Below are positions 1 to 64,000 of a DNA stretch of 64,000 nucleotides, piece by piece. The DNA is from Flavobacteriales bacterium (GTDB lineage: Bacteria > Bacteroidota > Bacteroidia > UBA10329). The stretch spans positions 1 through 64,000 of the forward strand of contig WGMW01000007.1 of NCBI GenBank assembly GCA_016124845.1. The letters run 5' to 3'. The translations under genes were made by a program, and so were the position numbers. Within the stretch, counting starts at the first letter, position 1, and the number at the start of each line of letters is the position of its first letter. The notes under the pieces are model-generated. The model was not told where the DNA came from and did not search any database. It saw only the letters and a list, made by a program, of their open reading frames with translations.

Positions 1-1
1 C

Positions 2-124
2 AGCATCAAGGGAAAGTATCTACAGAATTACCTCAACGAGTTCTGCTACAAACTCAACCGTAGGTACTTCGGTGAACGCCTGTTCGACAGGTTATCCCTT
101 GCAGTTGCTAAATGCTACTGGTAA
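2..124 (+). mobile_element. 3' end of an IS1595-like transposase (partial)
   Basis: The frame from base 2 is open to a TAA at 122-124 and encodes 40 residues containing YLNEFCYKLNRRYFGERLFDR. This matches the C-terminal end of ISXO2/IS1595-type DDE transposases (Y-L-x-E-F-x-[FY]-[KR]-x-N-R-R). The rest of the gene lies left of the window, so whether the element is intact cannot be judged. The terminal inverted repeat would be expected just after the stop; the G-rich stretch around 128-140 is a candidate but has no visible partner. The family call rests on this short motif only. Confidence 0.65.
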
Positions 125-277
125 TCTGCGGGGGAGTCAGAATCTCAATGCAAAATTCAAAAAATCGATGATAAGTATTCTTTGGATTATCCTCCGATTG
201 GGAAAAGGTTTTTCTTGGAGTAATCAATAGAAAATGCCATTAACATTTCTTTAACAGCCTCAAAAATGGAGTTTCGG

Positions 278-285
278 TAACTTTG
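278..285 (+). promoter_or_regulatory. Putative -7 box TAACTTTG for the DUF1573 gene
   Basis: TAACTTTG matches the Bacteroidota -7 consensus TAnnTTTG and lies 51 bases before the ATG at 337. A convincing -33 TTTG is not seen, only a TTTAAC around 250. The stretch between the transposase remnant and this box shows no other gene. Confidence 0.5.
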
Positions 286-336
286 GAACGCTGATTGAGA
301 AAACGTTTATCAAACAAAAATTTAACTACATCTATT

Positions 337-780
337 ATGAAAAAAGCAATGTTACTTATGGCGATGGTCGTTGGGTCGTTCGCATACGTTACAGCTCAGG
401 TGGCCGGGCCGCAAATTGAATTTGAAAGAGTGGAGCACGATTACGGTGAGGTGGAGCAAGGCGGTGATGGAACGACTGAGTTCGTTTTCACAAATACTGG
501 AACGGAGCCATTGATCATTTCTAAAGCAAAAGGTTCTTGTGGTTGCACCGTTCCTGAATGGCCAAAAGAGCCGATCGCGCCAGGAGCAAAATCTGCTATC
601 AAAGTAAAGTATGACACCAAGCGTGTTGGTCCTATCAGCAAGTCTGTGACCATTACTTCAAACTCGGTTGACAACAGCACATTCCTTCTGAAGATCAAGG
701 GAAATGTGAAGGCCATGCCAACAGAAAGCGACTCTCCAGAAATGGAAAGCATTGAAGGAGCAACTCCAGTTTCTGAATAA
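337..780 (+). CDS. DUF1573 secreted protein
   Basis: This 147-residue protein has a Sec signal peptide (MKKAMLLMAMVVGSFAYVTAQ) and then one DUF1573 domain, an Ig-like/ASH fold abundant in Bacteroidota. The conserved core KGSCGCTVPEWPKEPIAPG, with its paired cysteines, lies near residues 70-88. The exported domain probably acts in the periplasm or at the cell surface, but no molecular function is established for the family. I chose the ATG at 337 because the longer frame from a TTG at 295 would put non-signal residues in front of the signal peptide. The gene is monocistronic: it has its own promoter-like box and a strong terminator directly after it. Confidence 0.85.
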   Translation: MKKAMLLMAMVVGSFAYVTAQVAGPQIEFERVEHDYGEVEQGGDGTTEFVFTNTGTEPLIISKAKGSCGCTVPEWPKEPIAPGAKSAIKVKYDTKRVGPISKSVTITSNSVDNSTFLLKIKGNVKAMPTESDSPEMESIEGATPVSE

Positions 781-801
781 GAAAAAGCTCATTTTTGAGC
801 G

Positions 802-831
802 AAAAGTCCCGATACTTGTCGGGACTTTTTT
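802..831 (+). terminator. Rho-independent terminator after the DUF1573 gene
   Basis: An 11-bp perfect stem (AAAAGTCCCGA at 802-812 with TCGGGACTTTT at 819-829) encloses a 6-base loop and runs into a T tract. It sits 21 bases after the DUF1573 stop and before the aminotransferase start. Confidence 0.85.
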
Positions 832-848
832 GTGCTTAAAACTCAGGA

Positions 849-2048
849 ATGCCACGATTATCCTTGAAGGGGCAGCAGATGCCCGAATCACCTATCCGAA
901 AACTTGTACCGTACGCGACAGCTGCTAAAGCTGCGGGTAAAAAAGTGTATCATTTGAATATCGGTCAGCCTGATATTGAAACACCCGAGGTGGCGTTGAA
1001 TGCGGTAAGAAATCTGGACCGCAAGGTGATCGAGTACAGCAATTCAGAAGGTTATGCCAGCTATCGCGAAGGATTGGCGAAGTATTACCGAGGCGTTGGA
1101 ATCGATATCTCTTCGTCAGATATTATGGTAACCACAGGCGGTTCGGAAGCATTGATCTTCGGATTCATGACGTGTATGGATCCTGGAGATGAGATCATCA
1201 TTCCAGAACCGTTTTACGCCAACTACAACGGCTTCGCCACCATGGCCGGACTGAATGTGAAACCCATCACCGCCAGAATTGAAGACGGTTTTGCGCTTCC
1301 GCCTATTTCAGAGTTTGAGCGCAGAATTACGGAGAATACGCGTGCCATACTCATTTGCAACCCAGGAAATCCAACTGGAACCTTGTATGGAAAGGAAAGT
1401 TTGGAAAAGTTGGCTGCGTTGGTCAAGAAGTACGACCTGTTTCTGTTTGCGGATGAAGTGTATCGCGAATTCTGCTACGAGACGGCCATTCCATTTTCGA
1501 CCATGAATTTGAAGGGAATTGAGCAGAATGTGGTGATGATAGACAGCGTGAGCAAGCGCTACAGCATGTGTGGCGTGCGAGTTGGCGCTCTGGTTTCGAG
1601 AAATAAGCAATTGATGGCAAATGCGTTAAAATTTGCGCAGGCGCGATTGAGCCCACCAACCTTGGGACAGATCGCAAGTGAAGCTGCGTTGGACACACCG
1701 CAGGAATATTTCGACCGTGTGAAGGACGAGTATGTGCAACGCAGAAACACGCTTGTTGACGGGCTCAATGCCATCGAAGGTGTTATTTGCCCGAAGCCAG
1801 CAGGCGCTTTTTATGTGATGGCACAATTGCCAGTTGATAGCGGTGACAGATTCTGCCAATGGATGTTGGAGGATTTCGACCTTGACGGAGAAACCGTGAT
1901 GATGGCTCCAGGAAGCGGGTTCTATTCAACTCGTGCGTTCGGTGAAAAGCAGGTAAGGATTGCCTACGTGCTTAACGAGGCAGATCTGAAACGCTCTATC
2001 AAAATCATTGAGGAAGGATTGAAAGCATATCCTGGTCGGATTGCCTGA
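849..2048 (+). CDS. Class I/II PLP-dependent aminotransferase (aspartate aminotransferase family)
   Basis: This 399-residue cytosolic enzyme of fold type I transfers amino groups between amino acids and 2-oxo acids, probably with aspartate or a similar substrate. Visible motifs are NPGNPTG (171-177), DEVYREF (202-208) and the PLP-lysine motif SVSKRYSMCGVRVG, with K236 as the Schiff-base lysine and R244 as a likely phosphate or carboxylate contact. The N terminus, with KGQQMPESPIRKLVP, is the form usual in Bacteroidota homologues and supports the ATG at 849. It stands alone between a terminator and a convergent gene only 6 bases away. Substrate specificity cannot be read from the sequence. Confidence 0.85.
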   Translation: MPRLSLKGQQMPESPIRKLVPYATAAKAAGKKVYHLNIGQPDIETPEVALNAVRNLDRKVIEYSNSEGYASYREGLAKYYRGVGIDISSSDIMVTTGGSEALIFGFMTCMDPGDEIIIPEPFYANYNGFATMAGLNVKPITARIEDGFALPPISEFERRITENTRAILICNPGNPTGTLYGKESLEKLAALVKKYDLFLFADEVYREFCYETAIPFSTMNLKGIEQNVVMIDSVSKRYSMCGVRVGALVSRNKQLMANALKFAQARLSPPTLGQIASEAALDTPQEYFDRVKDEYVQRRNTLVDGLNAIEGVICPKPAGAFYVMAQLPVDSGDRFCQWMLEDFDLDGETVMMAPGSGFYSTRAFGEKQVRIAYVLNEADLKRSIKIIEEGLKAYPGRIA

Positions 2049-2054
2049 TCAGGT

Positions 2055-2948
2055 TTAGGCTTCGTTGACCACTAACTTGTACCCAACTCCACGGATGTTG
2101 GCAATTTTCACATTCGGGTCGGCTTCCAGTTTCTTGCGGAGCTTGGAGATAAAGACGTCCAGCGTTCTTCCCACGTAATCACCATCATCGCCCCAAACCG
2201 TTTTCAAAATTGTTTCGCGGTCAACGGTATTGTTGGCAGAGTTGCAGAGCAGTTGTAACAGATCAGATTCTTTGCTTGTCAGTTCAATTGAATCGCCTTG
2301 TAGCTTGAGTTCCATCCGCATCGGGTTGAAAACGTAAGAACCTATCTGAATCTCATTCGGGTCGAATTCTCGTTCATCTCTTCTTGTTCGTTTGAGCAAG
2401 AAGGCAACGATCGCCAACAGAATTAGAAGAACAACCACGAGCAGGATCAGCAGTTTATGAACTTCACGATAGTCGGATGAAGCATATTCGCTCAGAGTTT
2501 CTGATGTGGTTGGTTGAACCTCAATTTCAGCGGGAGCATCCAAAATGGTGAAAACAAGTTCGTAGCAGCCAACAGGTTGGTCTCTGGAGCGACAGGCCAA
2601 GACATTCTCTTCGGGCTTGACACCAACCTCATACATGTGCACCGTTTCATTGGAGTGGCAGGTTTGAAATGCCACATTATAACTTCTGGCCAATTGCGTT
2701 GCGTTAGCCACACTATCAACGATCGTGGCCAGCTCATCTGGGTTGAACCCGAAATCGGTTTCAAAGCGGATTCTGTAACTCTGGCCGTCTTTCTCAATTG
2801 GAAGAACGCGCGATGTGCTGTCTCCAACACTCAGAAGAACTTGATGTCCGATCATGCGCAGCGATACTTCCGTGTGCTTGTCTTCCTGCGGAGCAGAATG
2901 AACACAAACCGTGTAGAAGAAAAGTCCTAAGAGGATGGGGAAACGCAT
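2055..2948 (-). CDS. Membrane-anchored winged-helix transcription factor (ToxR-like, reversed order)
   Basis: This 297-residue protein starts with a signal peptide (1-18). A periplasmic domain of about 145 residues follows, with cysteines at 97, 119 and 128. A single very hydrophobic helix (165-186) ends in the stop-transfer KRTRRDER. The C-terminal domain (about 201-293) is an OmpR/PhoB-type winged helix, shown by ELTSKESDLLQLLCNSANNT and the wing motif IRGVGYKL. There is no receiver domain, so it resembles ToxR/CadC one-component regulators with the order reversed: sensor outside at the N terminus, DNA-binding domain inside at the C terminus. It is divergent from a duplicated lipoprotein gene starting at 3070, a plausible target. 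Architecture is certain; signal and targets are unknown. Confidence 0.8.
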   Translation of the reverse strand: MRFPILLGLFFYTVCVHSAPQEDKHTEVSLRMIGHQVLLSVGDSTSRVLPIEKDGQSYRIRFETDFGFNPDELATIVDSVANATQLARSYNVAFQTCHSNETVHMYEVGVKPEENVLACRSRDQPVGCYELVFTILDAPAEIEVQPTTSETLSEYASSDYREVHKLLILLVVVLLILLAIVAFLLKRTRRDEREFDPNEIQIGSYVFNPMRMELKLQGDSIELTSKESDLLQLLCNSANNTVDRETILKTVWGDDGDYVGRTLDVFISKLRKKLEADPNVKIANIRGVGYKLVVNEA

Positions 2949-3069
2949 ATTGCAAAGCTATTCCGTTGAGTGATGGATGGAAATGTTTTGCACTCATTTT
3001 ACAATCATTTACACTCGATTTACGAACGAAAGCAACATCGCCACCTACTTTCGATTCAAAATCAATGTC

Positions 3070-4116
3070 ATGAAAAACATCATCAAATTAGTTGCGCTGC
3101 TGTTGGTAATTGGTTGCTCGGAGAAAGAAACAACGGTCGCTGCGCAGGAAACAAGCATGGATCATTCGTCACTCATTGATACTGTCATTGCCTACGAGCA
3201 TCCGTACGATCTGTCCATTGATATTGAAAACGCGGGTCCGAAAGGATACAACCTGCTCATTCGAATGGATCTTTTCGGAGGAAGTTTTTTCGCTTCTCCT
3301 TACGCGGGTGATAAGCTAAAGGGACGATTCTCCGTGGTTTTGGATGAGAACGACCACGTGAGATTAGGAAAGGATTTCATCGAAACACCACGTTCTCAGG
3401 AAGTATTCGATCCGCAACCGTTTGTTGATGGAAATGTGAATTGGATTACGGTAAACACGGTTTACAACTACCCTGTCGAAGTAAGTTCTCACACCGATTT
3501 CAAAGTGAATGGAATGATTCGGTTTACGATTGAACCCAAGTGTACATTCGAGGAGATTCCATTCTCTATATCTTCTGAAAGCGGCAAAGTGACAGTGCAA
3601 CGCTATCCGAAGTTGGATAAACGTACATGTTCAGCTATTCCAGTACTGGAGGTCAGTTTGTACGAATCGCCAAAGATCGATCACGAGGTTGCGGTAAACC
3701 ATCCGTACGATATTGATTTCCGAATAGCGAAAACGGACGAAGGAGAATTGAACTGGCTGATATTCACAGATCTTTTCGGAGGTAGCTTTTATGTGTCACC
3801 GCACTCAACAGCAGATTTCAAAGGGAAATTCAGGGTTGAAGTTGCACCGAACGATGATCTTGAAGTAGGAGCGGATTTCATTGAAATTCCGTGCTCCAAG
3901 GAAGTTTTCGATCCGCATCCTTTTATAAGAGGACCTGTCAACTGGGTGAGCGAAAACACCACGTATGAATATCCGCTCATTCTCCACACCGATCAGGATT
4001 TTGAAATAGGAGGGAAGGTCCTGTTTGTGATAGAACCGAAATGCACCTTGGAGGAGATCCCAGTTATTTTCAAGTACAAGAATGGCGTGCTTCGAGTGGA
4101 GAAGTGGGCGTGTTGA
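3070..4116 (+). CDS. Lipoprotein with two tandem ~145-residue repeats
   Basis: This 348-residue protein starts MKNIIKLVALLLVIGC; C16 is a lipobox cysteine followed by S-E-K-E. An earlier in-frame ATG at 2977 would add 31 residues before the signal sequence and is rejected. The mature protein is an internal duplication. DLFGGSFF (67-74) recurs as DLFGGSFY (234-241); EVFDPQPF recurs as EVFDPHPF; and F-x-I-E-P-K-C-T-x-E-E-I-P occurs near the end of both halves. Both halves look beta-rich. Some pairs resemble periplasmic thiol-disulfide 'protein-disulfide reductase N-terminal' domains, but this is only an impression and I do not recognise the family. It is divergent from the membrane-anchored regulator at 2055-2948 and may be controlled by it. 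Confidence 0.7.
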   Translation: MKNIIKLVALLLVIGCSEKETTVAAQETSMDHSSLIDTVIAYEHPYDLSIDIENAGPKGYNLLIRMDLFGGSFFASPYAGDKLKGRFSVVLDENDHVRLGKDFIETPRSQEVFDPQPFVDGNVNWITVNTVYNYPVEVSSHTDFKVNGMIRFTIEPKCTFEEIPFSISSESGKVTVQRYPKLDKRTCSAIPVLEVSLYESPKIDHEVAVNHPYDIDFRIAKTDEGELNWLIFTDLFGGSFYVSPHSTADFKGKFRVEVAPNDDLEVGADFIEIPCSKEVFDPHPFIRGPVNWVSENTTYEYPLILHTDQDFEIGGKVLFVIEPKCTLEEIPVIFKYKNGVLRVEKWAC

Positions 4117-4134
4117 TGGGAGTCGAATTTTTTC

Positions 4135-4395
4135 TCAATAGTGATATTTACAGGCCACAATGATGATGTCTTTGTCAGTCACTTTATAGACCAATCGGTG
4201 TTCTTTGGTGATTCTTCTGCTCCAGTAGCCCGCTAATTGGTGTTTCAGCGGTTCGGGTTTCCCAATACCTTCAAAGGGTTGCTCAAGAATGGCCTCAATG
4301 AGTTGTTTGATCCGTCCGGCAACCTTGGGGTCTTTCTTCTTCCATTCGGTGTATTCTTTCAGCGCATCCTTCTGAAAGATAATCTCCCGATTCAT
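4135..4395 (-). CDS. yoeB: Toxin of the Txe/YoeB family
   Basis: This 86-residue protein is a near full-length match to the YoeB/Txe mRNA interferase fold. It carries FEGIGKPEPLKHQLAGYWSR, followed closely by RITKEHRLVYKV, and it ends in the family signature CKYHY. YoeB toxins cleave mRNA in the ribosomal A site; E, R and the C-terminal H/Y are the usual catalytic residues and all are present. The start codon overlaps the antitoxin stop by one base (TAATG), giving translational coupling. It appears intact. Confidence 0.9.
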   Translation of the reverse strand: MNREIIFQKDALKEYTEWKKKDPKVAGRIKQLIEAILEQPFEGIGKPEPLKHQLAGYWSRRITKEHRLVYKVTDKDIIIVACKYHY

Positions 4396-4619
4396 TACAG
4401 ATCGTCCAAGTTTACCTTGACAGTCTGCTTTCCATCGTCCACATCCTTGATGCGTTTTTCCAAAATGTCCCTATTGGCGTCACTCATTGTAAGATACTCG
4501 GTCTCATCCTGATAATCTTCAATGACAATGGAGATCTTCTTGCCCTTGAACATGGTCTTCACCGCTTTTAGAAATTTCTCGTCAAGCTCGTTTGAGTTCA
4601 AATGGAATGTGGTGTTCAT
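4395..4619 (-). CDS. Antitoxin partner of the YoeB-type toxin
   Basis: This 74-residue acidic protein lies directly upstream of the toxin and overlaps it by one base. The N-terminal half (MNTTFHLNSNELDEKFLKAV) would be the dimerisation and DNA-binding part. The C-terminal half, containing SDANRDILEKRIKDVDDGK, resembles the toxin-neutralising tails of Bacteroidota antitoxins. It is not a clear Phd/YefM match by eye. Assignment rests mainly on position, size and overlap. A -7 box lies just upstream, and autoregulation is expected for such operons. Confidence 0.75.
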   Translation of the reverse strand: MNTTFHLNSNELDEKFLKAVKTMFKGKKISIVIEDYQDETEYLTMSDANRDILEKRIKDVDDGKQTVKVNLDDL

Positions 4620-4635
4620 GCCTCAATGTTTGATT

Positions 4636-4643
4636 CAAAGATA
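4636..4643 (-). promoter_or_regulatory. Putative -7 box TATCTTTG for the toxin-antitoxin operon
   Basis: On the minus strand TATCTTTG matches TAnnTTTG and lies 16 bases before the antitoxin ATG, so the leader would be about ten bases. This suggests the pair is transcribed separately from the upstream DUF4268 gene. Confidence 0.55.
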
Positions 4644-4714
4644 CGAAACGCAAATAGTCAATCGTTGTTTCCGGCCACCTCCGATCAACAAGGAGAAAGA
4701 CTTCTTCAAAGGTT

Positions 4715-5911
4715 TTACATGACCTTTTTCAACCTTGGACGTAGTGCATTTACAAAGTTGTTCAACCATAGTTTGAAGAAGTCTTTGATCTCTTCGCGAT
4801 TTTTCTCATCGAAAATATTCTCACAAGAAAGTCTTGCTTCAATGTATCCTTTATCATCCCAGGTCCAGATCACATCTTCTCCAAGTTCTTCACGAATGTG
4901 TTGTTTTTCGGAATTCAAGGCTTCAAGAATTTCTTTCCCTTCCTGATTGTTTGCGGTACGAAAGTAAACCCCGACACAATTCATGCTTTTGGCAAAATAC
5001 GCGCTGATCCAAGCCTTTTTATTACCTGCTGGATAAACATAGAGATTGTGACCTGCGGCTGGTTTTGGCATTGACTGACCAGGATCATCAAACTTGAATT
5101 CCTCATCATTTACAAGCTCATTCCAGAATTCTGTATAAAAAGCTTTTTCCTTCTCCCATTCCTTTGATACAGAAGGGTTTGGGTTTGATTTCTCAATCGT
5201 ATCGTCAATTGTCAACTTGAAACCAGTAGGCACCTCAACTGTCATTTTTCCAATTTCTGTCGTTTTGACCAGCGTTTTGGGAATTACTAACGTTCCGACC
5301 TTTTCCGCTTCATAAATGTTCAATTCGACCATGGCAAATGAGAAATTCAATTGCCCTGCACCAGAAAGGAATTCGGTGATTCCGCGGGCACCTTCGCGTA
5401 TTCCGTCTCCAGCAATCAACAATAGAAACCTGCCTCTTTCCAGATTACGATTAACGCTGTCGACAAAGTCGGATTCTGGTAATGCTGAACTCGAATCGAA
5501 GTCAGTTACCAATTTATAGAGCGTGTTTCCCTTTTCCCCAAGACGTTTGTTTACTTCACGCTGTAAGTCTTCATAGCTCCATCCCGAAAGCTCCTTCGCA
5601 TAATCCAGAATTTGCGCAATCACCTTTCTTCTTGCCTCAGGATTGCGCCATAATTTTGTTTCAACAATGGTCAATTCTCCGTTTGGAGAGACCATGAGAA
5701 TGTCGAGTGGTCCAACCGTTGTATTCAGCTCCATACAAACAGGGATCACAGGATTGTATGATTCGTCTATGTCGCTAATTGGAAGGCATTCTGGTCTTTC
5801 GAAGATCAATTTCTGAATTGTCCCTTCGTCAAACGTCTCAAGTTTGTTCAAGGAGGTAACCTGCCTCTCAGAGTTCAGGAAAAGTGGTTTTCCATAGGCC
5901 GTTTGTTTCAT
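4715..5911 (-). CDS. PD-(D/E)XK nuclease-like protein with C-terminal DUF4268-like domain
   Basis: This 398-residue soluble protein is likely cytosolic; it has no signal peptide or membrane segment. Residues about 60-125 contain GPLDILMVSPNGELTIVETK, closely followed by QILDYAKELSGW. This reproduces the D...(E)xK core plus the Q-x3-Y helix of PD-(D/E)XK nucleases of the NucS/DUF91 type. Residues about 255-395 (FYTEFWNELVNDEEF, later GVYFRTANNQEGKEIL and FFKLWLNNFVNAL) resemble DUF4268, a domain common in restriction or defence-related proteins. It starts 29 bases after the NamZ stop and ends 95 bases before the toxin-antitoxin pair, so it may be part of a small defence or addiction patch. Nuclease activity is inferred from motifs only. 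Confidence 0.65.
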   Translation of the reverse strand: MKQTAYGKPLFLNSERQVTSLNKLETFDEGTIQKLIFERPECLPISDIDESYNPVIPVCMELNTTVGPLDILMVSPNGELTIVETKLWRNPEARRKVIAQILDYAKELSGWSYEDLQREVNKRLGEKGNTLYKLVTDFDSSSALPESDFVDSVNRNLERGRFLLLIAGDGIREGARGITEFLSGAGQLNFSFAMVELNIYEAEKVGTLVIPKTLVKTTEIGKMTVEVPTGFKLTIDDTIEKSNPNPSVSKEWEKEKAFYTEFWNELVNDEEFKFDDPGQSMPKPAAGHNLYVYPAGNKKAWISAYFAKSMNCVGVYFRTANNQEGKEILEALNSEKQHIREELGEDVIWTWDDKGYIEARLSCENIFDEKNREEIKDFFKLWLNNFVNALRPRLKKVM

Positions 5912-5940
5912 CGGTAACGCATCTTAAAAATGATAGTGAT

Positions 5941-7158
5941 TCACGGATAAACCAGATACTTCTTTCGCATCATCTTGAACTGTAGCAGTTCTGATTGCCA
6001 CGTTTCGCGGATCTCACCTGCTGATTTTCCAGCGATGATCTGCTTTCTAAGTTCAGACGAACCAGCCAGTTTGTCGAAGAAATCGGTTCTGAAGAACTTG
6101 TCTTTCTCTGGGTAGTTCTGGTAGGTTGAGATCAACCACTCTAAATTCATTTGAGAAAGATTGTAAAGACTGTCTTCACTTAAGGTAGAAAGGTCAACGC
6201 CAGCACATTTCTTCCCTTCAAACTTCGGGTTGCTCGCCACACCTTTGATGTCTTTCGGAGTGAACGTGGTGTTGCCATTCGGCATGTTCGGGTAGCCGAA
6301 TTGCTGAAATGGTTTGTCTGTTCCGCGGCCTTCGCTAACCACGGTTCCTTCGAAGAAACAGAGGCTCGGATAGAGATAAATGGATTTCTGATTCGGGAGA
6401 TTCGGAGATGGCGCAACAGGTAATTCGTAGGCTTCTTTGCGCGAATAGTTCTCCATTTCAATCACGGTCAAGTTGCATTTGGCCGCATTTTTCAACCAAC
6501 CTTCAGAATTAACCATTGTCGCGTATTCGCCAACGGTCATTCCATGCACAACAGGAATCTGGTGCAGACCGACAAACGAAGAGAACTCCTTCTTAAGAAC
6601 CGGACCATCCACGTAATGACCGTTCGGGTTTGGTCTGTCCAGCACAATGAACTGGATGTCATTCTCAGCGCAAGCTTCCATCATGTAGCTCATGGTGCTG
6701 ATGTACGTGTAGAACCGCGCACCCACATCCTGAATGTCAAATATCACCACATCCAAACCTTCCAGTTGCTTTGGCGATGGCTTGTAATTGCTTCCATAAA
6801 GTGAGACGATCGGAAGTCCCGTTTTCGGGTCTTTGCTGTCGGAGATTTTCGCTCCCGCGCTGGCATTACCGCGAAAGCCGTGTTCAGGTGCGAAGGCGCA
6901 TTTTACATTAACCTCCAAAGCCAAAAGCGTATCAACCAAATGCGTTTGGCCCACAAGCGATGTTTGATTTGCCACAATTCCAACTGCCTTTCCAGCAAGC
7001 ATTGGAAGGTAAACTTCAGTTCGTTCAGCACCTAAACGAAGTTCTTGCGTGGTTTCGGCTTGCGCTGAAACCTCTTCCGCTGGTGGAGGTGCAGGAGTTG
7101 GTTGACCACAGGCCGAAATCCACAGAACGATAAACAGATATTTGATAGTTTTAGCCAT
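5941..7158 (-). CDS. namZ: NamZ-type exo-beta-N-acetylmuramidase (DUF1343), lipoprotein
   Basis: This 405-residue protein has a lipoprotein signal (LFIVLWISAC, C17), a Pro/Glu-rich linker and one DUF1343 domain. Conserved elements are GIVANQTSLVG, FAPEHGFRG, SLYGSNYKPSP, FDIQDVGARFYTYISTM, LDRPNPNGHYVDGPVL and SEGRGTDKPF. Members of this family (GH171) remove terminal MurNAc from peptidoglycan fragments, which fits cell-wall recycling at the outer envelope. Length and motifs look complete. The ATG at 7158 gives a proper signal peptide. It may be cotranscribed with the DUF4268 gene downstream (29-base gap). Confidence 0.85.
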   Translation of the reverse strand: MAKTIKYLFIVLWISACGQPTPAPPPAEEVSAQAETTQELRLGAERTEVYLPMLAGKAVGIVANQTSLVGQTHLVDTLLALEVNVKCAFAPEHGFRGNASAGAKISDSKDPKTGLPIVSLYGSNYKPSPKQLEGLDVVIFDIQDVGARFYTYISTMSYMMEACAENDIQFIVLDRPNPNGHYVDGPVLKKEFSSFVGLHQIPVVHGMTVGEYATMVNSEGWLKNAAKCNLTVIEMENYSRKEAYELPVAPSPNLPNQKSIYLYPSLCFFEGTVVSEGRGTDKPFQQFGYPNMPNGNTTFTPKDIKGVASNPKFEGKKCAGVDLSTLSEDSLYNLSQMNLEWLISTYQNYPEKDKFFRTDFFDKLAGSSELRKQIIAGKSAGEIRETWQSELLQFKMMRKKYLVYP

Positions 7159-7190
7159 TGATGATCAGCTTGTCAAAAGACATTTTTACA

Positions 7191-7268
7191 GCCACAGATT
7201 CACAGATGAACACAGATTGCACCGATTTTATCTGTGAGAAAATCCGTGAAAATCTGAGCGTCTGTGGC
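7191..7268. repeat. Intergenic imperfect inverted repeat of the 'CACAGA' type
   Basis: GCCACAGA at 7191 and TCTGTGGC ending at 7268 form the outer arms, and several internal CACAGA/TCTGTG pairs make a long imperfect hairpin. A second element of the same vocabulary lies at 17003-17078, so this looks like a dispersed repeat family. It sits in the divergent gap between namZ and the LolC/E-like gene. Confidence 0.75.
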
Positions 7269-7305
7269 TAATTGATGTTTCAATCTTGATTTCAAGAGTA
7301 AGCAA

Positions 7306-8544
7306 TTGAACACGCCTTTTTTTATTGCGAAACGCCTCATCCGAACGGGAGGGCAGGCCGAAAGTAACACTATTTCGGGTACGCGTCCTATTGTGCGTAT
7401 TGCCATTGCGGGCATTGCGCTGAGCTTGGCGGTGATGATCATCTCGGTGGCAATTGTTACAGGTTTTCAGCGGGAGATAACGGACAAGGTGGTCAACTTC
7501 GGTGCCGATATTGTCATCACGGAGTATTCCAATTTAAATGCCATTGAACCAAAACCGATTCCGAAGGAACAGGATTTCTATCCGAATCTGACCGAGGTCG
7601 ATGGCATCCGTCACATTCAGGTTTTCGCCACCAAAGCAGGCATCATCAAAACCGATGAGGAAATTGAAGGCGTGGTGGTAAAAGGTGTTGGAAGCGATTT
7701 CGATTGGACCTTTTTCAAAAACCATTTGGTAGAAGGAGATGTGTTTGAGACAACAGATCGATCGCGGAGCAAGAATATTCTCATTTCGGAGGCCATTTCT
7801 AAGAAGTTGAAACTGAATGTGGGCGACCGCATGGAGGTCTATTTCATTCAGGATGAGAAGCAGCGGGCGCGCATTTTTGATGTGACAGGCATCTACAAAA
7901 CGGGCTTGGCCGAATATGACGAACGCTATGTGATCACCGACATCTCACACATTCAAAGACTCAATGGGTGGGGCGATGATGAAGTGGCAGGGTTCGAGGT
8001 TTTTGTGGATGATTTCTCGCGATTGGATGAGCTGGATGGCGTGGTTTATTCGATGATCGGAACCGATCTTTTCTCCGCCACGGTCAAAGAGTTGCAACCG
8101 CAAATGTTCGATTGGCTCGACCTACAGGACATGAATGTGCGCGTCATCATCATCTTGATGTTGGTGGTGGCAGGGTTCAATATGATCTCCGCGCTGCTCA
8201 TCATGATCATTGAACGCGTGAACATGATCGGAACGCTGAAAGCACTCGGCATGAACGATGGAAGCATTCAGCGCATCTTCATTTTTCAGGCGTTGTATCT
8301 TACGGGTGTCGGCCTCTTTTGGGGAAATCTGGTCGGAATCGTGCTGTGTCTGGCACAGCAGCACTTCGGCATTATTACGTTGGATGAAGCCAGTTATTAT
8401 GTGAAAGTAGTGCCGATAAACTTGGAACTGTCGTTCGTATTGTTGCTGAATGCTGGAACGCTTTTCTTCTGTTTTCTGATGATGTTGATGCCTTCGATGG
8501 TGGTTTCACGCATTCAGCCGCTGAAGGCGATTCGGTTCAATTAA
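7306..8544 (+). CDS. LolC/LolE-like ABC transporter permease (FtsX/MacB fold)
   Basis: This 412-residue inner-membrane protein has the lipoprotein-release permease layout. TM1 is near residues 28-52. A large periplasmic domain follows to about 265. Three C-terminal TM segments are near 275-300, 325-352 and 375-400, with the FtsX signature IIERVNMIGTLKALGMNDGS. The partner ATPase is not in this window. I accept the TTG at 7306 because the usual N-terminal N-x-P-[FL]-F-I-A-K-R follows directly, no in-frame ATG occurs before residue 44, and an upstream ATG at 7275 is out of frame and closed. It probably helps move lipoproteins to the outer membrane. Confidence 0.8.
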   Translation: MNTPFFIAKRLIRTGGQAESNTISGTRPIVRIAIAGIALSLAVMIISVAIVTGFQREITDKVVNFGADIVITEYSNLNAIEPKPIPKEQDFYPNLTEVDGIRHIQVFATKAGIIKTDEEIEGVVVKGVGSDFDWTFFKNHLVEGDVFETTDRSRSKNILISEAISKKLKLNVGDRMEVYFIQDEKQRARIFDVTGIYKTGLAEYDERYVITDISHIQRLNGWGDDEVAGFEVFVDDFSRLDELDGVVYSMIGTDLFSATVKELQPQMFDWLDLQDMNVRVIIILMLVVAGFNMISALLIMIIERVNMIGTLKALGMNDGSIQRIFIFQALYLTGVGLFWGNLVGIVLCLAQQHFGIITLDEASYYVKVVPINLELSFVLLLNAGTLFFCFLMMLMPSMVVSRIQPLKAIRFN

Positions 8545-8578
8545 GAAAGGTTGTCAACTTTTTAAAGGTTGAGATTTT

Positions 8579-8998
8579 CTATCTATAGTTGTTTGACTCT
8601 TGTAGTATCTGGGTCAATACTTGCTGAAGTTCTCCTTCTCTATTGAGATTCACTATGATCACACGGTCCAGTCGGTCAATTTCCTTCATTGCCTTCAGTT
8701 CTGCCTGAAGAGGATGGTCATCCAACCAAAAGAAATCCGAACCGAGGTCGATGGCTTCGGTCTTTAACGTTGACCAATCTGTTGCCTTTACCTTTTTGAC
8801 CAATTCCATGGAGTCCGGATCAAAATAGTTGGCCAAATAGTTCAAAGCCGTCTGCGAATTCCCTTTACAGTGAGTTGTCAGCCAGTAGCAATCAAAATTG
8901 GATACCGCGTGCTCCAAAAAAGATACTGCAAATGGTGCGGGTCGTGGATTCTTCGTGGTCAGAATAACGCCATCAATGTCAAGATAGAGTTTGGTCAT
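8579..8998 (-). CDS. HAD-like hydrolase, small
   Basis: This 139-residue protein starts MTKLYLDIDGVIL, whose D-x-D-G is HAD motif I. It also contains YWLTTHCKGNSQ, near the motif II position, and FFWLDDHPLQ, an acidic pair like motif IV. No large cap domain fits in this length. A longer frame to 9127 runs into cdaA and is rejected; the ATG at 8998 puts motif I at the N terminus. It lies 4 bases after cdaA on the same strand and is probably cotranscribed. Substrate is unknown. Confidence 0.7.
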   Translation of the reverse strand: MTKLYLDIDGVILTTKNPRPAPFAVSFLEHAVSNFDCYWLTTHCKGNSQTALNYLANYFDPDSMELVKKVKATDWSTLKTEAIDLGSDFFWLDDHPLQAELKAMKEIDRLDRVIIVNLNREGELQQVLTQILQESNNYR

Positions 8999-9002
8999 CG
9001 GC

Positions 9003-9809
9003 TTACCCACCAAAAAGCTCATCCAGCGTGTCGCGCAGTTGCTTGGGCGAAACATCATAATCCAGTTTTCCATCGTGTGTGATGGAGATTCCACCGGTTT
9101 GCTCTGATACCACAATGGCCACTGCATCCGAGCTTTCGCTCAAACCTACCGCAGCGCGGTGACGCATGCCCAAATGCGCTGGAAAATCGTCATCATCGGT
9201 AACCGGAAGTACGCATCGCGCAGCACGGATCCGGTTTCCCGTAACGATCACAGCGCCATCGTGCAGCGGACTGTTCTTGTAGAAAATGGACTCCAGAATT
9301 TTGGCCGAAACTTCGGCATCCAAGGCTTCGCCCGTGTTGGCGTAGAACTGCAAATTGTTCTCGCGGCTAATGACAATAATGGCGCCTGTGCTGGAATGCG
9401 ACATGTTCAAACAGGCCGAAACAATCGCACTGATATCCAGCGATTTTCCTCCGCGCAGGTTCTTTTTCAGGTTCAACCAGCGAAATGGCGAACGACTTCC
9501 ACCTACAATTCCTGTGGTTCCGATCAAAAGCAGAAACCGCCTTATCTCTTGCTGAAATACCACGATCAGCGCCAGCACACCAACACCTATGAACTGTCCC
9601 AGAATGGAACCGAGCAACTGCATGTTCAGCGCACGCACGATAAGGTAAAGCAGATAAAGCGATAGGATGCCGAGAAAGATGTTGATGGCGGCCGTGCCAC
9701 GCACCAGGTTGTAAAGCTGGTAAAGCAGAATGGCCACGATGAGAATATCCAGCGCATCGAGCCAACGGAACGTGAGGAAACCTAACAGAAGATCGAGCAG
9801 CATCGGCAT
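9003..9809 (-). CDS. cdaA: Diadenylate cyclase CdaA (c-di-AMP synthase)
   Basis: This 268-residue membrane enzyme condenses two ATP to c-di-AMP. Three N-terminal hydrophobic segments (about 4-15/20-35, 40-60 and 66-86) precede the DAC domain, with the catalytic motifs LHDGAV (DGA 184-186) and GMRHRAAVG (RHR 216-218). All key residues are present. The start is the ATG at 9809, or the one at 9803; a longer frame to 9854 adds hydrophilic residues ahead of TM1. Bacteroidota cdaA is often next to folP; here folP is 3 kb away. A small HAD protein follows. Confidence 0.92.
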   Translation of the reverse strand: MPMLLDLLLGFLTFRWLDALDILIVAILLYQLYNLVRGTAAINIFLGILSLYLLYLIVRALNMQLLGSILGQFIGVGVLALIVVFQQEIRRFLLLIGTTGIVGGSRSPFRWLNLKKNLRGGKSLDISAIVSACLNMSHSSTGAIIVISRENNLQFYANTGEALDAEVSAKILESIFYKNSPLHDGAVIVTGNRIRAARCVLPVTDDDDFPAHLGMRHRAAVGLSESSDAVAIVVSEQTGGISITHDGKLDYDVSPKQLRDTLDELFGG

Positions 9810-9905
9810 GGCGAATTGCTCAAAGTTAGTTGAATGCAGTTTTCCTGCTGCCAAAAGTCAGTTTAAGATGGTGCGGATCACGTTATTTAGATTCAAATTT
9901 CCATC

Positions 9906-10724
9906 ATGTCTCAAGACCATCTCGAAGCGTTCGATCCGAATCTGGCACGCAAGGTTGCCAAGTTGTATCTGCCCGTGCTGGAAAAATACCATCGCGCCAA
10001 GTGGCTCGGGTTGCAGAACATTCCTGACGATGTTTTTCTGGGTGTGGGCAATCATTCGGGAATGCATTTCATGCCCGAATCGCTGTTGTGGTTGGCCAAA
10101 TATCATTCGGAGTCTCGCGGGGTTCCCATGCTTACGCTGATCCATCACATGACGCATCATTTGGCAACGATGGTGAAATTGCCTGTGAACGAACTGGGTT
10201 TTTTGGAGGCCAGAAACGACAATGCGTTGGATGCGCTTCAATTGGGTTTTGCCGTCACGGTCTATCCTGGTGGCGACCGCGATGTGGCCAGAACCTATTT
10301 CGATCGGAACAAGATCGACTTCTTCGACCATCTGGGTTACGTGAAAACCGCCATCAGAGCGCGCGTTCCCATTTTGCCCATTGTCGGTTGCGGTGGTGGC
10401 GAAACGCTCTTCGTGATCAATAACGGGGCAAAAATTGCCGAAATCACAGGACTCAAGCGACTTGGTAAGGTTCATACATGGCCGCTGTACTGGTCGTTTC
10501 CGTTCGGGTTTCATTGGGGGCATTTGCCACGTTTCGAACTTCCGCTGCCTTCTCAGATGACTATGAGCATACTGAAACCGATCTACCTCAACGACTACAA
10601 GCCTTCGCAGGTCGATGACCCGAAGGTTATTCAGGAAGTGAACGCTCTTGTCATTTCCACCATGCAGCGTGAACTTGATAGGCTGTCTGAGGGACGGATT
10701 CCGATCATTGGGAAGTTAAAGTAA
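9906..10724 (+). CDS. Lysophospholipid/PlsC-like acyltransferase
   Basis: This 272-residue protein has the features of glycerolipid acyltransferases. GNHSGMHFMPE (about 47-57) takes the place of the NHxxxxD block, and VYPGGDRDVART (about 118-129) corresponds to the FPEGTR substrate-binding block. The usual aspartate of the first motif is not at H+4; this form (NHSG) occurs in the diacylglycerol-type branch of the family. No signal peptide; it is likely a peripheral inner-membrane protein. It is divergent from cdaA, with a 96-base gap. The exact lipid substrate is unknown. Confidence 0.7.
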   Translation: MSQDHLEAFDPNLARKVAKLYLPVLEKYHRAKWLGLQNIPDDVFLGVGNHSGMHFMPESLLWLAKYHSESRGVPMLTLIHHMTHHLATMVKLPVNELGFLEARNDNALDALQLGFAVTVYPGGDRDVARTYFDRNKIDFFDHLGYVKTAIRARVPILPIVGCGGGETLFVINNGAKIAEITGLKRLGKVHTWPLYWSFPFGFHWGHLPRFELPLPSQMTMSILKPIYLNDYKPSQVDDPKVIQEVNALVISTMQRELDRLSEGRIPIIGKLK

Positions 10725-10781
10725 CCGCACAGACGGCCTTGGTCAATCGCACAATATGGTGCTTTGCTTGTTTAATCATTG

Positions 10782-11237
10782 ATGGATGAGGTAAGTATAA
10801 CGGTGTTTGCACTGAAGGTCAGTTTGGCAGCTGTGGCCGGTCTGGTCATCGGTGCTGAGCGCGAGTATCGCGGCAAAAGTGCCGGAATCAAGACCAATAT
10901 GCTGGTTTCCATCGGAGCGGCTGTTTTTGTCATCACTTCATTCCGCTTTGCGGATGTTTCGAACACGGATATGACACGCGTTTTGAGCGAAGTGGTGGTC
11001 GGTGTAGGTTTTCTCGGTGCAGGGGTCATTCTGCAAAAGAAGGATACAGAAATGGTGATTGGCCTTACCACCGCAGCCACGATCTGGTGCAGCGCAGCGG
11101 TAGGATGCATGGCCGCCACAGGCATGTATTGGCACATGGCGTTTGTCACGTTTCTCATCCTTCTCATCAATATCATTTTCGGGATGATCGATTACCGCAT
11201 TTCAAAGCACGGAAATTCCCGAACGAAAGATGGTTAA
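10782..11237 (+). CDS. MgtC/SapB family membrane protein
   Basis: This 151-residue protein shows the MgtC signature GLVIGAEREYRGKSAGIKTN near the N terminus, then VVVGVGFLGAGVILQKK and GLTTAATIWCSAAVG. Four to five TM helices are predicted by eye. Only the membrane domain is present; there is no C-terminal ACT-like domain. Family roles involve Mg2+ limitation and membrane potential, but the function here is unproven. The ATG at 10782 is preferred over the overlapping TTG at 10779. The 3' end overlaps the convergent phosphodiesterase gene by four bases. Confidence 0.85.
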   Translation: MDEVSITVFALKVSLAAVAGLVIGAEREYRGKSAGIKTNMLVSIGAAVFVITSFRFADVSNTDMTRVLSEVVVGVGFLGAGVILQKKDTEMVIGLTTAATIWCSAAVGCMAATGMYWHMAFVTFLILLINIIFGMIDYRISKHGNSRTKDG

Positions 11238-12076
11238 TTGCTGATTTTCAGGTGGTTGCCAAAATATTCTGCAAACTTCTTCGGTTTATCAGTATTGATG
11301 AGGTCAACGCCAAGTTTTCGGAACGTTTCCCACGCATTCGGATTATCGGGCGAAGCCCAAAGGCGCAGTTTCTTGCCTTCGGCATGAACCTGTGAGACCA
11401 GTTTTCGCAGTTTCAACTGTTCATCTTCAGGCATTTCGCCTGTTCCGTTCCACTTAAGATGGTTGTGGTAGTTGTCGCTGATTACAGGCATCAGTTGCGA
11501 TGAGATCTGTTTGCCAATGTCACTGGGTCGGCCATCCAAAAACGCCAGTTTCGGTTCGGAATTCACCACAGCCTCATACGGGCGTGAACCTGAGAGGAAA
11601 ACCGTCACCGCGCCTTGTTTCAGTTCACCATTTTCCATGATGGTGAGCATGCTTTTGTAGTTCTCAAGCAACTCAACCAAACGGTTGTACATCTCAACGC
11701 TGCCTCCTTTAAAATCGATCATCAGGTAAAACGGTCCGTCATAATCTTTGTAAACCTTGTCACCGTTCTTTTGATCGTGTTCGAACAGCGGTTTCAGGTA
11801 GAGGTTTTCCAGCGAGCGTTTCTTCTTTCGGAACAACGGACGGACGTGCGCCACGTACAGATCACCTTTCATGAAATGCACATCTGCTTCTACCGAAACG
11901 AGATGGGCTTTCAATGCTTCGAACAGCGCGGGTTTGTTCAGGTAATCGTTATGCGCGTGGCCCGGTACAACTTGCTGCGCGAAAGAAGAGAAAACGAAAA
12001 AGGAGAGAAGGAAAAAGGTGAGTATGGCTGGAACGCGTTTTCTCAAGGTATTGTGCTTGGTGAGTTGGTAATTCAT
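11234..12076 (-). CDS. Secreted glycerophosphodiester phosphodiesterase/PI-PLC-like protein
   Basis: This 280-residue protein has an N-terminal signal segment (VPAILTFFLLSFFVFSSFAQ). A TIM-barrel phosphodiesterase-like domain follows: GHAHNDY supplies the first catalytic histidine, SVEADVHFMKGDLYVAH has the E-x-D metal-ligand pair and second histidine, and GVDLINTDKP ends the barrel. This is the GDPD/PLC-like superfamily found exported in Bacteroidota. Likely role: hydrolysis of a phosphodiester headgroup in the periplasm. The start may lie a few codons downstream of 12076. Confidence 0.75.
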   Translation of the reverse strand: MNYQLTKHNTLRKRVPAILTFFLLSFFVFSSFAQQVVPGHAHNDYLNKPALFEALKAHLVSVEADVHFMKGDLYVAHVRPLFRKKKRSLENLYLKPLFEHDQKNGDKVYKDYDGPFYLMIDFKGGSVEMYNRLVELLENYKSMLTIMENGELKQGAVTVFLSGSRPYEAVVNSEPKLAFLDGRPSDIGKQISSQLMPVISDNYHNHLKWNGTGEMPEDEQLKLRKLVSQVHAEGKKLRLWASPDNPNAWETFRKLGVDLINTDKPKKFAEYFGNHLKISN

Positions 12077-12089
12077 TCTATCTCGGTTG

Positions 12090-12302
12090 TCACCCTGAAT
12101 TTATTTCAGGGTCTGATTGGCATGGCGCGTTCTGTTCGGTGGAATTGAGCCATTTCAGGTCTTCCTCATCCAATTGTTCTTGCGAAGTCAACCTACCGTG
12201 TTTAATGTCTTCTTCACTCATTTGAAGCATTCGCTTTTGGGCCTCGGTGAGAGCAACGCGTTTGTTCCAAGCGTCACAGTTGGTGGATTGGTAGTTGGTC
12301 AT
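12090..12302 (-). CDS. Antitoxin-like small protein, probably truncated
   Basis: This frame encodes 70 residues. LTEAQKRMLQMSEEDIKHGR, followed by LTSQEQLDEEDLKWL, is the C-terminal signature of Bacteroidota antitoxins that pair with RelE/ParE toxins. No toxin gene follows. The last ten codons (QSDPEINSG) are read from a palindromic repeat, so the original 3' end appears to have been replaced. Its start overlaps the stop of the 12299-12985 lipoprotein by four bases, so it may be translated by coupling. It may be a non-functional leftover. Confidence 0.5.
   Translation of the reverse strand: MTNYQSTNCDAWNKRVALTEAQKRMLQMSEEDIKHGRLTSQEQLDEEDLKWLNSTEQNAPCQSDPEINSG
12092..12112. repeat. Dispersed palindrome ACCCTGAA...TTTCAGGGT
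   Basis: An 8-bp stem (12092-12099 with 12105-12112) with a short A/T loop. This 'caccctgaatttatttcagggt' type of palindrome is scattered through many Bacteroidota genomes. Here it supplies the last codons and stop of the antitoxin-like frame and could also act as a bidirectional terminator between it and the phosphodiesterase gene. Confidence 0.6.
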
Positions 12303-12985
12303 TTCAGTTCAATTTTTCTCTTGAAGTGACTACCGGGTTCGTCATCTTCCAAATAAAATTCAATCCAACCATCTTTGATTTGAATCGAATCAATACACGC
12401 TGTAAAGGTGATACTTTGACAGGTTGTGGTCAGTTCGAACGTGTCTGTTTGCCAGCTTTCAGTATCTGCAATGACCCAACGATTGTTTTTGTCATGCTTG
12501 ACATATAGACTGTCATTATCAGTTCTATACGTTTGGTAAGGAATCCTAGGATAGTAATCTACAGTTGACCATCGTACAGAGTCTGATTGAAAATTGAAGA
12601 AAACCGCATATGTGCAGTTTGTGCCACAGCCGTTTGTAACTACTAAGCTATTACGGGTTGACCAACTCAATTTGCTTGGTATGCTTCCAATGAAGATTTT
12701 AGGATGGCTTCTCACATTAGACTGAAATCTGGCTACCGAATCGTTCCCCCAGCGGCAACTTAGATTTTCCCTGTCGTCACTCAACGTTGAGAAAATCTCA
12801 AGAAAACGCCCATCAATAAAAGTTGTGTCAAGCCAATAAATCGTATCCGAACCAGTTGATTCTAAAACATTTCGTTTTGAAAAGGTTTCTGATTTTGAAT
12901 CATGGGCGGCCGATTCCAATTTGTGACGTTTGGAGCCGCAACCAGCTAAAAAAATAGCAAAAGACGCGAGTATTAACTTCTTCAT
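12299..12985 (-). CDS. Hypothetical lipoprotein
   Basis: This 228-residue protein begins MKKLILASFAIFLAGC, a clear lipobox with C16. The rest is hydrophilic and beta-rich, with conspicuous cysteine pairs (NGCGTNC, TTTCQSITFTAC). I do not recognise a family. The start overlaps the folP stop by four bases, so it is likely translated from the folP transcript. Base composition is more A/T-rich than its neighbours, suggesting a lineage-specific insertion between conserved genes. Confidence 0.65.
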   Translation of the reverse strand: MKKLILASFAIFLAGCGSKRHKLESAAHDSKSETFSKRNVLESTGSDTIYWLDTTFIDGRFLEIFSTLSDDRENLSCRWGNDSVARFQSNVRSHPKIFIGSIPSKLSWSTRNSLVVTNGCGTNCTYAVFFNFQSDSVRWSTVDYYPRIPYQTYRTDNDSLYVKHDKNNRWVIADTESWQTDTFELTTTCQSITFTACIDSIQIKDGWIEFYLEDDEPGSHFKRKIELK

Positions 12986-13911
12986 GATAATACCAATTCA
13001 ACCGCTTCCCTCACATCATGAACCCTCAACATGTCTGCGCCATTTTGGAGGAGTTGGCGGTTCACTTCAATGGTACCTTTCAAGGTTTGCGCTTTCGTAT
13101 TTCCATATTTCAAACGGATCATGCTTTTGTGCGAAACGCCTACCAGCATCGGTTTGCCGAAAATGGCGAAATCAGAAAGGTGTTCCACCAGTTCATAGTT
13201 CTGCTCCAAGGTTTTTCCGAAACCGAAACCAGGGTCAACGATCACATCTTTCACGCCTTGCGCTACCAATTTCGGAACGCGGTGTGCGAAGAATTCCAGT
13301 AGAGACGCGATTGATCGCGTCTCACGTGGTCGGTCGGTCTTGTTTTCAGACGCGATGAATCGCGTCTCTACGAGGTTCTGTTGCATGGTCTGTGGTGTGC
13401 CTCTCATGTGCATGCAGATGTAAGGCGCGTTGTACTTGGCGGCAACCAACGGCAATTGTTCATCCAAGTTCCCGCCCGAAATATCATTGATGATGTGTGC
13501 GCCAACTTCCAACGCTTTCTCGGCCACACCCGAACGGAATGTGTCAATAGAGATCACCGCATCAGGAAACCGCTTCACGATTTCCTCCAACGCGGGAATC
13601 ATTCGACTCAGTTCTTCCTCTTCGGAAATATGCTCTGCGCCTGGGCGACTGCTGTACGCTCCAAGATCAAGAATGTCAGCGCCTTCTTCCAACATTTGCT
13701 CCGCTCGGCTAACGGCTGCATCAACCTCGTTGTATTTTCCGCCATCAAAAAAACTATCGGGCGTCAGGTTCAGAATGCCCATCACCAGCGGACGTTCCAT
13801 TACCACTAACCGTCCACGGCAGTTCAGCGTTACAGACCTACGAGGTTGCCGAAACCTCGTAGGTCTCTCGTTTTCGGGCTTTTCGAAAAAGTTATTTTTG
13901 CCGCTCATCAC
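12982..13911 (-). CDS. folP: Dihydropteroate synthase (folate synthesis) with two repeat-derived segments
   Basis: FolP joins 4-aminobenzoate to dihydropterin pyrophosphate. Motifs present: VMGILNLTPDSFFDGG (43-58), LDLGAYSSRPGAE (81-93), SIDTFRS (121-127), INDISGG (141-147), MHMRGTPQTMQ (168-178), VIVDPGFGFGKT (223-234) and the C-terminal R-V-H-D. Two segments are abnormal: residues 181-204 are encoded by a double palindrome (13299-13371) and residues 16-26 by another (13834-13866), the latter exactly 11 codons. The frame stays open through both. The usual start, right before TLNCRGRL, has been lost, so the ATG at 13911 or 13908 must be used unless a non-ATG start exists. The gene is divergent from the DUF1599 gene. 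Confidence 0.9.
   Translation of the reverse strand: MMSGKNNFFEKPENERPTRFRQPRRSVTLNCRGRLVVMERPLVMGILNLTPDSFFDGGKYNEVDAAVSRAEQMLEEGADILDLGAYSSRPGAEHISEEEELSRMIPALEEIVKRFPDAVISIDTFRSGVAEKALEVGAHIINDISGGNLDEQLPLVAAKYNAPYICMHMRGTPQTMQQNLVETRFIASENKTDRPRETRSIASLLEFFAHRVPKLVAQGVKDVIVDPGFGFGKTLEQNYELVEHLSDFAIFGKPMLVGVSHKSMIRLKYGNTKAQTLKGTIEVNRQLLQNGADMLRVHDVREAVELVLS
13299..13371. repeat. Double palindromic repeat inserted in folP
   Basis: Outer 12-bp arms GTAGAGACGCGA (13299-13310) and TCGCGTCTCTAC (13360-13371) enclose two 20-bp palindromes, at 13303-13322 and 13348-13367, that differ only in their central bases. The element is read in frame within folP and encodes VETR...ETRSIAS. 'Agagacgcgatnnatcgcgtct' palindromes are dispersed in Bacteroidota genomes. 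Confidence 0.85.
13834..13866. repeat. 33-bp palindromic repeat in the 5' coding part of folP
   Basis: Perfect 14-bp arms (AGACCTACGAGGTT at 13834-13847, AACCTCGTAGGTCT at 13853-13866) flank a 5-base loop. It encodes RPTRFRQPRRS in the folP frame and is unrelated in sequence to the repeat at 13299-13371. Confidence 0.85.
13893..13900 (+). promoter_or_regulatory. Putative -7 box TATTTTTG for the DUF1599 gene
   Basis: TATTTTTG fits TAnnTTTG and is 38 bases before the ATG at 13939. It lies inside the first codons of folP if folP starts at 13911, so the two divergent genes overlap at their control regions. Confidence 0.5.
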
Positions 13912-13938
13912 CGAGCCGAAGTTAACGGTTCAGAACCG

Positions 13939-14490
13939 ATGTCTAATACCAACGCACAATACGATAAGGCGCTTGCCGAATGCCGCGAGATCTTCGTGGG
14001 CAAGATGAAGGATTACGGTGCTTCGTGGCGCATTTTCCGCCCGAGTTCCATTACCGATCAGCTGTTCATCAAGGCCAATCGCATCCGCAGTCTGGAAGAG
14101 AAGGGCGTAAGCAAAGTAGGCGAGGGCATCTATCCCGAATACATCGGTCTGGTCAACTATTCCATCATGGAATTGATCCAATTGGAGCACGGTCATGCAG
14201 ATGAGCCAGACCTCAACCTTGACCGCGCCACCAAGTGGTACGATGAGTATGCGGCCGAGGCCAAGGCGTTGATGGAACGCAAGAATCACGACTATGGCGA
14301 GGCGTGGCGAGATATGCGCGTGAAGTCGCTGACAGATCTAATTCTTGTTAAAATTCTTCGCATCAAAGAGATGGAAGACAATCAGGGACAGAGCGAACTT
14401 TCCGAAGGAATTGACGCCAATCTGTACGATATGATCAATTACGCGCTTTTTGCGTTGATAAAGCTGAGCGAAACAGTCGATGGTCAATAG
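13939..14490 (+). CDS. DUF1599 protein
   Basis: This 183-residue soluble protein is made of two similar halves. FVGKMKDYGASWRIFRPSSI (about 15-35) and LMERKNHDYGEAWRDMRVKS (about 110-130) share K-x-x-D-Y-G-x-x-W-R, followed by a (T)D(Q/L)(L/I) helix. This is the internally duplicated DUF1599 family found next to folP in Bacteroidota. Function is unknown; conserved pairing with folP suggests a link to folate or nucleotide metabolism, as an inference. Start at 13939: the longer frame from 13846 would be translated from promoter and repeat DNA. Confidence 0.8.
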   Translation: MSNTNAQYDKALAECREIFVGKMKDYGASWRIFRPSSITDQLFIKANRIRSLEEKGVSKVGEGIYPEYIGLVNYSIMELIQLEHGHADEPDLNLDRATKWYDEYAAEAKALMERKNHDYGEAWRDMRVKSLTDLILVKILRIKEMEDNQGQSELSEGIDANLYDMINYALFALIKLSETVDGQ

Positions 14491-14537
14491 TCCACAGGCT
14501 GTAGCTTAAATACCAATTTATCATCTGTGGACTGTTG
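14485..14537. repeat. Intergenic inverted repeat
   Basis: CAATAGTCCACAG (14485-14497) pairs with CTGTGGACTGTTG (14525-14537) with one G:T mismatch. The left arm overlaps the DUF1599 stop codon. It could act as a weak terminator, but no T tract follows. Confidence 0.5.
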
Positions 14538-14578
14538 TCCGTTGACTGTCGACTTGCTGCAACATTCATCAGTTGACA

Positions 14579-14607
14579 TTGCCAGTTAAAGTCTAAGTCT
14601 AAATTTG
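14579..14607 (+). promoter_or_regulatory. Promoter of the DoxX-permease-tpiA-prmA block
   Basis: TTG at 14579-14581 and TAAATTTG at 14600-14607 fit the Bacteroidota -33/-7 pattern with an 18-base spacer. Transcription would start near 14614, which excludes the TTG at 14605 as a start codon and supports the ATG at 14632. Confidence 0.7.
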
Positions 14608-14631
14608 CTTGGAAAAATTGACCCACCATTT

Positions 14632-15921
14632 ATGAAACTCATAACAGACATAGCGCGGTATTTCGTTGGGGTGCTTTTCATTTTCTCTGGAATTGTAAAA
14701 GCCAACGACCCGCTCGGTTTCAGCTACAAGCTGGAAGAGTATTTCGAGGAGTTCGCCAAGCTGGGCGAGTATGTTGGATTCTTGGAGCCGTTCTTCCATT
14801 TCTGTCACGAATACGCGCTGCCGCAGGCCATTTTCATTGTCATATTGGAAGTGGTTCTGGGCGTTGCCATTCTGGTTCGGTTCCGCACGCGATTGGTAGC
14901 TTGGTTGCTATTGTTGCTCATCACGTTCTTCACCATTCTCACGTTCTCATCCGCCTATTTCGGCATTGTGAAAACCTGCGGATGTTTCGGTGATGCCATT
15001 CCGCTTACCGCTTGGGAAAGCTTCTACAAGGATGTGATCCTATCGGTTCTCATCATCATCATTTTCGTTCGGCAGAAACAGATCAGTATTTCTGAAACAG
15101 GCGTGAACGATTTTGTGCTTGCAGCTATCGGTTCGTTGGTCATGCTTAAACTCTCGTACGATCTCGAGTGGTTCTTCCCGTTCTGGTTCGTAACCATCAC
15201 GTTTACGGTGTTTTTCTTGGTGCGATTGGTGGATCATATCAAAGCACCGATGATCACAACCGGCCTGGCCACGCTTGCCATGAGTTTCTTCACGTTCTAC
15301 ACCTATAGTTATCTGCCGGTGAAGGATTTCCGTGCCTACGCCTCAGGAAAGAGCATCACAGAGCAGATGCAGGGCATTCCTGACAAATTGAAATACTATT
15401 ATAAGCTGCGCGATAAGGAAACGGGGCAGGAGAAGGAGTTCGAGAAATTCCCAGAGAATTATCAGGAGCGGTACGAATACGTGGATTCTCGCACGGAAGT
15501 GCTGGAGAAAGGAATTGAACCGAAGATCATGGATTTCTCCATTATGACTGCCGAAGGAGAAGACCTGACGGAAGATTTCCTCGAAAGCGAGCACTTCACA
15601 TTCCTGCTGATCTCGAACGACCTGACCAAAGCAGTTGAGCAGCCGCAGAAGCGCATTAACGAACTTGCCCATGCCTTGCAGGAGCGTGGTTATCGATTCG
15701 TTGGATTGACAGCCAGTACGCCTGAAACGGCTGTTGAATTTGCGCAGCGCAACGGCAACCCGTTCAATTATCTGTTCTGCGATCAGATCGTGCTGAAGAC
15801 CATCATCCGTTCCAATCCGGGATTGATGCTGATCAAAGACGGCAAGATCTACGGAAAGTGGCACTACAATGATCTGCCCGAACTGCAGGTGTTGGAGTTG
15901 GAATACCTGAATCAGCCTTAA
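14632..15921 (+). CDS. DoxX/MauE-type redox membrane protein with C-terminal thioredoxin-like part
   Basis: This 429-residue protein starts with a DoxX-like four-helix membrane region (RYFVGVLFIFSGIVKANDP, then helices to about 145). It includes the conserved VKTCGCFGDAIPLT (about 113-126), whose Cys pair is the MauE-type redox motif. More hydrophobic helices follow to about 230. The soluble C-terminal third (about 300-429) ends like the Bacteroidota 'BT_3928' family and looks thioredoxin-like (FLLISNDLTKA; NPGLMLIKDGKIYGKWH) but lacks a CxxC. Probable role: membrane thiol redox. It starts the block running to prmA. Confidence 0.75.
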   Translation: MKLITDIARYFVGVLFIFSGIVKANDPLGFSYKLEEYFEEFAKLGEYVGFLEPFFHFCHEYALPQAIFIVILEVVLGVAILVRFRTRLVAWLLLLLITFFTILTFSSAYFGIVKTCGCFGDAIPLTAWESFYKDVILSVLIIIIFVRQKQISISETGVNDFVLAAIGSLVMLKLSYDLEWFFPFWFVTITFTVFFLVRLVDHIKAPMITTGLATLAMSFFTFYTYSYLPVKDFRAYASGKSITEQMQGIPDKLKYYYKLRDKETGQEKEFEKFPENYQERYEYVDSRTEVLEKGIEPKIMDFSIMTAEGEDLTEDFLESEHFTFLLISNDLTKAVEQPQKRINELAHALQERGYRFVGLTASTPETAVEFAQRNGNPFNYLFCDQIVLKTIIRSNPGLMLIKDGKIYGKWHYNDLPELQVLELEYLNQP

Positions 15922-16998
15922 TTGGTGGGGTTCGCAACACGGAAATTCCTGTACAGCCTTTCGGTGCTGTTCGGTATCGTTACCGTGGTTTTTCTACTTT
16001 TTGCGGCCTTGCCGGGCGACCCCGCCAGATTGATGCTCGGTCAGCGTGCCGATCAATCGGAGGTGGAGATGATTCGCAAAGACCTCGGTTTGGATCTTCC
16101 GCTTTTCACGCAGTATCTGGTCTATCTCAACGACCTTTCGCCTGTGGCGTTTTACAACACGAAAAATGCTGAAAGCCCGTACTTCTACGAACCCACCGAG
16201 CACTCATCCAGCAAAACCATTTGGTCGGGAGATGAATCGGTGGCGGTGCTGAAACCACCTTATCTGAGACGTTCCTATCAATCGCAGCAGACCGTTGCGG
16301 CCATTGTGGCCGAGGCATTGCCGGGAACGGCCGTTCTTGCGGTCACCGCCATTACAATTGCAACCATTCTGGGCATTCTTTTCGGAATCATCGGGGCACT
16401 CTACAAAAACCGCTGGCCAGATAAGTTGCTGATGGTCTTTTCCATTTTTGGGATGAGTCTGCCATCGTTCGTGGCGGCCATTCTTATCATGTGGGTCTTT
16501 GCCTATTTGCTGGGCAACATCACGGGGTTGGAAGTTACGGGAAGTCTGTACGAGATAGATGAGTTTGAAGGCAAGAAACTCGTCCTCAAAAACCTGATTC
16601 TTCCTGCAATCACGCTTGGTGTCAGACCGCTGGCGGTTTTCATGCAACTCACACGCAATTCCATGCTCGAAGTGCTGTCTATGGATTATGTGAGGACGGC
16701 CACGGCCAAAGGGTTGGCGTTCAAAACCGTTGTGTTGAAACACGCGTTGCGGAATGCGCTCAATCCCGTCATCACCGCCATTTCAGGATGGCTGGCATCG
16801 TTGCTTGCAGGAGCAGTTTTTGTAGAAATTGTCTTCGGTTGGAAGGGTCTCGGTCGCATCATGCTCAACGCCCTCAACACGTACGATCTGCCTGTTGTCA
16901 TAGGCTGCATCATTTTCGTTGCGGTCATCTTCGTGGTCATCAACATGCTCGTTGACATCCTCTATGGTATATTTGACCCGCGAGTGAGTATTACATGA
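15922..16998 (+). CDS. Oligopeptide-type ABC transporter permease (DppB/OppB family)
   Basis: This 358-residue membrane protein carries the inner-membrane permease signature EVLSMDYVRTATAKGLAFKT (about 253-272) and five to six TM helices. The N-terminal FLYSLSVLFGIVTVVFLLFAALPGDP is typical of OppB/DppB. It begins with TTG (or GTG three bases on) directly abutting the preceding stop, so it is translationally coupled. The second permease (OppC), ATPases and binding protein are not nearby; they may be encoded elsewhere. Confidence 0.8.
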   Translation: MVGFATRKFLYSLSVLFGIVTVVFLLFAALPGDPARLMLGQRADQSEVEMIRKDLGLDLPLFTQYLVYLNDLSPVAFYNTKNAESPYFYEPTEHSSSKTIWSGDESVAVLKPPYLRRSYQSQQTVAAIVAEALPGTAVLAVTAITIATILGILFGIIGALYKNRWPDKLLMVFSIFGMSLPSFVAAILIMWVFAYLLGNITGLEVTGSLYEIDEFEGKKLVLKNLILPAITLGVRPLAVFMQLTRNSMLEVLSMDYVRTATAKGLAFKTVVLKHALRNALNPVITAISGWLASLLAGAVFVEIVFGWKGLGRIMLNALNTYDLPVVIGCIIFVAVIFVVINMLVDILYGIFDPRVSIT

Positions 16999-17002
16999 AT
17001 TG

Positions 17003-17078
17003 GCCACAGAAACACAGATTTACACAGAGATAAAGGAGTTTTCTGTGAATGAATCTGTGCTTTCTGTGTTTCTGTGGC
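17003..17078. repeat. Perfect 16-bp inverted repeat of the 'CACAGA' type
   Basis: GCCACAGAAACACAGA (17003-17018) is exactly complementary to TCTGTGTTTCTGTGGC (17063-17078), with further internal CACAGA/TCTGTG pairs. It lies between the permease stop and tpiA and resembles the element at 7191-7268. In RNA it would make a strong hairpin just before tpiA. Confidence 0.85.
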
Positions 17079-17099
17079 AATAAAATGTTGTTTTAGCTT

Positions 17100-17846
17100 A
17101 TGCGAAAAAAGATTGTTGCTGGAAACTGGAAGATGAACCTCACCAAAAACGAGGGATTGCTGCTGGTGGAAGGCGTTGTAAATGGGGTGAACGATTCGGA
17201 CGCAAAAGTCGTTTTGGGTGTGCCTTTTCCCTTTATTTCTGATGCCGTTTCTGGGGTTGATGGAAGTGCCATTTCTGTGGCGGCACAGAATTGTCATCAA
17301 GAGGAAAAAGGAGCGTTTACAGGCGAGGTTTCTGTAGAAATGTTGAAGTCGTTCGGAGCGGAATATTGTATTGTGGGCCATTCGGAAAGACGGCAGTATT
17401 TCGGTGAAACGGACGAACTCATCAACCAGAAAATTCAGCGTTTACTTGCAAGTGGAATTATTCCGATCTATTGCTGTGGCGAATCTCTGGAAGAACGCGA
17501 ATCCGAAAAGCATTTCGATGTTGTAGGAGATCAGATTCAATCTGCGCTTCAAGGATTCCAGAAGGATGAATTGAAGAAGATCGTCATCGCTTATGAACCC
17601 GTTTGGGCAATTGGAACAGGCGTTACCGCCACGCCCGAACAGGCGCAGGAAATGCACAAATTCATTCGAGAGAAATTGGCGCAAGTGCTGGTGGATGAGG
17701 CCGAAGAGGTTTCCATCCTTTACGGTGGAAGCGTGAAGCCGAACAATGCCAAGGAACTTTTCTCGCAAAAGGACATTGACGGTGGCCTGATTGGAGGGGC
17801 TTCACTCAATGCCACCGACTTTTTAGAAATCATTCATTCCTTCTGA
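17100..17846 (+). CDS. tpiA: Triosephosphate isomerase
   Basis: This 248-residue cytosolic glycolytic enzyme has all catalytic elements: GNWKMN with the active-site Asn and Lys, the GHSERR histidine loop (VGHSERRQYFGE), the catalytic glutamate in AYEPVWAIGTG with the mobile loop after it, and the phosphate-binding YGGSVKPNN and GGASL. Length is normal. It is followed by prmA after one base, a neighbourhood common in Bacteroidota. The repeat at 17003-17078 separates it from the upstream permease. Confidence 0.96.
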   Translation: MRKKIVAGNWKMNLTKNEGLLLVEGVVNGVNDSDAKVVLGVPFPFISDAVSGVDGSAISVAAQNCHQEEKGAFTGEVSVEMLKSFGAEYCIVGHSERRQYFGETDELINQKIQRLLASGIIPIYCCGESLEERESEKHFDVVGDQIQSALQGFQKDELKKIVIAYEPVWAIGTGVTATPEQAQEMHKFIREKLAQVLVDEAEEVSILYGGSVKPNNAKELFSQKDIDGGLIGGASLNATDFLEIIHSF

Positions 17847-17847
17847 T

Positions 17848-18681
17848 ATGGCACACGTGGTGCTTTCAATCGTGGTCAGTCCTGCTGAGCCGGGGCGCGA
17901 CATTGTAATTTCCGAACTCAGCGACATTGGTTTTGAGGGATTTCTTGAAACGGATGAAGGCGTGGATGCTTACATCGAAGAAGCAGAACTCGATCTGGAT
18001 GCAGTGGAGGAGGTTCTTTCCCGCATTCGCGAAGCAGAATTTGAGGTTTCCTTTTCCGCTTCGGTTGCTGAAGAGAAGAATTGGAACGAGGAATGGGAGA
18101 AGAATTTCGATCCGGTTGAGATCAAAGATCTGTGTCGCATCCGTGCGCCTTTCCATGAACCGAGATCGGGTTTCAAACTCGAAATTGTTATCATGCCGAA
18201 GATGAGTTTCGGAACGGGGCATCACGCCACCACATCGTTGATGACCGAATACCTGATGACAACCAAAGTAGAAGGTCCACTTTTGGATATGGGTTCGGGA
18301 ACGGCCGTATTGGCTATCATCGCGCGCAAACTTGGCGTGAAGGACATCACCGCTATCGATATTGACGATTGGGCATTTGAGAACGCACCTGAAAACTGCG
18401 AGCTGAATGACATCAGCGACATCACTATTCTGCAAGGCGATGCAAGCCTCTTGGGCGAGAAGAAATTCAACACCATTCTGGCCAACATCAACCGAAACGT
18501 ATTGCTGGAAGACATCCCGAAATACGCGAATGTGCTGAACGCGAACGGCCAGCTTTTTGTGAGCGGCTTTTATTCAGAAGACCTTAACATGATCCGTGAT
18601 GTGGCTCAAAAAGCAGGTCTTATATTTAACGGAAATCTTGAAAAGAACAATTGGGTCTCAGCCCGATTCATCAAACAATAA
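17848..18681 (+). CDS. prmA: Ribosomal protein L11 methyltransferase
   Basis: This 277-residue SAM-dependent enzyme trimethylates ribosomal protein L11. An N-terminal substrate-recognition domain (1-110) is followed by the PrmA signature MPKMSFGTGHHATTSLM and the SAM-binding glycine loop LLDMGSGTAVLAIIARKLG, then the AIDIDDWA acidic motif and the LANINRNVL catalytic loop. It starts one base after tpiA and stops one base before the ATG of the 1472-residue protein, so the three are one operon. Confidence 0.93.
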   Translation: MAHVVLSIVVSPAEPGRDIVISELSDIGFEGFLETDEGVDAYIEEAELDLDAVEEVLSRIREAEFEVSFSASVAEEKNWNEEWEKNFDPVEIKDLCRIRAPFHEPRSGFKLEIVIMPKMSFGTGHHATTSLMTEYLMTTKVEGPLLDMGSGTAVLAIIARKLGVKDITAIDIDDWAFENAPENCELNDISDITILQGDASLLGEKKFNTILANINRNVLLEDIPKYANVLNANGQLFVSGFYSEDLNMIRDVAQKAGLIFNGNLEKNNWVSARFIKQ

Positions 18682-18682
18682 C

Positions 18683-21600
18683 ATGAAGAAAATTCTCTTT
18701 CTGCTGAGCGTTTTTGTGCTCGTTTCAATCACAGCAACACAGGCGCAGCAGCTCAAATCCTTTACGCACGACAACGAAAAGTACATTCAGGAGTTGCAGG
18801 ATTTCTTTGCGCAGGGCGACCCGAAAGCGGCCAAGAAACTGATCGAGGAAACGTTTCTGCCCGTTTGGAACAGCGGTCATTACAGCCCGCAGCAAAAGGA
18901 ACGCATCTACAAGATGTCGGACCTGATGCTGGAAAAGCGCAAGAAAGCGGTGGATTTTGAGAACTACCTCTACGCGTTGATGAGCTTCGCGCATAGTATG
19001 AAACCGGCTTCAGACTTCGAAGCCTTTCACGATGGGTTGGAAAAGACGATCACGCAGCTATCGCGAAAGCAGTTTACCGAGTATTTGGAGGTGTGTAAAG
19101 GTCTGTTCACGGAATACATCCTTTTTGAGTCGCCAGCGGTAAAGTGGGTGGCGCGCTACGATCCTTACAAGATCGAGTTCGATTCGTTGCCGAAGATCGT
19201 GTTCGGGAAACTGGATCTGAAAGCATATTCAAAACGTGACAGTTCGGTGATCTATGGAACCGAAGGCGTGTACTATCCAACGCTCACCAGATGGGTTGGA
19301 AAAGGTGGGAAGATCGATTGGAGCCGCGCTGGTTTCGACCCGAATAAGACCTACGCAGAGATCGGGAACTATGAGATAAACACCACCAAATCGCAGTATT
19401 CCATCGATTCGGTCACGTTCCATCATCCCGATTATCTGGAACGTCCGCACTTGGGAATTCTTACCGAGAAAATTCTGGCAGATGTGGATCCTGATGATGC
19501 TTCATACCCGCGCTTCGATTCGTACGATAAGAGCATCCGCATCGAAAACATGTACAAGGACATTGACTACTCGGGCGGTTTTTCGCAGCACGGAATCAAA
19601 TTCATCGGTTCGGGAAATTCGGAGCAGGATGCCACGCTCATTTTCAAAAAGATGAATCATATCACCAAAAAGAACGAAGATTTTATTGAGGCGCGTGCCA
19701 AGTCGTTCGTTATCAAACCTGATAAAGTGGTTGCCGATAAAGTAGAGGTGGTGTTCTATTACGAGGGCGATTCGATCTATCATCCGGGTCTTCGCTTGGA
19801 CTACAACGTGGAGAAGCATCAAGTGACCTTTGCCAAAGGCCGAGAAGGTTCGGGACTCAGCCCTTTTTATGACAGCTTCCATAAGGTGGACATGCACGTG
19901 GACCAGATCACCTGGGATATGAGTACCGATTGGATGGAATTGGAAAACACCACGGGCGGGGCGGCAAGTAGCGCCATGTTCGAGTCGGACACGTATTATG
20001 ATGAATACCGCTACGATCGAATTGCAGGCACCTCCGATACTCATCCGCTGTGGAAGATCCACAATTACGCCCGCGAAATTGGCTTGCAGGAATTAACGGT
20101 CGAGCAGATCGCGCGATTGTTCAAGGCCGACATCAGCGAAACCAAGGTGTTTCTCATCAACTTGGCCAATGCAGGTTTTATGACCTACGATTACGACAAG
20201 GACCGAATTGTGCTGAAACCGCGATTGAGCCATTATGTGCTGTCGCGATCCAAGAAAACGGATTACGATATTCTCCAGTTCGAATCGACTATTGAGGGAT
20301 TGCCGAACGCCAAGCTGAATCTCTTGAACTGGGACATGGATATGAATGGGGTAGGTCGCGTTTTTCTGTCCGATTCGCAACAGGTCATCGTTTTCCCTTA
20401 CGAGCAGGAGTTGACATTGAAGAAGAACCGCGATTTTCTGTTTGATGGCAAGGTCATCGGAGGTCGATTGGATTTCTTCGGTAAGGATTTCTACTTCAGT
20501 TTCGATGATTTCAAGATCAATCTGAACAAGATCGACTCGCTGCGTCTCAAGGTTCCGGATGGACCGGAAGATGACCGTGGACGCCAGAAACTGCGACCCG
20601 TAAAAACCGTACTGCGTGATCTGACGGGAGAACTGCTGGTGGACAGGCCCGACAATAAATCGGGACTAAAGGATCACCCTCGCTATCCAGTGTTCAACAG
20701 TTTGGACGATTCGTTCGTGTATTACGATAAACGTTCCATTCAGGATGGCGTGTACAATAAGGAAGAGTTTTACATGCACCTGAAACCTTTCAGCATCGAC
20801 AGTTTGGAGAATTTCACCAAAGAAGGATTGGAGTTTGGTGGAACATTTGTCTCTGCGGGCATTTTCCCCGATTTCGAGGAAACTCTGAAGCTACAGCCCG
20901 ATTTTTCGCTTGGTTTCGTCCGTGAAACTCCCGCAGAAGGGTACGACATGTATGGCGGAAAAGGAAACTACAAGGCCACCATCAAACTGAGCCACGAAGG
21001 TTTGCGTGGAGATGGCGATCTGGAATATCTGACCTCCGTTTCCAGGTCAGATGACTTCCTGTTCTATCCGGATTCGGTCAATGGAATGGCGCAGGATTTC
21101 ACCATCGCGAAGCAGAAAAGTCCAACGCCTTACCCGCCTGTTAAAGGTGTGGATGTGAAGGTGCATTGGATGCCGAAATTGGATCACTTCTACGCCTACA
21201 AAGTGGAAAATCCATTCGATATGTACGAAGGAGAGGTAACGCACCACGGAGGCTTGGATCTTTCACCGAAGGGATTGGACGGTTTCGGGGATCTTGATTT
21301 CGCAGACAGTTACATGAATTCCAAACAGTTCAACTTCGATTATCGGAAGTTCCATGCCGATACGGGCGCTTTCAAATTGAAGGGTGCATCGGCCACTTCG
21401 TATGCGTTCAAAACCAGCAACGTTCAAATGGATATTGATCTGGATGAACGCGTGGGTAAGTTCAAATCGAACACCGGTGGCGACTTCGTTGATTTCCCTG
21501 TAAACCAGTACATCTGCTACATTGATGAGTTCAAATGGAACATTGACAAGAAGAGCATCGATGTGGTTTCTGAAGGAGAAGGTTCGCGCTACGTTTCCAC

Positions 21601-23101
21601 CAATCCCAAGCAGGATTCGCTCGAATGGCGTTCGCCTTTGACCAAATTCGACCTCGACAAGTTCATCATCTCAGCCAAGAAGGTCGATCACATTGATGTT
21701 GCTGACGCGATCATCTATCCTGATAGTGGCAACGTCACCATCCGCGAGCAGGCAGCCATGGATCCGTTGGAGAATTCGAAGATCGTGGCCAACCGAATTA
21801 CCAAGTTCCACACGTTCTACGAAGTGAACGCCAACGTATTGGGCAAGTGGAAATATAATGCGAACGGTAAGTATGATTATGAGGACGTGACAGGCAGCAA
21901 GCAGTTGATCGAGTTTGCCAAGATCGGGGTTGATTCTGCCGGGCAGACCTTCGGTGAAGGTATGATCACCGAAGAAGCAGCATTCACACTAAGCCCGAAT
22001 TTCGATTACAAAGGCAAGGCAAAACTGTTTGCAAGCAAGGAATTTCTGACTTATGAAGGAAGCACACGCATCAAACACGATTGTCCTGGAATTACACGCG
22101 ATTGGCTGGCCTTTGATGCGGACATCGACCCGAATGACATTTACATTCCGATACCTGCCGACCCGAAGGATGCCAGCGGAAACCCGATGTCATCAGGCGT
22201 GGTCATCAGCAAAGATTCAACCACGGTCTATCCGACCTTCCTATCCAAAAAGCGGAAACCGAACGACATCGACATTGTGGCTGCCGAAGGCTATTTGCAC
22301 TTCGATAACGAGAGCCAAGAATACCGCATCTCGAACAAGGAGAAACTGCAAGGTGCTGTTGTTGGTGGCAACTACGTGAGTTTGAGCAACGAGTGCATTG
22401 CCCGCGGACAGGGAAAACTGAACATGGGAATGGATTTCGGGCAGGTGGAGCTTACGCCATTGGGCCGTGTGGAGCATAACATGAACAACGATTCCACCAA
22501 GTTCAACCTGTTCCTCGGCATCGATTTCTTCTTCAATGACGAATGCCTACGTATCATGGCCGACCGGCTTTCCAACCATTTCCCACCGTTGGATCCCGTT
22601 TTCTACGGAACGGAGTATGAGAAGGCACTCATCGAAGTGGTCGGCAAGGAGGAATCCACCAAGCTCATTCAGGAGTTGAACCTCTATGGCTCGTTCAAGA
22701 AACTGCCGAAGGAGTTGGAGAAAACAGTATTCCTTTCAGACCTTGAGTTGGTATGGAATCCTTCAACCGGATCGTACCGTTACAAGGGATTCATCGGTAT
22801 TCCCAGCATTGGCAAGTTCCAAGTGAACAAGATGGTGTACGGGATGATCGAACTGACCAAGAAGCGCAATGGCGATGAACTTTCGTTCTACTTCGAGCCA
22901 AGTGACGACAGTTGGTTCTTCTTCAACTACAAACGTGGCATGTTGGGCGCGGTATCATCACATGATGATTTCAATGCTCAGATACGTGACACCAAGGACG
23001 ACAAGCGTACCAAGAAAGGGGAGAAGGGCAAGCCGAATTTGACCTACGTTCTTTCTACTGCGATTCAAAGAAGAAATTTTGTGCGTTCGTTTGAAGAATG
23101 A
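18683..23101 (+). CDS. Large secreted protein of unknown function (1472 aa)
   Basis: The signal peptide is MKKILFLLSVFVLVSITATQ, cleaved before AQQ. The remaining ~1450 residues have no membrane helix and no type IX sorting domain. It is mostly beta-rich, D/K/Y/F-rich sequence. The first ~250 residues are helical (FAQGDPKAAKKLIEETFLPV). The middle has recurring blocks of the form 'G-x-L-[DE]-[FY]-x-[GD]-[KD]-[DF]-F' (GRLDFFGKDFYFSFDDFKI; GFGDLDFADSYMNSKQFNFDY), suggesting repeated beta-sandwich or beta-helix units. The C terminus is basic. The start at 18683 is set by the signal peptide; a longer frame from 18596 overlaps prmA. The size and place after prmA resemble a conserved Bacteroidota family of very large periplasmic proteins, but I cannot name it. 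Confidence 0.8.
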   Translation: MKKILFLLSVFVLVSITATQAQQLKSFTHDNEKYIQELQDFFAQGDPKAAKKLIEETFLPVWNSGHYSPQQKERIYKMSDLMLEKRKKAVDFENYLYALMSFAHSMKPASDFEAFHDGLEKTITQLSRKQFTEYLEVCKGLFTEYILFESPAVKWVARYDPYKIEFDSLPKIVFGKLDLKAYSKRDSSVIYGTEGVYYPTLTRWVGKGGKIDWSRAGFDPNKTYAEIGNYEINTTKSQYSIDSVTFHHPDYLERPHLGILTEKILADVDPDDASYPRFDSYDKSIRIENMYKDIDYSGGFSQHGIKFIGSGNSEQDATLIFKKMNHITKKNEDFIEARAKSFVIKPDKVVADKVEVVFYYEGDSIYHPGLRLDYNVEKHQVTFAKGREGSGLSPFYDSFHKVDMHVDQITWDMSTDWMELENTTGGAASSAMFESDTYYDEYRYDRIAGTSDTHPLWKIHNYAREIGLQELTVEQIARLFKADISETKVFLINLANAGFMTYDYDKDRIVLKPRLSHYVLSRSKKTDYDILQFESTIEGLPNAKLNLLNWDMDMNGVGRVFLSDSQQVIVFPYEQELTLKKNRDFLFDGKVIGGRLDFFGKDFYFSFDDFKINLNKIDSLRLKVPDGPEDDRGRQKLRPVKTVLRDLTGELLVDRPDNKSGLKDHPRYPVFNSLDDSFVYYDKRSIQDGVYNKEEFYMHLKPFSIDSLENFTKEGLEFGGTFVSAGIFPDFEETLKLQPDFSLGFVRETPAEGYDMYGGKGNYKATIKLSHEGLRGDGDLEYLTSVSRSDDFLFYPDSVNGMAQDFTIAKQKSPTPYPPVKGVDVKVHWMPKLDHFYAYKVENPFDMYEGEVTHHGGLDLSPKGLDGFGDLDFADSYMNSKQFNFDYRKFHADTGAFKLKGASATSYAFKTSNVQMDIDLDERVGKFKSNTGGDFVDFPVNQYICYIDEFKWNIDKKSIDVVSEGEGSRYVSTNPKQDSLEWRSPLTKFDLDKFIISAKKVDHIDVADAIIYPDSGNVTIREQAAMDPLENSKIVANRITKFHTFYEVNANVLGKWKYNANGKYDYEDVTGSKQLIEFAKIGVDSAGQTFGEGMITEEAAFTLSPNFDYKGKAKLFASKEFLTYEGSTRIKHDCPGITRDWLAFDADIDPNDIYIPIPADPKDASGNPMSSGVVISKDSTTVYPTFLSKKRKPNDIDIVAAEGYLHFDNESQEYRISNKEKLQGAVVGGNYVSLSNECIARGQGKLNMGMDFGQVELTPLGRVEHNMNNDSTKFNLFLGIDFFFNDECLRIMADRLSNHFPPLDPVFYGTEYEKALIEVVGKEESTKLIQELNLYGSFKKLPKELEKTVFLSDLELVWNPSTGSYRYKGFIGIPSIGKFQVNKMVYGMIELTKKRNGDELSFYFEPSDDSWFFFNYKRGMLGAVSSHDDFNAQIRDTKDDKRTKKGEKGKPNLTYVLSTAIQRRNFVRSFEE

Positions 23102-23134
23102 TCTGCTTATATTTGCAGCCCCAAAAAACGGGAT

Positions 23135-23208
23135 GGCTCTGTAGCTCAACTGGATAGAGCACCTCACTACGGATGAGGAGGTTTGGGGTTCGAATCCCTA
23201 CAGGGTCA
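23135..23208 (+). tRNA. tRNA-Arg (anticodon ACG)
   Basis: A complete cloverleaf: acceptor GGCTCTG/CAGGGTC with two G:U pairs, D arm GCTC/GAGC, anticodon stem CCTCA/TGAGG with loop CTACGGA giving anticodon ACG, and T arm TGGGG-TTCGAAT-CCCTA, then discriminator A. CCA is not encoded. The ACG anticodon would be deaminated to ICG and read CGU/CGC/CGA. It lies 33 bases after the 1472-residue gene and before a strong terminator. Confidence 0.95.
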
Positions 23209-23222
23209 CACCTAAAGTCGTT

Positions 23223-23263
23223 AAGTCCTTGATTTTCAATTGAAAATCAAGGACTTTTCTTTT
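23223..23263 (+). terminator. Terminator after tRNA-Arg
   Basis: A 15-bp perfect stem (AAGTCCTTGATTTTC with GAAAATCAAGGACTT, 23223-23256) around AATT is followed by TTCTTTT. It is symmetric and could stop transcription from both sides. Confidence 0.85.
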
Positions 23264-23731
23264 AAGGGTAAACATAGGTAAAACAATTTGGCACCTTAGT
23301 TTTCTCACAACGCCATAATTGAACGGAATTATAAAGTTGATGGGTTCGATCTGAGATTCCTCACTGCGTTCGGAAAAGCAGCCAAACTTTGTTCTTGTTT
23401 TCCTGACGAAGGAAGGAACTCAACGCTTTTGTACCGTTTACTTTATAATTCCGTAATTGAACGTAGTCAACTGACGCACATTTAATGTGACATGTATCCA
23501 ATTTAAGCACATAACCATGAGCGTAGTTTTCATTAATGCCCAACAAAGGGTTGCTGATCAGCCAGAAGTCTTCATTTTCTGATGCCGAAAATTAGCCGCA
23601 TCTGGTTCAGTTTGACTACGCTTTGATTCGCAACTCAAAATCTGTCTATTTCGAATGGCTTTCTTTTTAACTGATTCAAGTCCTTTTTCTACCATTCAGC
23701 TTGTTGCAACTTCGTTTTTCATTGAACTGAT
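23264..23731. other. 468-bp gene-poor stretch after tRNA-Arg
   Basis: No convincing gene is present. A 61-codon minus frame at 23361-23546 has no recognisable features. The only structure seen is a 15-bp inverted repeat, ACGGAATTATAAAGT (23323-23337) and ACTTTATAATTCCGT (23440-23454), about 100 bases apart, each next to 'GTAATTGAAC'/'ATAATTGAAC'. The low G+C and position behind a tRNA gene are compatible with debris of an inserted element; no attachment-site repeat of the tRNA 3' end is visible. Confidence 0.5.
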
Positions 23732-25108
23732 ATGCAACACAAGACGATCATAGAGCCTTTCCGCATAAAAAGTGTGGAACCGATACAGCTTTCAACAGAA
23801 AAGGAACGCGTGGCCAATTTGCAGGAAGCCCATTACAATGCTTTTCTGCTGATGTCCGATCAGGTCATTATCGACCTGTTGACCGACAGTGGCACATCGG
23901 CCATGAGTTCCTCGCAGTGGGCAGGCATTATGGAAGGAGATGAGGCCTATGCCGGTTCGCATTCGTGGTTGCACTTGGAACGGGTTATCAATGATCTGAC
24001 AGGGTTTGAATTCATTCTTCCGACCCACCAGGGACGAGCGGCCGAACGGATCATTTACAGTCATTTGGGCGGAAAGGGAAAAACCTTCATCAGCAACACG
24101 CACTTCGATACCACGCGCGCAAACATCGAGTTTTCCGGTGCCGAAGCCATTGATATTCCCGTGCCCGAATCGAGCAACATGGCAAGTTATCATCCCTTTA
24201 AAGGGAATATGGATGTGGAGCGGTTGAGCAGCCTGATCAATGAAAAAGGGGCAGAGAACATCGGTGCGGTCATACTTACCGTGACCAACAACAGCAGTGG
24301 CGGACAGCCGGTAAGCATGGAGAATGCCCAACAGGTGGCCGATGTTTGCAAGCAGAACGGGGTCATGTTCCTGCTCGATTGTTGCCGAATTGCAGAGAAC
24401 AGTTATTTCATTCAGCATCGCGAAGCAGGTTATGGGGATCAGACCTATCGGCAGATCGCCAAAGAAATGTTCGCCTTGGCTGATGGGGCCGTGATGAGCG
24501 CCAAAAAAGATGCGTTGGTCAACATGGGCGGTTTTCTGGCGCTTAAGGACAAACAGTTGGCCGATGCCTGCAAGAGTCTGCTCATCATTACCGAAGGATT
24601 TACAACCTACGGTGGCCTTTCTGGCCGCGATATGGAGGCCATGGCCATTGGGCTGGAAGAAGTGTTCGACCCACATTATTTACAGTACCGGATCAAAAGC
24701 ACGGAATACCTCGGTTCGCGCTTGCGCGATATGGGCGTGCCGATCATTTGGCCAACGGGCGGCCATGCCGTTTATGTGGATGCCAAGCAATTGTACGCGC
24801 ACATTCCTCCGCAGGAATATCCTGGCCAGAGCCTTGTTTGCGAACTGTACCGATTGGGCGGCATCCGTTCAGTAGAGATCGGTTCGGTGATGTTCGGAAA
24901 GTATGACGGATCTGGAAAGTTGATCCCTGCACCGATGGAGTTGGTGCGTCTGGCCATTCCCCGCAGGGTTTACACGCAAAGCCACATTGAGTATGTGATC
25001 GAAACCTTTGCCCAGATCATGAAGGAGCGTGAAACCACACGTGGCTATCGGATAACGGAGGAACCGAAATTCCTCCGTCATTTCACAGCTCATTTTGAGC
25101 CTATTTAA
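23732..25108 (+). CDS. tnaA: Tryptophanase (tryptophan indole-lyase)
   Basis: This 458-residue PLP enzyme cleaves tryptophan to indole, pyruvate and ammonia. The PLP-lysine motif is MSAKKDALVNMGG, with K259 as the likely Schiff-base lysine. It is very similar to both tryptophanase and tyrosine phenol-lyase. The C-terminal LRHFTAHF has His where tryptophanase has His463 (E. coli) and tyrosine phenol-lyase has Phe, and GIRSVEIGS matches tryptophanase, so tryptophanase is preferred. No tnaC-like leader or tryptophan permease is visible upstream. The 3' end overlaps nrdJ by four bases, convergently. Confidence 0.88.
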   Translation: MQHKTIIEPFRIKSVEPIQLSTEKERVANLQEAHYNAFLLMSDQVIIDLLTDSGTSAMSSSQWAGIMEGDEAYAGSHSWLHLERVINDLTGFEFILPTHQGRAAERIIYSHLGGKGKTFISNTHFDTTRANIEFSGAEAIDIPVPESSNMASYHPFKGNMDVERLSSLINEKGAENIGAVILTVTNNSSGGQPVSMENAQQVADVCKQNGVMFLLDCCRIAENSYFIQHREAGYGDQTYRQIAKEMFALADGAVMSAKKDALVNMGGFLALKDKQLADACKSLLIITEGFTTYGGLSGRDMEAMAIGLEEVFDPHYLQYRIKSTEYLGSRLRDMGVPIIWPTGGHAVYVDAKQLYAHIPPQEYPGQSLVCELYRLGGIRSVEIGSVMFGKYDGSGKLIPAPMELVRLAIPRRVYTQSHIEYVIETFAQIMKERETTRGYRITEEPKFLRHFTAHFEPI

Positions 25109-27684
25109 CCACACTTACTGTGCCCGCAGCTCTTGCATTTGAGGCAGCCTTCTTCGTAGATCAGCCCTTCTGGGTCGTTGCATGACGGGCATTTGTGGTC
25201 TGTTTTGGTGCCATCCGGAATATAGCGCTTCAGTGTTCGTTCCACCCCGTTTTTCCATGTATTGATGTTCTCATCGAACAGGTTGAGCCGCGAAACCAGA
25301 TTGACCACATACGGCAGCGGCATGCCGTGGCGCAGCACGCCCGAAATGAGCTTGGCATAGTTCCAGAACTCTTCGTTGAAACTGCGCGATAATCCTTCGA
25401 TCGTCACACGGTAACCGTCCTTGTCCATGTACTGGAAATCGTAGCGCGCAGCACCTTTCCCATCCCGTTCTTTGATGATCCAGCCCGTGTTGACCCAAGT
25501 GGGCAGATGAAAAGCGTCTTCCGACCGACCTGTGAAGATCTCGTACGGACGGCCGTTCAGCAGTCCGATCACCGCGATCCATTTTTCCTTTTCGTTCTGG
25601 AAACGGACCACTTCGGCCTCCAGTTTTTTCGGTCTGCGGGGTGGGCGTGTTTCGATGATCGCATCTGTAGTTTCTTCCTGTTTCTCTTCGTTGGAAACAA
25701 GCACACCAGAACGCGAACCATCGCGATAGACCGTGATGCCCTTCACACCTTTTTCCCATGCTTTCAGGTAGATCTCGCCAACCTTTTCCTGGCTCACATC
25801 TTCTGGCAGATTGATTGTAGAGCTGATGGAATGCGTAACATATTTCTGCACCATGGCCTGCAATTGCACACGTTGCAGCCAATCAATTTCAGGTGCGGTT
25901 GAACCCTTGTAAGGACTTTTTGCCTCATCGGTCTCACCGGTCACTTCCATCCACTTTTTGAGTTTGGGATGATAAACCGTGAACTCCTCCCAACGGTCGC
26001 CCAATTCATCCACGAAGGAAACCTTCACATCGGGTGTGCTTTCCATCACTTTACGTCTGCGTTTGTAACTGGTAAGAAAAACAGGTTCGATGCCAGACGA
26101 GGTCTGCGCCAACATGCTCAGTGTTCCTGTCGGAGCCACGGTGCTGATGGAAATATTGCGCCTGCCGTGCTGCATCATCCGTTCATAGATGTTCGGGAAA
26201 TCGGTTTTCAGCATCTGCACGAATTCCGAAGTGTTCTCAATTTTCGGGTCGAACGCCTCGAATTTTCCGCGTTCAATGGCCATATCGATGGAGCAGTTGA
26301 ACTCCGCATCGCACTTGGTGCGCATCATCTTTTCCATTTCGGCCATGGCCTCATCCGTATCGAATTTCAGCCCCAGCGCAGCTACCGCATCGGCCAATGC
26401 CGTGAAACCGAGTCCTGTTCTACGGCCCGATCTTCCTGCATTGTAAAGCAGTTCCCACGTTTCAATTTCCACCTGTTTGATGTTGTCGGGTTCGGGGTCG
26501 CTTTTCACTTTTTTCAGAATGCGCTCAATGGCCTCCAGTTCCAGGTCCACGAGGTTGTCCATCAGTCGTTGGGACTCGTACGTGGTCTTCCAGAATTTTT
26601 TGTGATTGAAAGAGGCATTTTCCATGAACGGATCATTGACAAACGAGTAGAGATTGAGCGCGATCAAGCGGCAACTGTCACCGCCCTGCATGGCAATTTC
26701 CGAACACGGGTTGGTGCTCACATTCTTAAATCCCGGATAGACCGATGACGTGGAATAGTAATGCTGCCTGTCCCAGAAGATCAGCCCTGGTTCTGCCGTG
26801 TTGTGGGCGCATTGAATAATGGTGTTCCACAATTCTCGGGCGTTCACTTTTTTAGTGATCTTCGGTTTTTTGGCATCGATCGGCCAGCGGTGCGTAAACG
26901 ATTTATTGTCGCGCACGGCTTTCATGAACTCATCCGAAATGCGCACCGAAATATTGGCGCCCGTAACCTTGGTCAGATCCTGTTTAATGGTGACAAAATC
27001 CTCCACATCCGGATGGGCAATGTCCATGGTGAGCATCAGCGCACCGCGTCTTCCGTTCTGCGAAACTTCACGCGTGGTATTGGAAAAACGCTCCATGAAC
27101 GAAACTGCTCCCGAAGTGCTTCCTGCCGCATTGTTTACACGAAGTCCTGCCGGACGGATGGTTGACATGTCCACCCCCACGCCACAGCGCCTTTTGAAAA
27201 GCTGCACCAGTTGCTGGTCGGTGTACATGATGCCGCCATAACTGTCGTACACCTCAGGAATGACCACACAATTGCTCAGCGAGGCCAACATGTACGGATT
27301 TCCCAATGCGGCCATTACGCTGCCCTGCGGAATCACGTAGTTGAAATCGCGGAAAAGGTTGTAGATCTCATCTTCGGTCATCGGGTGGCGCTGCTGACCG
27401 TACTCCGAGAGCAATGCGGTTTTGGTGCCAAGTTCGGTAGGAGGCGCATAATTGGCTTCGATGCGCGCAAACTGCTTGGCCATGCGTTTGTGCATATCGT
27501 CAGGTGATGTTTCGACCAATTTTCCATCAGCATCACGCATGGCGTATTTGTTGATCCATGTGGTGGCCGCCAGTTGGTCGCCATCAAAGTAATCCAAGCA
27601 CTTTTTCAGGACTTCTTTATACAGAAATGTTGGGGTTGTGTTGTCTTCTTTTCTTGCTGTTTTAGATGTGTCTTTTGCGGCCAT
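25105..27684 (-). CDS. nrdJ: Adenosylcobalamin-dependent (class II) ribonucleotide reductase
   Basis: This 859-residue enzyme makes deoxyribonucleotides with or without oxygen, using a B12-generated radical. It shows RRCGVGVDMSTIRPAG (first redox cysteine), TNPCSEIAMQGGDSC (NPCSE active-site loop), APTGTLSMLAQTSSGIEP and SSTINLPEDVSQEKVGEIYLKAWEKG. The C terminus has a zinc-ribbon-like tail with two CxxC pairs (CPSC, CKSCGHSKCG). I start at the ATG 27684 (MAAKDTSK), not 27741, because the extra residues are not family-like. B12 dependence implies cobalamin synthesis or uptake elsewhere. An ATGA-N6-TCAT site lies 138 bases upstream. No cobalamin riboswitch was recognised in the leader. Confidence 0.92.
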   Translation of the reverse strand: MAAKDTSKTARKEDNTTPTFLYKEVLKKCLDYFDGDQLAATTWINKYAMRDADGKLVETSPDDMHKRMAKQFARIEANYAPPTELGTKTALLSEYGQQRHPMTEDEIYNLFRDFNYVIPQGSVMAALGNPYMLASLSNCVVIPEVYDSYGGIMYTDQQLVQLFKRRCGVGVDMSTIRPAGLRVNNAAGSTSGAVSFMERFSNTTREVSQNGRRGALMLTMDIAHPDVEDFVTIKQDLTKVTGANISVRISDEFMKAVRDNKSFTHRWPIDAKKPKITKKVNARELWNTIIQCAHNTAEPGLIFWDRQHYYSTSSVYPGFKNVSTNPCSEIAMQGGDSCRLIALNLYSFVNDPFMENASFNHKKFWKTTYESQRLMDNLVDLELEAIERILKKVKSDPEPDNIKQVEIETWELLYNAGRSGRRTGLGFTALADAVAALGLKFDTDEAMAEMEKMMRTKCDAEFNCSIDMAIERGKFEAFDPKIENTSEFVQMLKTDFPNIYERMMQHGRRNISISTVAPTGTLSMLAQTSSGIEPVFLTSYKRRRKVMESTPDVKVSFVDELGDRWEEFTVYHPKLKKWMEVTGETDEAKSPYKGSTAPEIDWLQRVQLQAMVQKYVTHSISSTINLPEDVSQEKVGEIYLKAWEKGVKGITVYRDGSRSGVLVSNEEKQEETTDAIIETRPPRRPKKLEAEVVRFQNEKEKWIAVIGLLNGRPYEIFTGRSEDAFHLPTWVNTGWIIKERDGKGAARYDFQYMDKDGYRVTIEGLSRSFNEEFWNYAKLISGVLRHGMPLPYVVNLVSRLNLFDENINTWKNGVERTLKRYIPDGTKTDHKCPSCNDPEGLIYEEGCLKCKSCGHSKCG

Positions 27685-27821
27685 GGATTCCTCTTTTTTA
27701 ATTGTCTTGGATGAAAGTATCATCCAAAAAACCACATCCAACAGGTACTAATGTTTAGAACTAAAAAATCAAATGTTAACAAGTGTAACTTGTTGATGAT
27801 CAGTTGTGAATAATGATTATC

Positions 27822-27835
27822 ATGACGTAAATCAT
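27822..27835. promoter_or_regulatory. Crp/Fnr-type site ATGACGTAAATCAT upstream of nrdJ
   Basis: The half sites ATGA and TCAT are separated by six bases, as at 31044, 43039, 43903 and 48604. A second palindrome, ATGATTATCAT, overlaps it at 27813-27823. Position about 140 bases upstream of nrdJ; the nrdJ promoter itself was not identified. Confidence 0.5.
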
Positions 27836-27874
27836 AATTGAAATACCATGAATAGGGTAATGTTTGAGGCTTCT

Positions 27875-28930
27875 TTAAGAAGGCTGTTTCCTCATCCGAA
27901 AAACCATGATGATGCCCATGGAAAGGAACATGAGCAGAATGACCGCTCCATTGATGCCACCGAACCATTTTCGGGGATCCATGTCGCCCGTCAGGGAAGA
28001 GATGAGACGCCCGATCAACGTAAGTTGGAATACGACCCAAATAGCCCAAAGGATCGGATGAAATGGCCGCTGCGTGGTTTTGAGAATGGCGGGGAAAATG
28101 ATAGGTGCATGCGCCCAGATCATGGAAAAGGCAAAACCGAGAAAGAAGGTATGCAAATAGAGGTCGTAGAACAATGGGTTTGCAGGCAGCAGCGGAACTG
28201 TAAGACCGTGGAGCAGCAGCCAACAGTAACCGACCAACAAACCTGTTGCCACGTAGCGGTGAAACCCTGATTTTTTGATGCCAATGCGTGCCATATCGTA
28301 TTTCATCAGCCATAGCGCGGTAAGCACACTTGCCGTTCCCATCAGCGATCGACCAACTCCAGAATGAAATGGCATCGCAATTCCAGTAACAAGCATTGCC
28401 ATAAAAACCCAAAGCAAGGACTTGGCCCATTTGGAGATGTTGAGGTATCGGGTCAGTTCCATCCGTTCACCTACAATGGTCAGAAGGATGAAGCCGACCC
28501 ACCACGTTGAGCCTGCGGCAATGAGCCCCGTTCTGACCACCATCAGATTACCAATGAGCCAACAGACGCCACCTGCCAAAAGCAGATACCAATACGCATC
28601 GCGATGCTTTTTCAGTTGAATGAAATACACTCCGAGCAGACCAATATTCCCAAACATCAACAGGCCAATACCAACTTGCTTTTGTCCAAGTAAGAATGCA
28701 ATGGCCGATAGCGCTGACGTGGCGGGAAAGACCCGCCAAACCGTTGATGGCATTGAAACCGTGCGTTCCAATGTGATGAGCGTGCCCAAGAAACTACCCG
28801 TCATCAGCAATCCATGTACGTAGCCCGTTTCAGGAATATTGATCTGCCAACCCAGCCGTATCCAACCACCGATCATTCCAATGATCAACCCGAACAGAAC
28901 GAACGGCAGCGACAGCAAACGGAGTTTCAT
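27875..28930 (-). CDS. Polytopic membrane protein, NnrS-like by layout
   Basis: This 351-residue protein has about ten to eleven TM helices and almost no soluble parts. Motifs: GYVHGLLMTGSFLGTLITLER (helix 2), WWVGFILLTIVGERMELTRYL, and FLGFAFSMIWAHAPIIFPAIL, each with histidine or charged residues within helices. NnrS, a haem-copper membrane protein of NO tolerance, has a comparable helix-2 histidine and a conserved R/E helix. The match is by pattern only and may be wrong. The start at 28930 overlaps the upstream gene by four bases (a longer frame to 29014 lies within it). Together with its partner and ric it probably belongs to the NO-response set. Confidence 0.55.
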   Translation of the reverse strand: MKLRLLSLPFVLFGLIIGMIGGWIRLGWQINIPETGYVHGLLMTGSFLGTLITLERTVSMPSTVWRVFPATSALSAIAFLLGQKQVGIGLLMFGNIGLLGVYFIQLKKHRDAYWYLLLAGGVCWLIGNLMVVRTGLIAAGSTWWVGFILLTIVGERMELTRYLNISKWAKSLLWVFMAMLVTGIAMPFHSGVGRSLMGTASVLTALWLMKYDMARIGIKKSGFHRYVATGLLVGYCWLLLHGLTVPLLPANPLFYDLYLHTFFLGFAFSMIWAHAPIIFPAILKTTQRPFHPILWAIWVVFQLTLIGRLISSLTGDMDPRKWFGGINGAVILLMFLSMGIIMVFRMRKQPS

Positions 28931-30165
28931 GGTATAGATGTTCGTATACGGAGCGTTGAAAGGAATAGTGAAACCGTTCCGAGCAACAGAAAAATGCTGA
29001 ACGCAAGAATACATTCATTGTAAAACGGCCAAGCGGCAACTCCTTTCCAAATGGAAGCACCTTGAAAGAACAGCAGAAGTTCGGTTCCGAGAAGGCCAAT
29101 TCCGAGAGTTAGTAGGCCGAATCTGGTTGCTGAACGTGTAGCTTTCAAAACATCCAGATCGAGAAGAATAAACGCAATAAAACCTGTAATGATGCCAAGC
29201 ATTAACAGATGGATGAAACCTACAATGAACGGCCGTACTTCATAAGGCACAAGTGCAATTTCGGGACAGCTCAGCAGTAGCTGTCCAATTGATTTTACGA
29301 CCAGAGAACCGATCACTACCTGAGTGCAAGCCTTTTTCCAGCCTTCGATGTTTTCCAGTTTTGGGTGGATCTTTTGAAGAAAACCCAACAACAGAAAGGT
29401 AGCGCTCAATTGCAATCCTGCGCCCAAAAAATTGGTAGAGATCCCGAGATCAAAAGCAGCATATTCTGCCAATGGTAATCCGAACATGCCAATGGTAGAG
29501 AGTAGTAGCATGCCGAAGAACCACCTGAACTGATTGTTGCTCATTTCGATGTCTCTCTTTTTCAACCATTGCCAAAAAATGGCCGCAATGGAAAACAATA
29601 GCCATCCCTGAAATTGAAAGTGTAGGAAGAACTGAATGCATAAATGATAGGCATCTGTAAACCGCCCGATCTTAACCGCAACTGGTCCTAACGCATATAC
29701 CCCAAGCGTAGAGGTCATCATGAAAACAATGGCTGTGCGCAGTAACATGGTGGCTTGAATGCTGGCGGTTCTGGCGTTTTTCCAAACCAGCGTCAGAAAC
29801 CAGTAGCTGGAAAACAGGTGCAGCGTTGCGAATGAAATGGAAACGGATCCATATCCCTGAAAAGGAAAGCTTGCCATCATACCTATAACCCCTGTCTGCA
29901 ACACGATGAAAAGCCGTTTGTATCGTTTTCTGTTCCGCTCTTGTTCAGAGAGAAACAAATGCAGCAACAACCCGAAGATGGCGGTGTAGAGCCAACCCAT
30001 CATGGCGGTGTGCGAGTGGGCGTGTGTCATAGATCGGAAGTTCAGCCAAGGAAAATCCACAATGGCCGATGCACGCAAAAGCAATCCCATGGCTGCTGCA
30101 ACAATAAAGTTGAATAGTGCCACCTTTACCCATTGGTCTAAACGGAATACGGATGCCTTTATCAT
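28927..30165 (-). CDS. Twelve-helix membrane protein with transmembrane H-x-H motif
   Basis: This 412-residue protein is almost entirely transmembrane. The second helix carries SMTHAHSHTAMMGWLYTAIF, and a later helix reads AYHLCIQFFLHFQFQGWLLF, so several histidines face the membrane interior. The AHSH block is strikingly like the haem-ligand helix of the cbb3-like subunit encoded at 33652-35448 (NVAHSHMTMYGII), which suggests haem binding and a distant relationship to haem-copper oxidase or NnrS proteins. It overlaps the next gene by four bases and follows ric after 73 bases. Function unknown; a role in NO or low-oxygen physiology is inferred from context. Confidence 0.6.
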   Translation of the reverse strand: MIKASVFRLDQWVKVALFNFIVAAAMGLLLRASAIVDFPWLNFRSMTHAHSHTAMMGWLYTAIFGLLLHLFLSEQERNRKRYKRLFIVLQTGVIGMMASFPFQGYGSVSISFATLHLFSSYWFLTLVWKNARTASIQATMLLRTAIVFMMTSTLGVYALGPVAVKIGRFTDAYHLCIQFFLHFQFQGWLLFSIAAIFWQWLKKRDIEMSNNQFRWFFGMLLLSTIGMFGLPLAEYAAFDLGISTNFLGAGLQLSATFLLLGFLQKIHPKLENIEGWKKACTQVVIGSLVVKSIGQLLLSCPEIALVPYEVRPFIVGFIHLLMLGIITGFIAFILLDLDVLKATRSATRFGLLTLGIGLLGTELLLFFQGASIWKGVAAWPFYNECILAFSIFLLLGTVSLFLSTLRIRTSIP

Positions 30166-30238
30166 AACTTAATAGTTGAAGGAACAAAAGCGACCCAACA
30201 AGTGGGCCGCTTTCATCCTTCTTCTCACAACCAAACCA

Positions 30239-30967
30239 TCAAATTGTTGTTTGCCCAGCTTCCAATTCCAAGGCTTTTGGGAACAGAATATTGTTCTCCA
30301 GATGGATGTGAAGATGAAGATCTTCTTGAAACTCCTTGAGCAGATGGTAAGTCACGCGCCACGTGTTGCACGCATATTCTGGCGGATTGAAACCGTTGGT
30401 CAATTCGCTCATGGTCTCAAAGCGTTGGCCCTCATCTTCATGCTCCGCTTTCATCATTGCAATAGGGTTGTTGACTGTGCCAAACGATGGTTTCGCCAAC
30501 GGCTCTCCCGTATCAAGTGCCAATTGCATTCTCTTGATGAACGGGAACAGGATCAGCTCTTCTTTCTTCATGTGTTGTGCAAGGTTTCCAGCGCTTTCGT
30601 AGAATAATTCACGAACCACCAAAAGGTAGGGATGCTCATTGCCGTGCACCTTCGCCACTTTATCAAGGAATGGTTTCAATTCTTCCGTGGCTTGTTCCAC
30701 ATAGGTATGATGTCGGTCTTCAATGTGATTGGCCAATCGATCCAATTTCCAAGTGGCGTAATCAACATCCGTCTTGGTTTGCCTTTCAGCAACCTGAGCC
30801 AGTTCGTTTATCAGCGGTTCGGGATCAATTCCTTTTGCAAGGCAAGCATCTTCCACCGTTCGGCCGCCACGGCAACAGAAGTCGATGCCATATTTCTTGA
30901 AGATTGGTGCGGTGCGATAATTCTCAGCCACCATTTCACCAATGGTCTTTTCGTCTGTAACGGTCAT
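30239..30967 (-). CDS. ric: Ric/ScdA/YtfE iron-sulfur cluster repair di-iron protein
   Basis: This 242-residue cytosolic protein repairs Fe-S clusters damaged by NO or oxidants. The ScdA N-terminal domain has KKYGIDFCCRGGRTVEDAC with C31-C32. The hemerythrin-like domain (about 75-235) carries the ligand helices ANHIEDRHHTYVEQ, KVHGNEHPYLLVVRELF, HMKKEELILFPFIKRM, KAEHEDEGQRFE and HIHLENNILFPKALEL, so all expected His/Glu ligands are present. The start is the ATG at 30967: a -7 box at 30992-30999 predicts transcription from about 30985, downstream of the alternative ATG at 30994. The control region combines a Crp-type site and an Rrf2-type palindrome. Confidence 0.92.
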   Translation of the reverse strand: MTVTDEKTIGEMVAENYRTAPIFKKYGIDFCCRGGRTVEDACLAKGIDPEPLINELAQVAERQTKTDVDYATWKLDRLANHIEDRHHTYVEQATEELKPFLDKVAKVHGNEHPYLLVVRELFYESAGNLAQHMKKEELILFPFIKRMQLALDTGEPLAKPSFGTVNNPIAMMKAEHEDEGQRFETMSELTNGFNPPEYACNTWRVTYHLLKEFQEDLHLHIHLENNILFPKALELEAGQTTI

Positions 30968-30991
30968 AGCGTTTACTTTGAGTTTACAGTC

Positions 30992-31057
30992 CAAAAGTAG
31001 GTAGCGATTTTATTAATCGGATGATTTTATCCGAATAATAAATATGATATATATCAT
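30992..31057 (-). promoter_or_regulatory. ric promoter with Rrf2-type operator and Crp/Fnr-type site
   Basis: Reading leftwards on the minus strand: ATGATATATATCAT, a perfect 14-bp palindrome at 31044-31057; then the 18-bp palindrome TCGGATAAAATCATCCGA at 31017-31034; then the -7 box TACTTTTG at 30992-30999. If transcription starts near 30985, the centres are at about -65 and -41. That places an activator site upstream and a repressor site over the -33 region. The TCGGA palindrome and its A/T flanks recur before the Rrf2 gene (35973-35990). Confidence 0.65.
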
Positions 31058-31072
31058 TTGATCAGGAGTGTC

Positions 31073-31537
31073 CTATTTCCAGAATTCATCGTCCCAATCC
31101 TCGCAAGCTGGAATTTCCTGATGATGCTGATCAATGGTCTGTAATTGTGCTTCCGAAGCAACTTTTTGAATCTCAGGGAAAAGCACTCGCTCTTCAAATC
31201 GGATATGTGCATCCAGCTCTTCTTCGATCTTGCTTAGGGCTTTTCTAACATTTGATGTGTCAGTAAACAATCGCAGCAGTCTACGATGCTCGGCCAAGGC
31301 CTGCTGTACGAGTTTGTTTTCTGGGCCGAGAATAGGAAACACGAACTTCTCCTCATCTTCGAAATGCTGCACCAGACTGTGCTCATAGAAGTGATCCACG
31401 TATTTCTTGATGCGCCCATCATCAATACTATTCCTCAATCCTTTGCCAATCTTCCAGCAGAGTAGCAGTCCGTGGTGATGCTCTCGGCTGAACGGCTGAA
31501 GTTCCTTTTGGCGTTTCAGAGGCTTGGATGTACTCAT
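31073..31537 (-). CDS. Hemerythrin HHE-domain protein
   Basis: This 154-residue soluble protein has one four-helix hemerythrin-like domain. Likely iron ligands are in SREHHHGLLLCWKIG, FYEHSLVQHFEDEEKFVFP, AEHRRLLRLF and AHIRFEERVLFPEIQ. Such proteins bind oxygen or NO, or store iron; in this setting NO handling is likely. It ends the six-gene run that begins with the cbb3-like subunit at 35448, with an 18-base gap from the haemoglobin gene. The ric promoter begins directly after it. Confidence 0.85.
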   Translation of the reverse strand: MSTSKPLKRQKELQPFSREHHHGLLLCWKIGKGLRNSIDDGRIKKYVDHFYEHSLVQHFEDEEKFVFPILGPENKLVQQALAEHRRLLRLFTDTSNVRKALSKIEEELDAHIRFEERVLFPEIQKVASEAQLQTIDQHHQEIPACEDWDDEFWK

Positions 31538-31555
31538 GTCGGAAGGTGTATGGGT

Positions 31556-31945
31556 TCAAGCTAATGGGGTTGACGAACTGTTCCTATAATAGTCAATTTT
31601 ATAGTTGAACATCTCAGCCATCTGTCTTGCACGCCATTTGGCTTCTTCAGCCCGTTCGCCATCAAAGTGTTTGTCAACGGTAGCAAAGAACAATTTGAGC
31701 CAGCGCTCAAAATGCAGTTTTTCAACAGGCAACTTAGCGTGGGGCGGAAACGGACTTCCGTGATAAGTGTGTTCTTCAAGTAGCACCGTTTGCCAAAACC
31801 GGTACATTTTCTCCAGATGCTCGGGCCAACGGTCTTGTATCACTTCATCGAAAATCGGTCCGATGAGTTCATCCTTACGAACGCTGTCGTAAAACAGGTC
31901 CACCAATAGTTTGATGTCTTCTATATGCGCAATGTCTTTTTTCAT
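31556..31945 (-). CDS. Group III truncated haemoglobin
   Basis: This 129-residue protein follows the group III 2/2-globin pattern: LVDLFYDSVRKDELIGPIFD, WPEHLEKMYRFWQTVLLEE, YHGSPFPPHAKLPVEKLHFE (the proximal histidine region), RWLKLFFATVDKHFDGERAE. These globins bind O2 and NO. The start at 31945 overlaps the stop of the upstream membrane protein (TAATG), so it is translationally coupled, and the longer frame to 32038 is rejected. Within the NO-linked operon it is likely a scavenger. Confidence 0.85.
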   Translation of the reverse strand: MKKDIAHIEDIKLLVDLFYDSVRKDELIGPIFDEVIQDRWPEHLEKMYRFWQTVLLEEHTYHGSPFPPHAKLPVEKLHFERWLKLFFATVDKHFDGERAEEAKWRARQMAEMFNYKIDYYRNSSSTPLA

Positions 31946-32394
31946 TAGAAAAAAGAGTTGTAAAGGTCCGGTGTCAAATAGGTGGTCAGGTAGAATATTG
32001 CAAAAGCCGTAAAAGAGATAACCAATGCCCAAACCCAAGCGGGAATGGCCTTTGGTGTTTCCGAACCGTTGATGATGAATTGATCACTCGTCTCACTTCC
32101 GTAGGCATTGACAGTTATGGGTATTTGCGTGTCGATCACTTCGTTGTCTGAAAGTCCTACAACGACAATCTCTGGTCCGTTTCTTACCTCAAACGGAATA
32201 ACCCGAATGCCTTCTACACCGCTGCTACTTTTAGCAACGATCTTGAGCTGGTGTTTGCCATCCGGTATTTTGGTGGTGTCGAGCGTGAACTTTACGGGTG
32301 GTTTGAACTCCCCGAAAGGTGTTGGTGCATCATCCAGAAATAGACGCACGTTTCTGTTGTCCTCCAATTGTTCAGAACCCTTCATTGGTAACAA
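31945..32394 (-). CDS. Tail-anchored Ig-like membrane protein of the cbb3-like operon
   Basis: This 149-residue protein has no signal peptide. A beta-rich domain (about 15-95; RLFLDDAPTPFGEFKPPVKF, IPDGKHQLKIVAKSSSGVEG) precedes a C-terminal TM helix (IPAWVWALVISFTAFAIFYLTTY, split here only by description) and a short tail. It overlaps the upstream small protein by 23 bases and the globin by one, so it is surely part of the operon. It may be an accessory subunit of the oxidase; not a family I can name. Confidence 0.6.
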   Translation of the reverse strand: MLPMKGSEQLEDNRNVRLFLDDAPTPFGEFKPPVKFTLDTTKIPDGKHQLKIVAKSSSGVEGIRVIPFEVRNGPEIVVVGLSDNEVIDTQIPITVNAYGSETSDQFIINGSETPKAIPAWVWALVISFTAFAIFYLTTYLTPDLYNSFF

Positions 32395-32635
32395 TATTTT
32401 TAATGTGTTCGGGGTTGTTTTCGTTCGGTTTTACGAGGAATTTGATAGCTAAACCTAAAGCTACAGCCACTATGAGAATGGCACTTCCCATGATCAAATA
32501 GTCAACCGTTCCATCAGGCCCGGCACCATGCGTGAATTCTTGTAGCACTCTCGGTTGGTTTCGCTTGCACACTTCGCAAGCAAATGCGGTTGCCGATGAC
32601 AGGAAAAGAATCAGTGAGACAATCGGTTTTTTCAT
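32372..32635 (-). CDS. Small Cys-motif membrane protein of the cbb3-like operon
   Basis: This 87-residue protein has a signal peptide (MKKPIVSLILFLSSATAFA), immediately followed by CEVCKRNQPRVL, whose C-x-x-C lies at the mature N terminus, then one TM helix (about 44-68). The exported CxxC could bind a metal or haem, or act as a thiol. It overlaps the cytochrome subunit stop by four bases and the next gene by 23. Probable accessory or assembly subunit; an inference from position. Confidence 0.6.
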   Translation of the reverse strand: MKKPIVSLILFLSSATAFACEVCKRNQPRVLQEFTHGAGPDGTVDYLIMGSAILIVAVALGLAIKFLVKPNENNPEHIKNIVTNEGF

Positions 32636-33648
32636 GGTTGTTCGCTCATTACCAGTTCTCGGATTTTGGTTACTTCTTCAACACTTACTTTTCGGGCACG
32701 ATTGCCCCAACTGCTGCGTTCGTGGTTCATTATCGCGGTAATTTCTTTATCGTTGAGTTGAGCCGCGAAACTTGGCATTTGGCCGTAATCCGGGCGGGCG
32801 TCATATCCCTGAAGAATAATTCGGATCAACGTTTCGGGATCTTCATCGTTTATAATGCTACTGCCTGCAAGTGGGGGAAATGCACCTGGCAGACCTTTTC
32901 CTGTTGCTTGATGACAGGCTGCGCAGGTATTCATGAACAGGTTTTCTCCGTCAGGAAGGTCATCTGTCTGTTGCTCTTCGCTTTTGTCACTCTTTTTAGT
33001 CTCGTCTTTCTTCTTTTTCATTGGAATGAACGATGAAGCACTTGGCATTTCGGCTTGTTTCAGCGATTGTAGATAGGCAACCAGATCAAGTGCTTTTTCC
33101 GTGGCCGTGATCTTTTTTCCTGTTTGGTTAAAATGCGTCTTTCCAACTGGAACTATCACATCGTCCTCGGTAATAAGTGCCTCGTCTTTCGCTTCGAATA
33201 ACCACGGGTAAGAAGGCATAATAGATGCCTCTACCACAGCCCGTGGATTGTAGAGATGTATCAGATGCCAATCGATACCGGGTTGCCGTTTCCCAATATT
33301 GGTCAGGTCAGGCCCCGTACGCTCGCTGCCGAGCAACGAGGGTGACTGTCGCAGAATGCCCATTCGCTGCTTGTTGTAGAAGTAGTCGGAAGGAATTGAA
33401 GGGCGGTCTCCCCACATCTTGTCCATTTCAATGCCTCTAACCTGTTGAGTATGACACGCCACACAGCCTTCAGAAATGTATGTTTCGAGGCCTCTGCGTT
33501 CTGCTGCGCTTAGCGGTTTTTGATCGGGCAATGGTTGTACATCTTGCATCTGCGAAGCAGGAATAATGGCAATCCCTGTACTCAATAACACAAATCCGAG
33601 AATGGCCGTCCGTACGAGTGCTCTATGATCTTTATGGAAATTGAACAT
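32632..33648 (-). CDS. ccoO: cbb3-type oxidase subunit II fused to a second cytochrome c domain
   Basis: This 338-residue membrane-anchored dihaem protein has an N-terminal TM helix (12-32). A CcoO/FixO-like domain follows with haem motif CVACH (62-66), RGIEMDKMWGDRPSIPSDYF and GPDLTNIGKR. A charged K/E-rich linker (about 211-230) connects a second cytochrome c domain with CAACH (242-246) and a methionine ligand in YGQMPSF. It therefore combines CcoO- and CcoP-like functions in one chain. It begins three bases after the catalytic subunit gene. No separate ccoP, ccoG, ccoH or ccoS is present. Confidence 0.8.
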   Translation of the reverse strand: MFNFHKDHRALVRTAILGFVLLSTGIAIIPASQMQDVQPLPDQKPLSAAERRGLETYISEGCVACHTQQVRGIEMDKMWGDRPSIPSDYFYNKQRMGILRQSPSLLGSERTGPDLTNIGKRQPGIDWHLIHLYNPRAVVEASIMPSYPWLFEAKDEALITEDDVIVPVGKTHFNQTGKKITATEKALDLVAYLQSLKQAEMPSASSFIPMKKKKDETKKSDKSEEQQTDDLPDGENLFMNTCAACHQATGKGLPGAFPPLAGSSIINDEDPETLIRIILQGYDARPDYGQMPSFAAQLNDKEITAIMNHERSSWGNRARKVSVEEVTKIRELVMSEQP

Positions 33649-33651
33649 GTC

Positions 33652-35448
33652 TTAGGCGTTTACAGTTTTCAATTGATGAACAGAAACTGTCTCAGACGAT
33701 TTTCGGACCATCAAATAGAAATTATAGGCGAAAACCAAGTGAGATAAGAACATCAGAGACCCACCAACAGCTCGCCAGATCCAGTACTTTTTCATCAGGA
33801 TGACCGATTGAATGAACGGATGTCCATCCAACCAACTGATGCCTTTGAGTGTGCCTCCCGCCATCATCGAGATCATGTAAGCAAACAGTCCGATGAAGGC
33901 CATCCAGAAATGCGCACCCACCAATATCTGAGGTGGTTCTTTGCCGCGTAGCTTCGGTACAATGGTGTAAATGCATGCCCACAGTATGAAGGTGATGATG
34001 CCGTACATGGTCATGTGAGAATGGGCCACATTGAAGTCGGTGAAATGCCACACGTAATTAGTAAATCGGAATGCCTGAAAACTTCCCTGAGAGGATCCTA
34101 CAAAGTAGAAAACCACCCCTACCAAGAAGAAGGGTAGTACATAGCTTTTAGAAATATGGCTCCAACTTCCTCGCATGGTCATCAGAAAGTTGGTGCTTCC
34201 CGCAATAACTGGAATGAACATACCTGCACTAAATACAATGGCCACCGTCTGCAACCACCAGGGTAATGGGCTGAATACGAAATGGTGCGTGCCTATAAGT
34301 GTGTAGAACAACATTTGCGTCCAGAATGCTAACACACCTAAAGAGTAGGAGTAAATAGGCTTGTTGAGGGTAGAGGGCAGGTAATAATATGTAAGCCCCA
34401 AAGTGAAGGTCATGAACCACATGCCAACGCCTTGGTGCATGTAATATCCTTGAATGACGGTTTCGCCCAAACCGTTCTGGAACCAAGGCATGTAACCGAT
34501 AATGCTCAGAATGATGGTCCAACCGAGAGCGGCCAGAATAAACCAGTTAGAGATGTATATCTCAGAGATTTTTCGGCTGGCCACGGTACGGTAAAAATTT
34601 CGAAAAGTGAGAATGAGCCCCAAGGCAAAGAGCAACATGACCGGCCAGATGTATTCGCGGTATTCGCCACCACCGTTATTGATACCAGACATGAGACAGA
34701 GATTGCCAAGCAGAACTGAAAGGTTTATCAATCCGAAGGCAAGCCAAGAACGTTTGTAGCTGTGTAGGTTGATGTTTGAGGTTCGGGTGATCACGAAATG
34801 ACCAAGACCTATCATGGCCAAAGATCCCCATCCCCAGAATACGGTGTTTGTGTGTACTGGGCGTAATCTCCCGAACGAAAGCCAAGAAACGCTATCCAGC
34901 TCCGGCCAAACGAATTTCATTCCGAGGTATTGACCGATGGTGGTTCCGAAAACGAGCCAAAAAACAGCAGCACCCAAGTACCAGACAATCAATTTTGTGA
35001 GTTCTTCAGGTGTCTGAAGGTTGAGATCGGTCTTTTTTTTTTCGTCAAACAGCGGATTGTCCGGTTCGTTCTCTGCCCGTTTGATGAGACCTTGGTCGTC
35101 AGAAGCGGTCTGTTCGCCTCCAAGTTCAGATCCTTTTAATTTGTATTCAAGGGCTGCTTTTCTTTTAGAGAGAAGCTCATCGATTTCTGAGCCCTCCATC
35201 TCAAGAAGTTCTTTCTTGAATGCGAGTTTTGAAGTTTCATCGTCTTCTTTCTGAACCGTACGCAGATAGTTGCTCAATCGTGCAAGAACAATGATCACCG
35301 CAACCACTAAAACCAATGTTACGAGAATGATGGTGCCAATGATTCCAGGACTGGTGATCCAGTTTTCGGAAGTGACCTCTTGTGCTACCGAACGATTGGC
35401 TATTAGAAGTATGGCAGTTGCCAGAAGTGAGGAGAATGGTTTTTTCAT
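33652..35448 (-). CDS. ccoN: cbb3-type haem-copper oxidase catalytic subunit with N-terminal extension
   Basis: This 598-residue protein begins with a signal-like segment and one TM helix (35-56), then a charged ~85-residue linker, then a 12-helix CcoN-like core from about 150. Haem and copper ligands fit: H199 (low-spin haem), H338 (CuB), H388/H389, H476 and H478. Y382 lies 44 residues after H338, the same spacing as the cross-linked His207/Tyr251 pair I recall from Pseudomonas stutzeri CcoN, which favours O2 reduction over a NO reductase lacking Tyr. The N-terminal extension is not in standard CcoN. It heads the six-gene operon and follows the Rrf2 gene after 47 bases. Confidence 0.8.
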   Translation of the reverse strand: MKKPFSSLLATAILLIANRSVAQEVTSENWITSPGIIGTIILVTLVLVVAVIIVLARLSNYLRTVQKEDDETSKLAFKKELLEMEGSEIDELLSKRKAALEYKLKGSELGGEQTASDDQGLIKRAENEPDNPLFDEKKKTDLNLQTPEELTKLIVWYLGAAVFWLVFGTTIGQYLGMKFVWPELDSVSWLSFGRLRPVHTNTVFWGWGSLAMIGLGHFVITRTSNINLHSYKRSWLAFGLINLSVLLGNLCLMSGINNGGGEYREYIWPVMLLFALGLILTFRNFYRTVASRKISEIYISNWFILAALGWTIILSIIGYMPWFQNGLGETVIQGYYMHQGVGMWFMTFTLGLTYYYLPSTLNKPIYSYSLGVLAFWTQMLFYTLIGTHHFVFSPLPWWLQTVAIVFSAGMFIPVIAGSTNFLMTMRGSWSHISKSYVLPFFLVGVVFYFVGSSQGSFQAFRFTNYVWHFTDFNVAHSHMTMYGIITFILWACIYTIVPKLRGKEPPQILVGAHFWMAFIGLFAYMISMMAGGTLKGISWLDGHPFIQSVILMKKYWIWRAVGGSLMFLSHLVFAYNFYLMVRKSSETVSVHQLKTVNA

Positions 35449-35495
35449 ATCGGAATAAAAGACCTTTTTGTCTTATTTATGATTAAATTTTTTTT

Positions 35496-35930
35496 TTAGC
35501 GTTTGAGGCAGGTGATGCCATCCACAAGATCTGTTGTAAGTTGATCGAGAGTAGTGCTCTCCAGCATCTGCTTCAGCTCATTGCGAATTACCATGAACTG
35601 ATCGTGAAGTGGGCATGGCTTTTTCGCATTACATTTTTCCAAACCAAGTCCACAGCCATTGTAAATCGCATCTCCATCAATTGCATCAACAATCTGACTG
35701 AGCTTTACAGAATGCATCTGTTGGTCATCCACATCAAAACCGCCATGCAAACCTTTGGTGGAGCGCAACACGCCATTACGGGCCAGTTGTTGCAGAATTT
35801 TGGCTGTGAATGCTTCTGGCGAGCTAATACTGGAACTGATTTCCTTTAAACTGACCCGTTTGCCTTCGGCAGATTGCTGCGCAACGTAAAGCGTTGCCCG
35901 AATACCATATTCACATGCCTTAGAAAACAT
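35496..35930 (-). CDS. Rrf2-family Fe-S regulator, NsrR-like
   Basis: This 144-residue protein has an N-terminal winged helix (FSKACEYGIRATLYVAQQS; recognition region SPEAFTAKILQQLARNG) and wing STKGLHGGF. Three cysteines, C93, C100 and C106 (GCGLGLEKCNAKKPC), are placed as in NsrR/IscR and should hold an Fe-S cluster. NsrR senses NO. An 18-bp palindrome lies 43 bases upstream of its start and again in the ric promoter, so it probably represses itself and the NO-response genes. Genes downstream (cbb3-like operon) may be cotranscribed with it. Confidence 0.85.
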   Translation of the reverse strand: MFSKACEYGIRATLYVAQQSAEGKRVSLKEISSSISSPEAFTAKILQQLARNGVLRSTKGLHGGFDVDDQQMHSVKLSQIVDAIDGDAIYNGCGLGLEKCNAKKPCPLHDQFMVIRNELKQMLESTTLDQLTTDLVDGITCLKR

Positions 35931-35972
35931 TTGCTCGTTTTGGTGGTGGCAAATGTATCATCTCACATTTAA

Positions 35973-35990
35973 TCGGACAAATTTATCCGA
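35973..35990. promoter_or_regulatory. Rrf2-type operator TCGGACAAATTTATCCGA
   Basis: This 18-bp inverted repeat has arms TCGGA/TCCGA and matches the one at 31017-31034, including the flanks (TTAA before, ATAAT after). It lies between the nosY stop and the Rrf2 start, so autoregulation of the Rrf2/cbb3-like operon is the simplest reading. Confidence 0.65.
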
Positions 35991-36007
35991 ATAATTATTT
36001 TGATGTT

Positions 36008-36790
36008 TTAAAAATCCTTCCGTTTCGCTTTGCGAACGATAAGTGCTACAGGCGCGGCACACCAGATGAACAACAGCCCGAAACTCGCCAACATTCCGAA
36101 GGATGTACCGAAGAATTTCTGGAAGACCGCGCCCGTGTAACCGAGCAACACAGAAATATCGAGTTTGAGGATGATGAGAATCCTTGAAAGATCTATTGGG
36201 TTGAGCATGCTGGCAATGAGTGAGAATTTGTCGATGGGATAATCATCGAACATGACCAGCGAAATGAGGAACATGCCATCGTAAACCACGGCCAGGAAAA
36301 GCCAAAGGAGAATGGCCAGCCCGAAACCTTTGATCTTGTTGTCGTTGGCCAGACCGATATTGTAGGCCAACGCCACGAAGATGAATGTGAGCAGTGCGCC
36401 AACGATCAGCAGCAGCAGAAAACTGACCAACGAACCCGAACCGACCACGCCATAAATGGCAAATGGAATGCCCAATCCGAAAACAAGGCTGCCAGCAAGA
36501 GATAACGCCAACCCGAAATATTGCCCGAGAAAGATGGTGCTGCGTTTAAGCGGCTGCGCGAGCAACAACTCGGTGAATTCCTTGGAATTGTAATAGTACA
36601 TCACCCCGAAAATGGTGCCGATGAGCGGAGTGAGCACCACGATGATGTTCATCATGGTGATGATCGCTTTCGACACGTCATTGTTCAGGAACAGCAGCGC
36701 CATGCCCAGCAGCAGGTAGAACCCGAAATACACGAACGTCCAGCGGCTGCGCATCAGGTCGAAAAAGCTGTATGTCATGATCCTAAACAT
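36008..36790 (-). CDS. nosY: NosY, ABC permease for nitrous oxide reductase maturation
   Basis: This 260-residue protein has six TM helices and is of the ABC-2 type: FFDLMRSRWTFVYFGFYLLL at the N terminus, then KEFTELLLAQPLKRSTIFLGQY, the conserved coupling region. With NosF and NosD it forms the transporter needed to build the copper-sulfur centre of NosZ. Its start lies 54 bases after nosF, a gap filled by a G/C-rich repeat. It is the last gene of the nos operon. Confidence 0.88.
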   Translation of the reverse strand: MFRIMTYSFFDLMRSRWTFVYFGFYLLLGMALLFLNNDVSKAIITMMNIIVVLTPLIGTIFGVMYYYNSKEFTELLLAQPLKRSTIFLGQYFGLALSLAGSLVFGLGIPFAIYGVVGSGSLVSFLLLLIVGALLTFIFVALAYNIGLANDNKIKGFGLAILLWLFLAVVYDGMFLISLVMFDDYPIDKFSLIASMLNPIDLSRILIILKLDISVLLGYTGAVFQKFFGTSFGMLASFGLLFIWCAAPVALIVRKAKRKDF

Positions 36791-36843
36791 GCAAAGCCCC
36801 CTTTAATTCCCCCAAATGGGGAAGATCAATTTCCCAGTTTCCC
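36791..36843. repeat. Repeat between nosF and nosY
   Basis: A C-run/G-run stretch (GCCCCCTTTAATTCCCCCAAATGGGG near 36796, described in part) with the look of the 'ccccctaacccccaaaggggg' sequences dispersed in Bacteroidota. CCCC...GGGG can form a short hairpin. It may attenuate nosY relative to nosF. Confidence 0.5.
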
Positions 36844-37557
36844 TTATCCATCAACATGCTCGTTCTTAAGGATTTTGGCAATGGCGTGCTCCAGGTCCTG
36901 CTGCTCGGTCTTCTCCTGCAACGCGGCCACAGAACCTTTAAAGTAGATGCGGCCGTCCAACAGAAAAACCACCTCATCGGCCATTTCTTCCACAAAACTC
37001 ATGATGTGCGTAGTAATGAGAATGGTCTTGCCCGCTTCCTTCTCTTTGAGGATGAGTTCTTTGAGGTGAAGCAACGCTATTGGGTCGAGACCTGATGTCG
37101 GCTCATCCAAAATGATGAGGTTGCTGTTGAACATGAATGTGAGCACGATATTCACTTTCTGCTTGGTGCCGCCCGAAAGGTTGCCGAGTTTCTTTTGCAG
37201 AAAAGGCTCCAGCCCGAACAGGTGGATCAGTTCTTCATCGCGGGTTGAAGTATCCCGCAGCTGCTTGACCAGTTTCAGCAACTCGGAAACCGTAAGATTG
37301 GACGGGAAATTGGCGATCTGAGGCAGGTAGTCGATGTTGCCACGGTATTGCCATTCTTTCAAGATAGGCTTTCCGTCAATTGAAATACTTCCCTTATTGG
37401 GCACCACCATTCCAAGAATGCTTTTGATGAGCGTGGTCTTTCCCGAACCGTTAGGACCGAGTATGACGAAAATGCCACCTGCATCAATGGTCAGGTCAAG
37501 GCCATCGAGCACGGTCAGTTTGCCGAACGATTTATGCAATGCTTCAACGCGAATCAT
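36844..37557 (-). CDS. nosF: NosF, ABC ATPase for nitrous oxide reductase maturation
   Basis: This 237-residue ATPase shows Walker A GPNGSGKTT (about 35-43), signature LSGGTKQKVNI, Walker B LIILDEPTSGLD and the switch histidine in ILITTHIMSFVEE. It powers the NosFY transporter that delivers a sulfur species for the CuZ site. The start overlaps the nosD stop by four bases. Complete. Confidence 0.92.
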   Translation of the reverse strand: MIRVEALHKSFGKLTVLDGLDLTIDAGGIFVILGPNGSGKTTLIKSILGMVVPNKGSISIDGKPILKEWQYRGNIDYLPQIANFPSNLTVSELLKLVKQLRDTSTRDEELIHLFGLEPFLQKKLGNLSGGTKQKVNIVLTFMFNSNLIILDEPTSGLDPIALLHLKELILKEKEAGKTILITTHIMSFVEEMADEVVFLLDGRIYFKGSVAALQEKTEQQDLEHAIAKILKNEHVDG

Positions 37558-38780
37558 GGTATCAATCTCATTTTGGGCGAATTGTCAACCAATTCATCTG
37601 GCGTAAAGACAGGCGAGACCTTTTCCGAAAAATTGATGATGTCCACGAAAAGGCTTCGTAGCAAAACGATGGTCTCCGGGGTGCGGTTCACGATGTAGGA
37701 GAACAGCTTTACAGGCCGGTAGGGTACATCGCCCGTTCCATCCTTATCGAGGTCGTAACCTGTGTACTCGCTCCAATAATTGCCCGTAAAACGGTTGTCG
37801 TTCAACTGGCTGTTGTAGGAAACATCAAAGGCATTCGAACTGAAATTATTGGCCTCAAAAATGTTGGCGTAGCAAGCCCCCGCGATCTTTACTGCCCAAC
37901 CGTTTGCCTTCAGCGTGTTGTTCCGATAATTGACCCGTGTGGATCCTTCGGCATTGATGGCGATCGTATTCTCAATGAAATCGTTGTCAATGATCTCTGC
38001 ATCATAGATCTCCTTCAGCAGCAGACCGTAGGACGCGGATCCCCAGTTCTTGATGAATTTGTTGCGCCTCATCTCAATGAACTTGCTGAACATGACCGCC
38101 ACGCCCGCGCCATTGTCGTGGAATGTGTTGTCAGTATAGACATCATGGTTGCTGAACATGAAATGCAGCCCGTACCGAAAATTGTGCTCGCTGAGGTTGT
38201 TGGTGATGGTGCTCTCTTTCACAAATTCGAAATAGATACCGTCACGCAGGTGGAACAGGTGGTTGTTGTCAATGCGGATGTTGTCGCAGTTCCAAAGGTG
38301 AATGCCGTTGCCAGAGTTCACTTCTTCTGTCCCGACACCATTCACCGTGTTGTTTCGGATCAGGCCGTTGCCCGATTTCTCCACAAGAATGCCGAAAAAT
38401 GCGGCTTCGAGTACACAGTTTTCAATGGTAAAGTGATGGATTCTGTGCAGGTAAATGGCAGCAAAATCCTTCGTGAAGCTGACACCGACATTCTCCAGTT
38501 TGAATCCTGAAATGGAAACATGGTCGCTTGCCACTTTGATGATGTATGATCGCTGCTCGCCATCAATGGTCACATCGCCATCTGCTTTCAGCGAAATGGG
38601 ACGGTCAATGGTGATGTCGTGCTCGGCATAAGTTCCCGTTTTCACCCGCACCACATCGCCACTGTCGGCCACATAAATGGCCTGTTGGATGGATGTGTAT
38701 TGACAGGACGGACAGACATTGATCATCTTTCCAAGACACACCATGGGCAACAGGGACAATATGAGGATGGCGCGGAACAT
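37554..38780 (-). CDS. nosD: NosD, periplasmic copper-site maturation protein
   Basis: This 408-residue protein has a signal peptide (MFRAILILSLLPMVCLG). It forms a right-handed parallel beta-helix of repeats around 'x-N-x-I-x-x-N' (RIDNNHLFHLRDGIYFEF, NNLSEHNFRYGLHFMFSNHD). The NosD end motif NYWSEYTGYDLDKDGTGDVPY is present. It works with NosFY in assembly of CuZ in NosZ. It begins five bases after the nosL stop. Confidence 0.92.
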   Translation of the reverse strand: MFRAILILSLLPMVCLGKMINVCPSCQYTSIQQAIYVADSGDVVRVKTGTYAEHDITIDRPISLKADGDVTIDGEQRSYIIKVASDHVSISGFKLENVGVSFTKDFAAIYLHRIHHFTIENCVLEAAFFGILVEKSGNGLIRNNTVNGVGTEEVNSGNGIHLWNCDNIRIDNNHLFHLRDGIYFEFVKESTITNNLSEHNFRYGLHFMFSNHDVYTDNTFHDNGAGVAVMFSKFIEMRRNKFIKNWGSASYGLLLKEIYDAEIIDNDFIENTIAINAEGSTRVNYRNNTLKANGWAVKIAGACYANIFEANNFSSNAFDVSYNSQLNDNRFTGNYWSEYTGYDLDKDGTGDVPYRPVKLFSYIVNRTPETIVLLRSLFVDIINFSEKVSPVFTPDELVDNSPKMRLIP

Positions 38781-38784
38781 CGGC

Positions 38785-39219
38785 TTACAGTTCGTACTTG
38801 GTTTTTAGTTCTTTCCAAGAAAAAAGCTCTCCCGATTCCTCCTTTTGCGTAGCCACCGCATCTTCCTTTTCAGCGAATCCTGAAAGGAAACCGCCCATGG
38901 GGCTTGGAATGTTCTCGCTGATCAGGTACGTGGCGCTTTTAGCATCGGTCAGATTGCCCGGATCGGCATAATTGCAGACCAGCGTCAGCTTGATCGGTGC
39001 TTCATCAAAGCCTTTCATCGCATTGAGCAGGCATTCGACCGAATCGAACTTGTAGCACTTGCCTTTTGTGGTGACGAACTCAGCGGCATGCTGGCTGTCA
39101 ACGATGTTCATCTTGCAGAAATGACAGGCATCGGAACCATAGTTGATCGGCTGCGGTTCGACCGAACACGCGGTCAGGAACAGCGTCAGAATAAGTGCGT
39201 ATGTCGGATGGTTTTTCAT
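38785..39219 (-). CDS. nosL: NosL, copper chaperone lipoprotein
   Basis: This 144-residue lipoprotein starts MKNHPTYALILTLFLTAC (lipobox cysteine C18). The NosL copper motif CHFCKMNIVD and the later KCYKFDSVECLLNAM and MGGFLSGFAEKEDA regions are present. NosL binds Cu(I) and supplies it to NosZ. The ATG at 39219 gives the lipoprotein signal; the longer frame to 39258 is rejected. It lies seven bases after the upstream membrane protein. Confidence 0.88.
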   Translation of the reverse strand: MKNHPTYALILTLFLTACSVEPQPINYGSDACHFCKMNIVDSQHAAEFVTTKGKCYKFDSVECLLNAMKGFDEAPIKLTLVCNYADPGNLTDAKSATYLISENIPSPMGGFLSGFAEKEDAVATQKEESGELFSWKELKTKYEL

Positions 39220-39226
39220 GGTGTTT

Positions 39227-39817
39227 TTATAATGGTGGGAACTTATGACCTGCTTCATATCGGCCGACCCAATAGGCTACGATACTGAGCACCATTCCTA
39301 AAAAGAGGACGTAAGCACCAATGGCAGGGAGCGATGTGGCCTGAAAATTCAGGATGGTCTGTGTTCCGATCAATGGCGGCTGGTATGTGATCAGTTTGCC
39401 TGCTTCGTCCATGAACTTGATGGCAGCCTTCGGGTTAAGACTGGTTCCGTAATCATACTCCCATTTGTAGAAATCATACATGCCGAAGCACCCTAATATG
39501 GCTGAGACCCAGAACCAAATAAGAAACAGAAAACGATTGCCGATCAGCCCGATCACCACACCAAGCAGGATCATTCCGCCAACAATCCATGGAAAGAACT
39601 CGAATTCGGGAATCGTCTCAGGAATCATCTTCATTCCCACATAATGGTTCATCAGGTTGATGCTCTGCAGGTCGCCATCGATCTTTGTGATGAAGATGCG
39701 CATCTCCAATGGGTCTGGATATTGCGGAGCGCTCAGTTGGATGGTCCACATGGGGAGGAAGAAAAGGATTAAGGGCAAAAGCGCAGCCACTATCATGATG
39801 ATCTTTGAAGTTTTCAT
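39227..39817 (-). CDS. Membrane protein of the nos cluster
   Basis: This 196-residue protein has four TM helices (about 5-25, 75-95, 98-118 and 165-187) and a periplasmic loop after the first that contains SAPQYPDPLEM. A protein of this type commonly sits between nosZ and nosL in Bacteroidota clade II clusters; its role is unknown. The ATG at 39817 (MKTSKIIMIVAALLPL) fits a membrane N terminus. It lies 99 bases after nosZ. Confidence 0.7.
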   Translation of the reverse strand: MKTSKIIMIVAALLPLILFFLPMWTIQLSAPQYPDPLEMRIFITKIDGDLQSINLMNHYVGMKMIPETIPEFEFFPWIVGGMILLGVVIGLIGNRFLFLIWFWVSAILGCFGMYDFYKWEYDYGTSLNPKAAIKFMDEAGKLITYQPPLIGTQTILNFQATSLPAIGAYVLFLGMVLSIVAYWVGRYEAGHKFPPL

Positions 39818-39916
39818 TGTCTTTTCAGTTTTCCTGGATGAATGTTCGAGGAAAAGAACGGGCAGTTTTTCACGCTGCCCGATCTCTCTCATAAACCATG
39901 CGGGTATTCGATCAAC

Positions 39917-41881
39917 CTATTCTCCATCAAGCGACCACGAAAGGGCTGTGCTTGATCCCGCAGGAGAGACTCTTATGTAACCTTGCATTTCCTGATGCAG
40001 GGCCGAGCAGAAGTCTGTGCAATAGAACGGCCACACGCCCACCTGCTTCGGTTCCCACACCAGTGTTTCGGTCTGGCCTGGCATAATGAGCAGTTCAGAA
40101 TTGTTGGCACCGATCATTGCAAAACCATGCGGCACATCATAATCCTGCTCCAAATTGGTTACATGGAAATAAACCTTGTCTCCAACCTTTACACCTTCAA
40201 TGTTGTCTGGCGCAAAGTGGCTACGTATAGTGGTCAGGTAAATGTGTACATCCTTGCCATTTCGCTCCACTCTCGATTCCTTCTCGCTTTTAGCGGCATA
40301 AGGATGCTTGTTGTCTTCCAACTTGTAGATCTTCTGTTGGTTTGGTTGGATGAGTTCGGCAGGGCAGCCCGCTGCGTAGTGTGGCTCACCGATGGTGGGG
40401 AAGTCGCTCAGCAGCTCCATCTTCTCGCCAGTAATGTCATACAATTGGGCAGACTGACAGAGTTCTGGACCCGTGGGCAGATAACGGTCTTTTGTGATCT
40501 TGTTCATGGCCAACAGATACTTGCCCCATGGTTTTTGCGAGTTGCCGCCAGGAATCATCAGGTGACCAGGAGAATAATAGGTCGGCTTTCGGTCCACCAC
40601 TTCCCAAGTTCCAACTTTCCATTTGACAACCTCAGACGAGATGAAGAACGTGGTATATCCATATCCGTTATTGTCAAACTCGGTGTGCAATGGCCCGAGA
40701 CCAGGCTGCACAACGGTGCCACCAAGCACATCCTCAAAGTTGATGATGGGAATGCCGTAGGCTTCACCACTGAACTTCTCGTTCTTGATGGCATCCAGCA
40801 TTTTGGTGAATGAGTGTGCCGTAACATTGGCAGAGAGCTTTCCGCTACCCACGATGTATTCTCCTGTGGGATCCACATCACAACCGTGCGGTGATTTCGG
40901 GGTGGGAAGGAAATAGACCAGTCCCGGACATTCGGCAGGATCCAGCACCTTGACATCTTTCTCCATGGTCGATGTGGCCATCTGTGTTCCCTCATCATAG
41001 ATGTTGTGGGCATACTTGGCGGGCATGGTCTTGAACTTGCCCTCCTTGATGTATTCCTCGGCCTTTTTCCAGTTCACCGCTGCAATGAAATCCTTGTCGT
41101 TCTGAGACGCGTTGACCTCCAGCAGACTTGCAGCCTCTTCAGAGTTGTAGGTGGTGAAGAAGAACCAACCGTGCGATTTTCCACGACCAGGATGTGCTTT
41201 GTCGTAATCGAATCCCGGCATCATTATCTGGAATGAAAGATCCATCTCACCTGTTTCCTGATCCACTTTCAAGAAAGAGAGCATTCCCTTAAAGTTGCCC
41301 TTGTATTCGCTGATCGGCATGTCCTTCTGAGGAACGGGAACCGAGAAACGTGTTCCAGCGATCACATATTCCGTATTGTCCGTCACGTAGGATGAACTGT
41401 GGTTTCCCGCACAGTTGGGAATCTCAATGATCTCGGTGGTTTCGAACGTTTTCAGATCGATGCGTGCAATACGTGGCGTGTTGTTTCCATTAATGAAACA
41501 CCAGCGTCCATCAATCACTCCTTTGGTCTGCGAAAGATCCGGATGGTGAGCGTCATCCCATGGAATGAAACCGTATGATGTATTGAGCATAGGCTTGGTT
41601 TCCTCGTTGTATCCATAGGCCTTCTCCGCATCCTGCGAGAACACCGGGATCACCTTGAAAAGTCGGCCGGAAGGAAGTCCATAGACCGAAAGTTGACCGC
41701 TGAATCCTCCTGATATGAAGGCATAGAACTCATCGTATTCGCCTGGTGCCACGTACACTTTTTCGGCATTCTTGCCAGATAGCGCTCCACCTGAGTCACC
41801 GCCTTTCTTTGCACCTCCGCAACTTATCAGCATCGTGGTGCTGATGGCCACGGCCGTTATTGAAAAGATCGTCTTTTTCAT
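39917..41881 (-). CDS. nosZ: Nitrous oxide reductase, clade II, lipoprotein type
   Basis: NosZ reduces N2O to N2, the last step of denitrification. This 654-residue protein begins MKKTIFSITAVAISTTMLISC, a Sec-type lipoprotein signal rather than a Tat signal, typical of clade II. The seven-bladed propeller supplies the CuZ histidines in DDAHHPDL, CAGNHSS, GKSHGWFF, SPHGCDVDP, GPLHTEFD and GEPHYAAG. The C-terminal cupredoxin has the CuA set: DVPHGFAM plus C621, C625, H629 and M632. All ligands seen. The ATG at 41881 is preferred; it is 29 bases after the cytochrome gene. Confidence 0.95.
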   Translation of the reverse strand: MKKTIFSITAVAISTTMLISCGGAKKGGDSGGALSGKNAEKVYVAPGEYDEFYAFISGGFSGQLSVYGLPSGRLFKVIPVFSQDAEKAYGYNEETKPMLNTSYGFIPWDDAHHPDLSQTKGVIDGRWCFINGNNTPRIARIDLKTFETTEIIEIPNCAGNHSSSYVTDNTEYVIAGTRFSVPVPQKDMPISEYKGNFKGMLSFLKVDQETGEMDLSFQIMMPGFDYDKAHPGRGKSHGWFFFTTYNSEEAASLLEVNASQNDKDFIAAVNWKKAEEYIKEGKFKTMPAKYAHNIYDEGTQMATSTMEKDVKVLDPAECPGLVYFLPTPKSPHGCDVDPTGEYIVGSGKLSANVTAHSFTKMLDAIKNEKFSGEAYGIPIINFEDVLGGTVVQPGLGPLHTEFDNNGYGYTTFFISSEVVKWKVGTWEVVDRKPTYYSPGHLMIPGGNSQKPWGKYLLAMNKITKDRYLPTGPELCQSAQLYDITGEKMELLSDFPTIGEPHYAAGCPAELIQPNQQKIYKLEDNKHPYAAKSEKESRVERNGKDVHIYLTTIRSHFAPDNIEGVKVGDKVYFHVTNLEQDYDVPHGFAMIGANNSELLIMPGQTETLVWEPKQVGVWPFYCTDFCSALHQEMQGYIRVSPAGSSTALSWSLDGE

Positions 41882-41910
41882 TTTATCTCGTTTTTGAAGT
41901 TTTGGTCTGT

Positions 41911-42372
41911 TCATTTAAGTGTTCGGAAATATTCAAGGACGCTTCTGGCTTCTTCCTCTGTCAAGTTCTGGTTGGCCATGGGCGACATGTATTCTGCCAG
42001 CAGTGCTTTGGCCGTTTCGTTGTCCTTTACCATGACCTCAGGGTTCAGGATCATGTTCATGATCCACTCCGGCTCTCTTCGGTTCACCACGCCTGTCAGG
42101 TCGGGTCCCACAAAGCGTTTCCCTATCTTATGGCAGGCGGTGCATTTGGCCTCAAAGGTTTCCTTTCCCTTGGCGGCCAATGCCTCGTCTATGGTTTCAG
42201 GAATGTCTACCTTTTTGACCGGGCCTATTCCAAGGTCCTTTCCGGCAGGCTCTTCCTTTTTTAACATTGATTCGGGTTTGGTGCCCGGAGGTGCCTCTCT
42301 GGTTTCACCACTACCGCATCCAACGATGGTGGCTACAAGTGCAACTGCTACTATTGAACTTATGGTTCTCAT
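41911..42372 (-). CDS. Monohaem cytochrome c lipoprotein of the nos cluster
   Basis: This 153-residue protein has a lipobox (VATIVGC, C19) and a single cytochrome c domain with haem motif CTACH (KCTACHKIGKRFVGPDL) and an axial methionine probably in EYMSPMANQNL. It is the likely electron donor to NosZ in the periplasm. It lies 20 bases after the fasciclin gene and directly before nosZ, as in other Bacteroidota nos operons. Confidence 0.85.
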   Translation of the reverse strand: MRTISSIVAVALVATIVGCGSGETREAPPGTKPESMLKKEEPAGKDLGIGPVKKVDIPETIDEALAAKGKETFEAKCTACHKIGKRFVGPDLTGVVNRREPEWIMNMILNPEVMVKDNETAKALLAEYMSPMANQNLTEEEARSVLEYFRTLK

Positions 42373-42392
42373 GATTTTTTGTTTTTATGTGT

Positions 42393-42974
42393 TTATGAAT
42401 TGGGTAGAATGACTTTATCTACCACGTTGATTATTCCATTTGAAGTTTGGATGGTGCCGATCACCTTGGCCCCGGCCACATACACGTCTTCCCCGTCAAC
42501 CGTTACTTCCAAGTAAGAGCCATCAGCCATATAGATCTTCCGTCCTTTCCGAGCTTCTTTCTTTAACGCTTCCACATCGAAAGAACCTGGTGCAGCATGA
42601 CCAGTAAGAATACCGGCAAGCGTTTCCTTATTCTCAGGTTTCAGAAGGTTTTCTACTGTACCCTCGGGCAAGGCATCGAACGCGGCATTGTTCGGAGCAA
42701 ATACGGTAAGCGGTCCCGCGTTTACAAGAACATGCTCGATCTGCGCAGCTTGAACTGCCGCGACCAGCGTGCTGTGATCTTTCGACCCAATGGCAACTTG
42801 TAGGATGTTGGGGTCGGAAGCTGCGTCCACAACAGACGCTTGACCAAGTGGTCTGTTCTGCTCGGCAAGGCTTGGGCTGGCTGTAGCCTTCGAATTTGCT
42901 GATCGGTCGGTATCGCATGATACGAACACCATCAACAAGCCAGCTATTCCGATCAATGAGAGTTTTGTTTTCAT
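42393..42974 (-). CDS. Fasciclin-domain lipoprotein, first gene of the nos operon
   Basis: This 193-residue protein has lipobox VFVSC (C20) and one FAS1 domain (about 60-193): H-S-T-L-V-A-A-V-Q-A-A, GPLTVFAPNNAAFDALP and NGIINVVDKVILP. FAS1 domains mediate adhesion or protein contact, and their place at the head of a nos operon is unusual. The control region upstream contains the palindrome ATGATGGCTGTCAT at 43039, suggesting that this gene starts the nos transcript. Confidence 0.85.
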   Translation of the reverse strand: MKTKLSLIGIAGLLMVFVSCDTDRSANSKATASPSLAEQNRPLGQASVVDAASDPNILQVAIGSKDHSTLVAAVQAAQIEHVLVNAGPLTVFAPNNAAFDALPEGTVENLLKPENKETLAGILTGHAAPGSFDVEALKKEARKGRKIYMADGSYLEVTVDGEDVYVAGAKVIGTIQTSNGIINVVDKVILPNS

Positions 42975-43038
42975 AATTGGTTGATTTGGTTAATCAATTT
43001 TCACAGTGCGAAGGAATTATGTATGCGTACTATAAAAG

Positions 43039-43052
43039 ATGATGGCTGTCAT
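43039..43052. promoter_or_regulatory. Crp/Fnr-type site ATGATGGCTGTCAT before the nos operon
   Basis: ATGA-N6-TCAT palindrome in the divergent gap between the fasciclin gene (start 42974) and the Crp-type gene (start 43187). Its centre is 71 bases upstream of the fasciclin ATG, fitting an activator site near -41 of a start about 30 bases into the leader. It shares the core TGAYGGCYGTCA with the site at 43903. Confidence 0.6.
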
Positions 43053-43186
43053 ATAATTAAATGCTTTATCGCATAATTATGATAGAAAGCTCAATCCTTG
43101 GTGTGCAAGTTTGGTTGGTTCAATACCCCTTGGAGATTCCGATGCAAAAACCACTTCTTATTTTCACGCGATAAGAATGATGGCCC

Positions 43187-43889
43187 ATGAAATCTTCTGA
43201 ACTCAAACAGCTTAATCAGTTAATTGCCAATTACTGTACGGCAGAGTGGCAGGAACTTGCCAGGCAGAATACTTCCGAATTGACCTATAAGAAAGGAGAG
43301 TTGATCCTAAAGGAAGGGCAGAAGGCCGACAACATATATGGTAAAGCATGGCCGCGTAAAGGTCTATTCCAATTACACGGACAACGTGGAGGTAATTGCC
43401 CGCTTTGCAACGGATGGTCAGGTGATCGGTCACCGAGGGTTTGGTGAGGATTTTACGTTTTCCATCTCGGCCGTGGCACTTTCCGACACTTCGGTGTATG
43501 TGCTGCCGCGAACAATTTTTGAGAATCTGCTCAAGACCAATAACATGTTCTGCTATGCATTTATGATGTTTTTTGCCGAAGAGTTGAGACGGTCTGAGCG
43601 TATGCGCAAGAATCAACTGAACATGACGGTAAAGCAGCGCGTGGCGCAGGCCATCCGTATGAATATGGAAAGTTTTGGATTTGATGCATCAGATGCTACG
43701 CTCTTAGCATATACCATTTCACGAAAAGACATGGCCTCGTTAGCCAATACTACCTATGAGTCGGTGATCAGAAGTTTGGCCGAACTTCAAAAGGAAGGCA
43801 TCGTTGCCATAGAAGGGAAAAAGTTGCGCATCACCAATAAAGATGCGCTCTGCGAAATGACGCACTGCTCGAAGGATTTAACTGCGTAA
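43187..43889 (+). pseudogene. Crp/Fnr-family regulator, frameshifted at an AT repeat
   Basis: Two overlapping frames together make one Crp/Fnr protein of 234 residues. The first (43187-43447) contains ELTYKKGELILKEGQKADNIY and then runs into non-homologous sequence. The second, starting at ATG 43338, continues with VKHGRVKVYSNYTD. Adding two bases (AT) to the ATATAT tract at 43334-43339 joins them perfectly. The C-terminal helix-turn-helix (MASLANTTYESVIRSLAELQ) has E and R at the TGA-reading positions. There is no Fe-S cysteine cluster. Possible readings: true mutation, sequencing or assembly error, or reversible slippage. The 43338-43889 part alone lacks the first half of the sensor domain. 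Confidence 0.85.
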
Positions 43890-43902
43890 GGGGTAACTTT
43901 AT

Positions 43903-43916
43903 ATGACGGCCGTCAT
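43903..43916. promoter_or_regulatory. Crp/Fnr-type site ATGACGGCCGTCAT
   Basis: A perfect 14-bp palindrome between the Crp-type gene and the PAS-PP2C gene, centred 69 bases before the ATG at 43979. It is the most symmetric of the five sites. Confidence 0.65.
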
Positions 43917-43978
43917 TTTTTACGAGGTGCGTTGTTTAAGGTTTTGTATGTTCGTGTTGAAACCATTCATTGCAACTG

Positions 43979-45244
43979 ATGCCATTTTCACCGGAAGGGT
44001 CTCTGCACCTCGATATTCAGCTTATCAAGAAAATCCTTGAAGAGGCAAGCGATGGTGTTCTCATTACAGAAGCGAAACCTTTCAGCCGACCTGGTCCCAA
44101 AATTCTATTTGTCAATAAAGCCTACACCGCAATGACGGGTTACAAGGAGGAAGAAGTCGTGGGAAAAACACCGCGTATCTTACAGGGACCTAAAACGGAC
44201 AAAAAAGAGTTGGGTAGAATACGTGAGTGTCTGGAAAACGGGGTTTCTTACAAAGGCGAACTCCTTAACTATCGTAAGAATGGAGAAGAGTTTTGGACCA
44301 GTATCCATATTTCGCCCATTCTGGACGATACAGGCGGAATTCGACTGTGGATAGGAATAAAGCGAGACATCACTCGAATGAAGGAGAATGAGAAGATGCT
44401 AAGAACCTATGCCGAACAAATGGAAGACATGGTTGAAGCGCGTACCAATGCTTTAGAAGATGCCCATGTAAAATTATCGGAACAATATGATCAGCTGCAA
44501 TCAAGCATAGATTACGCTCAACGGGTTCAAAGGGGCATTCTTACTTCTGAACGGGAATTGATACGGATCTGCCCAAGGTCGTTCGTTTTTATTAGGCCGA
44601 AGGATAAAGTGAGCGGTGATTTCATCTTTGCTTCGCAGGTTGGAGACAGCAAAATAGTAGCCGTTGTCGATTGTACGGGTCATGGCGTTCCAGGTGCTTT
44701 TATGTCATTGGTCGGACATCAATTGTTGACCCGTATAGTGAATGAACACCACCATGTGTCCCCGGCCGCTATACTTAGACATTTGCAAATGGAGCTCAAA
44801 AAGCTTTTGGGTAAAGATGGACAGGCGATACAGGATGGCATGGATGTGGCCTTGATATGCTGTGACGCTAAGCGTGAGCACTTGGTTTTTGCTGGTGCCA
44901 ACCGACCAATGTTTATTGTAGGAGCCAATGGGGCTGAAGAGATTTCCGGTTCAAAGAAGGGAATTGGAGGTTTCCTTCAGCCGAGTTTTGACGCAACTTT
45001 CAAAGAAGTGGAAATCCGGGCAAGTAGGGGAGATATGATCTATTTGACCTCAGATGGATATTATGATCAGATAGGTGGTTCGAAAAACAAACGCATGAGA
45101 AGAAAAGGCTTTGCGGAGCTGTTGCTGGAGGTTTGGATGCTTGATGAGGCCAAACAACGGGAAAAATTCAAGTTGCATTTTGATGATTGGTGTAATGGCA
45201 ACGAACAACTCGATGACGTTGCTATTATCGGCATCAGAATGTAA
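43979..45244 (+). CDS. PAS domain with PP2C-type (SpoIIE) phosphatase
   Basis: This 421-residue cytosolic signalling protein has an N-terminal PAS domain (about 15-135) with GKTPRILQGPKTDKKEL. It resembles LOV sequences, but the photo-active Cys is Pro, so it is not a blue-light sensor of the LOV kind. A coiled-coil linker (about 140-185) follows, then a PPM/SpoIIE-like phosphatase domain with metal-binding motifs VSGDFI, VVDCTGHGVPGAFMSLVG, SDGYYDQ and DDVAIIGI. A partner anti-sigma or STAS protein is not nearby. It could respond to anaerobic or NO conditions given the 43903 site. The TTG at 43970 is possible instead of 43979. Confidence 0.75.
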   Translation: MPFSPEGSLHLDIQLIKKILEEASDGVLITEAKPFSRPGPKILFVNKAYTAMTGYKEEEVVGKTPRILQGPKTDKKELGRIRECLENGVSYKGELLNYRKNGEEFWTSIHISPILDDTGGIRLWIGIKRDITRMKENEKMLRTYAEQMEDMVEARTNALEDAHVKLSEQYDQLQSSIDYAQRVQRGILTSERELIRICPRSFVFIRPKDKVSGDFIFASQVGDSKIVAVVDCTGHGVPGAFMSLVGHQLLTRIVNEHHHVSPAAILRHLQMELKKLLGKDGQAIQDGMDVALICCDAKREHLVFAGANRPMFIVGANGAEEISGSKKGIGGFLQPSFDATFKEVEIRASRGDMIYLTSDGYYDQIGGSKNKRMRRKGFAELLLEVWMLDEAKQREKFKLHFDDWCNGNEQLDDVAIIGIRM

Positions 45245-47288
45245 AACTCACATTCAGATAACCGTTAATTCCAGGCTGTGGAATGCCACCCCAAGTAAGA
45301 TGCGTTCTATAGTAAGTGTCCAGCAGGTTTTCAATTCCGGCATTCAGCGTTAACCGCCTCTTCCCGAACCGAAAGAAATAACTTGCGCGCAGGTTGATGA
45401 TGGCATAGGCGGGAGTTTTCATCTCACCGAACTCAGGGTTTACACGGTTCTGCGCTGCGGCTGTTTCACACTCAGCTGCAACAAAACCCTGTTTGTGGTT
45501 CCATTTTACAGAAGTAACATTTTTGAATGGCGGTACTAAGGGAAGTGGGTCTCCATTATGTGTGTTACCGAAAATGTAAGAACTGACGTTCGAGATCTCC
45601 AGCCACTTCAGCGGTCGGTAGCTCATTTCCAAGTTGCCACCCGTCATAAGGGCCCAATCAATGTTTCGAGAAACCTTCACTCCGTTCGCTCCAATGGTCA
45701 TGGCATCCAAGGAACTGTCCTTCGCCCCCAAAATGTAATCGAACATGTGGTAGTAGAAACCCGTGAGCCGGATGTTGGCCTTCTTGTGTTTCCATTCCAA
45801 TCCGATGTCGGCCTGAACGGCCTTTTCGTTTTTCACATCCTGGTTGCCGATGTAATCGAAACCATCGTATGCATTGAAAATGTAGAACGCGTATTGCTCT
45901 GTTACTGATGGCGAACGTTCGGCATAACCTGCCGTGATCCACGCTGAGACACTTTTTTTGAAACGCTGTGCGAAACTGAGATTCACACTCTTCAACAGGC
46001 GATGATCTGTATCAGAAATGTCCTGATTGAACACACTTGCCTGTTGTATGCCAAACTCATCCTTAACTGAAGTGTTCAGGTATTCCAATCGACCGTTGAA
46101 ACTGAGTTTCCGGTTTTCGTTCAGCGCAATCTCGTCTTGTACAAATAGACCGAAATCGAGCTTGTCTACATCTGGCCATGTGAGCATGAACATGGGCGCC
46201 TCGTTGTCCGGATACATCGTCATTTCCGCACGCGCATTGGTGTGGTAGCCATCCAACCTTACAGTGATCTCGTGCTTGCCGAATTGAAAGTCTCCATTGG
46301 CGTATCCGCCATAGGTGCGGGTTGAACCCGGCATGTCCATGTGCATCACAACATTGGGCCGTTTGGTGTCGTCCATGGCGTGACCAACTGAATTGCCATA
46401 GACCTTGGTTTCCAGTTTCTCGAACCATTTTTGAGACGGGTAGTGCTGGTAGGTGAGACTATAGATCTTCGCTTTGGCGTAAAGCACGTCCATCGGCAAT
46501 GCGGCATAACCGATGTTGTAGCCTTCGTCCATGATGTAGTCGATACGGATCACGTCTTTGTCTGTTGGCATGTACTTGGCAGAGATGGAGCCGTTCCATT
46601 TTTCGAACTGCGTGAACTGAATGGTCTTTCCATTCCCGGCACGGTAATTCTGAAACTTGCGATAAACACCATTGGCAAGAACTGCCCAATTCTTTCTGCT
46701 ATAGTTCAAGGAGAAAAGTGCGTTGGCACTCAAAGCGGCCGATTGAAACCCCGCACCGACCTCGCCACTTATCGGCTTGTTCGGGTTGATCTGTGCTCCG
46801 TTGGTTTCCATGTTCACACTTCCACCTAAACTGGAGCCGAACATGCTACCTGCGGTCCCGTGCTGAACCGAAACTGATTTCATGTTATTAGGTTCCACGT
46901 AAGATGTGATCGGATCCATCTTGTCCGTGCACGCACCGAAGATCTTCATTCCATCAATTGTAAGATTGATACGGTCGGATGACATTCCGTTCAGAACAGG
47001 TTCGAACGCAAAATTGCCGCGTTTCATCAATGCCACACGTCCATTTTTGGTAAGAACGTCACCCGTACGTGAAAAACGGTTTTCGGAATAGCTGTCTTTC
47101 TGCGCTGCTCCGCATGAACACGCACCGATGCATGCACAGGTTGGCCGTACCAGGATCTCCTCTGTTTCGAAAACAGCCTCGGTAATATTGCCTTTGGTGA
47201 AAAACAGAATGCTGTCCTGTTTTTGGGCACTTGCCGAAACGGCAAGAAGGAGCAAGAAAACCGTGTACGCCAACCGTTGCATGCTCAA
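45234..47288 (-). CDS. TonB-dependent copper receptor (OprC/NosA-like)
   Basis: This 684-residue outer-membrane protein has a signal peptide (1-21). An unusual Cys-rich stretch before the plug (CACIGACSC: C51, C53, C57, C59) probably binds copper. The plug domain carries RINLTIDGMKIFGACTDKMD, whose C120-x3-M124 matches the copper site region of OprC/NosA. A 22-strand barrel follows, and the protein ends in the C-terminal aromatic YLNVSFTF. NosA-type receptors import copper for nitrous oxide reductase. It overlaps the PAS-PP2C gene by 11 bases (convergent) and follows the Met/His lipoprotein by one base. Confidence 0.85.
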   Translation of the reverse strand: MSMQRLAYTVFLLLLAVSASAQKQDSILFFTKGNITEAVFETEEILVRPTCACIGACSCGAAQKDSYSENRFSRTGDVLTKNGRVALMKRGNFAFEPVLNGMSSDRINLTIDGMKIFGACTDKMDPITSYVEPNNMKSVSVQHGTAGSMFGSSLGGSVNMETNGAQINPNKPISGEVGAGFQSAALSANALFSLNYSRKNWAVLANGVYRKFQNYRAGNGKTIQFTQFEKWNGSISAKYMPTDKDVIRIDYIMDEGYNIGYAALPMDVLYAKAKIYSLTYQHYPSQKWFEKLETKVYGNSVGHAMDDTKRPNVVMHMDMPGSTRTYGGYANGDFQFGKHEITVRLDGYHTNARAEMTMYPDNEAPMFMLTWPDVDKLDFGLFVQDEIALNENRKLSFNGRLEYLNTSVKDEFGIQQASVFNQDISDTDHRLLKSVNLSFAQRFKKSVSAWITAGYAERSPSVTEQYAFYIFNAYDGFDYIGNQDVKNEKAVQADIGLEWKHKKANIRLTGFYYHMFDYILGAKDSSLDAMTIGANGVKVSRNIDWALMTGGNLEMSYRPLKWLEISNVSSYIFGNTHNGDPLPLVPPFKNVTSVKWNHKQGFVAAECETAAAQNRVNPEFGEMKTPAYAIINLRASYFFRFGKRRLTLNAGIENLLDTYYRTHLTWGGIPQPGINGYLNVSFTF

Positions 47289-47289
47289 A

Positions 47290-48108
47290 TTACAGAAGCG
47301 TTACCTCGAAATAAGATGTGCTGTCAACCACGGTTGAACCATCCATGATGGTAAGATTGATTCGCCACAGCCCGGTCATGGTGAAATTCACGTGTCCCTT
47401 GTAATGGCCGTTTCCAGTGTGCGTTGGATTCACATTATTCGGAGAACCATGGCCCATTGATGGCATTTCGGGCGCAATTTCCACCGTGTAATTCTCTACA
47501 CTGGGCCACGACATCATTGTTTCTCTCGAATGCAAGGTGATCTCGAAATCGTTGATGCCAACATGTGGATCGGTCGGTTTCAGGTATGATATAACCAGTA
47601 TAGCATTCGGGTCGTTCAAAGGCGTTACTACCCGCGTTCTGGTTGCATCGGGATTTTTCACGGAAAGCGGCAGAGTGACGCTTCCAGAACCATCGATCAG
47701 ATTGTCAACATTCACGCCTAAAGTCCAGCCCATCTCGCCAGGCATTTGAAACACTACGTAACAGGGGAACATTCCATCGATCGCAGTACTGCTTGTCGGG
47801 TTTTCGTGCGGGGCCGAATGCTGCAAGTTGCCCATGTCCATCATCGGAAGGATAGTGACCTGTGCGTTCTCCACAACCTCGTTTGATGCCGAATCGCGAA
47901 CTTCGATGAATAGTTCTGTGAAGGCTGAATTGATTGAGTCGGCCGCGTAAAGTCTCACCAGCATGCTTCCTGCATCTGTGTATCCAGAGGCAATCAGAAC
48001 CAGATCGGTTGACGCATCACTTGGTTTTGGATCATCCTTTTTACAACCCGTTATCAAAGCGCTTGCAAGCGCTACCCCCAATATGAGGGATTTCGTTGAA
48101 AGATTCAT
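47290..48108 (-). CDS. Met/His-rich lipoprotein of the copper-uptake operon
   Basis: This 272-residue protein has a lipobox (LASALITGC, C22). The mature part contains MMDMGNLQHSAPHEN and EMPSMGHGSPNN, methionine/histidine clusters like copper-binding sites, within two Ig-like or YtkA/FixH-like beta domains. It directly precedes the copper receptor with one base between, so it is likely a surface or periplasmic copper binder acting with it. Family name uncertain. Confidence 0.7.
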   Translation of the reverse strand: MNLSTKSLILGVALASALITGCKKDDPKPSDASTDLVLIASGYTDAGSMLVRLYAADSINSAFTELFIEVRDSASNEVVENAQVTILPMMDMGNLQHSAPHENPTSSTAIDGMFPCYVVFQMPGEMGWTLGVNVDNLIDGSGSVTLPLSVKNPDATRTRVVTPLNDPNAILVISYLKPTDPHVGINDFEITLHSRETMMSWPSVENYTVEIAPEMPSMGHGSPNNVNPTHTGNGHYKGHVNFTMTGLWRINLTIMDGSTVVDSTSYFEVTLL

Positions 48109-48178
48109 TTTAAAGAGTTTGAGTGAATTAAATGTTGAATGGTCCAGTTCTGTGGGAGGCCATAAATGGGTAATTCAA

Positions 48179-48547
48179 TCAAACTTGAGGTGGGCGGAAC
48201 ACACCGACCAGATGCATGCTATAATTTCTGAAAAAATACGGACGTTCGTTATTGCTGGTTGAATTCACGACAGGTATGAATCGAAAGTCTTGCAGTTCTT
48301 CAAATGCAAGAACAAGCGAAACACTTTCTGCAGAAACCGGGTTTTCCGACCTTTGATTCTGTTCCTGCTCGATCTGTTTTTTGAGGTGGCATTTGCCGTT
48401 GCAGTGCATTTCTGGTCGGTCAGTATTCTCGCAGAAGTTTTCAATGATGAATTCCTTGTTTACCCGATAATTGAGTAAAAGCAGCGATGTATTGGCAGCA
48501 TGTACCAACATGATCAGACCTAATGATATGGTCAGAAATAACTTCAC
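48179..48547 (-). CDS. Small Cys-motif membrane protein of the copper-uptake operon
   Basis: This 122-residue protein starts with GTG (48545-48547). It has one N-terminal TM helix (3-25) and then FCENTDRPEMHCNGKCHLKKQI, whose C-x8-M-x-C-x3-C resembles a metal-binding motif that recurs in Bacteroidota near copper genes. The last third has no features. It is the first gene of the operon leading to the copper receptor; an ATGA-N6-TCAT site lies 57 bases upstream. Confidence 0.65.
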   Translation of the reverse strand: MKLFLTISLGLIMLVHAANTSLLLLNYRVNKEFIIENFCENTDRPEMHCNGKCHLKKQIEQEQNQRSENPVSAESVSLVLAFEELQDFRFIPVVNSTSNNERPYFFRNYSMHLVGVFRPPQV

Positions 48548-48603
48548 GATGCAAATGTGAAGTACGACTCAATGGTTCCAACTGATCTTGGTAGTCTTAA
48601 TGT

Positions 48604-48617
48604 ATGATGTGTATCAT
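48604..48617. promoter_or_regulatory. Crp/Fnr-type site ATGATGTGTATCAT before the copper-uptake operon
   Basis: ATGA-N6-TCAT palindrome 57 bases upstream of the GTG start at 48547. It would put copper uptake under the same regulator as the nos operon. Confidence 0.55.
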
Positions 48618-48706
48618 ATTTTAAGGTTCGCTCCGTTGATCAAAAGCAACCAAACGCATAAACACCCAAAGTTTTCTTCTCCTGTGACAAGCACGTAGCT
48701 TCGAGT

Positions 48707-48718
48707 TACCAATTGGTA
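48707..48718. promoter_or_regulatory. Perfect palindrome TACCAATTGGTA before the short RHH-like frame
   Basis: A 12-bp perfect palindrome, five bases before the ATG at 48724. A possible operator for an autoregulating ribbon-helix-helix protein. Confidence 0.4.
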
Positions 48719-48723
48719 CAACG

Positions 48724-48939
48724 ATGGCAAAACTTGTTACAACAAAAGAGAAACACGGGATTTCGGTAGCAACTCGAATTGACCCGGAAATGGCGCACCA
48801 GATTTCTGAACGGGCAAATGTCTCGGAATCAGTTGAATTATCTGTTTTAAGTCTTCCCAATAGTTCGAAATCCGTCCCTTCTCGCCACAGGAACAAGAGG
48901 AGGCAACAGCCTCCTTTTGTGTTTTATGCTACCAAGTAG
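48724..48939 (+). pseudogene. Short ribbon-helix-helix-like frame, probably a remnant
   Basis: This frame encodes 71 residues. The first ~31, MAKLVTTKEKHGISVATRID, then PEMAHQISERA, look like the N-terminal strand and first helix of Bacteroidota CopG/MobC-like ribbon-helix-helix proteins. The rest is low-complexity and ends inside a terminator, so the gene looks truncated. Around it, 48548-48976 has no other gene. Confidence 0.4.
48896..48918 (+). terminator. Terminator AGGAGGC-AACA-GCCTCCT-TTTG
   Basis: Seven-base perfect stem (48898-48904 with 48909-48915), 4-base loop and a short T run. It lies inside the end of the short frame at 48724 and before the MORN gene promoter. Confidence 0.65.
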
Positions 48940-48949
48940 TCACTTTCTT

Positions 48950-48957
48950 TACATTTG
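48950..48957 (+). promoter_or_regulatory. Putative -7 box TACATTTG of the MORN genes
   Basis: Matches TAnnTTTG; transcription would begin near 48964, which rules out start codons at 48917 or 48926 for the next gene. Confidence 0.55.
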
Positions 48958-48976
48958 CAAGCAAAGCCAACAACCC

Positions 48977-49510
48977 TTGCCAAATATCAGTTTAAACGTA
49001 CTTTCTCTGGCCTTTGTAGCGGCATTTCTCCTCGCCTCATGCAATAAGAAATTGATGAGCGTGCTTGTAGAGGATTCCAACGGAAATGTAGAATTGACCT
49101 ACGCTGGTTCTCAGATGCCACAGAATTTGGTAAAAGAGGTGCGCTTTTACCCGAATGGCGACACGCTTTCGGTAACCCCAATGAAGAAAGGTGTTGTTGA
49201 GGGTATTCTTAGTCAATATCACCCGCACAATCTTCTTAAAGAGCAGACCACATTTAAAAATGGGCAGGCAACGGGTCTTTTCAGGCAATTCGATAAGGAT
49301 GGAGTGATCGTATTTGAGGGACAGCTTATGGACGGAAAGAAGAACGGGATTTGGACAACCTGGTATGACGAGGTTCAGATGCAGGAGCAGCGAACCTACG
49401 TGGATGACCAGCCTGATGGAAAATGGACCTATTGGTATATTGATGGTACAGTGAGGAGAGAAGAGGTGTACCAACTTGGCAAGCTCATTGAGGAAAAGAA
49501 CTTCAACTAA
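48977..49510 (+). CDS. MORN-repeat lipoprotein
   Basis: This protein (177 residues from TTG 48977) starts LPNISLNVLSLAFVAAFLLASC, a lipoprotein signal with cysteine 22. It then has MORN/YwqK-type repeats: KEVRFYPNGDTLSVTP, LLKEQTTFKNGQATGLFRQF, GIWTTWYDEV and GKWTYWYIDGTVRRE. Such repeats make a beta-ladder surface for lipid or protein contact. The TTG is inferred because the -7 box at 48950 excludes upstream starts. It is 11 bases before a second MORN gene; both are likely one operon. Confidence 0.65.
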   Translation: MPNISLNVLSLAFVAAFLLASCNKKLMSVLVEDSNGNVELTYAGSQMPQNLVKEVRFYPNGDTLSVTPMKKGVVEGILSQYHPHNLLKEQTTFKNGQATGLFRQFDKDGVIVFEGQLMDGKKNGIWTTWYDEVQMQEQRTYVDDQPDGKWTYWYIDGTVRREEVYQLGKLIEEKNFN

Positions 49511-49521
49511 ATTCAGCCACT

Positions 49522-50295
49522 ATGAAAAACCTCATCTATCTATTGTTGCTTGTTCCAGTGCTTTCAGTTGCTCAGGAAGTGAAAAAGGATTTCTACGATT
49601 CCAAACGCTTGAAATCGACCACCACCATGAAAGACGGTGTGGCCAACGGAGTTTATACCGAATGGTATGAGAACGGTCAGAAGAAGTCGGAAGGAAAATA
49701 TGTGGACGGGAAGAAAGAGGGCAAGTGGCAGGAGTGGTATCAGAATGGGAAGTTATGGTCCATGGCGTATTTCGAAAATGACGTTCCGAACGGCCACTAT
49801 GAGGATTATGACATGAATGGGGCGAAAGTGGAGGAGGGCAACATGGAAAATGGCGTACCGAACGGAGCTTTCTACACATGGTACAATGACGGAAAGAGAC
49901 GTAGTGAAGGCCAGATGAAGAACGGAATGAAAGTGGACGTTTGGACCACCTACTACGAAGACGGTACTCCGCAGGACAAAGGAGAGTACAAGATGAATAC
50001 GCGCGTGGGGAAGTGGGAAGAATGGTATCTTAACGGTAAATTGAAATCCCGAGGCGTATATTTTGCGGGTATCGAGCATGGCCTTTGGACGTTCTGGTAT
50101 GACAATGGCAACAAACAGCAGGAAGGCCAGTATTTCGAAGGCGATAAAAAAGGCACTTGGACCGAATGGCACGATAACGGCAGGATCAAGAGCAAAGGAG
50201 ACTACGCTGGCTCCAAGAAGGTGGGTGAATGGAAATATTGGGGAGCAGATGGAGAATTGACAGACGTGAAAACCTACCCTTCCCCTGGTCAATAG
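49522..50295 (+). CDS. Secreted MORN-repeat protein (YwqK-like)
   Basis: This 257-residue protein has a signal peptide (MKNLIYLLLLVPVLSVAQ). About nine MORN-type repeats of the form 'G-x-W-x-x-W-Y-x-N-G-x-x-x-x-E-G' follow, such as NGVYTEWYENGQKKSEGKY, GLWTFWYDNGNKQQEGQYFE and GTWTEWHDNGRIKSKGDY. The array fills the whole mature protein. YwqK homologues are labelled antitoxins in some databases, but export and repeat count argue for an envelope scaffold instead. It is a paralogue of the preceding gene. Confidence 0.8.
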   Translation: MKNLIYLLLLVPVLSVAQEVKKDFYDSKRLKSTTTMKDGVANGVYTEWYENGQKKSEGKYVDGKKEGKWQEWYQNGKLWSMAYFENDVPNGHYEDYDMNGAKVEEGNMENGVPNGAFYTWYNDGKRRSEGQMKNGMKVDVWTTYYEDGTPQDKGEYKMNTRVGKWEEWYLNGKLKSRGVYFAGIEHGLWTFWYDNGNKQQEGQYFEGDKKGTWTEWHDNGRIKSKGDYAGSKKVGEWKYWGADGELTDVKTYPSPGQ

Positions 50296-50376
50296 TGTTA
50301 TCATTTCGGCCTGACCGATCTGACATCAGATTTTTCGTTTCTTTAGTGGTTGCAAACCTGCAACACGAAAGCATCT

Positions 50377-53300
50377 GTGAAACAACTATTCTCGCTTCTC
50401 GCAATCCTGTTTTTCATAACTGTGCAGCGGGTCTCGGCCACGCATATCGTTGGTGGAGAACTCGTTTACACGTATCTCGGCAACAGTCAATACGCCATTA
50501 CATTGGTGGTTTACCGAGATTGTCTTAGCGGTCAGGCACCGTTTGATGACCCTGCGGCAATAGGCATTTTCAATTCCTCTGGAACCCTGGTGCAAGACCT
50601 GAGTTTTTCGTTGGATTCTATTGTTCAACTTCAATCAACCATCAATTCGAGTTGCGTTACTGCTCCGAACAGCGTTTGTACTGAGGCAGGATACTATACG
50701 GACATTGTCACCTTGCCACCTACACCTGGAGGTTATACCATTGCCTATCAGCGGTGTTGCAGGAATTCCGTGGTTCAGAATATCGTTGATCCCGGAAACG
50801 TTGGGGCTACTTATGTGGCAACCATTCCCGGTTCAGGGTCAAGTCCCGACAACAGCAGCCCTATTTGGAGTAACCTTCCGCCACTTTACGTTTGCGCCAA
50901 TCTTCCATGGCAGTTCGACCATTCTGCATTCGATCTTGATGGAGACTCTTTGGTCTATTCGCTTTGCACGCCTTATTCCGGGGCAACGTCAAGTTCACCT
51001 CAACCGAATCCACCTGGAGCACCACCTTACACGCCTATTTCGTGGCAAGCACCTTATTCCATAAATGATATGATGGGAGGAGTTCCACTCACCATCGATC
51101 CGCAAACTGGTGAATTGAATGCGACTCCCAATGCGATTGGAACGTATGTGATCGGAATGTGTGTGCAGGAATATCGGAACGGTGTGCTGCTTGGAGAGAC
51201 GAGGAGATGTATTCAGATCAACGTGGTCAACTGTCAGGCTCCTGTTGCCTTTCCGGATGACATCAATGAAGTGATACCGAACTCATTCATCAACTGTACT
51301 GAGTTTGTAGAATTCAATGCAAGCAGTTCTTCAGGTTTCAATATCTGGTGGGATTTCGGAGACCCGACCACCACCTCGGATCAATCTACACAGCAGAGTC
51401 CGAGTTGGACTTATCCCGGTCCGGGAACATACGATCTGACGCTTGTTGTGTACAATCCCATCAACCCGAACGACCCATTGTGTACAGACACGACCGTACA
51501 GCAGGTAACGGTTCAGCCGCAGGTGTTGCCCAATGCAGGCCCCGATACGGCAACCTGCCCTGGGATTCCGGTTCAGATCGGTGCTCCCGCCATTCCCGGA
51601 TGGACATATTCTTGGTCTCCAACAACAGGGTTGGACAACCCGAACAGTTCGCAGCCAACAGCTTCCATAACCGGTCAGACAACTTATGTGCTAACCGCGT
51701 TTGATTCGGAGGGATGTTCTGGTACAGACACGGTTACGGTCGGTCTGCTTTCCAACGCAAGCGCCAACGCTGGGCAAGACGTTCAGATCTGTCCGGGCGA
51801 TTCGGTTCAGTTGAATGCTTCGGGCGGTGTGGATTATGCATGGTTCCCGGTTTCCTTCATTGATAACATATCAGTTTCTAATCCTACGGTTTATCCTCCG
51901 GTTACAACCAACTATATTGTAGGAGTGACCAATGCTGACGGATGTGTTGGGTTGGATACGGTGCAGGTACAGGTCTTTCAACCGCAACTATCAGTCTCGC
52001 CATCTGTGACGATCTGCGTTGGAGACACGGTTCAATTAACTGCCAGCGGAGCGGTAACCTACAGTTGGTCGCCTACGGTGAACATCTCAGATGCAAATGT
52101 GGCGAACCCCGAAGTTTGGCCTGCTTCGACCACAACCTATGTTGTTGATGCCACGGATGCGAACGGATGCGAACTATCTGATTCTGTTCAGGTAACGGTT
52201 CAGCCACTGCCTGTGGCAAATGCTGGTGCTGACGTTGCCATCTGCTTTGGCGAGTGTACAACCTTGCAGGCATCTGGTGGCGACACGTACAGTTGGTCTC
52301 CTGCAACGGGTCTTTCCGATGCCAATTCGAGTAGTCCAGAAGCCTGTCCGCAAGTTACCACCACCTATGTGGTGACCGTGAGTGATAATATCGGTTGTTC
52401 TTCAACCGATACGGTTACAGTAACCGTTAATCCATTGCCGACAGTCGGTGCAGGAGCGGATCAAACGCTCTGCCTGGGGCAGTCTGTACAATTGCAGGCA
52501 ACGGGTGCAGATTCATACGTTTGGACTCCGACCACAGGTCTTTCCGATGCCAATATTTCCAATCCGACCGCTCAACCTTCCGTTCCTACCGATTATGTGG
52601 TGGAGGGAACGGATGCCAACGGTTGTTCGAATACGGACACCGTTCTGGTGGATGTGTTCTTGGTGGATGCCATCGGAGATACGATCATCTGTATCGGAGA
52701 TCAGGCGCAATTAGGTGTTGTTGGCGGGGTGAGCTGGACCTGGACTCCTGCCACCGGGCTTTCCGATCCGAATGCGCAATTCCCAACCGCCTCACCAACA
52801 ACCACAACGGTTTACACGGTTGTTGGGGATGATGGCAGCGGTTGTCTGGCAAGTGATACAGTAACAGTTGTGGTAAGTCCGCTTCCTACAGCTTTCGCAG
52901 GATTTGATCAAGGCGTTTGCGCTGGAAGCAATGTTCAGTTGAATGCTACGGGAGGCGTTGGCTACCAATGGTCGCCCACAACAGGCCTTTCCAACCCGAA
53001 CATTTCCAATCCTATCGTCACCTTCTCTTCAGATACGGCTACGTACGTGGTTACGGTTACCGACATTATCGGCTGTTCAAGTTCAGATTCAGTAACCGTT
53101 TGGCAAGAACCGCTACCGAATGCATTGGCAGGGCCTGATACGACCATCTGCGCGGGAGAAAGTGTGCAGTTGTTTTCTTCGGGAGGGCAGACCTACAGTT
53201 GGAGCCCAACATCGGGATTGAACAATCCGAATATCCACAACCCGATCGCTACACCGTTGAGCACAACCACATATACGGTAACGGTCGGTCAGCCAACGGG

Positions 53301-55263
53301 TAATTTGGTGTTCAACGGAGACTTTTCGCAAGGAAATGTCGGCTTTGGAAGCGATTACGGTTACTCCACCAATCTCATTCCAGAAGGGCTTTACAGCGTG
53401 GTAATAGATGCAAATGATGTGCATCCATCGTTCCATGGCCTCGGCCATACGGGCAATGCGCCCGTAGATAGCTTCCTGGTGGTGAATGGTGCTGGAACAC
53501 CTAACCAAAGCGTGTGGTGTCAGACCGTTTCGGTGTCGCCCAATACCGATTATTACTTCGGTACATGGGTGAGTTCGGTAAGTGCGAACAGTCCGGCCAT
53601 TCTCCAGTTCTCGATCAACGGACAAGTGCTTGGTGCTCCGTTCAATGCGCCTTTCAACATCAATAACTGGGCGCAGTTTTACGAGACATGGAACTCAGGA
53701 AATGCGACCACGGCCACCATTTGCGTGGTGAATCAGAACACGAATGTCGGTGGAAATGACTTTGCTTTGGATGACATCACGTTCAGTACATTCTGTACGA
53801 ATACGGCACAGGTTACCGTAACCGTGAATCCGCTGCCAAATGCGAATGCCGGACCGGATCAAGCGATCTGTTCGGGTGATGGAACGCAGATGTCGGGTTC
53901 TGGAGGAGTGACCTATCAGTGGGTTCCACCGATCGGTTTGGCGGATCCGACCAACCCTACAACCGATGCCAACCCGAACCAGACGACCACCTATACGTTG
54001 ATCGTTCAGGACAATATTGGCTGCGAGGCCACCGACCAGATGACGTTGACGGTGAACCCGCTTCCTGTTGCCAATGCCGGACCGGATCAAGAAATCTGTA
54101 TCGGAGAGAGCGTTGTACTGCAAGGTTCCGGTGGAACGGGGTATCAATGGAGTCCTTCAACATATTTGGATGATGCGAACGCGCAGTTGCCAATTTCAAC
54201 TGCCGAGCAGACCACGACCTACACGGTGACCGTGACCGATAACAACAACTGTGTTGATACGGATGAAATGACCGTGACGGTGAATCCGCTACCGGTTGTA
54301 GATGCCGGTGTTGACAGTATGATCTGCGCCAACGGAAGTCTTGTGCTCCATGCAACAGGGGCTGACAGCTACAATTGGAGTCCGCTGGTGGGCATCAGCG
54401 ATCCTCAGAGTGCCGATCCAACGGCCTCTCCGCTGGTTCCGACCGTGTATCTTGTAACCGGAACAGATGTCAACGGATGTGTGAATTCTGACTCGGTGAG
54501 CATTACCATTTTCTCCGTGACTGCATGGCCGGATAGTATTATCTGCTTGAATGATAGCGTGCAGGCGTTTGTAAGTAGTGGTGCCACCTTCAGTTGGACT
54601 CCAACAGATGGCGTCAGCGATCCAAGTTCAGGCTCACCATATCTGAGTCCGAATGGAACGACCACTTACACCGTGAATGTGACCAGCGCATACGGTTGCG
54701 AAGCATCCGCAGATGTGACCATTGGTATTCTGACACTTCCTATTTCAGCGTTCCAAGCATCGTTTGAGCCAAGTTGCGATGGCATTTACGCCACGTTCGG
54801 AAACAACTCCGAGAACAGCGAAACCTATTATTGGATTTTTGGCGATGGTTCTATTTCGACCGAATTTGAGCCGACCCATACTTACCAACCGGGACAGGGA
54901 AGCGTGATCACGCTTTACACGTACAACAATGATAGTCTGTGTGTGGATTCGGTCACCATCGATTTCTCAAACCAATGGTTCGGGAACGATACGATTGACA
55001 TTGCTTATGCGACTGCATTCACGCCCAATTTCGATGGCATCAACGATTGCTTCAAACCCGGATTCGATGGTCGTTTCAGCGATTGCTACGAGTTGCAGGT
55101 GTTCAACCGTTGGGGAGCGCTTATCTTTGAATCAACCGCAGGTCAGAACCATTGCTGGGATGGCCGCACCAAAGCAGGCAAGCGTTGCGATGAAGGAACG
55201 TACTACTACATTTCTTCGGTGAACGGTTACAAGAAGAAGGGCTACGTAACGCTCATTTATTAA
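50377..55263 (+). CDS. Giant type IX-secreted protein with twelve Ig-like repeats and a lectin-like insert
   Basis: This 1628-residue protein begins GTG (VKQLFSLLAILFFITVQRVSA, signal peptide). A Bacteroidota N-terminal domain follows (THIVGGELVYTYLG, to about 300), then a PKD domain (NIWWDFGDP). Twelve tandem ~75-residue repeats come next, of the form 'AGxDxxICxGxxVxL...YxWSPxxGLSDxN...TTTYxVTVxDxxGC'. After the eighth repeat a ~165-residue domain (NLVFNGDFSQGNVGFGSDY...ALDDITFSTFC) is inserted. A last PKD and the gliding-motility C-terminal sorting domain (FTPNFDGINDCFKPGF, ELQVFNRWGALIF, GTYYYI) end it. It is likely a cell-surface adhesin or fibre. Confidence 0.88.
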   Translation: MKQLFSLLAILFFITVQRVSATHIVGGELVYTYLGNSQYAITLVVYRDCLSGQAPFDDPAAIGIFNSSGTLVQDLSFSLDSIVQLQSTINSSCVTAPNSVCTEAGYYTDIVTLPPTPGGYTIAYQRCCRNSVVQNIVDPGNVGATYVATIPGSGSSPDNSSPIWSNLPPLYVCANLPWQFDHSAFDLDGDSLVYSLCTPYSGATSSSPQPNPPGAPPYTPISWQAPYSINDMMGGVPLTIDPQTGELNATPNAIGTYVIGMCVQEYRNGVLLGETRRCIQINVVNCQAPVAFPDDINEVIPNSFINCTEFVEFNASSSSGFNIWWDFGDPTTTSDQSTQQSPSWTYPGPGTYDLTLVVYNPINPNDPLCTDTTVQQVTVQPQVLPNAGPDTATCPGIPVQIGAPAIPGWTYSWSPTTGLDNPNSSQPTASITGQTTYVLTAFDSEGCSGTDTVTVGLLSNASANAGQDVQICPGDSVQLNASGGVDYAWFPVSFIDNISVSNPTVYPPVTTNYIVGVTNADGCVGLDTVQVQVFQPQLSVSPSVTICVGDTVQLTASGAVTYSWSPTVNISDANVANPEVWPASTTTYVVDATDANGCELSDSVQVTVQPLPVANAGADVAICFGECTTLQASGGDTYSWSPATGLSDANSSSPEACPQVTTTYVVTVSDNIGCSSTDTVTVTVNPLPTVGAGADQTLCLGQSVQLQATGADSYVWTPTTGLSDANISNPTAQPSVPTDYVVEGTDANGCSNTDTVLVDVFLVDAIGDTIICIGDQAQLGVVGGVSWTWTPATGLSDPNAQFPTASPTTTTVYTVVGDDGSGCLASDTVTVVVSPLPTAFAGFDQGVCAGSNVQLNATGGVGYQWSPTTGLSNPNISNPIVTFSSDTATYVVTVTDIIGCSSSDSVTVWQEPLPNALAGPDTTICAGESVQLFSSGGQTYSWSPTSGLNNPNIHNPIATPLSTTTYTVTVGQPTGNLVFNGDFSQGNVGFGSDYGYSTNLIPEGLYSVVIDANDVHPSFHGLGHTGNAPVDSFLVVNGAGTPNQSVWCQTVSVSPNTDYYFGTWVSSVSANSPAILQFSINGQVLGAPFNAPFNINNWAQFYETWNSGNATTATICVVNQNTNVGGNDFALDDITFSTFCTNTAQVTVTVNPLPNANAGPDQAICSGDGTQMSGSGGVTYQWVPPIGLADPTNPTTDANPNQTTTYTLIVQDNIGCEATDQMTLTVNPLPVANAGPDQEICIGESVVLQGSGGTGYQWSPSTYLDDANAQLPISTAEQTTTYTVTVTDNNNCVDTDEMTVTVNPLPVVDAGVDSMICANGSLVLHATGADSYNWSPLVGISDPQSADPTASPLVPTVYLVTGTDVNGCVNSDSVSITIFSVTAWPDSIICLNDSVQAFVSSGATFSWTPTDGVSDPSSGSPYLSPNGTTTYTVNVTSAYGCEASADVTIGILTLPISAFQASFEPSCDGIYATFGNNSENSETYYWIFGDGSISTEFEPTHTYQPGQGSVITLYTYNNDSLCVDSVTIDFSNQWFGNDTIDIAYATAFTPNFDGINDCFKPGFDGRFSDCYELQVFNRWGALIFESTAGQNHCWDGRTKAGKRCDEGTYYYISSVNGYKKKGYVTLIY

Positions 55264-55283
55264 AGTAAGATCAAGATCGAGAT

Positions 55284-58200
55284 ATGGAAAGATGGGGTTT
55301 CAGAATAGTGTTTTCGACTTTTCTAACCCTCTGCGTTTCCATTGTCGGCTTGGCGGACAATCCACCAAAGTTCATTGAGAACAAAGGGCAACTGCCCGAG
55401 AATGTGGAGTTCAAACTCCGGGTGGCCAATGCCGATCTGTATTTCGAGAAAGACCGATTGACCTTCAGTTTCTACGCGCCAGAGTTGCTGCATACGGATC
55501 ATCATCAGCAACTATCGGCCAATGCCAAGTTGGGAGGTCATGCTTACCAGATGGTTTTCGGTGGAGCAGATGGCGATGCAAAGGTGAAACCGACCGGTCG
55601 CATGTTTCCAGATTACAGCAATTACATCACCGCCAAGTATCAGGTTGGGCATGTGCGCTCCTATGACCGAATTCGCTATCAGAACATTTACCAAGGCATC
55701 GACCTTGAGTATTTCGGACGTGGCGGTCATCTGAAATATGATGTGATCATTGCGCCAGAAGCCGATATCGATCAGCTTCAAATGCAATATGAAGGCGCGA
55801 ACAGCATTCACCTGAAAAATGGTCGGTTGGTGATTGAGAATACTTACAACACGGTGGAAGAGTCGATTCCATTGGCTTACCAAATTGTCAACGGTAAAAA
55901 GATTCAAGTCGCTTGTCGCTACAAGTTACGCGGCAATACTGTGAGTTTTGTGTTTCCTGATGGGTACGATTCGCAACACGAACTGGTGATCGACCCAACG
56001 TTGGTCTTTGCAAGTTATTCTGGGTCTACTTCAGACAATTTCGGGTTTACTGCAACGTATGACGATGCTGGTGCGCTCTACGGTGGTGGCTTCGCTTACG
56101 GGCTTGGCTATCCTTACGTAACGGGTTCTTACGCTGCCACTTTTGGCGGGGTTCGCGATATGACCATTTCCAAATTCACACCTGATGGAACCGGTCTTGA
56201 ATACTCAACCTATATCGGTGGAGATGACATGGATGCACCGCACAGCATGGTGGTCAACAGCCAAGGAGAACTGGTTATTTTGGGTACGACAGGCTCCAGC
56301 AATTTCCCGACAACACCAAACGCATTCGACAATACTTTTGGCGGTGGCACTTACGCGCAATATGTGTACAACGGTGCCGAATATTCCAACGGTTCGGACA
56401 TCAGCGTCACGGTTCTGAGTGCGGATGGTTCTTCGTTGGTCGGATCCACCTATTTGGGCGGTTCACTGAATGATGGCCTGAACCAGAATGCCACGTTGCG
56501 GTACAACTACAACGATGTTTTCCGTGGTGAGGTCATCGTGGATGCGGATGATAACATCTATGTGGCCATGACCACCGAATCGTCCGATTTTCCAGTTACG
56601 ACCGGTGCCTTCGGACAATCGCTTAACGGAACGCAGGATGCCTGTCTTGCCAAGTTCAATCCCGATCTTTCTGTGCTGGAATGGTGTACCTGTCTTGGTG
56701 GAAGTGGGGCAGACGCGGGTTATTCGCTCAAGATCAGTTCTACCGATGATGTCTATCTCACAGGAGGAACCACCAGTCAGGACTTTCCCATTGCCGGAAC
56801 GGCTTTGAACGCCACCTACCAAGGAGGTTCGGCTGATGGTTTCGTGGCACATGTTTCTGCCGATGGCTCTGGTCTTTTGTATTCGTCATACATCGGAACC
56901 TCGCTATACGATCAGTCTTTTTTTGTGGAGGTGGATAATGACGGAGACGTGTATCTGTACGGTCAAACAACTGGCAGTTATCCCGTTTCAAGCGGTGTCT
57001 ATTCGAACAATAATGGCAAGCAGTTCATTCAAAAAATAACGCCCGATCTTTCTACAAGCATCTACTCAACGGTATTCGGCAGCGGTTCCTCCACCATCAA
57101 TCTCTCGCCTACGGCATTTCTGGTTGACATCTGCGAGCGCGTTTACATCTCAGGTTGGGGTGGTGCGGTCAATGCTACGCCTTATGCAAATGCAGGTGGC
57201 AATACCTTCAACATGCCAACTACATCTGATGCGGTTCAGCAGACAACAGATGGAAGTGATTTCTACTTTTTGGTGCTGGAGACGGATGCGAGTTCGCTGC
57301 TTTACGCCACGTATTACGGAGGTGCGAGTGAAGAACATGTCGATGGAGGAACAAGTCGATTTGATCCGAACGGAGTCATTTATCAAGCTGTTTGCGCGGC
57401 CTGCGGTGCGGCCAACGATTTTCCAACCACGCCTGGAGTTTGGTCAGAGACGGATCAGTCGGGTACGAATGAGTGCAACCTCGGTGTAATCAAACTGGCC
57501 ATGGAACTTTCTACCGTTGATGTACAGATCTCATCCGGACTGAACGTTACGGGTTGCGCACCGCTCGAAGTTCAGTTCGAATCCACCATTACCAATGCGT
57601 CCGATTTCATGTGGTATTTCGACAATGGCGATTCATCCGATCTGGCCAACCCTGTTTTCACGTACGATACGCCTGGCGTTTACGAGGTTCTTCTTGTGGG
57701 GAGTGGCGTTATTTCCTGTACCGGAACTCCGTTTACAGATACGGCCGTTGCCACGATAACTGTTGGGCAACTAACGGATGCTGCTGATGCTGGAAACGGT
57801 GCAAGCCTTTGTCCGGGAGATTCCGCCATGATCGGCTCTGACGCTGTTTCCGGCTACAGTTACAGTTGGTCTCCGACCTCAACGCTGAGCGATTCTACGG
57901 TGGCGCAACCATACGCATCTCCGACCGAAGAAACGTGGTATCATCTCACCATAACAAATCAGGAAGGTTGTGAGGATTCTGATTCGGTATTGGTGTCTGT
58001 TTTCGGTATTGATGTCTATCCCGACACGACCCTGTGCAATGGCGATAGCGTGATGATAACGGTTGTTGGTGGAACGGAATTCCTTTGGTCGCCAACAGTT
58101 GGTGTAAGCGATTCAACCAGTTCCAATCCGTACATCGTGGCCGGATTTGCGGAAATGTACACGGTCACCGCATCAGATGGTGCGTGTCAGGATACTGCCG

Positions 58201-58754
58201 TGGTTCACATCAGTTCGGTCCCTTCGCCATCGGCAGATTTCGATGTGGCGATAAGTCAGAGCTGCTTGGGAGATTCGGTCAGTTTTGTGGCGATGCAAGA
58301 TGGAGCAGATGCCTACCATTGGAATATTGACGGATATGAAACAGACGAACCGAATCCGACCCTTTTCCTGGAGCCGAACAATGGACCGTTGGTGACGCTA
58401 ACGGTTACTACCGAAAATGGCGCATGCTCCGATTCGCTCACGGTTGATTACAGCAACGGTTGGTTTACCGATGATTCGTTGGCCGTGAAGTACCCGAACG
58501 TTTTCACGCCCAACGGAGATGGCTACAACGATTGTTTCAAGCCTGATTTTCTGGGCAATTTGGATGACTGCTATACCTTGAAGGTTTTCAGTCGATGGGG
58601 ACGTTTGCTGTACGATTCTGAGAAGATGGGCGGCAACTGCTGGGATGGGAAGCAGCGCACAGACGGAATGGTCAAGGAGGGAACGTACTATTACATTGCC
58701 AACGTGCGTGGCATGGATCATGCAGGATTCGTGACCGTGCTTTATCCGAAATGA
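55284..58754 (+). CDS. Type IX-secreted beta-propeller (SBBP) protein
   Basis: This 1156-residue protein has a signal peptide (1-24), then the 'FIENKGQLPENVEF' N-terminal domain typical of Bacteroidota SBBP proteins. SBBP-type repeats follow (about 240-690; TPDGTGLEYSTYIGGDDMD, LSVLEWCTCLGGSGADAGYS). A PKD domain has FMWYFDNGDSSDLANPVFTY. Two copies of the 'CPGDS...WSPTSTLSDS...TWYHLTITNQEGC' module are like those in the preceding protein. The C-terminal sorting domain (FTPNGDGYNDCFKPDFLG, LKVFSRWGRLLYD) ends it. It follows the giant protein by 20 bases, likely one operon; its last four bases overlap the carboxypeptidase start. Confidence 0.85.
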   Translation: MERWGFRIVFSTFLTLCVSIVGLADNPPKFIENKGQLPENVEFKLRVANADLYFEKDRLTFSFYAPELLHTDHHQQLSANAKLGGHAYQMVFGGADGDAKVKPTGRMFPDYSNYITAKYQVGHVRSYDRIRYQNIYQGIDLEYFGRGGHLKYDVIIAPEADIDQLQMQYEGANSIHLKNGRLVIENTYNTVEESIPLAYQIVNGKKIQVACRYKLRGNTVSFVFPDGYDSQHELVIDPTLVFASYSGSTSDNFGFTATYDDAGALYGGGFAYGLGYPYVTGSYAATFGGVRDMTISKFTPDGTGLEYSTYIGGDDMDAPHSMVVNSQGELVILGTTGSSNFPTTPNAFDNTFGGGTYAQYVYNGAEYSNGSDISVTVLSADGSSLVGSTYLGGSLNDGLNQNATLRYNYNDVFRGEVIVDADDNIYVAMTTESSDFPVTTGAFGQSLNGTQDACLAKFNPDLSVLEWCTCLGGSGADAGYSLKISSTDDVYLTGGTTSQDFPIAGTALNATYQGGSADGFVAHVSADGSGLLYSSYIGTSLYDQSFFVEVDNDGDVYLYGQTTGSYPVSSGVYSNNNGKQFIQKITPDLSTSIYSTVFGSGSSTINLSPTAFLVDICERVYISGWGGAVNATPYANAGGNTFNMPTTSDAVQQTTDGSDFYFLVLETDASSLLYATYYGGASEEHVDGGTSRFDPNGVIYQAVCAACGAANDFPTTPGVWSETDQSGTNECNLGVIKLAMELSTVDVQISSGLNVTGCAPLEVQFESTITNASDFMWYFDNGDSSDLANPVFTYDTPGVYEVLLVGSGVISCTGTPFTDTAVATITVGQLTDAADAGNGASLCPGDSAMIGSDAVSGYSYSWSPTSTLSDSTVAQPYASPTEETWYHLTITNQEGCEDSDSVLVSVFGIDVYPDTTLCNGDSVMITVVGGTEFLWSPTVGVSDSTSSNPYIVAGFAEMYTVTASDGACQDTAVVHISSVPSPSADFDVAISQSCLGDSVSFVAMQDGADAYHWNIDGYETDEPNPTLFLEPNNGPLVTLTVTTENGACSDSLTVDYSNGWFTDDSLAVKYPNVFTPNGDGYNDCFKPDFLGNLDDCYTLKVFSRWGRLLYDSEKMGGNCWDGKQRTDGMVKEGTYYYIANVRGMDHAGFVTVLYPK

Positions 58755-59473
58755 GAATTTTCATCACTGTTTTCCTGATCGCGCTCGCGGGTTCTGCCCA
58801 AGCGCAACCGGTCGATTCGTTGCAATACGTGCTCGGGCGGTTCGATTATATTAAGCATGCTGATTTTGTGAAGATTCCATCGGCATACGCCAATAAAGAA
58901 GAAATGTACTTGAGGAAAGAAGCGTTGGACGCATTCAAACTCATGCGACAAGCAGCGGTGAAGGATGGTGTGAACCTCACCATCATTTCAGCCACGCGAA
59001 ATTTTGACCATCAGAAACGCATTTGGGAAGCCAAGTGGAACGGACAACGTTTGGTGAATGGCCAGAACCTGAGAACCACCATTCCAGATGAGGCAGCACG
59101 CACTAAGGAAATTCTGAAGTACAGTTCCATGCCGGGAACTTCCCGTCATCATTGGGGAACCGACATCGACATCAATTCACTCAGCTCCAACTATTTCCAA
59201 AGTGGAAAGGGCAAGAAGGAATACGAATGGCTGCGCGACCATGCTTACGAATTCGGTTTCTGCCAAGTGTATTCGCAAAAGGGAACAGACCGACCGAACG
59301 GTTACGAAGAAGAAGAATGGCATTGGAGTTACATTCCGCTGGCGCGAACGTTTTTACGGTATCACCAAAAACACGTAACGGCCAAACAGATCACCGATTT
59401 TGATGGAAGCGATGCTTTGCCGCTTTCAGAAATCTCGAAATACGTGAATGGAATTGCACCTGAGTGTAAGTGA
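58751..59473 (+). CDS. VanY-type D-alanyl-D-alanine carboxypeptidase (M15B)
   Basis: This 240-residue exported peptidase has a signal peptide (MRIFITVFLIALAGSAQA). Metal-binding motifs of the M15 family are present: SRHHWGTDIDI (His and Asp ligands) and EEEEWHWSYIP (catalytic Glu and third His). It trims the terminal D-Ala of peptidoglycan stems. Complete. Its ATG overlaps the stop of the preceding gene (ATGA), so it is translationally coupled to the secreted-protein operon. Confidence 0.85.
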   Translation: MRIFITVFLIALAGSAQAQPVDSLQYVLGRFDYIKHADFVKIPSAYANKEEMYLRKEALDAFKLMRQAAVKDGVNLTIISATRNFDHQKRIWEAKWNGQRLVNGQNLRTTIPDEAARTKEILKYSSMPGTSRHHWGTDIDINSLSSNYFQSGKGKKEYEWLRDHAYEFGFCQVYSQKGTDRPNGYEEEEWHWSYIPLARTFLRYHQKHVTAKQITDFDGSDALPLSEISKYVNGIAPECK

Positions 59474-59479
59474 GTATTC

Positions 59480-59701
59480 ATGTTTTACAATCATCCATAC
59501 GGCTGGAGACTTTGGGTTCGTGAACGGCTCCCATGGTTTTTGATCGACCTGGGAATTGCTGACAAGGGTGAGGATTGCGAATCCGTTAACGCAGATCATC
59601 GTTGGTACAATCATGATGAGATTCATAGCAGATGCTATTTCTGCAAGAAGGAGGTCAAGGGTCAACTCTGGAAACCGGTCAATGGTCATAGAGGACGTTA
59701 G
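59480..59701 (+). CDS. Small conserved Cys/His protein
   Basis: This 73-residue basic protein contains LPWFLIDLGIADKGEDCESV and then ADHRWYNHDEIHSRCYFCKKE. The spacing of Cys and His (C-x6-H ... H-x3-H-x2-C-x2-C) suggests one zinc site. I recall similar short proteins in other Bacteroidota, with W-x-L-I-D-L-G-I-A-D-K-G-x-D-C, so I take it as a real gene of unknown function. It lies six bases after the carboxypeptidase. Confidence 0.6.
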   Translation: MFYNHPYGWRLWVRERLPWFLIDLGIADKGEDCESVNADHRWYNHDEIHSRCYFCKKEVKGQLWKPVNGHRGR

Positions 59702-59753
59702 TAACTGTCTTGATAATTCCTTGCGTGCCATTGCCCGTCCTTTGCACAAAGGA

Positions 59754-59761
59754 TAAATTTG
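59754..59761 (+). promoter_or_regulatory. Putative promoter of guaA (TTG-N20-TAAATTTG)
   Basis: TAAATTTG at 59754-59761 matches TAnnTTTG with TTG at 59731-59733 upstream. Transcription from about 59768 supports the ATG at 59781 rather than TTG 59766. Confidence 0.6.
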
Positions 59762-59780
59762 CCGTTTGAAATCCCGATTG

Positions 59781-61310
59781 ATGCAAGAGACCATTCTGAT
59801 CCTTGATTTTGGTTCGCAGTACACGCAGCTTATTGCGCGTAGAGTTCGCGAACTGAATGTTTACTGCGAGATACATCCGTTCAATAAGATCCCGGAGATA
59901 ACGGCCGATGTGAAAGGCGTTATCCTTTCTGGAAGTCCTTCTTCTGTTCGGGATGAAGGTGCTCCGATTCCTGAACTTGCCAACATCAAAGGGAAATTGC
60001 CGCTGTTGGGCGTGTGCTATGGCGCGCAGTTCTTGGCGCAATCAAATGGAGGAAATGTCGAAGCATCCAACTCGCGCGAGTACGGCCGTTCCAATCTTTC
60101 CTTTTCGGATGGCGGCAATGCGCTGATGAAAGGGGTTCCAGAAACTTCGCAGGTGTGGATGTCGCATGGCGATACCATCACCAAACTTCCAAATGGAGCC
60201 AAGTTGATCGGCAGCACCAAGGATGTGGAAGTGGCCGCGTTCTGTTTTGAGAACGAGCAGACCTATGGTATTCAATTTCATCCAGAAGTGACACACTCTT
60301 TGGATGGATTGACGCTTCTCAGAAACTTTGTGGTTGGAATTTGTGGCTGCTCACAAAACCATACAGCCGATTCATTCATTGACAGTACGGTTGCGCAATT
60401 GAAGGAGCGTTTGGGCAACGACCGCGTGGTTCTTGGACTTTCAGGCGGTGTGGACAGCAGCGTGGCTGCCATGTTGCTTTCAAAGGCCATCGGAGACAAT
60501 CTCTTCTGCATTTTTGTGGATAACGGACTACTGCGTAAGAACGAGTTCGAGACCGTTCTCCAGACCTACCAAGGGTTGGGATTGAACGTAAAAGGCGTGG
60601 ATGCCAAAGCCGATTTCCTTGGGGAATTGACAGGCGTGAGCGACCCTGAGACCAAGCGCAAGATCATCGGGCGTGTTTTCATCGATGTGTTCGATCAGGA
60701 AGCGCACCTTATAAAGGATGTTAAATGGTTGGCGCAGGGTACAATTTATCCGGATGTGATCGAGTCTGTATCGGTAAATGGACCTTCGGCCACCATCAAA
60801 TCACATCATAATGTGGGTGGTCTGCCAGAGCGAATGAAACTGAAAGTGGTGGAACCGTTGAACACACTTTTTAAGGATGAAGTGAGAGAGGTTGGGAAGC
60901 ATCTTGGCTTGCCGGAACGGCTTTTGGGGCGTCATCCGTTTCCCGGACCAGGGTTGGCCATCCGAATTCTTGGAGACATCACGCCAGAGAAAGTGCGGAT
61001 CCTTCAGGAAGTGGATCATATTTTCATTTCAGGTCTGTTGGAGCATGATCTTTACGATGAGGTTTGGCAGGCCGGTGCCATTTTTCTTCCCGTGAATTCC
61101 GTTGGTGTGATGGGCGATGAACGAACGTATGAGAATGCCGTGTGTCTGCGCGCTGTGACCTCCAGAGACGGAATGACGGCCGATTGGTGTCATCTTCCGT
61201 ATGAGTTTTTGGCCAAGGTTTCGAACGAGATCATCAATAAGGTGCGCGGCATCAATCGTGTGGTGTACGACATCTCTTCCAAGCCGCCTGCAACCATTGA
61301 GTGGGAATAG
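59781..61310 (+). CDS. guaA: GMP synthase (glutamine-hydrolysing)
   Basis: This 509-residue enzyme converts XMP to GMP. The class I glutamine amidotransferase half has [14 protein letters not shown], the nucleophile motif LGVCYGAQ and the His/Glu pair in FHPEVTHS. The ATP-pyrophosphatase half has GLSGGVDSS, and the C-terminal dimerisation domain has [12 protein letters not shown] and KPPATIEWE. Complete and normal length. It is followed 19 bases later by the LysM protein. Confidence 0.96.
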
Positions 61311-61329
61311 AACGTAAGAAAGCCTCTGA

Positions 61330-63000
61330 ATGAGGAAACTGACCGTCATAATCGCTGCCTGTTTCATGGTGCATGTCCAAGTTGGGCTGGCGCAAGATGT
61401 GCAGGTAACCAAAAGCGATAGCACCGCCAAAATTGAGGGCGAGGTGTATATCATCCACACCGTGGAACCCAAGCAAACGCTCTTTTCAATTGCCAAGACG
61501 TATGAGGTCAAACTGAGTAGGATCGCATTCGATAATCCGGGTGTGTTGGATGGATTGAAACTCGGTCAATTCCTGAAGATCCTACAAAGTGCCGTTGGCG
61601 AAACCCGCGAAGAAAATAAGGAGCCCGAAAAACTCGAACTGGATGGCGAATACGTGCTTTACACCGTTCCGCCACGCCAAACGTTGTACGCCATTTCAAA
61701 GGAATACAACACCACGATTGCAGCCATTGTGGATGCCAACCCTGAACTATCGGAGGGGTTGAAGGTTGGTTCAATTATTCGCATCCCGACACCCAAAATT
61801 TTTGGTGGTGAAAAAGTAGAGGGGGAGAAGAAGGAGATGAAATTGCAGATGGTCGGTCTGCCCGACATCATCAAAAAGGAAACTTCGGTAATGAAGGATC
61901 CTGGGTTGATCCCGACCACGGGAAACATCACGCTGTTGCTGCCACTTTACTTGGAGATCAACGATACCTTGGCCGCAGCTCGACTTCCAGAAGAGGATGA
62001 AAAGGTCTTCGAACGTTCGGAAATTGCCCTTCAGTTTTACGAAGGCTTTCTGCTGGCGATGGACAGTTTGAAGTCGGTCGGATTTAATGTAAATGTAAAA
62101 GTTATAGATACGGAAAATCGTCCTTGGCTGGTTCAGAAACTGATCGGAAAGGGTGAGTTGAAAAACACCGACCTTATCATCGGGCCGCTCTATTCGCAGG
62201 TTTTCAAAGAAGTGGCCGACTACGCGTATCAGAATTGTATTCCGGTGGTTTCGCCAACCATCAAAGGCGATAATATCCTGTCGGGAAATCCTTACGTATT
62301 CCGTCTCATTCCTTCAGATGAAACGATGATCACGGAGATGGGGCGCTACCTCGCCCTTTCCGATTCCACCCAGAATATGATTCTGCATTACAACGCAGCT
62401 GATGAGTTGGCCATGATCGTTCGTTTCCGCAAAGGTTTGGAAACTGCAGGAGTGAATGCGGCAAAGTTTCCTGCCTACAACATTTACACGGTCGGGTCCG
62501 ATTCCATCCGCAATCGTCTTTCACTCACCAAAAGGAACAACGTGGTCATTCTCAGCAACAATCAGGTGAAACTTGCAGGATTGACACGAAGGCTTTCCGA
62601 CTGGACGGAAGAAGCGTATATCGTTGGTTATGCGCCCAACTCTTGGCAAGGCTACAAGAATTTGGAAGTGGATCATTTTGATGATCTGCGCATTCACATG
62701 CCTGTTCCTTTCCATGTAGATTACGATAGGTTGGAAGTGCAGTATTTCGTGCAGAAGTTCCGCGAGAAGTTCAATGCAGAACCAAGCACATTTGCGTTCA
62801 GAGGTTATGATATTGCGATGCACTTCATCAAGAATCTTTCAGGAATACGGGAAGATGGACCTGAGTACATGGAATCGGTGGAGGAGACCAGACTTCAATC
62901 GGTGTTTGGTTGGAAGCGGATTCCTGACGGAGGTTTTGAGAACACACGGGCGTGGATTGTGGATTACACAGGGCTTGAAATGAAATTGGCACAGGATTGA
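61330..63000 (+). CDS. LysM protein with periplasmic-binding-protein-like domain
   Basis: This 556-residue exported protein has a signal peptide (1-21). Two LysM repeats (YIIHTVEPKQTLFSIAKTYEV about 41-85; YVLYTVPPRQTLYAISKEYN about 106-150) bind peptidoglycan. A type 1 periplasmic-binding fold follows (about 195-556; ITLLLPLYLEI, DLIIGPLYSQVFKEVADYA, VSPTIKGDN). The fusion ties a Leu/Ile/Val-binding-like sensor to the cell wall and is common in Bacteroidota, often near guaA. Ligand unknown. Its stop codon is inside the hemF start region. Confidence 0.8.
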   Translation: MRKLTVIIAACFMVHVQVGLAQDVQVTKSDSTAKIEGEVYIIHTVEPKQTLFSIAKTYEVKLSRIAFDNPGVLDGLKLGQFLKILQSAVGETREENKEPEKLELDGEYVLYTVPPRQTLYAISKEYNTTIAAIVDANPELSEGLKVGSIIRIPTPKIFGGEKVEGEKKEMKLQMVGLPDIIKKETSVMKDPGLIPTTGNITLLLPLYLEINDTLAAARLPEEDEKVFERSEIALQFYEGFLLAMDSLKSVGFNVNVKVIDTENRPWLVQKLIGKGELKNTDLIIGPLYSQVFKEVADYAYQNCIPVVSPTIKGDNILSGNPYVFRLIPSDETMITEMGRYLALSDSTQNMILHYNAADELAMIVRFRKGLETAGVNAAKFPAYNIYTVGSDSIRNRLSLTKRNNVVILSNNQVKLAGLTRRLSDWTEEAYIVGYAPNSWQGYKNLEVDHFDDLRIHMPVPFHVDYDRLEVQYFVQKFREKFNAEPSTFAFRGYDIAMHFIKNLSGIREDGPEYMESVEETRLQSVFGWKRIPDGGFENTRAWIVDYTGLEMKLAQD

Positions 63001-63899
63001 ATCCAACGAAAACTGAGATAAGCGACTGGTTCCGCCAATTACAGCTGCACATCTGTGCAGAGCTGGAAGCCGAGGACGGCAAGGCCAAATTTGTGGAGGA
63101 TTCGTGGGAACGACCAGGCGGTGGTGGCGGTCATTCGCGTGTTATTCAGCATGGAAAGGTGTTTGAAAAAGGAGGCGTGAATTTTTCGGCCGTGCATGGC
63201 GAACTCACGGAGAACATCGTCAAAGCATTGAGAGTTTCTTCCAATGAATTTTTCGCCACAGGCGTTTCCATTGTCATCCATCCTTACAATCCGTTCGTGC
63301 CCATCATACACATGAATGTGCGGTATTTCGAACTGAACGATGGCACCTATTGGTTCGGTGGCGGCATCGATCTCACGCCTCATTACATACAGGCGGAAGA
63401 TGCCAAGTTCTTTCATCAGCAGCTGAAGAACACCTGCGATCGATCGGATGCTTCTTATTACCCGAAATTCAAGCAATGGGCAGATGATTATTTCTTCATC
63501 AAGCACAGGAATGAGACGCGCGGCATCGGGGGCATATTCTTCGATCGGCTGAAAGAGAGCGAGGGAAGATCGAAGGAGGATATTTGGAATTTCGTGCAAG
63601 CCGTTGGTCAAACCTTTGCTCCAACCTATCGCCACTTGGTGTCGAAAAACAAAAATTCAAGTTTTGATGACACGAATCTGCAATGGCGCAATCTGAGGCG
63701 CGGCCGATATGTAGAATTCAACCTCGTTTACGACAAGGGAACCAAGTTCGGATTGGAGACCGATGGCCGCATTGAATCGATCTTGATGAGCCTGCCCGAA
63801 ACAGCTTCCTGGATCTATAATTTTCAACCGCAGAAGAATGGTCTTGAATTTCAGACACTTAACCTTCTTCGAAAGGGAGTTGATTGGGTAGGAATCTGA
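62997..63899 (+). CDS. hemF: Aerobic coproporphyrinogen III oxidase
   Basis: This 300-residue enzyme catalyses the oxygen-dependent decarboxylation of coproporphyrinogen III in haem synthesis. Motifs include WERPGGGGGHSRVI, VIHPYNPFVPIIHMNVRYFE, YWFGGGIDLTPHY, NETRGIGGIFFDRL and LQWRNLRRGRYVEFNL. Complete. It starts with TTG (62997), whose bases overlap the preceding TGA stop; no ATG fits the family N terminus. Oxygen dependence contrasts with the anaerobic genes at 25-43 kb, so the cell is probably a facultative anaerobe. Confidence 0.92.
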   Translation: MNPTKTEISDWFRQLQLHICAELEAEDGKAKFVEDSWERPGGGGGHSRVIQHGKVFEKGGVNFSAVHGELTENIVKALRVSSNEFFATGVSIVIHPYNPFVPIIHMNVRYFELNDGTYWFGGGIDLTPHYIQAEDAKFFHQQLKNTCDRSDASYYPKFKQWADDYFFIKHRNETRGIGGIFFDRLKESEGRSKEDIWNFVQAVGQTFAPTYRHLVSKNKNSSFDDTNLQWRNLRRGRYVEFNLVYDKGTKFGLETDGRIESILMSLPETASWIYNFQPQKNGLEFQTLNLLRKGVDWVGI

Positions 63900-63921
63900 C
63901 ATTGCCGCATCTTATTTTGGT

Positions 63922-63929
63922 TATTTTTG
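63922..63929 (+). promoter_or_regulatory. Possible -7 box TATTTTTG near the right edge
   Basis: Matches TAnnTTTG and may serve a gene starting beyond the window. The last 100 bases contain no start codon or frame that can be assigned. Confidence 0.35.
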
Positions 63930-64000
63930 GTTGTAAGGGTTTGAATTCAATTTGAGCCTGAATTTGTTAGCAACCGAACCCTGAACGAAACGTTCTTGAA

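Follow-up and report, generated by a model that had tools for sequence, protein, structure and literature searches.

Within a 64,000-nucleotide stretch of a Flavobacteriales contig, referred to as a whole as the window, two copies of a TCGGA...TCCGA palindrome precede a gene for an Rrf2 regulator and the Fe-S cluster repair gene ric. A sequence-only reading had taken them for operators of an NsrR-like Rrf2 protein, raising the question whether they serve this regulator and how closely it resembles NsrR. Our analysis makes it probable that the palindromes function as operators for the Rrf2 protein whose gene lies at 35496-35930, which would repress rrf2, ric, and an oxidase operon in an NO-responsive manner. 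The features concerned are as follows:

35968..35995 (core 35973-35990), minus strand: operator 1, 28-bp palindrome in the rrf2 promoter (matrix, covariance model)
35981-35978, minus strand: central TTTG of operator 1, putative -33 box of the rrf2 promoter
35950..35957, minus strand: putative -7 element TACATTTG of the rrf2 promoter, 20 bp downstream of the central TTTG of operator 1
35496..35930, minus strand: rrf2, 144-aa Rrf2 regulator, predicted repressor of the sites
35453..35480, minus strand: candidate operator 3, ATAAATAAGACAAAAAGGTCTTTTATTC, located after the rrf2 stop and before the oxidase ATG (matrix, leader arrangement)
33652..35448, minus strand: CcoN-like heme-copper oxidase subunit I, predicted target via operator 3
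32632..33648, minus strand: FixO/CcoO-like protein carrying a second cytochrome c domain, predicted to share the operon of the oxidase
31556..31945, minus strand: truncated (bacterial-like) globin, same direction
31073..31537, minus strand: hemerythrin-domain protein, own operator neither here nor in 38 relatives
31044..31057, no strand assigned: CRP/FNR-type palindrome ATGATATATATCAT, 83 bp upstream of the ric ATG
31012..31039 (core 31017-31034), minus strand: operator 2 in the ric promoter (matrix, covariance model)
30992..30999, minus strand: putative -7 element TACTTTTG of the ric promoter
30239..30967, minus strand: ric (ScdA/YtfE/DnrN), Fe-S cluster repair di-iron protein, predicted target of operator 2

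Palindromes in the window and in other Bacteroidota

Both palindromes were found at the positions given by the sequence-only reading, at 31017-31034 (TCGGATGATTTTATCCGA on the plus strand, TCGGATAAAATCATCCGA on the minus strand) and at 35973-35990 (TCGGACAAATTTATCCGA), and no other place in the window matches TCGGAYN6RTCCGA exactly. This pattern alone is weak evidence, since it occurs in five places genome-wide and in two of the reversed control. A weight matrix of 28 columns, built only from the rrf2 promoters of relatives with the window excluded, revealed scores of 28.1 bits at 35968, 18.6 bits at 31012, and 15.4 bits at 35453, the next best position reaching 1.8 bits; in 60 simulated windows, the maximum averaged 5.7 bits and the highest was 14.2 bits. 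A motif model derived from other genomes only ranked the two palindromes first and second in the 4.36 Mb genome, and a covariance model trained without the window sites gave them E-values of 1.9e-4 and 0.042. Genome-wide, everything else had E-values of at least 2.9, so that only these two were significant, and operator 3 was absent from this output. The latter, a weaker site upstream of the CcoN-like gene that the sequence-only reading had missed, lies about 18 bp from the oxidase ATG, and its weakness together with this position counts against our explanation. Its leader displays the order stop, A-tract, TTTRA, palindrome, and ATG, an arrangement found in many relatives as well, and it has its AAAAAGGTC / ATAAAGGTC form in common with an oxidase-linked site (L054) and a membrane-protein-linked site (L061).

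Relatives of the Rrf2 protein were detected in 47 of 99 related genomes and in at least 588 related stretches of species genomes. Based on the best 80 Bacteroidota loci, spanning Flavobacteriaceae, Cytophagales, Roseivirga, Lewinella, Chitinophagaceae, and others, the recurrence near Rrf2 and ric orthologues on which the sequence-only reading had made its proposal depend was clearly observed: in 77 of the 80 loci, the rrf2 ATG is preceded at 45-55 bp by the centre of a palindrome with the core GGAYAAATTTRTCC, and 43 of 59 ric copies are preceded by a site. The consensus of 68 distinct sites, TTAATTCGGATAAATTTGTCCGAATTAA, carries 26 bits with invariant columns G9, A10, T19, and C20, while only 27 of the 68 have C at column 7, and the proposed conservation of the A/T flanks reappears in the matrix of the relatives' sites. 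Scanning 1.35 Mb of loci with the matrix resulted in 165 matches of at least 15 bits and none in the reversed control. The TCGGA...TCCGA motif is thus real, but too narrow for a general search, as its outer TCG/CGA represents the variant of one lineage; since the outer bases vary, only 18 of 295 genomes of the class match TCGGAYAAAYTTRTCCGA with at most one mismatch, and the exact motif was rejected as the general operator. Genomes encoding a close Rrf2 protein contained strong sites in 16 of 26 cases, those without one in 3 of 72 (p=4e-9, a statistic that ignores kinship). Among distant Rrf2 paralogues, 7 of 14 showed a similar dyad. A second Rrf2 paralogue (33-38% identity; L062, L077, L110, and others) is encoded divergently from a cytochrome c gene and accompanied by the related palindrome GATTAAAAGATATTTTTATCCTTTTTAT.

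Predicted regulon, regulator, and signal

Apart from rrf2 and ric, sites precede 11 of 14 members of a cytochrome-c-matching gene class, the member checked being a nirK with a C-terminal cytochrome c, as well as 4 of 19 CcoN-like oxidase genes and 1 of 22 globin genes; they also occur upstream of genes for qNOR, DUF2249, and cytochrome c'-like proteins. In the same loci, no site was found upstream of nosZ (0/19), nosD (0/25), nosF (0/36), hemerythrin (0/38), or nnrS1 (0/39) genes, and the idea that these sites control the nos operon was discarded, as none precedes any nos gene. In a wider set of 20 genomes with a close Rrf2 protein, just 4 carried a site of at least 13 bits before ric itself, which counts against our explanation and rules out universal ric sites; in many of those lacking one, ric is located downstream of rrf2 in the same direction. 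A few strong sites before unrelated-looking genes were counted against the regulon explanation, namely those upstream of tryptophanase genes in two genomes and of a tryptophan 2,3-dioxygenase-like gene (L142, L148, L088). In Aestuariibaculum (L100, L123), qNOR occupies the slot after rrf2. Sites also precede the gene of an uncharacterised protein of 480-616 aa (L139, L078 around 4171), of which a fragment revealed no Pfam or NCBIfam match.

In regard to the window, ric was assigned with 244.9 bits (cut-off 204.7). Two membrane proteins after ric (27875-29014 and 28927-30165), presumably those called NnrS-like in the sequence-only reading, revealed no match to Pfam or NCBIfam, so that the label finds no support. 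The CcoN-like oxidase subunit, which has a long N-terminal extension, retains the active-site Tyr of cbb3 oxygen reductases despite its place in an NO-type operon, and may therefore not be an NO reductase.

The regulator itself belongs to the Rrf2 superfamily (PF02082, 82.0 bits, cut-off 30; TIGR00738, 83.6 bits, cut-off 73.3), and its AlphaFold model (pLDDT 83.6) matches the structures of RsrR, CymR, IscR, and NsrR. The residues C6, E7, D85, C93, C100, C106, and H109 are invariant in all 80 orthologues. Cys93, Cys100, and Cys106 align with the cysteines of E. coli NsrR and IscR, His109 with IscR His107, and Glu7 with NsrR Asp8. The three cysteines were correctly noted in the sequence-only reading, but their spacing is NsrR-like only in part, with X6-X5 compared to X4-X5 in E. 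coli NsrR and X5-X5 in E. coli IscR. The genome harbors only one other Rrf2 protein, with a single Cys. The base at operator column 7 varies together with Rrf2 residues 41, 43, and 58, a T in this column going along with changes there; this co-variation is no more than suggestive, because kinship between sequences would produce both and L032 breaks the pattern at residue 43.

Based on these residues, an Fe-S cluster would most likely be held by Cys93, Cys100, and Cys106 with His109 or Glu7 as the fourth ligand, and NO derived from nitrite reduction would most likely damage it, so that Rrf2 leaves the DNA. The same regulator and operators may instead answer to a signal other than NO, with the protein acting as an IscR- or RsrR-like sensor of Fe-S status, redox, or nitrite, and the sequence alone would fit any of these signals and NO alike. 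The Cys-x2-His motif and the second spacing of X5 are like those of IscR, the IscR and SUF-regulator profiles score 53 and 57 bits compared to 33 for NsrR, RsrR is the best fold match, and the GAC/GAT half-site presumably resembles that of IscR type 1 sites. However, every equivalog cut-off was missed, the window carries no IscR type 1 site, and the targets are ric, nirK, qNOR, DUF2249, globin, and cytochrome c'-like genes rather than isc or suf genes, so that we regard a signal other than NO as unlikely.

Promoter architecture and a probable second input at ric

Assignment of -33 and -7 elements follows the promoter consensus of Bacteroidota. In 65 of 77 rrf2 promoters, TAnnTTTG follows the central TTTG of the palindrome after 18-22 bp (expected 0.25), placing the palindrome over the -33 box, an arrangement that points to repression by occlusion and to autoregulation. 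In rrf2 sites, the G of this TTTG exceeds its mirror position (31 versus 13), while no such excess appears in sites after rrf2 (6 versus 14), as would be expected where the site serves the promoter in addition to binding the protein. As the sequence-only reading had stated, operator 2 overlaps the -33 region of the ric promoter, where the -7 element at 30992-30999 places it. Thus, an Rrf2 dimer is expected to bind the 28-bp site with its core GGAYAAAyTTRTCC and, seated on the -33 box, to block RNA polymerase, whereby rrf2 would repress itself; the ric site overlaps the -33 region too, and the weaker site is located in the leader of the oxidase operon. Release of Rrf2 would then switch on rrf2, ric for Fe-S repair, and the NO- or oxygen-reducing oxidase operon.

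The ric promoter additionally harbors the CRP/FNR-type palindrome at 31044-31057, the sole match to ATGATAYRTATCAT in its genome. Two genomes of the same genus (G004 and G007; L174 and L175) possess ric, with no Rrf2 protein detected; their ric promoters lack an Rrf2 site, yet display, 83-85 bp upstream of the ATG, a palindrome of the form ATGAT-N4-ATCAT that is conserved in position. It is likely that ric had an older CRP/FNR-type input to which Rrf2 control was added later, the former being a second, separate input. This site is conserved in the genus of the window only, and CRP/FNR sites were rejected as a general partner, as they are not enriched near the Rrf2 sites of relatives (0.16 versus 0.14 per kb).

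Since such a palindrome adjoins operator 2, one could suppose that another regulator, e.g., a CRP/FNR protein, binds the palindromes and that rrf2 is a mere neighbour. This seems very unlikely, as the sites co-occur with Rrf2 across genomes, operator and Rrf2 residues co-vary, and the two same-genus genomes without Rrf2 retain the FNR-type box and show no Rrf2 site. Even less credible are RNA hairpins or terminators: though the dyads are perfect and some directly follow the rrf2 stop, at rrf2 the dyad has its midpoint at the -33 box, ahead of the transcript, its centre and A/T flanks are conserved, and a G+C-rich stem with a T-run is missing. Chance, to which the five genomic occurrences of TCGGAYN6RTCCGA might point, is practically eliminated by the recurrence in relatives, the matrix and covariance-model scores, and the target-gene specificity.

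Comparison with known systems

The Rrf2 protein shares with NsrR, the NO-sensing Rrf2 repressor of Proteobacteria, Bacillus, and Streptomyces, its fold, three cysteines in the C-terminal half, an acidic residue at the D8 position (Glu7 here), and operators on ric/dnrN, norB, and nirK promoters. Its predicted targets ric, nirK, qNOR, globin, and DUF2249 correspond to the NO detoxification genes of an NsrR regulon, while hmp is not among the targets seen here. On the other hand, identity to NsrR is 22%, the first Cys spacing differs, and the NCBIfam NsrR profile resulted in only 33.1 bits (cut-off 182). As the sequence-only reading had anticipated, the motif GGATAAATTTATCC also differs from known NsrR sites: the canonical operator gATGyAT-N5-ATrCATc gave chance-level matches in the window and none at these promoters. 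The label NsrR-like thus holds for the regulon content, but neither for the family model nor for the first Cys spacing.

With IscR, it has the Rrf2 fold, the three cysteines plus a His in C-x2-H (the Cys3His ligand set, with His109 invariant in 80/80), and a GAC-like half-site in common. Differences are an identity of 23%, a first Cys spacing of X6 instead of X5, and an NCBIfam IscR score of 53.4 bits (cut-off 207.55); in the window, no IscR type 1 operator was found, and isc genes are not nearby. Streptomyces RsrR, which binds a [2Fe-2S] cluster via Glu/His and Cys ligands, gave the best match among solved structures, by Foldseek as well as by profile. Identity in this fold match is 21%, the surroundings differ, and the cluster ligands presumably differ as well.

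The 2005 NsrR regulon reconstruction deals with Proteobacteria, Bacillus, and Streptomyces and gives the motif gATGyAT-N5-ATrCATc; in its searched text, only HcpR is listed for Bacteroides (PMC1274295). Bacteroidota are major clade II N2O reducers (PMC12569097), and Rrf2 genes beside clade II nosZ were described from coastal metagenomes, the same kind of neighbourhood as here, presented in the available portion of that report without operator, regulon, or mechanism (PMC6264515). In the open-access literature searched, we found no description of this operator or of such a regulator of the Bacteroidota NO response.

Altogether, the view that the regulator works like NsrR largely holds, while membership in NsrR by sequence or operator is not supported, and Bacteroidota-specific NsrR-like Rrf2 regulator is the most fitting name for it. 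On balance, we lean towards the broader proposal that Bacteroidota possess an NO-responsive Rrf2 lineage of their own, distinct from both NsrR and IscR and characterized by C-X6-C-X5-C-X2-H plus invariant C6/E7 and by an operator merged with the -33 box of Bacteroidota promoters, which would form a widespread switch for denitrification and NO repair, layered in the genus of the window onto an older CRP/FNR-type control of ric. As the conserved operator occupies a defined promoter position, the regulon can be predicted across hundreds of genomes and put to a direct test.
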